Assembly (NCBI GenBank): GCA_024762535.1
Contig: JANTHG010000009.1
Location: 1-37,770 of the forward strand
DNA length: 37,770 nt
Direction of reading: 5' to 3'
Source: Calditrichaceae bacterium
GTDB lineage: Bacteria > Calditrichota > Calditrichia > Calditrichales > Calditrichaceae
Shown: one piece after another, positions 1-37,770 of the stretch
Layout of the letters: every line of letters begins with the position of its first letter
Numbering within the stretch: position 1 is the stretch's first letter
Notes under the pieces: generated by a model
The model's database searches: none
Told to the model about the DNA's origin: nothing
The model's input: only the letters and a program-made list of their open reading frames with translations
Translations under genes and position numbers: made by a program

Positions 1-2
1 AT

Positions 3-1622
3 TTACTTTCGGTTGCCGGACATAAATTGTACGCACCCAAAGGCATTGGTGCGCTCTATGTCCGCCGCGGCTTAAAATTGCAAAAACAGATGCACGGCGC
101 CGATCACGAACGCAACTGGCGTGCCGGTACCGAAAATGTGCTGGAAATTGTCGGCCTGGGCAAGGCTTGCGCATTGGTCGGACAAGAATTTGAATCTTCT
201 GTAGCACACTTAAAATCAATGCGCGATTTATTGGAATCCGCGTTACTGGGAAAATTTCCTTCCGCCAAAAGAAACGGCCATCCCGAAAAACGTTTGCCCA
301 ACACGAGCAGCATTTCGTTTAAAGGCCTCGAAGCCAATACCATTATTTCCGAATTGAGCGAAACCATTGCCGCTTCGGCCGGGGCGGCTTGTCACAGTGA
401 AAATGTGGAAGTCTCTTCCGTGCTGGAAGCGATTCATCTGCCGCTGGAATACGCCATGGGCACCATCCGCTTTTCAGTGGGACGGTTTAGTACCAGAGAA
501 GAAGTGGAACGCGCTGTCAGCAAAATTACCCGCGTCGTGCAGCAGTTGCAGCCCACTGCCACTCCGCTGTTTTTAGAAACCGGAATGAATGAAATTAAAT
601 TAACGCAATTTACGCACGGTCTGGGCTGCGCCTGCAAACTGCGTCCGCAATTATTAGAGGAAGTGCTGCAAAAGCTGCCACTACCTAAGGATAAAAATAT
701 TCTGGTGGGCAGCGAGACAGCGGACGATGCTGCCATCTATAAAATTAATGAAGAAACAGCCATTGTACAGACGGTTGATTTTTTTACACCCATCGTGGAC
801 GACCCGTTCGATTTTGGGCGCATCGCTGCTGTAAATGCTTTAAGCGACGTTTATGCCATGGGCGCAAAACCGCTGTTTGCACTAAATTTGGTGGGATTTC
901 CCAGCAACCGTTTACCGATGGATGTACTGGAACAGATTTTGAAAGGCGCGCAGGCCGTTGCCGAACAGGCCGAGATTTCCATTTTAGGCGGTCATACCGT
1001 GGACGACACGGAACCGAAATTCGGACTGGCGGTAACTGGCGTGGTGCATCCCGAAAAAATAATTCGTAACCATGGTGTTAAACCCGGCGATGTGCTCATT
1101 TTAACCAAAGCGCTGGGTAGCGGGATCTTATCTACCGCGCAAAAACGGGGACTTTTGGAGCCCGTACTGAGAGACCGGCTGGTGCAGACTATGGCAACTC
1201 TGAATCGCGCGGCGGCCGAAGCTATGCAGGAAACGACAGTGCATGCCTGTACGGATATTACCGGTTTCGGTTTGCTGGGACATCTGCTGGAAATGTTAAA
1301 AGCATCGGATTGCGCTGCGGAACTACAGTTTTCACAAATTCCATTTCTACAGGGTGTTGAGGAACTTGCGGCAGCGGGTGTTATTCCCGGCGGGACAAAG
1401 GATAATTTTTCATACACCGAAACGTTTATGCACTATTCGGAAACACTTAGCGAACACCAAAAATTCCTTTTAAACGATGCCCAGACCTCCGGCGGATTGC
1501 TGATTGCCGTAGCCGCGGAAAAAGCCGGGGAATTAATAGAAGCCTTAACACGCCAAAAAGTGCAAACGCGGGCAATTATTGGAACAGTCGTTGAGGGGAC
1601 GCCCAAAATAGTTGTACACTAA
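3..1622 (+). CDS. selD: Cysteine desulfurase-selenophosphate synthetase fusion (5' end outside window)
   Basis: One open frame joins the C-terminal half of a NifS/IscS-type PLP cysteine desulfurase to a complete SelD. The frame is open from base 3, so the start lies upstream. The first visible residues hold the SGHK-like motif (AGHK, PLP lysine codon 24-26) followed by YAPKGIGALYVR. The desulfurase cysteine loop is GAACHS (Cys codon 390-392), followed by the family's IRFSVGRF end. After a short linker, SelD begins near base 585 with LTQFTHGLGCACK. Its catalytic Cys (codon 627-629) and Lys (636-638) are present, as are the PIVDDPFDFGRIAA, GGHT, DITGFGLLGH and TSGGLL motifs. In the family, SelD makes selenophosphate from selenide and ATP. 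The fused desulfurase could release selenium from selenocysteine, or protein-bound selenium, directly to it (inference). An ATG near base 585 could allow a separate SelD product, but no convincing ribosome site precedes it. It converges on the minus operon with a 10-bp gap. Confidence 0.93.
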   Translation, partial: LLSVAGHKLYAPKGIGALYVRRGLKLQKQMHGADHERNWRAGTENVLEIVGLGKACALVGQEFESSVAHLKSMRDLLESALLGKFPSAKRNGHPEKRLPNTSSISFKGLEANTIISELSETIAASAGAACHSENVEVSSVLEAIHLPLEYAMGTIRFSVGRFSTREEVERAVSKITRVVQQLQPTATPLFLETGMNEIKLTQFTHGLGCACKLRPQLLEEVLQKLPLPKDKNILVGSETADDAAIYKINEETAIVQTVDFFTPIVDDPFDFGRIAAVNALSDVYAMGAKPLFALNLVGFPSNRLPMDVLEQILKGAQAVAEQAEISILGGHTVDDTEPKFGLAVTGVVHPEKIIRNHGVKPGDVLILTKALGSGILSTAQKRGLLEPVLRDRLVQTMATLNRAAAEAMQETTVHACTDITGFGLLGHLLEMLKASDCAAELQFSQIPFLQGVEELAAAGVIPGGTKDNFSYTETFMHYSETLSEHQKFLLNDAQTSGGLLIAVAAEKAGELIEALTRQKVQTRAIIGTVVEGTPKIVVH

Positions 1623-1632
1623 ATATTCCCTT

Positions 1633-2478
1633 TTATGAACCCAACAGCTGGGCCAGTGTTTTAAACAAGCGTTCGCCGAGCAATTCCTTACCCAATTTAA
1701 AATCCGGATGCACAGCTTTGCCTTTGGGGTCGAGCAGATACAGGGTTGGATAATTGTGAACATGGAAGAGATTGAAAATACGTTTGCTGCTTCCGTCCGC
1801 AATGTGCGTCCAATTCAACTGCATGGTTTGGATGAAATTTATCAGCGTTTCCTTATCCCAATTGGTTCCCACCGGGTCTGTATTGATGCTGATGATCTGC
1901 AAACGTTTGCCATAGCGGGTATGTATTTTTTTTAAATCCTGCAGTTCCTGCACACAAGGCACACTGTGCATACTCCAAAAATGTAACAACACATAGCTGT
2001 CGCGGAAATCGGAGAGCGCACCCTTTTTCCCGGTTATATCCGTAAACCCGAAATCCGGCGCCGGTTTGGTTTTAATATCCTGCCTGAATTGTTGTTCGGA
2101 AAAATATTTTTGGGCGGCTTTGCAAATGCGTGGCACGGTGTTCCCCTGCAAACCTGTGCATAAACGATTAATGGCAGCCAGTGCCTCTTCCCGCTCTTTT
2201 TGAATCTTTTCATAAATACGTTTGAAATGTTTCTTCCCGTCTTTCCTGCGGAGTTCGTTTTCCATAACAGGATAGAGACGGCTAACATAAGATTCGTAAA
2301 CTGCTATCAGGTGGAGGCGGGTGGAATCGGGAATATTTTCATTTTTCAGGGCCCCGGACTGATGCTTCTCAAAAGCGGTGCGCTGTGTTTGTAGAGCTTG
2401 CAACGTTTGGCACTTGTTAAAATCCTGCGCCCAAAGCACACCGGCTAACAACACAATAAAAATAAATGGCCTAAACAT
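1633..2478 (-). CDS. Exported thioredoxin-fold (TlpA/AhpC-TSA-like) protein with SxxC active site
   Basis: 281 residues with a signal peptide (residues 1-18, hydrophobic FIFIVLLAGVLWA, then AQ). Residues about 20-135 are a charged helical region. From about 139 (APDFGFTDITGKKGALSDF) a TlpA-type thioredoxin domain follows, with LLHFWSMHSVPCVQEL, the ISINTDP strand, and the cis-proline segment YPTLYLLDPKG. The usual WCxPC motif reads HSVPC, so the N-terminal nucleophile is Ser172 and only Cys175 remains. A classical dithiol-disulfide exchange is therefore unlikely. A monothiol, chaperone or sensor role is possible (inference). Another three cysteines lie in the N-terminal region. It is the last gene of the sigma-factor operon, 63 bp after the TPR gene, behind a weak ribosome site (aggat). 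Confidence 0.8.
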   Translation of the reverse strand: MFRPFIFIVLLAGVLWAQDFNKCQTLQALQTQRTAFEKHQSGALKNENIPDSTRLHLIAVYESYVSRLYPVMENELRRKDGKKHFKRIYEKIQKEREEALAAINRLCTGLQGNTVPRICKAAQKYFSEQQFRQDIKTKPAPDFGFTDITGKKGALSDFRDSYVLLHFWSMHSVPCVQELQDLKKIHTRYGKRLQIISINTDPVGTNWDKETLINFIQTMQLNWTHIADGSSKRIFNLFHVHNYPTLYLLDPKGKAVHPDFKLGKELLGERLFKTLAQLLGS

Positions 2479-2541
2479 TCGGGAATCCTGTCCATTTAAA
2501 ATTTAAAATTCAAAATCCAACATTTAACATATTATTTTTTT

Positions 2542-3834
2542 TCAGTGTTTCTTTATACGTCCCTTTTGAAAATGAATGTTCTCTTTTAAAGCCTTCATCC
2601 GTTCCAGCGCATACTCCTTGTACTGTTTTTCCGCTTCCGGAGCCTCTTCGATAAAGCGTTGATACTGGTCCAAAGCAATTTGTTTATCTTTGTAATAACG
2701 GTCATAGAGCGAGGCTATAAAAAAGAGGTAAATGGTTCGCTCCGGAGCCCATTGCAGCGCCCGTTTGTAAGATTGAATAGCATCGCTGAATTTCCGTTCT
2801 TTATCCTGACAATAGGCCAGTTGGGCAAACATGTCAGGAATATAATCGGGAATCATAAGGGTAATCGCCCGCTTCAGCAAAGCAGCTCCCTGCGCATAAT
2901 CACCCAAGTCTTTGTGCACCAGTCCCAGATAATAGAGAGCCAGCCCGTCTGTGGTATCGGCCTGAACCGTTTTTTGCAGCGCCAACAAGGCGGGCGGAAG
3001 ATTGTGAAGATAGTAATAGCTGAGTCCCAGTTTTTTGTACACATCCCGCGAAACTGTTCCGCGATTGATTAGAGTTTGATACGCTGCTACAGCTGCGGCA
3101 TAGGATTTTTGCTGGAACAGCACGTCGGCTTTTAATTTTAAGAGCCGCTTGTTTTGAGGATGTTCGCGTAAACCGTTCAGTGCGGCTTGCAATGCAGCAG
3201 ATAATTTATCCTTTTTTAGATAAGAATTGCCAAGATAGAGGGCGGATGAAATATCTTTAGGATTTACTTTGAGTGCCTGCAGAAAATAGTCTGTTGCCTT
3301 CACGTATTCTTTTTGTTTGAACAGACACACGCCCAGGCGGCGTAAAAAATAGGTGTTTCCCTTGTCCCGTTCCAAAAGCGTGCTGTACCAGGATGCCGCT
3401 TTACGAAAATCGTTTTCCTGAAACCAGACTGCCGCTAAATGGATTTGAGCGTTCAGATTGAGAGAATCTTTGCGCAAAATCTGACGAAAAGTTTCTTTGG
3501 CTTTGGCCGTATTACCCAACCCTTCGTAAACCGTACCAATGCTAAACAACAGATCCGTATCTTGTGAATGGAAGGCGAGCACTTTTTGCAGCGCGTTTAA
3601 AGCGTTTTGGTACTGACGTAACCCTTTATAGGCCAGTCCGCTTATGCGTAATGTTTCTGCATTTTGCCCCTCATAGGATTTGAGCAGTTCAATTACCCTT
3701 GTGTAATTGCCCTCTATCAGGGCCCGTCGTGCTTTTTCTACCAGTGCAGCCTCCTGGGAAAATCCGACCCGGATGACTCCAATGATAATAAAAAAAATAA
3801 ACGCAATACCTTTACCTTGTCTAATCGGATTCAT
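2542..3834 (-). CDS. Exported tetratricopeptide-repeat protein
   Basis: 430 residues: a signal peptide or N-terminal anchor (GIAFIFFIIIGVIRVGFSQ), then almost only TPR units (repeating AL..L...P..... A.Y.LG..Y...) from about residue 30 to 400. There are roughly eleven 34-residue repeats. The C-terminus is basic (QKGRIKKH). TPR arrays bind partner proteins. Export and the place in the operon suggest a periplasmic scaffold for the TonB-domain lipoprotein or the thioredoxin-like protein next door (inference). The start ATG has an aggggt ribosome site and lies 12 bp after the upstream stop, so the two genes are probably co-translated. No enzyme signature is visible. Confidence 0.85.
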   Translation of the reverse strand: MNPIRQGKGIAFIFFIIIGVIRVGFSQEAALVEKARRALIEGNYTRVIELLKSYEGQNAETLRISGLAYKGLRQYQNALNALQKVLAFHSQDTDLLFSIGTVYEGLGNTAKAKETFRQILRKDSLNLNAQIHLAAVWFQENDFRKAASWYSTLLERDKGNTYFLRRLGVCLFKQKEYVKATDYFLQALKVNPKDISSALYLGNSYLKKDKLSAALQAALNGLREHPQNKRLLKLKADVLFQQKSYAAAVAAYQTLINRGTVSRDVYKKLGLSYYYLHNLPPALLALQKTVQADTTDGLALYYLGLVHKDLGDYAQGAALLKRAITLMIPDYIPDMFAQLAYCQDKERKFSDAIQSYKRALQWAPERTIYLFFIASLYDRYYKDKQIALDQYQRFIEEAPEAEKQYKEYALERMKALKENIHFQKGRIKKH

Positions 3835-3846
3835 AACCCCTCAAAG

Positions 3847-5145
3847 TTATTTGGAATATTTGAACGGAATCTGCATACGCATCTCAACCACTGCGCCGTT
3901 CATTTTTCCCGGTGAAAAGCGCAGTTGTCTGGCAGCCTGCAGTGATAATGTATCTAATATTGTATTATTAGCTTTTTTAACGATTTCTGCTGTGCGCACC
4001 ATACCTTGCTTGTCTATCAGCACCTGTACAATATTCCAGTCCGGTAAGCGCGAACGGTCGAAATGCTTCGGGAGTTTGGGCTCGATTTTGTTTTTAAGCT
4101 GCGGCCATTCGGTAATATGTAAATCATTGGTAAAGGGTCTGCCCATTACCGAATAAGAAACCGGAGCACTCCCTTTTAAATTAAAACGAAAAGGAATATT
4201 CATCATAGTTTTTACTTTTTTGCCGGATACTTCACCGGGTATAAATATACATTTCTGTGCAGCGGCTATAGCTGCGCTGTCTAATTGGGGGTTTTTGCCA
4301 AAAAATACCAGCGCTTTGCCTACACTACCGTCTTCACGAATGACTACCGATACCACTACCGTACCTTCTGCACCGGATTTTTGCGCTTTATCGGGATACT
4401 GTGGTTTTACTTTTTTAATGAGTTTCGGTTTTTTAGTTACTTTAAAAAATTCATATAAATTTTCGAAATTGTCTTCTATTTTAGCGGGCAAACCCAGGTT
4501 TTGACGCAATTGTTTTTGTAAACGATATAACTGCAATTGGTGCGTCATATCTTTTAATGCGAAATCACCAAGCTGTATTACATCTGTTTCTGAGCTTACC
4601 TGTTTGACGGTTGGATGTAAAACAAGAAATAATGCTGCACGCTTATCTCCCTGGGGTTGTCCCATTCCGATGACAATAGTTTTTCCTTCAGAAAAACCGA
4701 GTTGTGTGCTCAGCTTTTCTTTAGGTTGCCGATAGCCCGAAAGCAGGTGTAACGAAAGCGTTTGGTCTCCATTGATGCTTTGGTAATTCAAACGAATCAT
4801 AAAGGTATCCAAGCGGGTAGTAAGTTCCTGTACGTTTTCGCTAAATTGCAGAATATCCCTCGTTTGTCCTTTTAACCAAAACACATCATAGCCGTAGGTG
4901 GTTTTTAAGTTATTATAAATCTTTTCGGTATTTTCGAAGAGGGCGCTCACATACTTAATGCTCAAAGAGCCGGGCAAAAGAGGCATACTGGCCGGTTGTC
5001 CGTTTTCACGAGCATAAATCAGATAGGTTTCCAGTTCTACTACTTGCTGCTTTTGCACTTTCGGTTGGCAGGAATTCATTGTCCACATACTTACGAGAAG
5101 AAGATAAAGTACGCCATGTTGTAAAGATTTTACATATTTAAACAT
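3847..5145 (-). CDS. Lipoprotein with two TonB C-terminal domains
   Basis: 432 residues from the ATG at 5145, chosen because a strong AAAGGAG site precedes it and it follows the anti-sigma stop by 1 bp. The frame is open further upstream, but that part overlaps the anti-sigma gene. The N-terminus has a hydrophobic stretch and a lipobox-like TMNSC (Cys26). Residues about 30-235 are an unrecognised extracytoplasmic region. Two TonB_C folds follow. The first (about 243-322) shows KPQYPDKAQKSGAEGTVVV and DSAAIAAAQ..IFIPG; the second (about 350-430) shows DTLSLQAARQLRFSPG and IPFKYSK. True TonB has one such domain after a proline-rich spacer and an N-terminal membrane helix, so this is not a TonB energy transducer. 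It may bind an outer-membrane or periplasmic partner as the signal input of the sigma/anti-sigma pair (inference). Confidence 0.83.
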   Translation of the reverse strand: MFKYVKSLQHGVLYLLLVSMWTMNSCQPKVQKQQVVELETYLIYARENGQPASMPLLPGSLSIKYVSALFENTEKIYNNLKTTYGYDVFWLKGQTRDILQFSENVQELTTRLDTFMIRLNYQSINGDQTLSLHLLSGYRQPKEKLSTQLGFSEGKTIVIGMGQPQGDKRAALFLVLHPTVKQVSSETDVIQLGDFALKDMTHQLQLYRLQKQLRQNLGLPAKIEDNFENLYEFFKVTKKPKLIKKVKPQYPDKAQKSGAEGTVVVSVVIREDGSVGKALVFFGKNPQLDSAAIAAAQKCIFIPGEVSGKKVKTMMNIPFRFNLKGSAPVSYSVMGRPFTNDLHITEWPQLKNKIEPKLPKHFDRSRLPDWNIVQVLIDKQGMVRTAEIVKKANNTILDTLSLQAARQLRFSPGKMNGAVVEMRMQIPFKYSK

Positions 5146-5146
5146 C

Positions 5147-5575
5147 TTAGTCTCCTTTATTCGAAATAAAAATGTGTACATAATATTGACTTTGCTCCAA
5201 ATAGACATTAGCCGGTTTTCCATCGTATAAAGCATAATCGAATTCTATTTTATCTTTCTTATTCGCCAAAGGTGAAACACGATTCTGTCGGAAAACAAGA
5301 ACGACGACGAGCAGAATGAATACAATTGCCAAAACGTACGCCGGGCGGAAGTGTCCGGCTGAATTCCAAATACGTTTTTCCATCTTTCGTTGGATGCGTT
5401 CCGGAACCACCGGCGAATCTGTGTGTTTGAGTTCTTTTAGCGTTTGCCGGTATTGCCGATAAAATGTTTGACAATTGGTACAGGTTTGCAGATGCTGCAG
5501 TGCCTGATTGCTTAATTCCTCGCTAAAATCTTTTTTCAGAATAAAATCGCGGAAACGAATACATTCTCTGTTCAT
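5147..5575 (-). CDS. Membrane-anchored zinc-finger anti-sigma factor
   Basis: 142 residues from the ATG at 5575. A longer open frame upstream overlaps the sigma gene and is not needed. The cytoplasmic N-terminus carries the ZAS zinc motif HxxxCxxC (HLQTCTNC; His28, Cys32, Cys35). A single membrane helix lies at about 79-96 (YVLAIVFILLVVVLVF), followed by a short outside tail of about 45 residues. ZAS proteins hold their ECF sigma factor inactive until an envelope signal triggers release or proteolysis. The gene starts 7 bp after the sigma stop and ends 1 bp before the TonB-domain lipoprotein, so translation coupling is likely. The small outside domain suggests that a separate protein, perhaps the lipoprotein, senses the signal (inference). 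Confidence 0.88.
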   Translation of the reverse strand: MNRECIRFRDFILKKDFSEELSNQALQHLQTCTNCQTFYRQYRQTLKELKHTDSPVVPERIQRKMEKRIWNSAGHFRPAYVLAIVFILLVVVLVFRQNRVSPLANKKDKIEFDYALYDGKPANVYLEQSQYYVHIFISNKGD

Positions 5576-5582
5576 AACATAC

Positions 5583-6050
5583 CTATAAATTGTTTTGACG
5601 TAATTTAATAAATTTATCTCGTCCTGTTTTGGAGAGTACCCGCACAGTGCTTTCCGAAATATCCAGCATTTCCGAAATTTCATGCACACTGTAACCTTCC
5701 ATATCACGCAGCACCAGCACCACCCGTTCACGTGGCGTCAGTTTTTTAAGCAGATATTCCAGCGCGTCCTGTTCCTCGTACTCATTTCGGAAGACAGTTC
5801 GCCAGCGTTCCCAGTCTTCCAAAAAACCTCGCAGACGGTACCAGGACAACCGTTTATAATCCAGCGCCCGGTTCGTAACGCTTTTGGCCAGCCAGTTTTT
5901 AGGTGAACGAATGGGTGCCCCTTTTGCCTGTTCCGCAAGAAAGCGGGTAAACACATCGTGTAACACATCGGCGGCAAGGTCCCAGTTACCGGTTAAACGG
6001 TAAGCCAGGCTTAAAAGCCAATTTTTATATGTACGGTAAAGCGTTTCCAA
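5583..6050 (-). CDS. ECF-family RNA polymerase sigma factor
   Basis: 155 residues. Region 2 is visible as LYRTYKNWLLSLAYRLTGNWDLAADVLHDVFTRF (about residues 3-37), and region 4 as LKKLTPRERVVLVLRDMEGYSVHEISEMLDISESTVRVLSKTGRDK (about 101-146). The length and two-domain form are typical of ECF factors. No ATG lies between the upstream in-frame stop and region 2, so a TTG at 6050 after AAGACGGAA is the best start; an ATT/ATC start slightly upstream cannot be excluded. It heads a five-gene minus-strand operon with its zinc anti-sigma factor. A sigma-W-like promoter lies about 45 bp upstream, which suggests autoregulation. Confidence 0.9.
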   Translation of the reverse strand: METLYRTYKNWLLSLAYRLTGNWDLAADVLHDVFTRFLAEQAKGAPIRSPKNWLAKSVTNRALDYKRLSWYRLRGFLEDWERWRTVFRNEYEEQDALEYLLKKLTPRERVVLVLRDMEGYSVHEISEMLDISESTVRVLSKTGRDKFIKLRQNNL

Positions 6051-6093
6051 TTCCGTCTTTCTTGTGCTTTTATTTGTATTGATTTAATGAATA

Positions 6094-6118
6094 GACGTTT
6101 AAAAGATGCCAAACGTTT
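6094..6118 (-). promoter_or_regulatory. Candidate ECF-type (autoregulated) promoter of the sigma-factor operon
   Basis: Read on the minus strand, AAAC (6115-6118) is followed by a 17-bp spacer and CGTC (6094-6097). This is the AAAC-N16/17-CGTC layout known for sigma-W/X/M-like ECF promoters. It lies 44 bp upstream of the sigma start codon. Autoregulation is inferred from the match and position. Confidence 0.5.
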
Positions 6119-6167
6119 AGAAGGAAAACAAGAAAAATGTAACGTGCTGCGCTCATGTAAAAAACAC

Positions 6168-6213
6168 AATATTTTGCGATTGTAATCCCCATAAATTATA
6201 ATATTTTGCGATT
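6168..6213 (+). repeat. 14-bp direct repeats bracketing a promoter (putative operator)
   Basis: The 14-mer AATATTTTGCGATT occurs exactly at 6168-6181 and 6200-6213. The offset is 32 bp, about three helical turns. The first copy contains the -35 box, and the second covers the end of the -10 box and the likely transcription start. This geometry fits a repressor binding the same face of the helix twice. The regulator is unknown. Confidence 0.55.
6174..6202 (+). promoter_or_regulatory. Sigma-70-like promoter for the crotonase-fold gene
   Basis: TTGCGA (6174-6179), a 17-bp spacer and a perfect TATAAT (6197-6202) lie 68 bp upstream of the ATG at 6271. The promoter is flanked by the repeats described in the next entry. 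Confidence 0.6.
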
Positions 6214-6270
6214 TAAAGTAAAAACGATTAGTTTTTATGGGTGCATTTATTCATAAAAAAGGAAGTAATT

Positions 6271-7026
6271 ATGCAATACCTTACCATAGAAAAAAAGAGC
6301 CATACCGTGCTGCTTACCCTCGACCGGCCCGAAAAACACAACGCTTTCAATCTGCCGTTTTTAAAGGAATTGGAAGACGCGCTGCATACTTTGCAACAGG
6401 ACGAAAGCGTACGCTTATTAATTATCACCGGCGCCGGAGAAAAATCTTTTTCATCGGGCGTGGACTTAGCGGCTCTGACACAATTTAAATCCATTGAAGA
6501 AGCGCGAACATTTGCCCAGCAATTGGAATCCACCATGACCACTCTGCTGCGTTTTCCGAGACCGGTAATTGCAGCCATTAACGGCTATGCGTTTGGCGGC
6601 GGCTTTGGCCTGGCTTCCAACGCGGATGTGCGAATTCTAACAGATTCCGCCAAAATCGGTTTTCCGGCGGTACGTCTTGGTGCCATTTTGCCGGTAGGCT
6701 GCACGTTACGCTTAAATGCGCTGATTGGTTCCGGCCGCAGCCGTGAACTGCTGCTAAGCGGACGTATTGTGGAATCCCCCGAAGCAGTACAGATGGGCCT
6801 GGTGAATGAAGCGGTGCCCGTAGAGCAGCTTTTACAACGGGCGTATGCCATTGCAGAAGAAATATTAAAAGGATCGGATTTGGCCCTGGAAATGACCAAA
6901 CAGATGACCAACCAGGAATTGTTGGTACAGATGGAACAGTATTCGGTTTCTGCTGCGGATAACTTTGCCTACCTTGCAGCTACCAAAGAATGGAAGCAGC
7001 GCATGGCAGCGTTTATGCAAAAATAA
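6271..7026 (+). CDS. Enoyl-CoA hydratase/isomerase (crotonase) family protein with atypical active site
   Basis: 251 residues from the ATG at 6271, which has a GGAAG site; a GTG 30 bp upstream is weaker. Crotonase-fold landmarks are LDRPEKHNAFN, the oxyanion-hole loops FSSGVDL (about 60-66) and INGYAFGGGFGLA (about 103-115), and LSGRIV. The fold binds acyl-CoA thioesters. The two glutamates used by enoyl-CoA hydratase are absent: the GGCEL equivalent reads GGFGL (Gly113) and the QPE equivalent reads FPA (Ala133). The aspartate of dienoyl-CoA isomerase is also missing. It is unlikely to be a standard fatty-acid hydratase. Other crotonase chemistries (isomerase, decarboxylase, thioesterase-like) remain open. 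It stands alone, divergent from the sigma operon. Confidence 0.85.
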   Translation: MQYLTIEKKSHTVLLTLDRPEKHNAFNLPFLKELEDALHTLQQDESVRLLIITGAGEKSFSSGVDLAALTQFKSIEEARTFAQQLESTMTTLLRFPRPVIAAINGYAFGGGFGLASNADVRILTDSAKIGFPAVRLGAILPVGCTLRLNALIGSGRSRELLLSGRIVESPEAVQMGLVNEAVPVEQLLQRAYAIAEEILKGSDLALEMTKQMTNQELLVQMEQYSVSAADNFAYLAATKEWKQRMAAFMQK

Positions 7027-7063
7027 AAAAGCGGTCAACCCAAATTGGTCAACCACTTTTTTT
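7025..7063. terminator. Imperfect bidirectional terminator between the crotonase-family gene and trpB
   Basis: An imperfect stem pairs AAAAAAG.GGT..ACC with GGT..ACC.CTTTTTT around a CAAATT loop. A-run and T-run lie on either side, between two convergent genes. Confidence 0.45.
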
Positions 7064-7078
7064 CGGAAAGAGAACTAG

Positions 7079-8284
7079 TTACTGCTTATCTCCAAATCCA
7101 TAATTATCTACTATAAAATCAATATCCTTGTCGCCCCGTCCGCTCAAGTTAACCAGAATGGATTCATATTGAGTCTCGCGGGCTAATTTCATGGCATAGG
7201 CGACCGCATGGGCGCTTTCTAAGGCAGGAATAATTCCTTCTACGCGGCTGAGCGTATAAAAAGCATCAAGGGTTTCTTTATCCGAAGCGGTAACATAATT
7301 TATACGTCCCTTATCTTTCAAAAAGGCATGTTCGGGCCCAACACCAGGATAATCCAGTCCGCTAGCAATGGAATAGACTTCGGCCGGTTCCCCTTTATCG
7401 TTCTGCAGCAAATAAGTATTAAATCCGTGGATTATGCCTTCTTTACCGTAAGTCAGTGTAGCAGCATGTTCACCCGACTTAAAAGATTTACCGGCCGGTT
7501 CTACACCAAAAATCTTGCTGTCATCTTCCAAAAAGGCAGAGAACAAACCCATAGCGTTGCTACCGCCACCCACACAGGCTACCAGATTGTCGGGCAGTTC
7601 ACCGGTCATTTCGAAGAACTGTTCACGCGCTTCTATGCCAACCACCCGCTGGAAGTCTCGCACCAGCATAGGGTAAGGATGAGGGCCAACCACCGAACCA
7701 ATGGCAAACAGCATTTCTTCGGGATTTTTCAGGTAAGCGTCAAATGCCGAATCTACCGCTTCTTTCAGCGTTTTGGCGCCGTGAGTTACAGGAACCACTT
7801 TGGCACCTAGTAATTTCATTCGAATCACATTGGGATATTCTTTTTTAATATCCACTTCACCCATATGGATTTCCGCTTCTAAGCCAAAATGTGCTGCTGC
7901 GGTTGCCACAGCCACACCATGCTGCCCGGCGCCGGTTTCGGCAATTAACTTCTTTTTCCCCAGGTATTTTGCGAGTAATCCTTCCCCCATGGTATGATTG
8001 AGTTTATGAGCACCCATGTGGTTTAAATCTTCCCGTTTTAAATAGATACGACTGCCACCCACCAGCTCCGACAAACGACTGGCAAAATAAACCGGTGTGG
8101 GCCGACCCTGATAATGCTTGCGGATATTGCGTAGTTCCGAAATAAAATGGTGGGATTTACTAATGGTCATATAGGCTTCGGTGATTTTCTGAAATTGTTC
8201 AATGAGTTGTGGAGGCAAATATGCACCCCCATATTTCCCAAAAAATCCATCTGAAGTAGGGTATTTCTTAAAATAATTTTCCAC
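7079..8284 (-). CDS. trpB: Tryptophan synthase beta chain (stand-alone)
   Basis: 401 residues, the normal length for TrpB. PLP-binding and catalytic motifs are intact: [27 protein letters not shown] (PLP Lys94), AETGAGQHG (Glu116), [10 protein letters not shown], the phosphate-binding [23 protein letters not shown] and NLSGRGDKD. TrpB joins indole and serine to give tryptophan, normally with TrpA. No trpA or other trp gene is nearby. The HKLNH sequence around the lysine and the [14 protein letters not shown] stretch differ from the common HKINN/HKTNQ form, so it belongs to a diverged subfamily. It could serve indole salvage or a paralogous role (inference). The start is GTG at 8284, six bases after AGGAG. 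Confidence 0.93.
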
Positions 8285-8674
8285 TGTCGTCTCCTGTATG
8301 TGAATTAAATTCTAGCTCAATGATTCGGGATATCAAATCAGATCTTTAATTAATTTATAGATTCGGTCAACTCTGTTCCAATATAAATCAAACGCAGGAA
8401 AGTTTAAAGGAACAATGACATCCATATTTTCTAGTACAATCCTTAAAAACAATATCTTTTAATATAATATAAATTTTGTTACCAGGCATGGGGACGGTCA
8501 CAAAAATGTATAAAAACACGATAATAACATTTTAATTTAGTTTTTAAAATATACTTCTGGCAGATTATCAGAGCTGTTATTCCGGGAACGATTGGTATAA
8601 TTCTAAATATATTCTTGATAAAAACAGAGAAAAATCATAGTTTGAATACAGTCTTGTATTCATTTTTCAATTAG
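8285..8674. other. AT-rich divergent intergenic region
   Basis: 390 bp between trpB and the metallophosphoesterase gene, markedly richer in A+T than the genes. I find no Trp-rich leader peptide, no T-box-like structure and no strong hairpin. A 15-codon frame with a fair ribosome site (8414-8461, plus strand) is too short to support. Promoters for both flanking genes probably lie here. Confidence 0.6.
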
Positions 8675-9577
8675 TTGGGATATCAATTGCATATATATTG
8701 TATTTCGGATATACACGTTGATTTTACGGAAAATGCGCTCTGGATTGCGAATCTTTCAAATACGGATTTTATGAATGATACACTCATTCTTGCCGGAGAT
8801 GTGGCGCACGATCTGGCTTTGCTTCAGCAAACCCTGCTTGAGTTAAAATCCAAATTTAAGCATCTCTTTTTTGTACCAGGCAATCATGACCTGTGGGTAC
8901 ACAATTCCGAGTGGCGCGACTCCATTGAAAAATTTCACGGTTTACTGAACTGGTGTCGTGATGAAGGAATCGATGTGGAACCTCAGTTATTGGACGCCGA
9001 AGGAAGAGCTACCGTTTGGATTGTTCCGCTATTTTCATGGTACAGCGCCTCCATTGAAGACAGCCACAGTCTGTATTGGCCGAAACCGGGCGAGGATGCT
9101 GAAAATTTTCCCTGGGCCGATAAGTACTACATACGCTGGCCGGATGCACAGCAGCCCTTTGACGCGGCCTCCTTTTTTGCGGATTTCAACAAACTCGGGT
9201 TACTGCAAACACAGGGTTTGCCTGTCATTTCATTTAGCCATTTTTTACCCAGGCAGGAAATGATGTTTGGTGACAGTCTTAAACCGGACCCCGAAAAAAT
9301 CCGTAAATACGACCGTAATCCCAAGTTCAATTTCAGCCGGGTAGCCGGTTCCGGGCTCATTGAAAGGCAAATCAGAGAACTGGGTTCACACACGCATGTG
9401 TATGGACATCAGCATATTAATCGTGATAGGGTTCTGGAAGGTGTGCGTTACGTTTCGCACTGTCTCAGTTATCCGGCGGAACGCAAGCTGGGTATGGCAA
9501 AAGGAATAGAAGCAGGACTAAAAAGAATCTGGAATACAGATGAATCTGCATCCCGGAACATTAACTCACCTACATAA
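8675..9577 (+). CDS. Calcineurin-like metallophosphoesterase
   Basis: About 300 residues with the full metallophosphoesterase signature in order: SDIHVD (DxH, about 11-16), LAGDVAHD (GDxxxD), VPGNHDLW (GNHD), SFSHFLPR, and HVYGHQH (GHxH). These bind the two-metal centre that hydrolyses phosphoesters; the substrate cannot be told. An in-frame stop (8672-8674) directly precedes the TTG at 8675. The first ATG lies after the essential DxH, so the start must be a non-ATG codon: TTG 8675, or TTG 8687 behind GGGA. The last 8 bp overlap the convergent response-regulator gene. Confidence 0.85.
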   Translation: MGYQLHIYCISDIHVDFTENALWIANLSNTDFMNDTLILAGDVAHDLALLQQTLLELKSKFKHLFFVPGNHDLWVHNSEWRDSIEKFHGLLNWCRDEGIDVEPQLLDAEGRATVWIVPLFSWYSASIEDSHSLYWPKPGEDAENFPWADKYYIRWPDAQQPFDAASFFADFNKLGLLQTQGLPVISFSHFLPRQEMMFGDSLKPDPEKIRKYDRNPKFNFSRVAGSGLIERQIRELGSHTHVYGHQHINRDRVLEGVRYVSHCLSYPAERKLGMAKGIEAGLKRIWNTDESASRNINSPT

Positions 9578-9941
9578 TAGAAGCCACCAAATCCTTTAAT
9601 TCCATAATACCAAAGGGCTTCTTTAAAAAATATTGATTAGGAGGCATCTCTCCGGCCAGCGAGGTGTTGCTACGATCAAAGCCCGACATAAAGATAACTG
9701 TTTTATTCGGAATTAATTCATTGAGTTTGGCAAAGGTTTCCTGGCCGGACATATTGGGCATGAATAAATCGATTAGAAACAGATCTACATTTTCTTTATG
9801 CTGCTCAGCAAGTTCAATAGCCTGCTGTCCGTTTTCTGCTACTATGGACTCTATCTCTAACATGCTCAATACTTCGGTAATAATTTCCCTCAATGATTCT
9901 TCATCATCAACTATTAATGCTTTTTTTATAGTATCTGCCAC
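9570..9941 (-). CDS. Single-domain response regulator (CheY-like receiver)
   Basis: 123 residues forming only a receiver domain. It has the acidic pair DDEE (about 12-15), the phospho-acceptor Asp58 in LFLIDLFMPNMSG, the MSG Ser position, and KKP (Lys108). No output domain is attached, so it acts by protein-protein contact or in a phosphorelay. The GTG start at 9941 has AGGAG seven bases upstream. No kinase is adjacent; the nearest candidate is the REC-kinase at 34.8 kb. The 3' end overlaps the metallophosphoesterase gene by 8 bp. Confidence 0.9.
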   Translation of the reverse strand: MADTIKKALIVDDEESLREIITEVLSMLEIESIVAENGQQAIELAEQHKENVDLFLIDLFMPNMSGQETFAKLNELIPNKTVIFMSGFDRSNTSLAGEMPPNQYFLKKPFGIMELKDLVASIM

Positions 9942-10121
9942 AATAGTTCTCCTAAAAAGACATTTTCTTTTTTGTCGTCTTAAAGCTTAAAATCTTTAAG
10001 AACAAAATACTTATTTAATATAAAAAAACCTATTTCCCCAAATTAGCGCCGGCACAACTTGCATTCAAAGATACTTTTGGTAAATTTATCGTCTACATTA
10101 TTAAAGAAAACAGGAGCATAC

Positions 10122-11621
10122 ATGAACGTCACAGGGATTACCGGACTTGATGTGGGAATTATAGTGATTTATTTAATCATTGTTGCCTTAATCGGTTCTT
10201 TTTCCGGTGGTAAACAAAAATCCTTAAACGACTATTTCCTCGGTGGAAGCGGTGTTCCCTGGTGGGCGGTAGCGTTTTCCATTGTAGCTGCCGAAACCAG
10301 CAGCCTCACCTTTATCAGTTTGCCGGGCCTCGCTTATATCGCCAACCTGAATTTTTTACAGCTAACATTAGGATATTTAGCAGCACGTACCATTATTGCC
10401 CTGTTTTTTCTGCCTGCTTACAAAGAAGGTAAAATGGCCACGGCCTACGCATTTTTGGAACAGCGTTTCGGACACCGTCTGCGCCGCTATTCTTCGGTTG
10501 TGTTTTTATTTACCCGTATTGCCGCTGATGGCGTTCGCCTGTTTGCCACAGCTATCCCTTTGGCCTTAATTTTTAAGACTACTGCTTTTTTTCAACCCTG
10601 GAGTAATAGCGAAATCTATATACTTTCCATTATTATTATTGCCGCCGTTTCTCTAATTTATACGTATACCGGTGGAGTCAAAGGCGTTATCTGGGCCGAT
10701 GTGCTTCAAATGACGATTTATATCGGCGGCGCACTGATTGCTTTATTCCTGCTTTGGGGGCAGACACCCGCTCAGGTGGATATGCAATCAAAATTACAAA
10801 TCTTTAATTTTGATTTCGGAACTTCTATGGCAGATTTTTTCCGTAAACCCTATACATTCCTGGGTGCTTTTATAGGCGGCACGTTCCTTTCCATGGCTTC
10901 ACACGGTACGGACCAACTGATTGTACAAAGGCTTCTAAGTACTAAATCTTTGCGCGACAGCCAAAAAGCGATTATTGCCAGCGGCATATTAATTATGTTT
11001 CAGTTTATTTTATTCATGGGTGTAGGATTGTTGCTCTATAAATTTTTCAACGGCATTGCCATTAGCAACCCAGCTGCTCCCTTCCACAAACCAGATGAAA
11101 TTTTCCCTTATTACATCATTCACTACCTTCCGGTAGGTATTAAAGGATTGATTGTGGCGGGGTTGTTTGCTGCGGCCATGTCCACACTGGCCGGTTCCAT
11201 GAGCTCGCTTTCCAGTTCCGCCATGTTCGATTTGTACCGTCCCATATTCGGGAAAAATAAACCAGCTAAAAATGAGCTGTTTGTTTCGCGGGTGTTTACT
11301 ATTGTGGCCGGTATCATTCTGATATTAGTCGCCTTCCTTTTTATTTCCATGAGCCATTCCGTCGTGGAAATCGCTTTGGGAATCGCTTCTATAACCTACG
11401 GCGGTTTACTGGGCGTCTTTTTACTGGGGCTCTTTTTTAAACGCGTTACGGAAACAGGAGCATTAGTGGGTTTTACAGCCGGTATTATTGCCATGCTACT
11501 GGTAAGTCTGCCGCCGATCATTATGGGACAACCTCCCTATGTGCACTGGACCTGGTTTGTACTAATAGGCTCAACAATAACTATCATAGTGGGTAATTTT
11601 TTCCGAAAACCTACTTCTTAA
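10122..11621 (+). CDS. Sodium:solute symporter (SSS family)
   Basis: 499 residues from the ATG at 10122 (AGGAG site); the longer frame upstream lacks a ribosome site. There are about 13 hydrophobic helices. SSS-family landmarks include DYFLGGSGVPWWAVAFS, AAETSSLTFISLPG, IYTYTGGVKGVIWADVLQ (the Na+/substrate region) and GLFAAAMSTLAGSMSSLSS. Members of the family couple Na+ entry to uptake of sugars, amino acids or nucleosides; the substrate cannot be read from the sequence. The peptide transporter gene follows after 42 bp, and the two are likely co-transcribed. Confidence 0.92.
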   Translation: MNVTGITGLDVGIIVIYLIIVALIGSFSGGKQKSLNDYFLGGSGVPWWAVAFSIVAAETSSLTFISLPGLAYIANLNFLQLTLGYLAARTIIALFFLPAYKEGKMATAYAFLEQRFGHRLRRYSSVVFLFTRIAADGVRLFATAIPLALIFKTTAFFQPWSNSEIYILSIIIIAAVSLIYTYTGGVKGVIWADVLQMTIYIGGALIALFLLWGQTPAQVDMQSKLQIFNFDFGTSMADFFRKPYTFLGAFIGGTFLSMASHGTDQLIVQRLLSTKSLRDSQKAIIASGILIMFQFILFMGVGLLLYKFFNGIAISNPAAPFHKPDEIFPYYIIHYLPVGIKGLIVAGLFAAAMSTLAGSMSSLSSSAMFDLYRPIFGKNKPAKNELFVSRVFTIVAGIILILVAFLFISMSHSVVEIALGIASITYGGLLGVFLLGLFFKRVTETGALVGFTAGIIAMLLVSLPPIIMGQPPYVHWTWFVLIGSTITIIVGNFFRKPTS

Positions 11622-11663
11622 ATCATTAAAACGAATAACATGTAACCTTATCAAGGAGGCCGA

Positions 11664-12971
11664 ATGACATCTCGTCATCCTAAGGGATTAGCAATTTTAT
11701 TTTTTACCGAAATGTGGGAGCGCTTTAGTTTTTATGGAATGCGCGCCATTCTGGTACTGTATTTAACCAAAGAGACCATGGGTGCCAATCCCGGTTTGGG
11801 CTGGTCAAATACCGATGCCCTGGCTCTGTACGGCTGGTACACCATGCTGGTGTATGTAATGTCTATTCCCGGCGGATATGTGGCCGACCGTTTGCTGGGT
11901 CAGAAGAAAACCGTTTTTATTGGCGGAATGTTTATTGCGCTTGGCCAGCTTACTTTAGCTATCGACAATATGGTGGCTTTTTATACCGGACTGGCGCTTA
12001 TCATTACAGGCGTGGGTGGACTAAAACCCAATATCTCAACAATGGTCGGCGGCTTGTATAAACAGGGCGACAGCCGGCGGGACAGCGGTTTTACCATTTT
12101 TTATATTGGTATAAATATAGGAGCAGCCAGCGCGCCACTTTTGGTGGGATACGTAGGTGAAGTGTACGGTTGGCACTACGGATTCGGATTGGCCGGCATT
12201 GGTATGCTGCTGGGGCAAATTGTGTATATCTGGGGACAAAAATATCTTAAAGATGTGGGTAACCTACTCCCTGTTAAAAAGACTGAAGGCAAAAAAGAAC
12301 ATACCCCACTCACAAAAATCGAAAAAGACCGCATTATTGTTTTGCTCATTTCATTTCTGATTGTAATTGTATTCTGGGGTGCGTACGAACAGGCCGGGGG
12401 GTTGATGAACCTGTACACTAAGGCCAAAATCAACCGGGTGGTTTTGGGTTGGGAAATTCCCACCAGCCTCTTTCAGTCTGTTCCGGCATTTTTTGTGATT
12501 ATCCTGGGAACCGCTGTGGCCTCTTTTTGGGCTAAACGGCAACTAAAAGGTAAAGAAGCATCTTCTCTGTTTAAAATGGCCATTGGTACGTTTATTATGG
12601 GGTTTGGGTTTTTAATGATGTCCGGCGCAGCCTTAGAAGCGGCCACAGGCGTTAAAGCCATGCTGATCTGGCTCATTGCTTCGTATCTCTTGCAGGTGAT
12701 AGGCGAACTATCCATTTCACCCGTGGCCCTTTCTTTTATCACTAAACTGGCGCCTGCCAAATACGCATCCATCATGATGGGTATCTATTTTGCCGCTACC
12801 GGTTTGGGGAACAAACTAGCCGGTTTGGTGGGAGAGCTGGCCAGTAACGCAGGGGAACTGGAAGTTTTTACGGGCATTGCGGTCTTCTGTTTTGCCTTTG
12901 GCGCACTGCTGCTTGTATTCTTTAAAAAGCTGAAAGTGTTAACGCACAATGCAGAAGCGATTACCAACTAA
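11664..12971 (+). CDS. Proton-dependent oligopeptide transporter (POT/PTR family)
   Basis: 435 residues, with roughly a dozen membrane helices. The family's ExxER proton-coupling motif is present as FTEMWERFSFYGMRA (about 16-30). The PTR2 signature region GVGGLKPNISTMVGG (about 119-133) is followed by FTIFYIGINIGA. POT carriers import di- and tripeptides with protons. A strong AAGGAGG site precedes the ATG. With the two oligoendopeptidases and proline dehydrogenase in this window, it fits peptide-based nutrition (inference). A good terminator follows. Confidence 0.93.
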   Translation: MTSRHPKGLAILFFTEMWERFSFYGMRAILVLYLTKETMGANPGLGWSNTDALALYGWYTMLVYVMSIPGGYVADRLLGQKKTVFIGGMFIALGQLTLAIDNMVAFYTGLALIITGVGGLKPNISTMVGGLYKQGDSRRDSGFTIFYIGINIGAASAPLLVGYVGEVYGWHYGFGLAGIGMLLGQIVYIWGQKYLKDVGNLLPVKKTEGKKEHTPLTKIEKDRIIVLLISFLIVIVFWGAYEQAGGLMNLYTKAKINRVVLGWEIPTSLFQSVPAFFVIILGTAVASFWAKRQLKGKEASSLFKMAIGTFIMGFGFLMMSGAALEAATGVKAMLIWLIASYLLQVIGELSISPVALSFITKLAPAKYASIMMGIYFAATGLGNKLAGLVGELASNAGELEVFTGIAVFCFAFGALLLVFFKKLKVLTHNAEAITN

Positions 12972-12985
12972 TTTTTTTTGATTAC

Positions 12986-13024
12986 AAAAACGGCCGGTGG
13001 AAATTATATTCCGCCGGCCGTTTT
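12986..13024. terminator. Strong rho-independent terminator after the peptide transporter gene
   Basis: A long GC-rich stem pairs AAAACGGCCGG.GGAA with TTCCGCCGGCCGTTTT around an ATTATA loop, with A and T runs on both sides. It can serve the plus-strand transporter gene and the minus-strand lexA operon, which converge here. Confidence 0.9.
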
Positions 13025-13082
13025 GCATTTAGATTATTTAGTAGTATTTGTTTTCGGATAGGAAAAACTCTTTTAAAAAATT

Positions 13083-13523
13083 TTACAATTCCCGGATGAC
13101 CGTGTGCACTTTACCGATGATTTCAAATCCCGGCGTTTTACTGTCCACTATTAAGGGGGCATTAAAGGAATCGGTTGTTTCGAGCCGTATGAAGGGATTG
13201 TTAAAATATATTTTACGAATAATAACTTTTTCGCCCAGCCGAACCGCGGCAATGTTGCCGCTGCGCACTTTTGCGTTTAAGTCAACAGTCAGATAATCGC
13301 CATGGAAGATGCCGTCACCTTCCAAACCGTTATCCAGAGTGCGTACCGTCAGCGAACGCTGATCCAATTTGCGAAAATTACGGATCAATTCACCCAGCGA
13401 ATAATTCCCGCCGGAACCATTTGTATCTTCCAAATGTACTTCGCCGAGTAAGGGAATATTATAGAATTCCTTGTCAGCGGAAATAGAAATCGGTTCTGCA
13501 GAGGTCTTTTTATGGTGCATCAT
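13083..13523 (-). CDS. LexA C-terminal-domain-like protein lacking protease residues
   Basis: 146 residues. Residues about 22-146 align by eye along the whole C-terminal domain of the LexA encoded directly upstream: IPLLGEV with VPLIGRV, GIFHGDYLTVD with GIFEDDLVVVN, EKVIIRKI with DEVTVKRL, and FEIIGKVHTVIREL with WSIQGKVVGLIREI. There is no helix-turn-helix domain. The Ala-Gly cleavage site is replaced by VHLED, the catalytic GDSM by TLDNG, and the catalytic Lys position holds Arg103. It thus looks like a dead S24 fold. Its ATG lies 3 bp after the lexA stop, so it must share the lexA promoter and is probably translationally coupled. LexA dimerises through this domain, so the protein could bind and modulate LexA (inference). 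No known family name is assigned. Confidence 0.85.
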   Translation of the reverse strand: MMHHKKTSAEPISISADKEFYNIPLLGEVHLEDTNGSGGNYSLGELIRNFRKLDQRSLTVRTLDNGLEGDGIFHGDYLTVDLNAKVRSGNIAAVRLGEKVIIRKIYFNNPFIRLETTDSFNAPLIVDSKTPGFEIIGKVHTVIREL

Positions 13524-13526
13524 GGC

Positions 13527-14141
13527 TTAATGAATTTCCCGAATCAGTCCGACTACTTTACCCTGAATGGACCACTCGCCTTGTGGGTAGATGTCATCAT
13601 AGGCAGGATTTTCAGCCTTTAAATAGACCTGTTTTTGATTGGTAATCAATCGCTTTACCGTAACCTCGTCGTTAAGCAACGCCACAATAATTTCTTTGTT
13701 ATGGGCGGAATTGGTAGAATTAACAACCACCAAATCGTCTTCGAAGATACCGGCGTTAATCATGCTGTCGCCACGAACCTTAAGAGCAAAATAGCGGCCT
13801 TCGGATTTGATCATGGCACGGGGAATGGGGATATAGCGTTCCACATTTTCCTGAGCTAATATGGGGAATCCCGCAGCCACCCTTCCGATGAGCGGTACAT
13901 TCACTTCCGTTTTGCTGCCCGGGGCATATTCGGGATCGATGATGCGCAAACCGCGGGCCGATGAATCTTTCTCCAGAAAGCCTTTACTGACCAAAGCATC
14001 GATATGCTTTAGAATGGCAAATTTGGATTTGATATTCATGTGATTTGCTAATTCCTGATAAGAAGGCGGGTAGCCTTTTTCTTCAATATTGCGGGCAATG
14101 AGTTTTAACAATTCTTTTTGACGTTCGGTTAAGGTTTTCAT
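13527..14141 (-). CDS. lexA: LexA repressor (SOS regulator, S24 autoprotease)
   Basis: 204 residues, the normal LexA length. The winged-helix DNA-binding domain covers about 1-68 (LTERQKELLKLIARNIEEKG, YPPSYQELANHMNIKS). The cleavage site is Ala90-Gly91 (RVAAGFP), the nucleophile is Ser126 in RGDSM and the general base is Lys163 in VTVKRL. All functional residues are intact, so RecA-stimulated self-cleavage should work. The promoter carries a perfect palindrome, TGTAC-N4-GTACA, at the expected operator position. The LexA-like gene follows after 3 bp. Confidence 0.96.
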   Translation of the reverse strand: MKTLTERQKELLKLIARNIEEKGYPPSYQELANHMNIKSKFAILKHIDALVSKGFLEKDSSARGLRIIDPEYAPGSKTEVNVPLIGRVAAGFPILAQENVERYIPIPRAMIKSEGRYFALKVRGDSMINAGIFEDDLVVVNSTNSAHNKEIIVALLNDEVTVKRLITNQKQVYLKAENPAYDDIYPQGEWSIQGKVVGLIREIH

Positions 14142-14157
14142 AATCCATCCTTTTAAA

Positions 14158-14171
14158 TGTACCAGAGTACA
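14158..14171. promoter_or_regulatory. Putative SOS box (LexA operator)
   Basis: Perfect 14-bp palindrome TGTAC-CAGA-GTACA, 17 bp upstream of the lexA start codon and just downstream of its -10 box. A further TGTAC half-site lies at 14209-14213, upstream of the -35. The form differs from the Gram-positive CGAAC-N4-GTTCG box but keeps 5-N4-5 spacing. LexA binding is inferred from position and symmetry. Confidence 0.65.
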
Positions 14172-14174
14172 CCA

Positions 14175-14203
14175 AAAGTAGGGAATCCCAAAATAAAAGT
14201 CAA
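14175..14203 (-). promoter_or_regulatory. lexA promoter
   Basis: On the minus strand, TTGACT (14198-14203), a 17-bp spacer and TACTTT (14175-14180) make a good sigma-70 promoter. It would drive lexA and the LexA-like gene and would be blocked by a protein bound at 14158-14171. Confidence 0.65.
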
Positions 14204-14314
14204 TAGGGTGTACAAAAATAAACCTTTTTTTTATTTCCGTGCTATTCTCTAAAGAATAAATACTTTTTCACTTTGATTCCTGGTATAAATTGAATATTTT
14301 GAATTCATTATTGT

Positions 14315-14327
14315 ATGTAAATTACAT
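14315..14327 (+). promoter_or_regulatory. 13-bp palindrome upstream of hflK
   Basis: Perfect palindrome ATGTAA-A-TTACAT, 29 bp upstream of the hflK ATG in an AT-rich promoter region. It could be an operator; a chance palindrome in AT-rich DNA is also possible. Confidence 0.3.
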
Positions 14328-14356
14328 TTGGTCCATATAAACAGGAGGCAAACTTT

Positions 14357-15349
14357 ATGAATCAACAAAATCCTCAGTTTGATCTGAACAATATTAAACC
14401 GCCTGATATTTCGGGTAAAACCTTAAAAATAGTAGTGGGCGGAATCCTGATTCTGGTATTTATTTTTTCAGGATTTTTCACAATCAGTCCGGAAGAAATG
14501 GGGGTTGTACTCCGTTTCGGAAAATATTCACGCTCGGCCTCTCCCGGTTTAAACTTCAAATTACCTTTTGGTATCGAAACGGTTATCAAAGTACCGGTAG
14601 AGCGCCAGCTAAAACAGGAATTTGGCTTTCGCACTCTGCGCGCCGGTGTACGTACCCAGTATTCCAGTTCCAGTTATAAAGACGAATCACTCATGCTTAC
14701 CGGCGATCTGAACGCAGCGCAGGTGGAGTGGATTGTACAATACCGGATCACCGACCCGTATAAATTCCTTTTTAAAGTCCGTAACGCAGAACAGACTTTT
14801 AGGGATATAAATGAAGCGGTTATGCGTGAAGTTGTGGGTGACCGCACGGTAAATGAAGTGATCACTGTTGGCCGGCAGGAACTGGCTGATGCGGTTTCCG
14901 TAAAATTGCAGAAACTTTGCGATCAATATGAAACCGGTATTAAAGTGGAACAAGTTGTCTTACAGGATGTAAATCCGCCGGATGAAGTAAAAGCTTCATT
15001 TAACGAAGTGAACGAAGCGGAACAGGAAAAAGAAAAATTAATTAACCAGGCCTTGTCCGAATACAACAAAGTCATCCCCAAAGCCAAAGGGGAGGCGCAG
15101 CGTAAAATTGAAGAAGCCCACGGGTATGCTCTGGAACGGGTTAACGAAGCCAAAGGTGAAGCGGATCGTTTTAGAGCCCGTTACAATGAATATAAAAAAG
15201 CGCGCGAAGTAACCCGCCAGCGTTTGTATTTAGAAACCATGAGCAAAGTATTAAACAAGATTGGCCGTAAACTTATTACCGATGATAAGGCCTCCGGTAT
15301 TCTACCCTTGTTCAACTATGAAAACGGAGGTATTAACAATGCGAAATAA
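14357..15349 (+). CDS. hflK: HflK, membrane protease modulator
   Basis: 330 residues. A short N-terminal tail and one membrane helix (about 24-43) precede a stomatin/prohibitin (SPFH) domain: FFTISPEEMGVVLRFGKYSR, PGLNFKLPFG, and a long coiled coil near 220-300 rich in Glu, Lys and Ala (EVNEAEQEKEKLINQAL). HflK pairs with HflC in a cage around the FtsH protease and limits degradation of membrane proteins. The start has AGGAGG. The stop overlaps hflC by 11 bp, a coupled pair as usual for this system. FtsH is not in the window. Confidence 0.93.
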   Translation: MNQQNPQFDLNNIKPPDISGKTLKIVVGGILILVFIFSGFFTISPEEMGVVLRFGKYSRSASPGLNFKLPFGIETVIKVPVERQLKQEFGFRTLRAGVRTQYSSSSYKDESLMLTGDLNAAQVEWIVQYRITDPYKFLFKVRNAEQTFRDINEAVMREVVGDRTVNEVITVGRQELADAVSVKLQKLCDQYETGIKVEQVVLQDVNPPDEVKASFNEVNEAEQEKEKLINQALSEYNKVIPKAKGEAQRKIEEAHGYALERVNEAKGEADRFRARYNEYKKAREVTRQRLYLETMSKVLNKIGRKLITDDKASGILPLFNYENGGINNAK

Positions 15350-16298
15350 ATCCAGCCTGTTTATCGGAATTATCAGCCTGCTTGTTCTAATAGCGGTGAT
15401 ATCATCCGCCTATATTGTAAACGAAAGTGAACAAGTCATTATCACACGTTTCGGAAAACCCATTGGCAATCCGATTGTAACACCTGGGATTCATTTTAAA
15501 TTACCATTGATTGAAGAGGCCAATGTTTTTGAAAAACGATTTCTGGAATGGGACGGGGACGCTAATCAGATTCCCACCAAAGGTAAAAAATTCATCTGGG
15601 TCGATACCTATGCCCGCTGGCGTATTCATGATCCGTTGCTCTATTTCCAGCGTGTACGGGATGAACGTGGCGCTCAGGCACGCTTAGATGATATTTTAGA
15701 CGGTGAAACACGCAATGCAATAGCCAACCACACTTTGCGTGAAATCATCCGCAGCACCAACCGGAAACCTTCTACTACAGAGATTGATACCCTGCAGGAA
15801 GCCGATTTGTCCACGGTTTTTCCTAAGATTAAAATCGGGCGTGAGAAAATCACCCGGGAAATTCTGGCCAAAGCGTCCAAGCGCACCATGGAATTGGGCA
15901 TCGAACTGCTGGATTTACGTTTTAAACGTTTGAATTACTACGAAGATGTGCGTAAAAAAGTATATGAACGGATGATTACGGAACGTAAACGTATTGCCGA
16001 TAAATTCCGTTCCGAGGGGCAGGGGAAAGCCTCTAAGATTTTAGGCGATAAAGAACGGGAGCTTAAACGTATTCAATCCGAGGCTTACCAGAAATCACAG
16101 GAAATAATTGGTAAAGCTGACGCCAAAGCCACTGCCATTTATGCGTCGGAATACAACCGTAATGCAGACACCAGGGATTTCTACAAATTCCTTAAAACAC
16201 TGGAAACCTACCAGGAAACGTTTTCGGACAAAGATTTTCTGATTCTTTCCACCAAAAGTGATATTTTTAAACTGCTTGAAAAACAAAACGGTAAGTAA
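15339..16298 (+). CDS. hflC: HflC, membrane protease modulator
   Basis: 319 residues from the ATG at 15339 (CGGAGG site), inside the 3' end of hflK. An N-terminal membrane helix (LFIGIISLLVLIAVISSAYIV) is followed by the SPFH domain: SEQVIITRFGKPIG, PGIHFKLPLIEEANVFEKR, TYARWRI, and the coiled-coil tail KRIADKFRSEGQGKASKI. It is the partner of HflK in the FtsH-modulating complex. A clear terminator follows directly. Confidence 0.94.
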   Translation: MRNKSSLFIGIISLLVLIAVISSAYIVNESEQVIITRFGKPIGNPIVTPGIHFKLPLIEEANVFEKRFLEWDGDANQIPTKGKKFIWVDTYARWRIHDPLLYFQRVRDERGAQARLDDILDGETRNAIANHTLREIIRSTNRKPSTTEIDTLQEADLSTVFPKIKIGREKITREILAKASKRTMELGIELLDLRFKRLNYYEDVRKKVYERMITERKRIADKFRSEGQGKASKILGDKERELKRIQSEAYQKSQEIIGKADAKATAIYASEYNRNADTRDFYKFLKTLETYQETFSDKDFLILSTKSDIFKLLEKQNGK

Positions 16299-16300
16299 AC

Positions 16301-16335
16301 AAAAAAGGGCTGCCCCCAACGGAGCAGCCCTTTTT
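16301..16335. terminator. Rho-independent terminator between hflC and ferritin
   Basis: Stem AAAAAGGGCTGC / GCAGCCCTTTTT with a CCCCAACGGA loop and flanking A and T runs. It works in both directions for the convergent hflC and ferritin genes. Confidence 0.92.
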
Positions 16336-16356
16336 ATTTCTTATTAGAACAGATTA

Positions 16357-16875
16357 CTATTCAGTGGCAGTGGGTGAATTCAATGCAGACCCACGTTCTG
16401 CCATTTTTTGATCCAGCATAAACAACGCTGTGGATTTATCACCTACCCAGCGTAACTGCTGAATAATATCTTTGGCTGTTTTTTCTTCTTCGACCTGTTC
16501 TTTAATGAACCACTGCAATTCCACTTGAGATGGAAAATCATTTTCTTCCAAAGCAATTTTATATAATTCCGTAATTTTCTGAGTAACGAATTTTTCATGT
16601 TCCAGAACATGTTCGAACATATCCAAAATAGAATCGTACTCTATTTGCGGTGCATCAATGGCGGCAAAGGTAGGCTTGGCGTCCCGGTCTAATAAATAGC
16701 GGTAAAAGCGCAGGGCGTGTTCATGTTCTTCCAAAGCCTGAGCCATCATCCAGGAGGCAAAACCGGGTAGGTCGATGCTTTCGCAATAGGCTGCCATGGC
16801 CATATAATAATATTCAGAAAAAAATTCATAATTGATTTGTTGGTTAAATGTTTCTTCCATTCGTTTACTTAACAT
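16357..16875 (-). CDS. ftnA: Bacterial non-heme ferritin (FtnA type)
   Basis: 172 residues from the ATG at 16875 (AAGGAG site). It is a four-helix bundle with ferroxidase ligands in the expected places: the first Glu in NYEFFSEYYY, the EEHEH pair giving Glu and His (about 53-57), Glu in the third helix (VLEHEKFV), and the EEKTAKDI region. No heme-binding bacterioferritin Met position stands out. It stores iron as a ferric mineral in a 24-subunit shell. A promoter overlapping an inverted repeat lies upstream. Confidence 0.93.
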   Translation of the reverse strand: MLSKRMEETFNQQINYEFFSEYYYMAMAAYCESIDLPGFASWMMAQALEEHEHALRFYRYLLDRDAKPTFAAIDAPQIEYDSILDMFEHVLEHEKFVTQKITELYKIALEENDFPSQVELQWFIKEQVEEEKTAKDIIQQLRWVGDKSTALFMLDQKMAERGSALNSPTATE

Positions 16876-16905
16876 CGTATTCTCCTTTTTTTTATTATTA
16901 CAGAA

Positions 16906-16946
16906 AATATAACAAAATCTGCAAATAGAGTAAACTCTTGTTTTGC
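16906..16946 (-). promoter_or_regulatory. Ferritin promoter with overlapping inverted-repeat operator
   Basis: On the minus strand, TTTACT (16929-16934), a 17-bp spacer and TATATT (16906-16911) form the promoter. The -35 box lies inside the inverted repeat GAGT-AA-ACTC (16928-16937), which is itself nested in GCAAA...TTTTGC (16921-16946). The nested symmetry suggests a regulator site. It does not look like a typical Fur or PerR box. Confidence 0.5.
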
Positions 16947-17042
16947 AATAAAAATTCAAAATTTATATTGAATCTATATGTGAGAACTTTTAAATTTTGT
17001 TTCTGATATTAACCGGATTTTTATCTGTTAAACGGAGTCGAT

Positions 17043-17945
17043 ATGAGCTTTTTTGATAAATTAGTCGTCTGGAGCATTCCATTTGTCCCTAAACCGATTG
17101 TCGGTTACTTCTCAAAAAATTATATTGCAGGGTCCCAATTGGCGGATGCCGTACGCACCACCAAAGAACTGAATGCACAAGGCATTATGACCACTATGGA
17201 TTTATTGGGCGAAGAGAGTAAATCCCGCGAAGAGGCAGAAGAAGCGGTGGCTGAATACATGCGCATTTTAGAAACCATTGATGCAGAACATCTGGACGCC
17301 AACCTGTCTGTAAAACCCACACAAATGGGTCTGTTGATAGATAAAGAATTCTGCTTTCAGAACATTCGTAAAATTGTAGCCGAAGCCACCAAACGTAATA
17401 ATTTTGTGCGGATCGATATGGAAGACCACACAACTACCAGCAATACCATAGATATGTATTTGCGCCTGAAAGAAGAATTTGGTGACCATGTGGGAACCGT
17501 TATTCAGGCTTACATGCGGCGTACGTCGGATGATATTAATCATCTGATAACCCACCAGGCGAATTTGCGTTTTTGTAAAGGTATTTATGTAGAACCGCGC
17601 GAGATTGCGTACAAACAGATGCCTATTATCAATGAAAACTATAAGTTCAACCTGGAAAAGTTACTCCGAAACGGATGTTATACCGGTATTGCCACCCACG
17701 ATGAAATTTTGGTATGGTATGCCATGAGTGTAATTGAACGGTTGCAGCTTAAACCGGAACAGTATGAATTTCAGATGCTTCTTGGTGTGGATGAGCAACT
17801 GCGTAAGATTATTTTAGACAGCGGTCATCGCTTGCGGGTGTATGTACCATACGGAAAAGAGTGGTACCCTTATTCCACACGCCGCTTAAAGGAAAACCCC
17901 AAAATGGCCGGTTATGTATTTAAAAACATATTTGGTCTTAGTTGA
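17043..17945 (+). CDS. Proline dehydrogenase (monofunctional)
   Basis: 300 residues, the usual size of a single-domain PRODH. The FAD/proline barrel shows TTMDLLGEES, KPTQMGL, VRIDMEDH, RLKEEFG with VIQAYMRRT, LRFCKGIYVEP, GIATHD, FQMLLGV, and the C-terminal substrate motif RVYVPYGKEWYPYSTRRL. It oxidises proline to pyrroline-5-carboxylate and passes electrons to the quinone pool. A pyrroline-5-carboxylate dehydrogenase gene is not in the window. The ATG has a GGAG site. It converges on the unknown gene at 17948 with a 2-bp gap. Confidence 0.93.
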   Translation: MSFFDKLVVWSIPFVPKPIVGYFSKNYIAGSQLADAVRTTKELNAQGIMTTMDLLGEESKSREEAEEAVAEYMRILETIDAEHLDANLSVKPTQMGLLIDKEFCFQNIRKIVAEATKRNNFVRIDMEDHTTTSNTIDMYLRLKEEFGDHVGTVIQAYMRRTSDDINHLITHQANLRFCKGIYVEPREIAYKQMPIINENYKFNLEKLLRNGCYTGIATHDEILVWYAMSVIERLQLKPEQYEFQMLLGVDEQLRKIILDSGHRLRVYVPYGKEWYPYSTRRLKENPKMAGYVFKNIFGLS

Positions 17946-17947
17946 AT

Positions 17948-18874
17948 TTAAAGATTTTTATAAGTTCTTAGCATACTGAGATATGCGGAGAATAAATCCC
18001 TGTTGAGCTGCTGCATTTCATGCCGCAGCTCTTTTAAATAATTCGTTTCCCCCTGCCCGTTTTTACGCAACCGTTCCATTTCCGCCACATAGAGCAGCCA
18101 GTTAAAATGCAGCATATTAATTTTCGGATCGCGCGCAGCCTGTTTCCGGTTTGCTTCAATCCGTTCTTTAAGCATCAATTCATAGGCTGTGGCTTTGGGG
18201 CTAATGTACGTTATACCATCCTGCCACAGCGCAAAGGGCAGGCGCAGCCAGGCTGTTTCGCTTCGGCCAAATTTATGTTGTAAAAAGACAAATTTATTCA
18301 CAACCGAGCCGGGTGGTAAAAAACGTACATTACAGCTTAACGGGTCAGCGAACAGAGCAAACGTGAACGCGGTTAATCCGGCCGCTTCCTGCCCCAGTTT
18401 AAACAGAGCATAGCCCTGCATTTGTCGCAAAGCGGGGTGCTCGCCGTAGGTTTGTAAAAATCGCTGGGCCAGTTCCACGGAACGGTCGTATTCCTTTAAT
18501 TCCAACAACACTTCAGCCGGATGTAAGCCCGGTATGATGTATTCAAAATCTTTGGGTGTAATACGTTCTGCCAGGGCACGCAGCAACCCTTCTTTTAAAA
18601 AGCGGAATTCCGTTTCTAAGGGTCGCAGATAATCCGTATTTTCAAGTTCGCGGAACAACTGTCCCAGCGCAGCCGTTAGGGCATCGTTTTGGGCAAACAC
18701 GTGTTGTTGCAGCCTGTGTACAGCATCCATTTTATCATCGATATTTTTAGGCGCGTCAAGCGTGGATCGCCAGGTTTGCAAATGCCTGAGAGCGGCAAGT
18801 AAATCGAATTCTTTTAAGGCTTTTTGGAAGCCAATCCGGCTGATATTTTCATCATCAAATAAACTGTATTGCAT
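17948..18874 (-). CDS. Hypothetical protein with TPR-like helical region
   Basis: 308 residues, not recognised. It has no signal peptide and no membrane helix. The N-terminus (QYSLFDDENISRIGFQKALKEF) leads into helical segments. A TPR-like pair lies around residues 120-175 (GLHPAEVLLELKEYDRSVELAQRF, HPALRQMQGYALFKLGQ). The C-terminal part is rich in charged and aromatic residues (NWLLYVAEMERLRKNG). It starts 18 bp after the rRNA methyltransferase stop on the same strand, so the two are likely co-transcribed. A cytosolic protein-binding role is the most that can be said. Confidence 0.8.
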   Translation of the reverse strand: MQYSLFDDENISRIGFQKALKEFDLLAALRHLQTWRSTLDAPKNIDDKMDAVHRLQQHVFAQNDALTAALGQLFRELENTDYLRPLETEFRFLKEGLLRALAERITPKDFEYIIPGLHPAEVLLELKEYDRSVELAQRFLQTYGEHPALRQMQGYALFKLGQEAAGLTAFTFALFADPLSCNVRFLPPGSVVNKFVFLQHKFGRSETAWLRLPFALWQDGITYISPKATAYELMLKERIEANRKQAARDPKINMLHFNWLLYVAEMERLRKNGQGETNYLKELRHEMQQLNRDLFSAYLSMLRTYKNL

Positions 18875-18892
18875 CGGGTACCCACAGAATAG

Positions 18893-20293
18893 TTACAGAA
18901 TCAAACGAAAGCGGTGCGGCAATTTTATTTGAGCGCACCCAGCTTCCACATAAATACTGCCAATCAGGCGATGGTTCCATTCCAGCGCATAATAACCATT
19001 TTTTAACGGGGGCACCTCGCCTCTGCCGGTTGCAAATAATTCCCGCAACACCTCTGCCTGAGGCTGATAGACGCGTTTCGTGAGGTGCGATTCCAGCAGA
19101 CGCACACCCTGATTGTACAACTTCCACATAAATTGTTTTTTTTCTCCGAGCAGCAGCCCGGCGCTGGTAAATCCGGTTTCCGGAATCCGGGTTACTTCCG
19201 GCGCTGTCAGCCATAGCCGTTTGCTGGTGCGCACATAGCGGAAATTTTGCCAAAAATCCCCGGAGATGCCCCAGGTTTCCGAAATTTCATCCAAATCCGG
19301 TTTTACCTCCGGATGTTCTGCATCCCGTGTTTCTTTAAAGGAAGCCATGCGCGCGGCATTAGGCGGTTTGTGCATACCACTCTTCCGTAATTTTATGACA
19401 AAAAACCCTTCCATCCCATGCAGATGCGGCAACACACGCAGCGCACGTTTCATTTCCTGCGGAAAGGTTCGTCCCTGGTATACGGTCATCCCGTTTAAAA
19501 ACGATTCCGTTCCCGGTAATGAAAGCGGAAGGATTTCCATAGGATATTTCTCTAAGAGGCTTAGTATTTGCAGCTCATTTTCTTCCGGTGTAAACGAACA
19601 GGTCGAATAGACCAATTCACCGCCCGGTTTTAGGGATTTAAATGCCGAAATAAGTAAACGCATCTGGATGCCGATCAACCGGTTCATTTTCTCATGGGAC
19701 CACCAAAGAGGAATTTCCGGATGAGCCGGCAGGGTACCGAGGGCGCTGCAAGGCGCGTCGAGCAAAACCTTGTCAAAATAATTGGGAAAGAGCGTTCCCA
19801 TTTGTTCACCGCCGAGATTAAGCAGCACGTGATTGTACACACCCGCTTTTTGAGTGTTGGCATTTAAGGCTTGCAAACGCGAACGTGAAACATCATTAAG
19901 GAAAAGTTGCCCGCGATTTTGCATAAGCGCCGCCATCTGGGTGGATTTGGAACCGGGCGCAGCCGCCATATCCAACACCCGTTCCCCCGGTTTGGGATTC
20001 AGCGCCAAGGCAGGCAGCTGAGACGAAATCCCCTGGTACTGAAAATCACCCTTGAAAAAATCCAGTGTGTGGCTTAAGGGAAGCGTGTCCTCGTGTACAA
20101 CAAATCCATCGGGATTAAACAAAACCGCTTCAACCGGAAGCCCCCATGCTTTCAAACGTTCGGAAAAAGCTCGGGCATTGCTGCGTAACGTGTTAACGCG
20201 AACAGCTGTGGGCTCCGGCCGGGTTTGTAAAAACAAGGGAAGGTCCGAACCGAAAAATTGGGTAAGATAGGTGTTGAGCGCTTCATTTTGCAT
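18893..20293 (-). CDS. 16S rRNA (cytosine-C5) methyltransferase, RsmF/NOL1-NOP2-Sun type
   Basis: 466 residues. The N-terminal part (LPLFLQTRPEPTAVRVNTLR) precedes the SAM-binding motif DMAAAPGSKSTQMAAL (about 108-123). Motif IV DAPCSALG and motif VI STCSFTPEEN supply the two catalytic cysteines of the RNA m5C family. The C-terminal region (about 320-466) matches the extra RNA-binding module of RsmF-like enzymes, such as LGEKKQFMWKLYNQGVR and RGEVPPLKNGYYALEW. It methylates a cytosine in 16S rRNA; the exact position cannot be assigned. It is the first gene of a two-gene minus-strand unit. Confidence 0.92.
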   Translation of the reverse strand: MQNEALNTYLTQFFGSDLPLFLQTRPEPTAVRVNTLRSNARAFSERLKAWGLPVEAVLFNPDGFVVHEDTLPLSHTLDFFKGDFQYQGISSQLPALALNPKPGERVLDMAAAPGSKSTQMAALMQNRGQLFLNDVSRSRLQALNANTQKAGVYNHVLLNLGGEQMGTLFPNYFDKVLLDAPCSALGTLPAHPEIPLWWSHEKMNRLIGIQMRLLISAFKSLKPGGELVYSTCSFTPEENELQILSLLEKYPMEILPLSLPGTESFLNGMTVYQGRTFPQEMKRALRVLPHLHGMEGFFVIKLRKSGMHKPPNAARMASFKETRDAEHPEVKPDLDEISETWGISGDFWQNFRYVRTSKRLWLTAPEVTRIPETGFTSAGLLLGEKKQFMWKLYNQGVRLLESHLTKRVYQPQAEVLRELFATGRGEVPPLKNGYYALEWNHRLIGSIYVEAGCAQIKLPHRFRLIL

Positions 20294-20403
20294 CGTTTAA
20301 AATACAATGAATTTCTTCTGGGATGCAATTTTTTATAAGGGGGATTTTAAAATCAGGAATAGTGTAAAGGATTGGCCATCTTGACTTTTCAGGAAACACG
20401 GGA

Positions 20404-20463
20404 CTGGGAAGTAGGAAGTAGGAAGTAGGAATTGGGAACTGGAAATTGGGAATTGGCAATTGG
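20404..20463. repeat. 7-bp-period tandem repeat
   Basis: About eight and a half units of a heptamer: CTGGGAA, GTAGGAA three times in exact succession, TTGGGAA, CTGGAAA, TTGGGAA, TTGGCAA, TTGG. It lies between the squalene-synthase stop and the rRNA methyltransferase start. Purines dominate the plus strand. The exact GTAGGAA copies suggest recent slippage. Confidence 0.85.
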
Positions 20464-20466
20464 CTC

Positions 20467-21507
20467 TTATCCGGCTGAAAGCATCAGCGAATCAAAATCT
20501 TTGCGCAGGTTGCGGTAGTGTAGCTGCATCAGGCGATTGGAGCGCATATTTATCAGCGCCAGCACATATTCTTTACGAATCATAGAACGGGTAACTTTTA
20601 CTTTTTCTGTTCCTAAAAGCGCCAGCGTATTTTCCTGTATCTTCTGCAGAGTGCGCATAGCCCAGAACAGAGGCAGCATACAAAACAGACGTATTTTTGT
20701 TTCTTCTTTGGGAATGAGTAAAATATATTCCAAAGCCCGGTCCAAATGCTCCACGGCATTGCGAATCAATTCATTGAACAATTGCTCGGCCCGGTCCGCA
20801 TTTTCCTGGTTAAAAATAGTTTTGCGCGTAAGTTTGTATTTAGTCAGCAGTTCGTCCGGAATATAGGATTGCCCGCGACGCAGGTCTGTGGTCATATCGC
20901 GAATGATATTCACCATCTGTAATCCCTTGCCAAAGGAACCGGCCAGTTGTTCCATGCTGTGTTTGAGTGGCGGTGTAATTTTTTGCGAATAATGCGAAAA
21001 CAATTCGGTAAGCAGATACCCCACGGTTCCGGCTACATAGTAGGTGTATTCATCAAGCTCGCGCATATTTTTAAGAAAAGAAAAGCGCCGTTTCTGTTGA
21101 GCCTGAGCAAATTTTCGCATCCCAAGGGACATCTCCACCACCCAGCGTCCCACATGTTCCTGAACCGAAGCGGAAAAGGAATGAAAAACACGTAAAACCC
21201 GTTCCAAATCATACACCAACTGGTCGTCGGGTGTTGATATTGGCAGGACGGGCACCATACTTAAAAATTCTTGCAGGGATTGTGAATCGGATGAAGTAAA
21301 AATATAGGAGTAGCGCTCCAACATGGTTTTTTTCTGTTGCAGTGTCAGGGCTTCGCTGTCTTCCACGGTATCGGCTATGCGGCAAAGCAGGTAAGCTACG
21401 GTCACAGGTAAACGAAGCCCTTTGGGCAGCATGCGGATGGTGGGCGCAAATGTGCGCGAAACCTTCGGTAAACTTTGTTCACAATATTCTATATCATTTT
21501 GTAGCAT
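20467..21507 (-). CDS. Squalene/phytoene synthase family protein
   Basis: 346 residues with both aspartate-rich motifs of head-to-head prenyl synthases: DTVED (Asp46-Asp50, in AYLLCRIADTVEDSEAL) and DMTTD (Asp204-Asp208, in VNIIRDMTTDLRRGQSYIPDEL). The N-terminal SRTFAPTIRMLP and the EYTYYVAGTVGYL segment resemble farnesyl-diphosphate farnesyltransferase (squalene synthase) more than phytoene synthase. There is no C-terminal membrane anchor. No hopanoid or carotenoid gene is adjacent, so the end product is open. The start ATG at 21507 follows CGGAG. Confidence 0.9.
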   Translation of the reverse strand: MLQNDIEYCEQSLPKVSRTFAPTIRMLPKGLRLPVTVAYLLCRIADTVEDSEALTLQQKKTMLERYSYIFTSSDSQSLQEFLSMVPVLPISTPDDQLVYDLERVLRVFHSFSASVQEHVGRWVVEMSLGMRKFAQAQQKRRFSFLKNMRELDEYTYYVAGTVGYLLTELFSHYSQKITPPLKHSMEQLAGSFGKGLQMVNIIRDMTTDLRRGQSYIPDELLTKYKLTRKTIFNQENADRAEQLFNELIRNAVEHLDRALEYILLIPKEETKIRLFCMLPLFWAMRTLQKIQENTLALLGTEKVKVTRSMIRKEYVLALINMRSNRLMQLHYRNLRKDFDSLMLSAG

Positions 21508-21564
21508 TCATACTCCGTTTCAATTCCAAAGCATAAATGTACAAAAATTAAGGTGTAAAACAAA

Positions 21565-22212
21565 CTATTCGGCGGAATCCTCTGCCGGCGCAAACTGGAT
21601 TTCATCCACGGCCACACCGTCTTTGAGCTGTTCCAGACCATTCAGCAACGCTTCTTTTGTATCCGTAACGAGAGACGGGAAATCAAAGCCTATCATATCA
21701 TGCACTTCATCATAAGCCTGGTTCACAAAATCCACGGCAGTCTGGTAAAATTGTTCCACATCCATTTCCTGATTATATCCGGCGGTTACAATCCCGAACA
21801 TGCGTTTAGCTGTATTCTCCACATTCCAGTATTCGGGTATTTCACCGGCCGCTACCTGTTGTAAAGCTTCAGGGTTGTCAGCAAAATAAGATTTAAGTTC
21901 GTCGTGTGCTTTACCGACCAATTCTGCCTGATCACTGTTTTTAGAGATGGAATCCAATACCGCGTTTAATTGCTCTCCAACAGATTGTTGCAGTGTTTTA
22001 AACTGGTCTAACAAGGTTTTATGCTTTTTAGGTACTCCCTGCAACTGCCCCAGTTTGTCATACACGTTGGGAATAACCGGTGCTGCAGATTTAAATTGAT
22101 CCTGGCCAATGGCTGCGGCCTGTTCTTTCCCGGTGTGAACCGCTTGCTGTTTAGGCGGCGATTGCACTTTCTCCGGTGGCGTCATTTCCGGTGGTGTGAT
22201 TTTCATTGTCAT
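21565..22212 (-). CDS. Hypothetical protein, DUF5610-like
   Basis: 215 residues, soluble and acidic. The N-terminus (about 1-50) is Pro/Gln/Lys-rich and likely disordered. Residues about 60-110 are helical, and 125-185 hold the segment YWNVENTAKRMFGIVTAG with YQTAVDFVNQAYDEVHDMIG. That segment resembles my memory of DUF5610, which I cannot confirm here. The tail is acidic (FAPAEDSAE). It lies between queG and the squalene-synthase gene on the same strand, with no functional clue from either. Confidence 0.75.
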   Translation of the reverse strand: MTMKITPPEMTPPEKVQSPPKQQAVHTGKEQAAAIGQDQFKSAAPVIPNVYDKLGQLQGVPKKHKTLLDQFKTLQQSVGEQLNAVLDSISKNSDQAELVGKAHDELKSYFADNPEALQQVAAGEIPEYWNVENTAKRMFGIVTAGYNQEMDVEQFYQTAVDFVNQAYDEVHDMIGFDFPSLVTDTKEALLNGLEQLKDGVAVDEIQFAPAEDSAE

Positions 22213-22273
22213 AATGCTTCTCCCTGCGTTTGCTTCTTCCTCACTATCATTAGTCGAGGGTTATCCGGCAGGC

Positions 22274-23212
22274 TTAAGCGGAATGGCTGTTTTGCAGAGC
22301 ATTGGACACATTTCGTTTAAAATGGGAGTATTTGGCACGAAAAACCGGTGTTTTTTTAAAACGTTTCTTAAAATCTTCTTCCGTAATTTGTAAAAGCTCT
22401 GCGAGCTGCGGCTGGATATTTTCCGGTGCGGGTTGGTAGCGGGTTTCGGTTGTGGGCCGGGCGTTCCGGTTCCAGGGACACACATCCTGACAAATATCAC
22501 AGCCGAACACCCAATTACCAAGTTTGGGAGCCAGCTCCTCGGGTAGTTCCTGTCCACGGTATTCAATGGTTAAATAAGAGATACAGCGCCTGGCGTCCAG
22601 TTGGTAAGGCGTAAGCGCCCGGGTGGGACAGGCGTCGATACACGCTGTGCAGGAACCGCAATAATCCTGAATCTGCCGGTCGTATTCCAGTTTTTGGTTG
22701 ATGACTATACCGCCAAGAAAAATCCAGGAACCGTAATCACGAGTCAGGATATTCGTATTTTTTCCCTGCCAGCCAATACCGGCCTGTTCGGCCCATAACT
22801 TTTCCTGAATCGGTGCGGTGTCTGTGAAAAGGCGGCCTTCGAGACCGGGGATGCTTTCCTGTAACGCACGCAACACATGTTTCAATTTTTTCTTGATGAT
22901 TTTATGATAATCCTGTCCCCAGGCATAGCGACTTATTTTCCCCTTTTGTGGCCGGTCGCTGTGCGCTTCGGCTGAATAATAGTTATGCGCAACCATAATC
23001 ACGGAACAGGCACCGGGATAAAATTGTTGCACATCCATCCGTTTTTGCAGAAAATGTTCCATCCACTCCATAGTGCCGTGCTGCCCCTGCCCCAGCCATT
23101 CTGTTAGATAATCAGCTTTCGGAAGTGGTTTGGCTTCGGCAATACCAACCTTCTGGAACCCGGCTTGTAGCGCCAGTTGTTTAACCGTTTGTGCCTTTTC
23201 GTGTAACGTCAT
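22274..23212 (-). CDS. queG: Epoxyqueuosine reductase
   Basis: 312 residues. The cobalamin-binding N-terminal domain includes FTDTAPIQEKLWAEQAGIGW with the conserved Asp, then GKNTNIL. Two 4Fe-4S clusters follow: CGSCTACIDACP and CDICQDVCPWN. QueG reduces epoxyqueuosine to queuosine in tRNA anticodons, the last step of that modification. The C-terminal tail after the second cluster is short, as in the non-HEAT form of the enzyme. No other que gene is nearby. Confidence 0.95.
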   Translation of the reverse strand: MTLHEKAQTVKQLALQAGFQKVGIAEAKPLPKADYLTEWLGQGQHGTMEWMEHFLQKRMDVQQFYPGACSVIMVAHNYYSAEAHSDRPQKGKISRYAWGQDYHKIIKKKLKHVLRALQESIPGLEGRLFTDTAPIQEKLWAEQAGIGWQGKNTNILTRDYGSWIFLGGIVINQKLEYDRQIQDYCGSCTACIDACPTRALTPYQLDARRCISYLTIEYRGQELPEELAPKLGNWVFGCDICQDVCPWNRNARPTTETRYQPAPENIQPQLAELLQITEEDFKKRFKKTPVFRAKYSHFKRNVSNALQNSHSA

Positions 23213-23746
23213 GTGGATGCCTTGATTTCAACGAGATTTAATCTAAGCATAATCGGAAACGAAAAAAAGCTTCATTGCATCCTATGAGGCTGCAGATCGG
23301 TTTTCGATGTTTTGATTCTATGTCGTTTTATTTGGGTAAATTTTCTAAAAAAATAACTTTACCACTGATAAACACCGATAAAATGTTGTACAATACAAAA
23401 TTTTTCGCCTCAAACACTGAATCTCACCATAGATAAAACTGCAAAATGATTGGTATCGCCCGGCGTAGGGATTCAATGCTTTGAATCCCTGCGAAGGATT
23501 ATCGGGTTTGTTTACGAAATTGTTTCGTATTTTATATTGCGTTCTAAAAATCCGTGGCAAATCGATTAAAATTATATTTACCCATACTAATCGACATAGA
23601 TCCAATATTTTTTTGAACTTAGATACCTGAAAGCCAAATCCCACCTTTTTTCCAAATTCCGGCTATAAAATTTTGTAATGTATCGACATCTTTTTACATT
23701 CTGACACCAAAACAATCCGTTTTATGGAAGCAAAAGAAAGGGAATC
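23213..23746. other. Intergenic region with a hairpin repeat, no gene supported
   Basis: 534 bp between divergent queG and pepF. It is AT-rich, with a strong inverted repeat at 23467-23490 and a stretch (23370-23393) that looks like a relic of a dispersed simple sequence. A 99-codon frame exists on the minus strand (23345-23644) but has low-complexity, Phe/Ile/Arg-rich content and spans the hairpin; I do not call it a gene. Confidence 0.6.
23467..23490. repeat. Perfect 10-bp inverted repeat (hairpin)
   Basis: AGGGATTCAA-TGCT-TTGAATCCCT gives a perfect 10-bp stem with a 4-base loop. CG pairs (23464-23465 with 23492-23493) and CCCG/CGGG (23459-23462 with 23503-23506) extend it. There is no T-run, so it is not a terminator. 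The form resembles a REP-like dispersed palindrome. Confidence 0.75.
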
Positions 23747-25549
23747 ATGGCAACACACATACCCACCCGTGACCAGATAGACAATCAGTATAAATGGCAA
23801 TTGGAACACATCTTTGCTACAGACAGCGCCTGGGAAGAAAGTTTTAAGCAGGTACAAGCCTCCTTGGCGGCCCTGGCAGCATTCAAAGGATCCGTTGTGG
23901 AATCCGCTACCCAATTATTAAGCTTTATTCACCGAATGCATCAGGAAGAAGAAATGCTGGGCAAACTGTACGCCTACGCGCACATGAAACACGACCAGGA
24001 TGCCACGGTTTCGACGTATCAGGAAATGTATAACCGGGTAAGCGGCTTACTGGTAGAGTTTAACCAGACCATCTCTTTTTTCGAACCGGAGTTGCTGCTG
24101 CTTGAGGATGCGCGCTTTCAGCAGTTTATGGAGGAAGAGCCGGGGCTGAAAGTCTATCAGCATTATTTCGAAAATATTTTCCGCACCCGCGCCCACCTTC
24201 TTTCCGCCAAAGAGGAACGCATCCTGGCCCTTTCGGGCGAAGTGACGCAGGCCCCGGCCGAAGTGTTTGGCGTTTGGGACAGCGCGGATATTGTCTTCCC
24301 GGAAATTAAAGATGAAAAGGGTCAGCCGGTTACGCTTTCCAACGGATTGTATGGAAAATACCAGCAATCATCCGACCGACGGTTGCGTAAGGATTCGTAC
24401 ATGGGGCTGTACAAACCGTTCATCGAACACCGTAACATGCTGGCAACCAATTATGCTTCTATCATTAAAAGCCATCTGTTTCAGGCGCGGGCGCGAAATT
24501 ACCAATCCACTTTAGAAGCCGCTTTAGACGCCAACGCCATTCCCACAACAGTTTATGAACGATTGATTACAGCCACCCATGCCCATTTGGAACCGCTGCA
24601 CCGCTACAATGCCCTGCGCAAAGAAATCTTAACATTAGAAGACGGTGTGCATGATTTCGATTTGCGCGCTCCGCTGTTCACGATGAAGGAAAAAACATAT
24701 TCCTGGGACGAAGCCAAAGAACTTTGCCTGAAAGGCGCGCAACCTCTTGGGGATGCCTATGTGCAGCTTTTACAGAACAGTTACCGGGAAGGCTGGATTG
24801 ATGTGTACGAAACCAAAGGGAAGCGCACCGGCGCCTATTCCTCTGGCACCTATGGCGTTCACCCTTATATGCTAATGAATTACAACGACACCCTAAATGA
24901 TGTATTTACACTAACACATGAAATGGGACATGCTCTGCACACCTGGCATACCATTAATCACCAACCCTTTGTGTACGGCGATTACCCCATTTTTCTGGCA
25001 GAAGTGGCATCCACAACCAATGAAGCGCTCTTGCAGCAGTATCTGATAGACCACGCGCAAAGCAAAACCGAAAAACTGGCTTTTCTCAATTCCTATCTCG
25101 ATAAATTCTCGCAAACTTTTTACCGCCAGGTGCTTTTTGCGGAATTTGAATGGCGCACACACGAAATGGTGGAACAGGGTGAAGCCCTGAGCGCGGATAA
25201 ACTGGACGCCTTTTTCGGGGAGCTGTATCAAACATACCACGGCCCTGCATTTGTTTTAGACCGGGAAACCAAAGCGCTGTGGAGCCGGGTACCCCATTTT
25301 TACTACAATTACTACGTGTTTCAGTACAGTACCAGTTTTGTGGCGTCAGCTGCGCTGGCTGCACAAATTTTACAGGAAGGCGCTCCGGCCCGGGAACGGT
25401 ACCTGAATTTTCTTAAGAGCGGAAACAGCCGTTACGCCCTGGACACTTTAGAACTGGCCGGCGTAGATATGCGCACGGATGCGCCTGTTGTTCTGGCTTT
25501 GCAGTATATGAATACGCTTTTGGATGAAATGGAAGCGCTGCTTAAATAA
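23747..25549 (+). CDS. pepF: Oligoendopeptidase F, M3B family (cytosolic)
   Basis: 600 residues without a signal peptide. The zinc-peptidase motif HEMGH begins at His391 in LTHEMGHALHTWH, followed by the third ligand Glu in IFLAEVASTTNEALL. The family end signature PHFYYNYYVFQYSTSF is present. PepF cleaves peptides of roughly 6-17 residues in the cytosol. The gene is followed 123 bp downstream by a paralog with a signal peptide. The start ATG follows AAAGGGAA. With the POT transporter it fits peptide catabolism. Confidence 0.94.
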   Translation: MATHIPTRDQIDNQYKWQLEHIFATDSAWEESFKQVQASLAALAAFKGSVVESATQLLSFIHRMHQEEEMLGKLYAYAHMKHDQDATVSTYQEMYNRVSGLLVEFNQTISFFEPELLLLEDARFQQFMEEEPGLKVYQHYFENIFRTRAHLLSAKEERILALSGEVTQAPAEVFGVWDSADIVFPEIKDEKGQPVTLSNGLYGKYQQSSDRRLRKDSYMGLYKPFIEHRNMLATNYASIIKSHLFQARARNYQSTLEAALDANAIPTTVYERLITATHAHLEPLHRYNALRKEILTLEDGVHDFDLRAPLFTMKEKTYSWDEAKELCLKGAQPLGDAYVQLLQNSYREGWIDVYETKGKRTGAYSSGTYGVHPYMLMNYNDTLNDVFTLTHEMGHALHTWHTINHQPFVYGDYPIFLAEVASTTNEALLQQYLIDHAQSKTEKLAFLNSYLDKFSQTFYRQVLFAEFEWRTHEMVEQGEALSADKLDAFFGELYQTYHGPAFVLDRETKALWSRVPHFYYNYYVFQYSTSFVASAALAAQILQEGAPARERYLNFLKSGNSRYALDTLELAGVDMRTDAPVVLALQYMNTLLDEMEALLK

Positions 25550-25583
25550 GAGAAAAATATTTCATAAGAATTTGGTCTCGAAA

Positions 25584-25612
25584 TTGACGTAATTATTTTG
25601 TAACTTTAGTAA
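25584..25612 (+). promoter_or_regulatory. Promoter between the two oligoendopeptidase genes
   Basis: TTGACG (25584-25589), a 17-bp spacer and TAGTAA (25607-25612) lie 61 bp upstream of the second pepF-like ATG. This suggests the exported paralog can be transcribed on its own. Confidence 0.5.
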
Positions 25613-25672
25613 CTGCACAATCGTAGTTTGCAGTATGTTTCTTTATAAACTAACTATTTACAGGAGTCTTGT

Positions 25673-27553
25673 ATGAAAAAACTATTTGGAGCACTTCTCA
25701 TGTCTTCTTTTTTATTGTTTAGCGGTACTCTGGTGGCCGGCACCCCTGACTCGGGCAGGGATAAAATACCCGCAAAATACAAATGGGATTTAACCGACCT
25801 TTACAAAAGCAATGAAGCCTGGAAAGCACAGAAAAAAGAATTGGACAGTAAAATTTCTCATTTTCAAGAGTTTAAGGGTAAATTAGCCCAATCTGCGGAT
25901 ATGCTATACAACTGCCTGGAATTTTCCTCTGATATGTGGAAAACCTACGGACGGCTCTCCTCTTATGCAGGTAAACTTTCCGACCAGGACACCCGGCAGT
26001 CCGGCCCCATGTCCATGACCCAGGAAATAGCACAACTGGGCACCAAATTAAGCGGCGCATCCTCTTTTATTGAGCCGGAAATTTTATCCATCCCCAAAAC
26101 CACCATTGACAAATTCCTTAAAGAAAAAAAGGAACTAAGGATTTACCGCCAATACCTTGATAACATCCAGCGTATGCAGCCGCATACCATGTCTGCAGAG
26201 GTAGAAAAGGTCATTGCCGAGGCTGGCATTATGAGCGATACACCATACGATGTATATGGTATCTTCAAAAACGCAGATATGCCTCGTCCGGAACTCACTT
26301 TAAAAGACGGTAAAAGTGTAGCCTTAGACGACGCTGCTTACACGTTACACCGCGCTGACCCGGACCGTGAAGTACGTAAAAAAGTGTTCGAAGCTTTTTT
26401 TGGCGCTTATAAAAATTTCGAACGCACTTTTGGCACCGAACTTTACGGTGAAGTCAAAAAAGATATTTTTTACAAAAACGTGCGCAACTATAAATCCTCG
26501 CTCGAAAGCGCCTTAAACGCCAATAACATCCCCACTTCCGTATATCATAATCTGATTGAGGGTGTACATCAAAATCTGGCTACCTTGCACCGCTATCTGA
26601 AACTGCGTAAACGTATGCTGGATTTAAAAGATTTGCATTACTATGATATGTATCCCTCTCTTGTAAAAAAAGTAGATATGAATTATACGGTGGAAGAATC
26701 TGAAGCACTGATTAAAAAAGCGCTGGCCCCCCTCGGCAAAGACTACATTGCCACATTGGATAAGGCTTTCAACAACCGTTGGCTGGATATTTATCCTAAT
26801 ACAGGCAAACGCTCCGGCGCCTATTCTTCGGGTGGCGCTTATGATGTACATCCTTATATTCTACTCAATTTTAATGGCAAATATGATGATGTGAGCACCA
26901 TGGCACACGAACTGGGACACACCATGCATAGTTATTATTCCAATACAAACCAGCCCTATGTTAATTCCCATTATCCTATTTTCCTGGCTGAAGTGGCTTC
27001 CATTACTAATGAATCCATCCTGATTGATTATGTATTAAAACATACTCAGGATCCCCAGGAACGGCTTTCTCTTCTTGGCAATCAACTGGAAACATTCCGT
27101 ACCACCCTGTTCCGTCAAACACAGTTTGCCGAATTTGAATTAAAAATTCATGAACTGGCTGAAAAGGGCGAAGCGTTGACCGGTGAAAAAATGAGTCAGC
27201 TCTATTTGGATATTTTAAAAACCTATTATGGCGCGGATAAGGATATAACCAAAATTGAAGATTTGTACAGTATCGAATGGGCTTACATTCCGCATTTTTA
27301 CTATAATTTTTATGTTTTTCAGTATGCCACTTCTTTGTGTGCCGCCACAGCGGTTTCACAAAAAATTCTGGCTGAAGGTCCGGATATGAGTAAAAAGTAT
27401 ATTCATAATTTTCTCAGCGCCGGCGACTCAGATTATGCCATTCCCATCTTAAAAAGCATTGGCGTGGACATGACAACACAGCAGCCTTTTAATATGGCGA
27501 TGAAAAAAATGAATCAGATTATGGATGAAATTGAAGATATTTTGAACAAATAA
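25673..27553 (+). CDS. Exported oligoendopeptidase F paralog, M3B family
   Basis: 626 residues, aligning with the upstream PepF over almost the whole length but carrying a signal peptide (MKKLFGALLMSSFLLFSGTL, cleavage near VAG). The zinc site is HELGH (His412) with IFLAEVASITNESIL, and the end signature is PHFYYNFYVFQYATSL. It should hydrolyse peptides outside the cytoplasmic membrane, feeding transporters, while its neighbour completes the job inside (inference). It has its own AGGAG site and promoter-like sequence, and a terminator follows. Confidence 0.94.
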   Translation: MKKLFGALLMSSFLLFSGTLVAGTPDSGRDKIPAKYKWDLTDLYKSNEAWKAQKKELDSKISHFQEFKGKLAQSADMLYNCLEFSSDMWKTYGRLSSYAGKLSDQDTRQSGPMSMTQEIAQLGTKLSGASSFIEPEILSIPKTTIDKFLKEKKELRIYRQYLDNIQRMQPHTMSAEVEKVIAEAGIMSDTPYDVYGIFKNADMPRPELTLKDGKSVALDDAAYTLHRADPDREVRKKVFEAFFGAYKNFERTFGTELYGEVKKDIFYKNVRNYKSSLESALNANNIPTSVYHNLIEGVHQNLATLHRYLKLRKRMLDLKDLHYYDMYPSLVKKVDMNYTVEESEALIKKALAPLGKDYIATLDKAFNNRWLDIYPNTGKRSGAYSSGGAYDVHPYILLNFNGKYDDVSTMAHELGHTMHSYYSNTNQPYVNSHYPIFLAEVASITNESILIDYVLKHTQDPQERLSLLGNQLETFRTTLFRQTQFAEFELKIHELAEKGEALTGEKMSQLYLDILKTYYGADKDITKIEDLYSIEWAYIPHFYYNFYVFQYATSLCAATAVSQKILAEGPDMSKKYIHNFLSAGDSDYAIPILKSIGVDMTTQQPFNMAMKKMNQIMDEIEDILNK

Positions 27554-27560
27554 TTCTTAG

Positions 27561-27595
27561 AGGGTGGCTGCGCAACTCGCAACCACCCTTTTTTT
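27561..27595. terminator. Rho-independent terminator after the exported oligoendopeptidase
   Basis: Stem AGGGTGG.TGCG / CGCA.CCACCCT with a short loop and a seven-T run. It may also end the convergent NTPase transcript. Confidence 0.88.
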
Positions 27596-27597
27596 AT

Positions 27598-28035
27598 TTA
27601 CAACCAGCCATAGCGCTCTTTTACGACTTGCACCAAACGCTTACGAACCACCAGCACAAGAGGAAAAGACCCTTTTCGTAAAACTTTACTTAAAGCCGGT
27701 TCTAAACCCTGCCCCCGCAGTTCCAGCGGGCCGATTTCATCCACCACCAACCAGTCAGCCTGCCCGGTGCACGCTAGTAATTCCTGTTGCGCCCACACAA
27801 AACTTTCCTTTAGGAACAGATGAGTGCCCACACGTAACAAAGCCTCTTCTTCTTCGCTACCCATAGCATCCAGCACACGCTTTTCACCACTGCGAATGCG
27901 CTGCACATAACGTTTCCCGTTTATAACAGGCGATACTATTCCATCCGCCTGAGGATGTTCGGCAAGCCAGTTTTGTAAACGGCTGGTTTTCCCGCTACGT
28001 ACCTCGCCACTTATAATCTTTATTTCCCGTTCCAT
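27598..28035 (-). CDS. THEP1-like P-loop nucleoside-triphosphatase
   Basis: 145 residues. Walker A is GEVRSGKTS (about 10-18). The Walker B stretch is LVVDEIGPLEL (about 95-105), and DEIGPxEL is the hallmark of the NTPase_1/THEP1 family. Between them lie GIVSPVINGKRYV and a helical part. Family members hydrolyse NTPs in vitro; the cellular role is unclear. At 145 residues it is a little shorter than the usual 165-180. It is a single gene, convergent with the peptidase. Confidence 0.85.
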   Translation of the reverse strand: MEREIKIISGEVRSGKTSRLQNWLAEHPQADGIVSPVINGKRYVQRIRSGEKRVLDAMGSEEEEALLRVGTHLFLKESFVWAQQELLACTGQADWLVVDEIGPLELRGQGLEPALSKVLRKGSFPLVLVVRKRLVQVVKERYGWL

Positions 28036-28109
28036 TCTACTAAAGATTCCTGTAATATCCGACGACTATAAACATAGTCAATTAAAGTACCATCTAACAA
28101 GTGTGAAAT

Positions 28110-28457
28110 ATGAAATATTTGTTTGCAACGTTTCTGACTTTCTTCCTATTCCTTAGCGCCTGCGGTGGTGACGAACCCACAGCCACTATTTCCACAGGTA
28201 CCATTAGCGGTACTGTGTACGATGCTTCCGCCGGTACACCCATTGCTAAAGCCCGGGTCATTACCGAACCGCCAACCGGTTCCGTAACCACAGGCGATAA
28301 CGGCACCTACGAAATCACTAATGTGGAACCCGGCACGTACCACATTAATGCCGCTAAGTTTGGTTATGACAGCGCAGGTGTAAATATTTCCATTTCCGCA
28401 GACGTAACCACCACTGCAGATATTCCTCTTTTACCCGATTCTTTAAGCACACCATAA
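28110..28457 (+). CDS. Small lipoprotein with carboxypeptidase-regulatory-like domain
   Basis: 115 residues. The signal peptide ends in the lipobox LSAC (Cys18), followed by GGDEPT. Residues about 30-108 form one CarboxypepD_reg-like beta-sandwich: GTISGTVYDASAGTPIAKARV, TTGDNGTYEITNVEPGTYHI and ADIPLLPD. Such domains are common in surface proteins of FCB bacteria and have no enzyme activity of their own. Here it stands as the only domain, so it is probably a periplasm- or surface-facing structural or binding lipoprotein. It precedes metG by under 100 bp on the same strand. Confidence 0.88.
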   Translation: MKYLFATFLTFFLFLSACGGDEPTATISTGTISGTVYDASAGTPIAKARVITEPPTGSVTTGDNGTYEITNVEPGTYHINAAKFGYDSAGVNISISADVTTTADIPLLPDSLSTP

Positions 28458-28532
28458 CGCATCGCATTTGCAATTATTCGGGTTGCGGTTTAAATTCGGC
28501 TCTATTAATCAAAAAACGTTGTTATGATTTTT

Positions 28533-28547
28533 CAGGAGTCTTCTTTG
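28533..28547 (+). promoter_or_regulatory. Ribosome site deciding the metG TTG start
   Basis: CAGGAG (28533-28538) is six bases before TTG at 28545. The in-frame ATG at 28524 has no ribosome site, so the TTG start is preferred. Confidence 0.6.
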
Positions 28548-30593
28548 TCTAAACGCATTCTTGTAACCAGCGCTCTGCCCTACGCCAATGGCCCCATACA
28601 CCTGGGACACCTTGCCGGCGCTTATCTCCCGGCAGATATCTTTGTACGCTACCACCGTTTAAAAGGCTCGGACGTCATTTACATCTGTGGTTCCGATGAG
28701 CACGGCGTTCCCATTATGCTGCGGGCACGAAAAGAAGGCGTTTCACCACAGGTAGTGGTTGATCGCTACCACGAGCTGAATAAACAGAGCTTTGCCGATT
28801 TTGGCATGAGCTTCGATTATTATGGCCGTACATCCTCTCCGGTGCATCACGAAACCAGTCAGGAATTTTTCCGCACGCTGGCTGAAAAGGACGAATTTAT
28901 TCTGAAAAAAGAAAAACAACTGTACGACCCGGAAGCCGGTATTTTTCTGGCAGACCGTTTTGTGCGCGGTACCTGTCCTGTATGCGGGTATGACGACGCA
29001 TACGGCGACCAGTGTGAAAAGTGCGGCTCTACTCTTAGTCCCAAAGAATTAAAAAATCCGCGCAGTGCCATCACCAACGCTACACCGGAATACAAAGAGA
29101 CCGTTCACTGGTATTTGCCGCTTTCCAAATACCAATCCTTTCTGGAAAGCTGGATTGCATCGCATTCAGAATGGAAGCCTAATGTCCTCGGACAGATTAA
29201 AAGCTGGTTCAGCGCCGGACTCAATGACCGCGCGGTAACCCGCGACCTGCCCTGGGGTGTGGAAATACCCGCAGATATCGCCCGAAAATACGGCGTGGAA
29301 TCCAAAGGCAAAGTGCTTTATGTTTGGTTCGACGCACCCATTGGCTACATTTCTGCTACTAAAGAATGGGCAGCCCAAAAAGGGGACAAGGACCTGTGGA
29401 AAACCTACTGGCAGGATGAAGACACACGGCTCATTCATTTTATCGGAAAAGACAATATTGTATTTCACTGCATCATTTTTCCGGCCATGCTCAAAGCACA
29501 CGGCCACTATGTGCTGCCCGATAATGTGCCATCCAACGAATTCCTCAATCTTGAAGGGAATAAACTCTCAACCAGCCGGAATTACGCCGTCTGGTTAGAC
29601 GATTATCTGAAAAAATTCCAGCCGGATTCCCTGCGCTACGTTTTGGCCGGCAACATGCCCGAATCACGCGATATGGATTTTTCCTGGAAGGAATTTCAGG
29701 CCCGGCATAATAATGAACTGGCCGATATTCTCGGCAATTTCATCAACCGTACCTTTACGTTTGCTCATAAATATTTTGACGGCAAGGTTCCGGCCAAACA
29801 TACCTTAAGCGATTTGGACAAGGAATTACAGAAACGTCTGGAACTGGCGCCGGAAACATTAGGTGCACTTATTGACCGTTTTCAGTTTAAGGCATATGTA
29901 CGCGAACTGATGGACATCGCTCGTTTTGCCAATAAATATTTTAATGATAAAGAACCCTGGAAAACGCGCCAAAACGAGCCGGAAAGTTGCGCCACCACGA
30001 TCCATCTTTGCCTGCAAACTATTCGTCATCTAACCGTGCTGGCAGCGCCACTTATTCCTTTTAGCACCGAGAAGTTACGCGTGATGCTGCAACTGGACGA
30101 ATTGCCCCGCTGGGATGCGCTCAACACGGAATCCCTGCCCGAAGGAGCGGTTTTGGGTCAGCCGGAAATTTTATTTACTAAAATTGAAGATGCGGATATT
30201 GAGCGGGAAATTGAACGGCTGAAACAGGCGCTAACCGATTCTCAGTCCGAACAATCCCAGGATGCTGTGGAAGAAATCGACATTGACACTTTTGCCAAAA
30301 CCAAATTAAAAGTAGCGGAAATCATTGCTGCCGAAAAAATCAAAAAGTCAAACAAACTGCTTAAACTTCAGGTACAAATAGGAAATAATCAGCGCCAAAT
30401 TGTGGCGGGTATCGCCAAACAATATGCACCCGAAGAACTCATTGGTAAAAAAGTGGTTGTTGTGGCCAACTTAAAACCGGCCGTTTTGCGCGGCGAACGT
30501 TCCGAAGGCATGGTTTTGGCCGCCTCTGCGGAAAGCCGTTTAAGTGTACTGTTTGTTTCGGACGACATACCGTCGGGCAGCGAAGTCCGGTAG
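28545..30593 (+). CDS. metG: Methionyl-tRNA synthetase
   Basis: About 682 residues from the TTG at 28545. HIGH appears as HLGH in ALPYANGPIHLGHLAG. The zinc knuckle is CPVCGYDDAYGDQCEKC. KMSKS appears as NKLSTS. The C-terminal domain (about 580-682: FAKTKLKVAEIIAAEKI, PEELIGKKVVVVANLKP) is the EMAP/Trbp111-like tRNA-binding, dimerising domain. It charges tRNA-Met for initiation and elongation. This is the first gene of a tight run with tatD, rsmA and mgtE. Confidence 0.96.
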   Translation: MSKRILVTSALPYANGPIHLGHLAGAYLPADIFVRYHRLKGSDVIYICGSDEHGVPIMLRARKEGVSPQVVVDRYHELNKQSFADFGMSFDYYGRTSSPVHHETSQEFFRTLAEKDEFILKKEKQLYDPEAGIFLADRFVRGTCPVCGYDDAYGDQCEKCGSTLSPKELKNPRSAITNATPEYKETVHWYLPLSKYQSFLESWIASHSEWKPNVLGQIKSWFSAGLNDRAVTRDLPWGVEIPADIARKYGVESKGKVLYVWFDAPIGYISATKEWAAQKGDKDLWKTYWQDEDTRLIHFIGKDNIVFHCIIFPAMLKAHGHYVLPDNVPSNEFLNLEGNKLSTSRNYAVWLDDYLKKFQPDSLRYVLAGNMPESRDMDFSWKEFQARHNNELADILGNFINRTFTFAHKYFDGKVPAKHTLSDLDKELQKRLELAPETLGALIDRFQFKAYVRELMDIARFANKYFNDKEPWKTRQNEPESCATTIHLCLQTIRHLTVLAAPLIPFSTEKLRVMLQLDELPRWDALNTESLPEGAVLGQPEILFTKIEDADIEREIERLKQALTDSQSEQSQDAVEEIDIDTFAKTKLKVAEIIAAEKIKKSNKLLKLQVQIGNNQRQIVAGIAKQYAPEELIGKKVVVVANLKPAVLRGERSEGMVLAASAESRLSVLFVSDDIPSGSEVR

Positions 30594-30607
30594 AATAAGG
30601 AAATCTC

Positions 30608-31375
30608 ATGTTTATTGATACGCATGCACATTTGGGATATGAATCGTATGATGAAGACCGCGAACTGGTCATTCAGCGCGCCATCGAGGCGGACGTCAGC
30701 GCCATAATCACCATTGGAACCGATGTGGAAAGCTCCAGGGAGGCGGTGGGACTGGCCAATAAATATGCAACGGTGTTCGCTGCTGTGGGCATTCATCCTA
30801 CCGACTGCGCGGCAACCACGGAGGCCGACTTAGAGGCAATCAAAGAATTAACCGCTGATGAAAATGTGGTGGCTATCGGTGAAATTGGGTTGGATTACTA
30901 TCACATGCGCGCGCCAAAAGACAAACAGCACCATATTTGCGCCCGCCAAATTCAACTCGCCCAGGAGCTAAATCTGCCTCTGATTATTCATAACCGTGAT
31001 TCCCATGAAGATATGTACAATCTGCTTTCCGAGTTGGACGCTGGCCGTACCGGCGGTGTTATGCACTCTTTTACGGGAGATTTGGATTATTTGCACACAA
31101 TTCTGGAACTGGACCTTCATATTTCTTTTACCGGCAATATTACTTTCAAAAAAAGTGATGCCAATGATCTGGTTACTGCCGCACCTTTGGAACGGCTACT
31201 GTTAGAAACAGACAGTCCTTTTTTAACCCCTGTTCCCCTCCGCGGGAAACGCAATGAACCTGCATTTGTAGTACACACGGCCCGGAAAATCGCTGAACTC
31301 AAAAATATCCCCGTAGAAGAAATCGAGTCTGTAACCACTGCCAATGCTGTTTCCTTATTTAAATTAGATATTTAA
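30608..31375 (+). CDS. tatD: TatD-family metal-dependent deoxyribonuclease
   Basis: 255 residues. Metal ligands are visible as DTHAHLG (HxH, residues 4-9), the Glu in AIGEIGLDYY, His in LIIHNRD, His in VMHSFTGD, and Asp in LLETDSPFLTP. TatD proteins are 3' exonucleases or phosphodiesterases and often lie beside metG and rsmA, as here. It lies 14 bp after metG, with an AAGG site. Confidence 0.95.
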   Translation: MFIDTHAHLGYESYDEDRELVIQRAIEADVSAIITIGTDVESSREAVGLANKYATVFAAVGIHPTDCAATTEADLEAIKELTADENVVAIGEIGLDYYHMRAPKDKQHHICARQIQLAQELNLPLIIHNRDSHEDMYNLLSELDAGRTGGVMHSFTGDLDYLHTILELDLHISFTGNITFKKSDANDLVTAAPLERLLLETDSPFLTPVPLRGKRNEPAFVVHTARKIAELKNIPVEEIESVTTANAVSLFKLDI

Positions 31376-31380
31376 CGCTC

Positions 31381-32187
31381 ATGCCGGAGTCCAAACGTCC
31401 CTTAAAGCGCTTCAGCCAAAATTTTTTAACCAATCCCCTAGTTCAGAAAAAAATCGTCGATGCGTTACAGATTACAACTAACGATACCGTTATCGAAATC
31501 GGACCCGGCAAAGGCGCTTTAACCACCCATGTGTTACAGGCCAACCCCGCTGCTTTTCAGGTTATCGAAATTGACCGCCGCTGGATTGAGCATCTTAAAA
31601 ACAGCTTTGGAGCGGCCCTGCATATAATTGAACAGGATGTACTAACAGTCAATTTCCCCACATTGCTAACTTCTTTTTCGCAACCGGTTAAAGCGCTCGG
31701 TAATCTGCCGTATCATATCACCTCCCCGATTTTATTCAAATTGATAGATAACTACCAACTCTTTCATTCTGCGGTACTGATGACCCAGAAAGAAGTTGCC
31801 CGGCGCATCACAGCGCAGCCGCGCAGCAAGGAGTACGGGATTTTAGCCGTATTGTGCCAAACATACGCCCAAACCGACTACCTCTTTGAAGTGAAACCGG
31901 GTAATTTTTTTCCTGCGCCTTCCGTGGACTCTGCCGTATTCCGCCTAACCTTTTATCCGCGGGTAGACGGCTTACAAAACGAAGCCCTGTTTCGTACTCT
32001 GGTTCGCGGTGTATTTAACACCCGGCGGAAGATGCTACGTAATAGTTTGAGTAGAATTTATGATAAATCTATCGTATATTCACTGGAGTCGGTCAGCTTA
32101 GACCGCCGGCCTGAAGAATTGACGGTTCAGGAATTTAAAACGCTATCCAACGAACTCAACCAACGCCTGGGGCAAGTACATGCTTAA
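31381..32187 (+). CDS. rsmA: 16S rRNA adenine dimethyltransferase (RsmA/KsgA)
   Basis: 268 residues. Motifs are FSQNFLTNP, the SAM-binding VIEIGPGKGALT, the acidic IEID, and NLPYHITSPILFK (the NLPY catalytic motif). The C-terminal domain includes VDSAVFRL and FNTRRKML. It dimethylates two adjacent adenines near the 3' end of 16S rRNA during 30S assembly. The ATG is 5 bp after the tatD stop without a clear ribosome site, so coupled translation is likely. Confidence 0.96.
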   Translation: MPESKRPLKRFSQNFLTNPLVQKKIVDALQITTNDTVIEIGPGKGALTTHVLQANPAAFQVIEIDRRWIEHLKNSFGAALHIIEQDVLTVNFPTLLTSFSQPVKALGNLPYHITSPILFKLIDNYQLFHSAVLMTQKEVARRITAQPRSKEYGILAVLCQTYAQTDYLFEVKPGNFFPAPSVDSAVFRLTFYPRVDGLQNEALFRTLVRGVFNTRRKMLRNSLSRIYDKSIVYSLESVSLDRRPEELTVQEFKTLSNELNQRLGQVHA

Positions 32188-33532
32188 CATCAATTACGAA
32201 AGTTTTCTTCCTGATATTGAAAACCTCGTTGAGCAGCACAATGACGCCGCCCTGCTGAATATTTTAATCGACCTCCATCCGGCTGATATTGAAGAAATTC
32301 TTAACCGCCTCAAAAAAGACCAGCGCAAATATCTCTTTGACCTGCTGCCTACCGAACTGGCCAGTGAAGTGCTATCGGAATTAGACACACCGATTGCAGA
32401 CCAGGTTCTGGAAGGTATGGACGAAGAAGAAATTTCGTCGCTGGTGGACCAAATGGATTCGGATGACGCGGCTGATGTTATTTCCGAGTTGGATGAAGAC
32501 GTGGCCGCCCGTGTGCTCGAAAAAATGGATGAAGAAGAAGCACTCGATGTAAAAAAACTGCTGCACCACGATGAAGATACAGCCGGTGGTATTATGGCCA
32601 TGGAATTTATTGCCATGCCTGCTACCGCCACGGTCAACGCCGCCATCGAAGAAATCCGCAGTAACCGGGAAGAATTTGACGATATTTATTCCATCTGGGT
32701 TGTAGATGAAAATCATCGTTTAATCGGCAGCGTTTCTTTAACGGATCTGGTTCTCGCCAAAGGCAGTACCCTGCTTAGCGAAATCATGGACACGGATGTG
32801 CTTTACGTAAAGGTGGATATGGACCAGGAAGAGGTTGCCCAGTTTGTTCGCAAATATGATTTGGTCAGTGTACCGGTTGTGGATGAAGGCATGCACCTTG
32901 TAGGCCGCATTACAGTGGATGATGTGGTAGATGTGTTGGGCGAAGAAGGCTCCGAAGATTTGGCCTATATGGCCGGCGCCCCGGATGAAGAAGTTCTGGA
33001 AGAATCCACTTTTGTGCTTTCCCGGGCGCGAATTCCCTGGCTTTTGGTCGCTTTTTTCGGAGAAATTGTATCCGCGTTTATATTAAATAGTTTCGAAGCC
33101 ACTCTGCAGCAAAAAGTAATTTCCGCTTTCTTTATCCCCATTATTATGGCCATGGGCGGTTCGACCGGTCAGCAAGCCAGTGTTATTGTGGTACGTGGTC
33201 TGGCCACAGGCGATATCAATTTGGGTGACACAAAAAAACGACTGTTCAAAGAGTTTCGCGTTTCCTTGTTAAACAGTGTTTTCTTTTCTTTACTTTTATT
33301 TGGGATTGTGTTTTTCTGGGATGGAATTTTTTTTGCCGCTATCCTGGCTGTTTCTTTATTTATTGTTATTAATAACGCCGCTTTTGTGGGCGCGCTGGTA
33401 CCGCTCACGTTTAAGCGTTTTAATATCGACCCGGCGCTTGCAGCCGCTCCGTTTATTTCCACTACCAATGATATTGCCGGTATTATTATCTACCTGGGCA
33501 TTACTACTGTTTCTTTGAGTTATTTACACTGA
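32180..33532 (+). CDS. mgtE: Magnesium transporter MgtE
   Basis: 450 residues, the full MgtE length. In order there are the acidic MgtE N domain (about 1-125, DLHPADIEEILNRL), two CBS domains (about 130-250), a connecting helix, and five membrane helices from about 280 including the pore region FFIPIIMAMGGSTGQQAS and PFISTTNDIAG. The N and CBS domains sense Mg2+ and gate the channel. It overlaps rsmA by 8 bp and ends the metG operon. Confidence 0.96.
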   Translation: MLNINYESFLPDIENLVEQHNDAALLNILIDLHPADIEEILNRLKKDQRKYLFDLLPTELASEVLSELDTPIADQVLEGMDEEEISSLVDQMDSDDAADVISELDEDVAARVLEKMDEEEALDVKKLLHHDEDTAGGIMAMEFIAMPATATVNAAIEEIRSNREEFDDIYSIWVVDENHRLIGSVSLTDLVLAKGSTLLSEIMDTDVLYVKVDMDQEEVAQFVRKYDLVSVPVVDEGMHLVGRITVDDVVDVLGEEGSEDLAYMAGAPDEEVLEESTFVLSRARIPWLLVAFFGEIVSAFILNSFEATLQQKVISAFFIPIIMAMGGSTGQQASVIVVRGLATGDINLGDTKKRLFKEFRVSLLNSVFFSLLLFGIVFFWDGIFFAAILAVSLFIVINNAAFVGALVPLTFKRFNIDPALAAAPFISTTNDIAGIIIYLGITTVSLSYLH

Positions 33533-33556
33533 GCCTGTTGCTTTAACATCAATTCC

Positions 33557-33580
33557 AATCCCCTCTTAGCAAAGGGGGTT
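33557..33580. repeat. Intergenic hairpin after mgtE
   Basis: AATCCCCT pairs with AGGGGGTT (one T-G pair), followed by CGGGGGTTG. There is no T-run, so it is a poor terminator. The sequence looks like a dispersed C/G-rich palindromic element. Confidence 0.4.
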
Positions 33581-33639
33581 CGGGGGTTGTGAAATCTGCG
33601 TTATTCGATATTTCGCAAATCCCTATTTGTCTTCGCTAT

Positions 33640-34653
33640 TTACTTTGTGCGCGTTTCACCGTGCTTAAAAAACCAGAAATGGTGCGCATCCAACTGTTTT
33701 TTTGCAATCAGTTCATGTAGATACTTCGGCGGGTCATCCAACGTTTCATCTGCCAAATCAAACGTTCCCCAGTGTATGGGAATAAAGGTGCGCGCTTTCA
33801 AGTCGGCCATAGCTTGCAAGGCTTCTTTGGGCCCCATGTGCACCGGCGCCATAAACCAGCGTGGCTTGTATGCTCCAATGGGCAAAGCGGCAAAATCAAC
33901 AGGTCCGTATTTTTCACCGATTTCTTTATATCCGGGGAAATAGCCCGAATCGCCGCCAAAATAGATTTTAAATGTTTTACCGTTCACCAGCCAGCTTGCC
34001 CATAAACGCTTATCCCTGTCTGTGAGCATGCGACCAGAAAAATGCTGGGCCGGCAGACATATCATTTCCACACCATTTACCCGGTTACTGTCCCACCAGT
34101 CTAATTCCGCAAAATGCGTAATTCCCCAATCTTCCAGCAACGAACCGATTCCCAATGGCACAAGATAAAGCGGCTTATTGCCCAGCCTACGTACGGTTTC
34201 TTTATCCAGATGATCATAATGGTCGTGTGAAATCAACACCAAGTCAATCTCCGGCAAATCCTCAAATGGCAGTCCGGGTGGCATATAGCGTTTAGGTCCG
34301 ACAAAGGATAGGGGTGAGGCTCGGTCACTCCAGATAGGATCGGTTAGAATATTCAATCCGTCTATCTGAATCAGTAGTGTGGAATGCCCTACCCAGGTAA
34401 CGCTAAAGGTAGAATCATTCTGGCGCAGCCATTTACCGTCATTTTCTTCTTGCGTAAATTGGTATGTATCCGGATGGTAGGGTTTTTTACCGGCCATACG
34501 GTCGATGACCGCCCATTTAAATACATCGCTCAAACCGCGGTTTTCGAAACCGGGGTATGGATTACGAAAACCATCCTTCGTGTGATGAGATTGTGCAACC
34601 ACTATAGACCCCGCCAAAATTAAAATCAGACTACTTATAAAAATATTTTTCAT
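33640..34653 (-). CDS. Exported metallo-beta-lactamase-fold hydrolase (NAPE-PLD/UlaG-like)
   Basis: 337 residues with a signal peptide (IFISSLILILAGSIVVAQ). The fold starts at VTWVGHSTLLIQIDGLNILTDP. The dinuclear-metal motif is SHDHYDHLD (HxHxDH), followed by His in PAQHFSGR, Asp in YFGGDSGYFP and His in PIHWGTFDL. The layout matches the Lactamase_B_2 group, which includes N-acyl-phosphatidylethanolamine phospholipase D and UlaG-like lactonases. NAPE-PLD-type phospholipid hydrolysis in the envelope is one possibility; the substrate is unproven. It is a single gene convergent with mgtE. Confidence 0.9.
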   Translation of the reverse strand: MKNIFISSLILILAGSIVVAQSHHTKDGFRNPYPGFENRGLSDVFKWAVIDRMAGKKPYHPDTYQFTQEENDGKWLRQNDSTFSVTWVGHSTLLIQIDGLNILTDPIWSDRASPLSFVGPKRYMPPGLPFEDLPEIDLVLISHDHYDHLDKETVRRLGNKPLYLVPLGIGSLLEDWGITHFAELDWWDSNRVNGVEMICLPAQHFSGRMLTDRDKRLWASWLVNGKTFKIYFGGDSGYFPGYKEIGEKYGPVDFAALPIGAYKPRWFMAPVHMGPKEALQAMADLKARTFIPIHWGTFDLADETLDDPPKYLHELIAKKQLDAHHFWFFKHGETRTK

Positions 34654-34810
34654 ATAGATTATCCAAATTGTTTTAGTAAGTATACGGTAAAAGTTAGGAA
34701 AGTTCCAGAATCATTCAAATATCATAATTTTTAAACAAGCTCTAAAGTATTATCTTATGAATCCGATTGTTTAAGCGTTAGAAATTAATAAGCTGTTCTG
34801 GATACTTTCA

Positions 34811-35986
34811 ATGGATATAAATTCAAACGATTCTGTTTTTATTGTAGATGATGATAAGATCCTGCTTCGTATTTTTGAAAAAATACTTGGGCAGCTAAAT
34901 TGTACAATATATACTGAAAATAATAGTTTGAAGGCAGAGAAATTAATTGAGCAATATCAACCAGATATCCTCATCCTTGATGTGATGATGCCGGAGCTGG
35001 ATGGCTTTGCTCTGTTACAAAACTTAAAGAAAAACCCTCAAACCACACATATACCCGCCCTATTTGTATCTGCTCAGACGAATGGGAAAGACATTGTAAA
35101 CGGACTGAAACTGGGAGCCATGGATTATATCACCAAACCTGTTTCCCAGGAAGAAATTATTGCCAAAGTTAAAACACAACTTCAAATGGCAAGATACAGA
35201 AAGGCTCTCAGAGAAAAAAATGAAGAATTAAATTCCCTCAACGCATCATTAGAAAAACTCGTTGAAGAAAAAACCCGGGCATTAATGGCTAAAGAGAAAC
35301 AATCTCTGATTGGTTCTATGGTCACGGGCATGGTCCATAACTTTCGTTCTCCGCTAACTGTTATCAGTGGATATTCTGAATTTTTGCAGGATATGGTCGA
35401 TGGAGAGGCTAAAGAATTTATTGATAAAGTTATTCAAGCTGCTGATCAATTAGATAATATGATGCAAAATTTAATGATTAAAACTTCATTAGACCATACA
35501 ATCAAAGTTGAACAAGTAGATATCAATACATTAATTAAAAGGGAATTCGATTTTTTTAACGCAAATTTAAGATTTAAACATGAAGTAGAAAAAATATTAG
35601 ATTTGGATGAAACGCTTCCTACCGTGAACATGGTTTACGCCGATTTGGTACAGGTATTTGAGAATTTACTTAACAATGCATTAGATGCTATGTGGAATCG
35701 CCCCATTCAACAGATTAAAGTTAGTACTTCTTATGATAGTAACAATGTGTATATTTCCATATCTGATACCGGAGTTGGGATTGAAGCGGATAAAATTCCT
35801 CTCCTTTTTGATCCGTTTTACACTTCAAAACCGCGTACGGATCAGACAAATAATGATGAACCTACCGGGACCGGGTTAGGACTTCACAGCTGTCAGAATA
35901 CATTAAATCAATATAATGGCAAAATAATTGTTGAAAGTATTCCAAACGAAGGCAGTACCTTTCGGATCGTTTTACCATATAATTAA
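34811..35986 (+). CDS. Soluble receiver-histidine kinase hybrid
   Basis: 391 residues and no membrane helix. An N-terminal receiver domain (about 8-125; Asp57 in LILDVMMPELDG, Lys109 in TKP) connects by a coiled coil (about 128-165) to a HisKA-like domain with His176 in MVHNFRSPL. The ATPase domain holds the N box FENLLNNALDAM (about 283-294), DTGVG (319-323) and GTGLG (353-357). The receiver comes first, so the kinase is likely controlled by phosphorylation or binding of its own REC domain rather than by a sensor part. The coding DNA is richer in A+T than its neighbours. The start ATG has no clear ribosome site. Confidence 0.9.
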   Translation: MDINSNDSVFIVDDDKILLRIFEKILGQLNCTIYTENNSLKAEKLIEQYQPDILILDVMMPELDGFALLQNLKKNPQTTHIPALFVSAQTNGKDIVNGLKLGAMDYITKPVSQEEIIAKVKTQLQMARYRKALREKNEELNSLNASLEKLVEEKTRALMAKEKQSLIGSMVTGMVHNFRSPLTVISGYSEFLQDMVDGEAKEFIDKVIQAADQLDNMMQNLMIKTSLDHTIKVEQVDINTLIKREFDFFNANLRFKHEVEKILDLDETLPTVNMVYADLVQVFENLLNNALDAMWNRPIQQIKVSTSYDSNNVYISISDTGVGIEADKIPLLFDPFYTSKPRTDQTNNDEPTGTGLGLHSCQNTLNQYNGKIIVESIPNEGSTFRIVLPYN

Positions 35987-36009
35987 AATATTCAACTCTG
36001 CTTTATTGA

Positions 36010-37770
36010 TCACATCCAAACCGGAAAATCTTCTTTAATCTGTAAAATTATTTTCTTTAATCTTTTTTCAATTGAATATAATTCTTTTAAAGAATAAATA
36101 TGAATCCAAAAACGGTTGAGATGCAAAAAATAGAGACGAATCGGATATTGTTTTTGGTGCGGATATAATTTGCTCAGCATCAGGGCGTAGATATGAATCT
36201 GCCACTGGTACTTCAAACTTTCGTGTTCAATCTGTTCCGGTTTAATACGATTGGTTTTATAATCCACCACTTCCCACAACCCGTCGGCATTTAAAAATAA
36301 ACGGTCTATGGTACCGCTTAGCAAATCGCTTCCGAGGCGCATGGTTACGCTTAGCTCGGAGTGCGCTTGTTCGGCAAATACAATAGCCCGTGCCGCTTCC
36401 GATTTCCGCACCTGTTGCGCAACGGCTGCCAGCTCTTCCATGAATCGCTGCTGCAGGGGCGCTTCATATACCTCAAATTCAAAGAGGATACGTTCTGTCA
36501 GTGCGTTTTCATCCGGAGTCGAGGCCAGCTTTTCGAGAAAACGGTGCACAATTTTACCCCTGAGCAACGCAAACTCATCGGGCATAAAAGCGGAGGCAAA
36601 GGTATCGTAATCCGATTCAAAAAAACCCAAATGGTATTTTTCGTAATAGGCCTGCTTATCCTGCACATACGTCATAATCTGGGTGGGTGAAAATGTGCGC
36701 GTTTCCCGACCGGACGAAACCGGATGAATCGTTTCCGGCAGAGTAACGGGTTCCGGCTTTTTGCTTAAAATGGTTTGCAAGCGCTTTAAGCCCTTGGTTA
36801 ATTGACTAAAATCCGTTTCTTCCGTGGGCGGCAAATCCGGTTGCCGTTCAATTTCCAAAGTAAATCCTTTGCCCGGAATCGTTTCTGAATCGCTTAGAAC
36901 ATCGAATACTTTATCGAGATATTCCAGTGCGCTGCCGGTTGTGATTTTTCCTTTTTTTAATCTTCCCGATAGAAATACGGCGCTCTCCGCGCGCGTTACG
37001 GCCACATAAAAAACCCGCTTGGCCTCGGCCTGTTCTTTTTGACGTAAACGGTAACGCAACAGGGAATACAATACGCCTTCATCCTCATCGGCCGGTTTGG
37101 CGGCCAGCCCCAGTTCTGCAACCAGCAAAAAGGGTGGCGTTTTTGTATTGGGCCGTGTATTCAGATAGGGTACAAACACATACGGAAATTGTAATCCTTT
37201 TGAAGCGTGAATGGTCATAAGCTTGACGGTTTCCGTATCGTCGGCAACCAATTGCGCTTCGCCTTCACGCAGCTGCCGGTCCATCAGGGTTTCCATATAA
37301 TCCACAAATTCGCTCAGGCCACCCAGCCCGGCCGCGTCAAAGGTTTGCGCTTGTCGAAGCACTTTTTCAACATTGGCGGATAGCTGTTCTCCGTTAACCT
37401 GGCTTAAATAAAAAGGCTTCAACCGTAAATCGGTTAAAATAATTTCAAAATAATCGCTTAGGCTCATGCGGTCGCGCAGGGCAAGCCATTTTTCCAAATC
37501 ATTGAACGCATTTTGCAGCTCTTCCCTGTTTGCTTGCGGAAACGCGGGATTACTCAGAGCAGCCTGCACTTTTTCATAGTACGTGCGCCCTTCTTCCCTG
37601 CTGAGGAAATAGAGGGTTTCGTCAGAGACCAAAAAGAGGGGCGCGCGCAATACGCCAATCAGCGAAAAATCATCTTCCGGATTACTTAAAAAACGCAGCA
37701 AGTAGAACAGGTCGTACACTTCCTGTTTTTGCCAAAAACCAATTCCTTTAACAGTAGTATAGGGAATATT
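36010..37770 (-). CDS. AddA-like ATP-dependent helicase/nuclease, C-terminal part (5' end outside window)
   Basis: At least 586 residues of the C-terminal part; the frame stays open to the window edge and codes there for IPYTTVKGIGFWQKQEVYD, a segment typical of AddA/UvrD-like helicases. Later come motif V (VKLMTIHASKGLQFPYVFVPY) and motif VI (KRVFYVAVTRAE). The C-terminal nuclease domain is PD-(D/E)xK: GTIDRLFLN with VVDYKTN, after the ALLRGKIVHRFLEK helix. AddA works with AddB in double-strand break processing for RecA. The helicase motifs I-IV are upstream of the window. A PcrA/UvrD-like helicase fused to a RecB-type nuclease is the alternative name. Confidence 0.92.
   Translation of the reverse strand, partial: NIPYTTVKGIGFWQKQEVYDLFYLLRFLSNPEDDFSLIGVLRAPLFLVSDETLYFLSREEGRTYYEKVQAALSNPAFPQANREELQNAFNDLEKWLALRDRMSLSDYFEIILTDLRLKPFYLSQVNGEQLSANVEKVLRQAQTFDAAGLGGLSEFVDYMETLMDRQLREGEAQLVADDTETVKLMTIHASKGLQFPYVFVPYLNTRPNTKTPPFLLVAELGLAAKPADEDEGVLYSLLRYRLRQKEQAEAKRVFYVAVTRAESAVFLSGRLKKGKITTGSALEYLDKVFDVLSDSETIPGKGFTLEIERQPDLPPTEETDFSQLTKGLKRLQTILSKKPEPVTLPETIHPVSSGRETRTFSPTQIMTYVQDKQAYYEKYHLGFFESDYDTFASAFMPDEFALLRGKIVHRFLEKLASTPDENALTERILFEFEVYEAPLQQRFMEELAAVAQQVRKSEAARAIVFAEQAHSELSVTMRLGSDLLSGTIDRLFLNADGLWEVVDYKTNRIKPEQIEHESLKYQWQIHIYALMLSKLYPHQKQYPIRLYFLHLNRFWIHIYSLKELYSIEKRLKKIILQIKEDFPVWM

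Follow-up and report, generated by a model that had tools for sequence, protein, structure and literature searches.

A catalytically dead LexA-domain protein encoded behind lexA is conserved across Calditrichota and may modulate LexA

Few bacterial repressors have been studied as thoroughly as LexA, which is commonly regarded as complete with RecA alone. What, then, could be the role of a second LexA-like domain encoded immediately behind lexA? We addressed this question at a locus of a Calditrichaceae bacterium, located in a window of 37,770 nt (the whole stretch of DNA that was analysed). Here, lexA (13527..14141, minus strand) is intact and canonical, encoding a protein of 204 amino acids with helix-turn-helix (HTH), Ala-Gly cleavage site, catalytic Ser (GDSM) and Lys (TVKR), which reaches 210.6 bits against the NCBIfam model TIGR00498 (cut-off 111) and matches Pfam LexA_DNA_bind as well as Peptidase_S24 (E=2.3e-35). 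The second gene (13083..13523, minus strand), in the following referred to as the partner, shares the frame of lexA, starts 3 nt past its stop codon and encodes a 146-aa protein, which profile, fold and conservation throughout the phylum mark as a catalytically dead S24/LexA-CTD protein. Both open reading frames as well as the 3-nt gap were found where a preceding sequence-only reading of this DNA had placed them.

That reading had proposed an S24/LexA-CTD fold for the partner, on which Pfam, profile searches and the predicted structure all agree. The protein matches Peptidase_S24 (E=1.2e-9, 38.3 bits, cut-off 23.3) and, over residues 11-145, the lexA model TIGR00498 (E=1.1e-9), in the latter case with 38 bits and hence below the cut-off of 111. 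BLASTP against the neighboring LexA gave 22% identity (E=2e-4), and a profile of partner homologues matched LexA chains of the PDB (best E 2e-12) and UmuD’. Structure prediction of the partner alone by AlphaFold2 gave block means mostly >90 pLDDT for a core spanning residues ~55-146, and Foldseek assigned this model to the LexA CTD and UmuD’ (1ay9/1umu) with a probability of 1.00 and E ~1e-6. According to these predictions, about 42 disordered N-terminal residues are followed by a helix (43-52, LGELIRN motif) and an S24 beta core (57-146), including a C-terminal strand at residues 133-143. As claimed before, a DNA-binding domain is lacking: in the Pfam scan, LexA_DNA_bind (winged HTH) matched LexA, but not the partner. 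A chance open reading frame or the absence of an S24 fold is ruled out by the Peptidase_S24, PDB LexA profile and Foldseek matches.

With regard to catalysis, the profile alignment placed G66 of the partner (codon 13326..13328, minus strand; motif D64-N65-G66-L67) in the column of E. coli LexA Ser119 and R103 (codon 13215..13217, minus strand) in that of Lys156, thereby restoring neither residue of the dyad. The loss of the serine was thus predicted correctly, whereas the motif given for it was not, as GDSM aligns with DNGL instead of TLDNG. Among 29 partner homologues, the Ser column is occupied by Gly (14), Ala (8), Arg (3) or, once each, by Thr, Ser, His and Gln; the Arg postulated in place of the catalytic Lys is present in all 29. 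The cleavage site is missing as well, with neither Ala-Gly nor Cys-Gly in the N-terminal part of the window partner and of 26 of the 29 homologues; the three exceptions (L023, L024, L026) are also devoid of the dyad. Judged by its sequence, the partner is a pseudoprotease, and the simplest reading would be that it has been inactive since before the Calditrichota families split.

To define its distribution, 40 Calditrichota genomes, 23 of them near-complete, were searched with a partner profile, yielding hits in 33 genomes, including 22 of the near-complete ones. lexA was detected in 32 genomes, each of which also contains the partner; the 33rd partner genome (G020) contributes a 23-residue partner fragment alone, apparently at a contig edge. 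The proposed check of the neighborhood in relatives was positive: lexA is immediately followed by the partner in the same orientation at 27 of the first 30 loci as well as in G034 and G039, giving 29 genomes in total, and in two further ones (G017, G018) two genes intervene, all of them being part of a row in which neighbors overlap or abut. The loci of G032 and G020 are truncated at contig ends. Neither lexA nor the partner was found in G029 (one contig, 92% complete), and G034 of the same genus harbors both; G029 might represent a loss of LexA-type SOS control. The named relatives belong to the Calditrichota, some of their records being listed under Calditrichaceae and Caldithrix. A single-protein query of genome contigs gave no match, and an alignment of seven sequences was needed to find these named records.

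The profile was also run against 385 genomes, about 345 of them from other phyla. Outside the Calditrichota, the partner was not found in the sampled genomes, the best matches being LexA-length proteins with at most 93 bits, whereas nearly all Calditrichota partners scored 139 bits or more (fragmentary or divergent matches in G034 and G039 scored lower). A phage origin was rejected, as the viral contigs scanned contained no relative and phage records gave a single weak, partial match (E=2e-3). Membership in a defense system was likewise set aside, since the PADLOC models did not match the partner. Between close pairs, dN/dS values of 0.06-0.21 were obtained, and chance is excluded because the partner is conserved phylum-wide and subject to purifying selection. 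The gene is real, phylum-wide and under selection.

Where does this gene come from? The sequence-only reading regarded it as a paralog of the very LexA it follows, which our phylogenetic analysis did not support. The partners form one clade of their own (100/100), separate from and not nested inside Calditrichota LexA, at the end of a branch of 1.44; a joint clade with Calditrichota LexA is neither required nor rejected (p-AU 0.45), and a grouping with UmuD is not rejected either (p-AU 0.46). With the partner profile, some LexA proteins of other phyla reached up to 93 bits vs. up to 49 bits for Calditrichota LexA. Branching within the partner clade broadly tracks that of LexA, and pairwise distances of both proteins are correlated (r=0.85), which shared vertical descent would give as well. 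The partner is possibly a relic of an older LexA, in line with the model of LexA duplication and replacement, a known evolutionary route (PMC8565304). This route, together with the long branch, could even suggest a vestigial LexA that has lost its N-terminal half and is now decaying without function. The low dN/dS values, open reading frames intact throughout the phylum and invariant residues, however, render such a scenario hardly credible, and purifying selection and conservation largely refute a decaying pseudogene.

How does the partner relate to known S24 proteins? With the LexA CTD (PF00717/TIGR00498) it shares the fold, the C-terminal strand and the GI..GD turn, but it is a separate gene product from its own clade and lacks HTH, Ala-Gly site and Ser-Lys dyad. 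Similarly, UmuD/UmuD’, the accessory subunit of polymerase V, consists of an S24 domain on its own (about 140 aa) and belongs to an SOS context, but UmuD has retained Ser, Lys and the cleavage site and is encoded together with umuC, whereas the partner is without dyad and cleavage site. In the window, umuC is not found beside the partner, and umuD-umuC is located on another contig; the option that the partner itself is the UmuD of an umuDC system was rejected, as the genome has its own UmuD-UmuC. The partner consequently fits the definition of neither LexA nor UmuD and is an S24/LexA-fold component of the SOS system.

Its match to the UmuD’ fold could nevertheless point to a UmuD’-like polymerase manager, i.e., a constitutively “processed” subunit of a Y-family polymerase, for which a gene with a LexA box of its own is often present in the vicinity. 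Several genomes indeed carry DUF6504-dinB immediately downstream, preceded by a LexA box, and the LGELIxN helix of the partner resembles by eye the DLNxLL helix of UmuD. Yet, the partner is linked to lexA and not to a polymerase. Because DinB of the neighbor type (>350 bits) was undetected in several partner-bearing genomes (G000, G009, G015, G025, G028, G032, G036) and the window genome (G000) holds a separate, intact UmuD-UmuC pair on contig C29, such a role is less likely and appears distinctly improbable to us.

The linkage to lexA extends to the regulatory signals. A LexA box, TGTACTCTGGTACA (14158..14171, minus strand; TGTAC-N4-GTACA palindrome), precedes the start codon of lexA by ~16 nt, and relatives feature a box at the equivalent site 5′ of lexA. 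The exact TGTAC-N4-GTACA pattern occurs at three sites in the 3.27-Mb assembly, the two besides that of lexA being intragenic; a reversed control pattern has none. A search for a further box between lexA and the partner found none. Past the partner, RNA folding predicts an intrinsic-terminator hairpin (12987..13024, minus strand) as putative end of the lexA-partner transcript, with -27.7 kcal/mol and a z-score of -4.76 for a 98-nt stretch; the 3′ neighbor within the window, a transporter gene of convergent orientation, might use this hairpin, too. With a LexA box 5′ of lexA only and a terminator behind the partner, we infer from the DNA that both genes are probably co-transcribed and co-expressed from the LexA-box promoter and induced by damage, which supports the shared promoter assumed earlier. 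The form of the box varies by family in the lexA upstream regions of G000-G039, with TGTAC-N4-GTACA in f1, f2 and f4 and TGAAC-N4-GTTCA-like boxes in f3, f5 and f6.

Further hints came from the parts of LexA that the partner has retained. Leaving aside the ten C-terminal residues, the folded core shares an identity of about 0.21 with the cognate LexA, compared to 0.52 over these ten. In sliding windows, it peaks at residues 135-146 (0.52) and 69-80 (0.49), where Calditrichota LexA and LexA of other phyla share 0.57 and 0.56, respectively, a conservation at about the level seen for the partner. The last 12 residues, IIGKVHTVIREL (13086..13121, minus strand), belong to the C-terminal strand and are the most LexA-like stretch, while the second peak includes G71 (codon 13311..13313, minus strand), which aligns with Gly124 of LexA/UmuDAb, a column occupied by Gly in 28 of 29 homologues. 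For UmuDAb, dimerization was shown to need the C-terminal ~12 residues and Gly124, the equivalent of the LexA dimer interface (PMC11332147). The best-kept stretches of the partner, i.e., the C-terminal strand and the Gly124 loop, thus appear to coincide with dimerization determinants of LexA, whereas the active-site columns, highly conserved among LexA proteins, are lost. This lends new, suggestive support to the earlier idea of a domain kept for binding, not cleavage. The link is suggestive and not a proof, since it was drawn post hoc and a GI..GD turn is a frequent feature of the S24 family and its fold; the retained stretches may instead serve homodimerization or the S24 fold alone.

Based on these findings, our favored explanation, to which we assign just short of an even chance, is that the lexA transcript also yields the partner, a LexA-CTD pseudoprotease acting as dedicated LexA modulator by heterodimerization through the CTD face. 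Following co-transcription with lexA, the partner would pair with the C-terminal domain of LexA via the retained dimer face, and the resulting heterodimer would comprise one DNA-binding domain and one uncleavable half. This would represent a gene-encoded version of the inactive LexA-LexA/CTD heterodimer, which arises in E. coli as an intermediate of partial cleavage (PMC3834820). Upon damage, both proteins would be induced; LexA would be cleaved and the partner persist, possibly keeping newly synthesized LexA off its operators until diluted or degraded and thereby determining how strong the SOS response is and how long it lasts, with the direction of these last steps being the least certain. 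Consistent with a modulator are the co-occurrence with lexA in 32 of 32 genomes and the joint absence from the one-contig genome G029. Against this reading, an AlphaFold2 model of fused LexA and partner (a natural in-frame read-through open reading frame) reached a pTM of 0.55 without confident placement. Moreover, Calditrichota LexA retains every residue that normal cleavage requires, so that a stoichiometric CTD partner would need tuning not to cripple repression. The more specific version, in which an obligate, co-transcribed and uncleavable CTD pseudoprotease heterodimerizes with LexA and the LexA:partner ratio after cleavage sets SOS strength or memory throughout the phylum, is plausible, but we hold it rather tentatively.

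The main rival to the heterodimer is binding to the RecA filament. As decoy or brake, the partner could dock uncleaved in the groove of RecA*, compete with LexA and damp or end the SOS response by negative feedback. Of the E. coli LexA forms, solely the isolated CTD of LexA(K156A) bound RecA* stably (PMC3834820), and the invariant Arg at the Lys column would fit such a role; RecA-bound LexA and UmuD are among the Foldseek matches of the partner model, a compatibility by fold only. On the other hand, the partner resembles LexA least around the active site and in the cleavage-loop sequence, the regions by which LexA touches the RecA core, and the genomic tie observed is to lexA. We consider a RecA decoy unlikely.

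Small proteins acting on SOS repressors have been described, e.g., gp7 of phage GIL01, which is devoid of a DNA-binding domain and was shown to act on LexA (PMC4551915), an action only proposed for the partner. Unlike the chromosomal S24 domain behind lexA, gp7 is phage-encoded and its homologues were reported only in related tectiviruses. A functional parallel in bacteria is DdrR of Acinetobacter, a small modulator of the S24-family SOS repressor UmuDAb (PMC11332147), which differs from the partner by being divergently transcribed and Acinetobacter-specific. GIL01 gp6 is likewise a shortened homologue of LexA and works side by side with it (PMC6182141), but mainly comprises the DNA-binding domain of LexA, i.e., the opposite half. 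By analogy to gp7 and DdrR, the partner could be a co-repressor or chaperone that binds LexA homodimers and boosts operator binding or protects them from cleavage, with no 1:1 CTD heterodimer. Such proteins do raise operator binding of LexA or UmuDAb (PMC4551915; PMC11332147), and the obligate linkage to lexA would fit. However, these precedents refer to function only, and no sequence feature of the partner favors tetramer-type binding; we regard this option as quite unlikely.

The data suggest that the Calditrichota possess a built-in LexA modulator with no described counterpart in the literature searched; no description of such a lexA-adjacent gene was found there, although literature coverage was incomplete and this is hence no proof of absence. 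In this phylum, a second, dead LexA domain resides behind lexA, and neither gene is kept alone where genomes are assessable. If the partner modulates LexA, the Calditrichota would feature an additional conserved layer of SOS control, and S24 pseudoproteases would join gp7 and DdrR as means of tuning the SOS response. The cultured species Caldithrix abyssi offers an experimental entry point.

Several further observations concern the surroundings of these genes. The two genes inserted in G017 and G018 (L066:5159-6734, L067:4739-6314) encode TcmP (TIGR04474) and a DUF5131 protein and match the PADLOC candidate defense models PDC-M41A and PDC-M41B/M30B; owing to their position in the lexA-partner string, this candidate defense pair would be under LexA control. 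At L060:6449-7980, L063:2776-4802 and L077:5838-6122, lexA-partner is followed by a LexA box and by genes encoding a small DUF6504 protein and DinB. For the UmuD-UmuC pair on C29 (L114:5381-7091), the S24 dyad is intact and no LexA box (≤1 mismatch) was found nearby. Finally, the window contains a metallophosphoesterase-like gene and a small response-regulator gene at 8675-9941, and similar response-regulator genes are located near lexA-partner-dinB in G002, G007 and G008, so that the neighborhood of lexA and the response regulator may be old.
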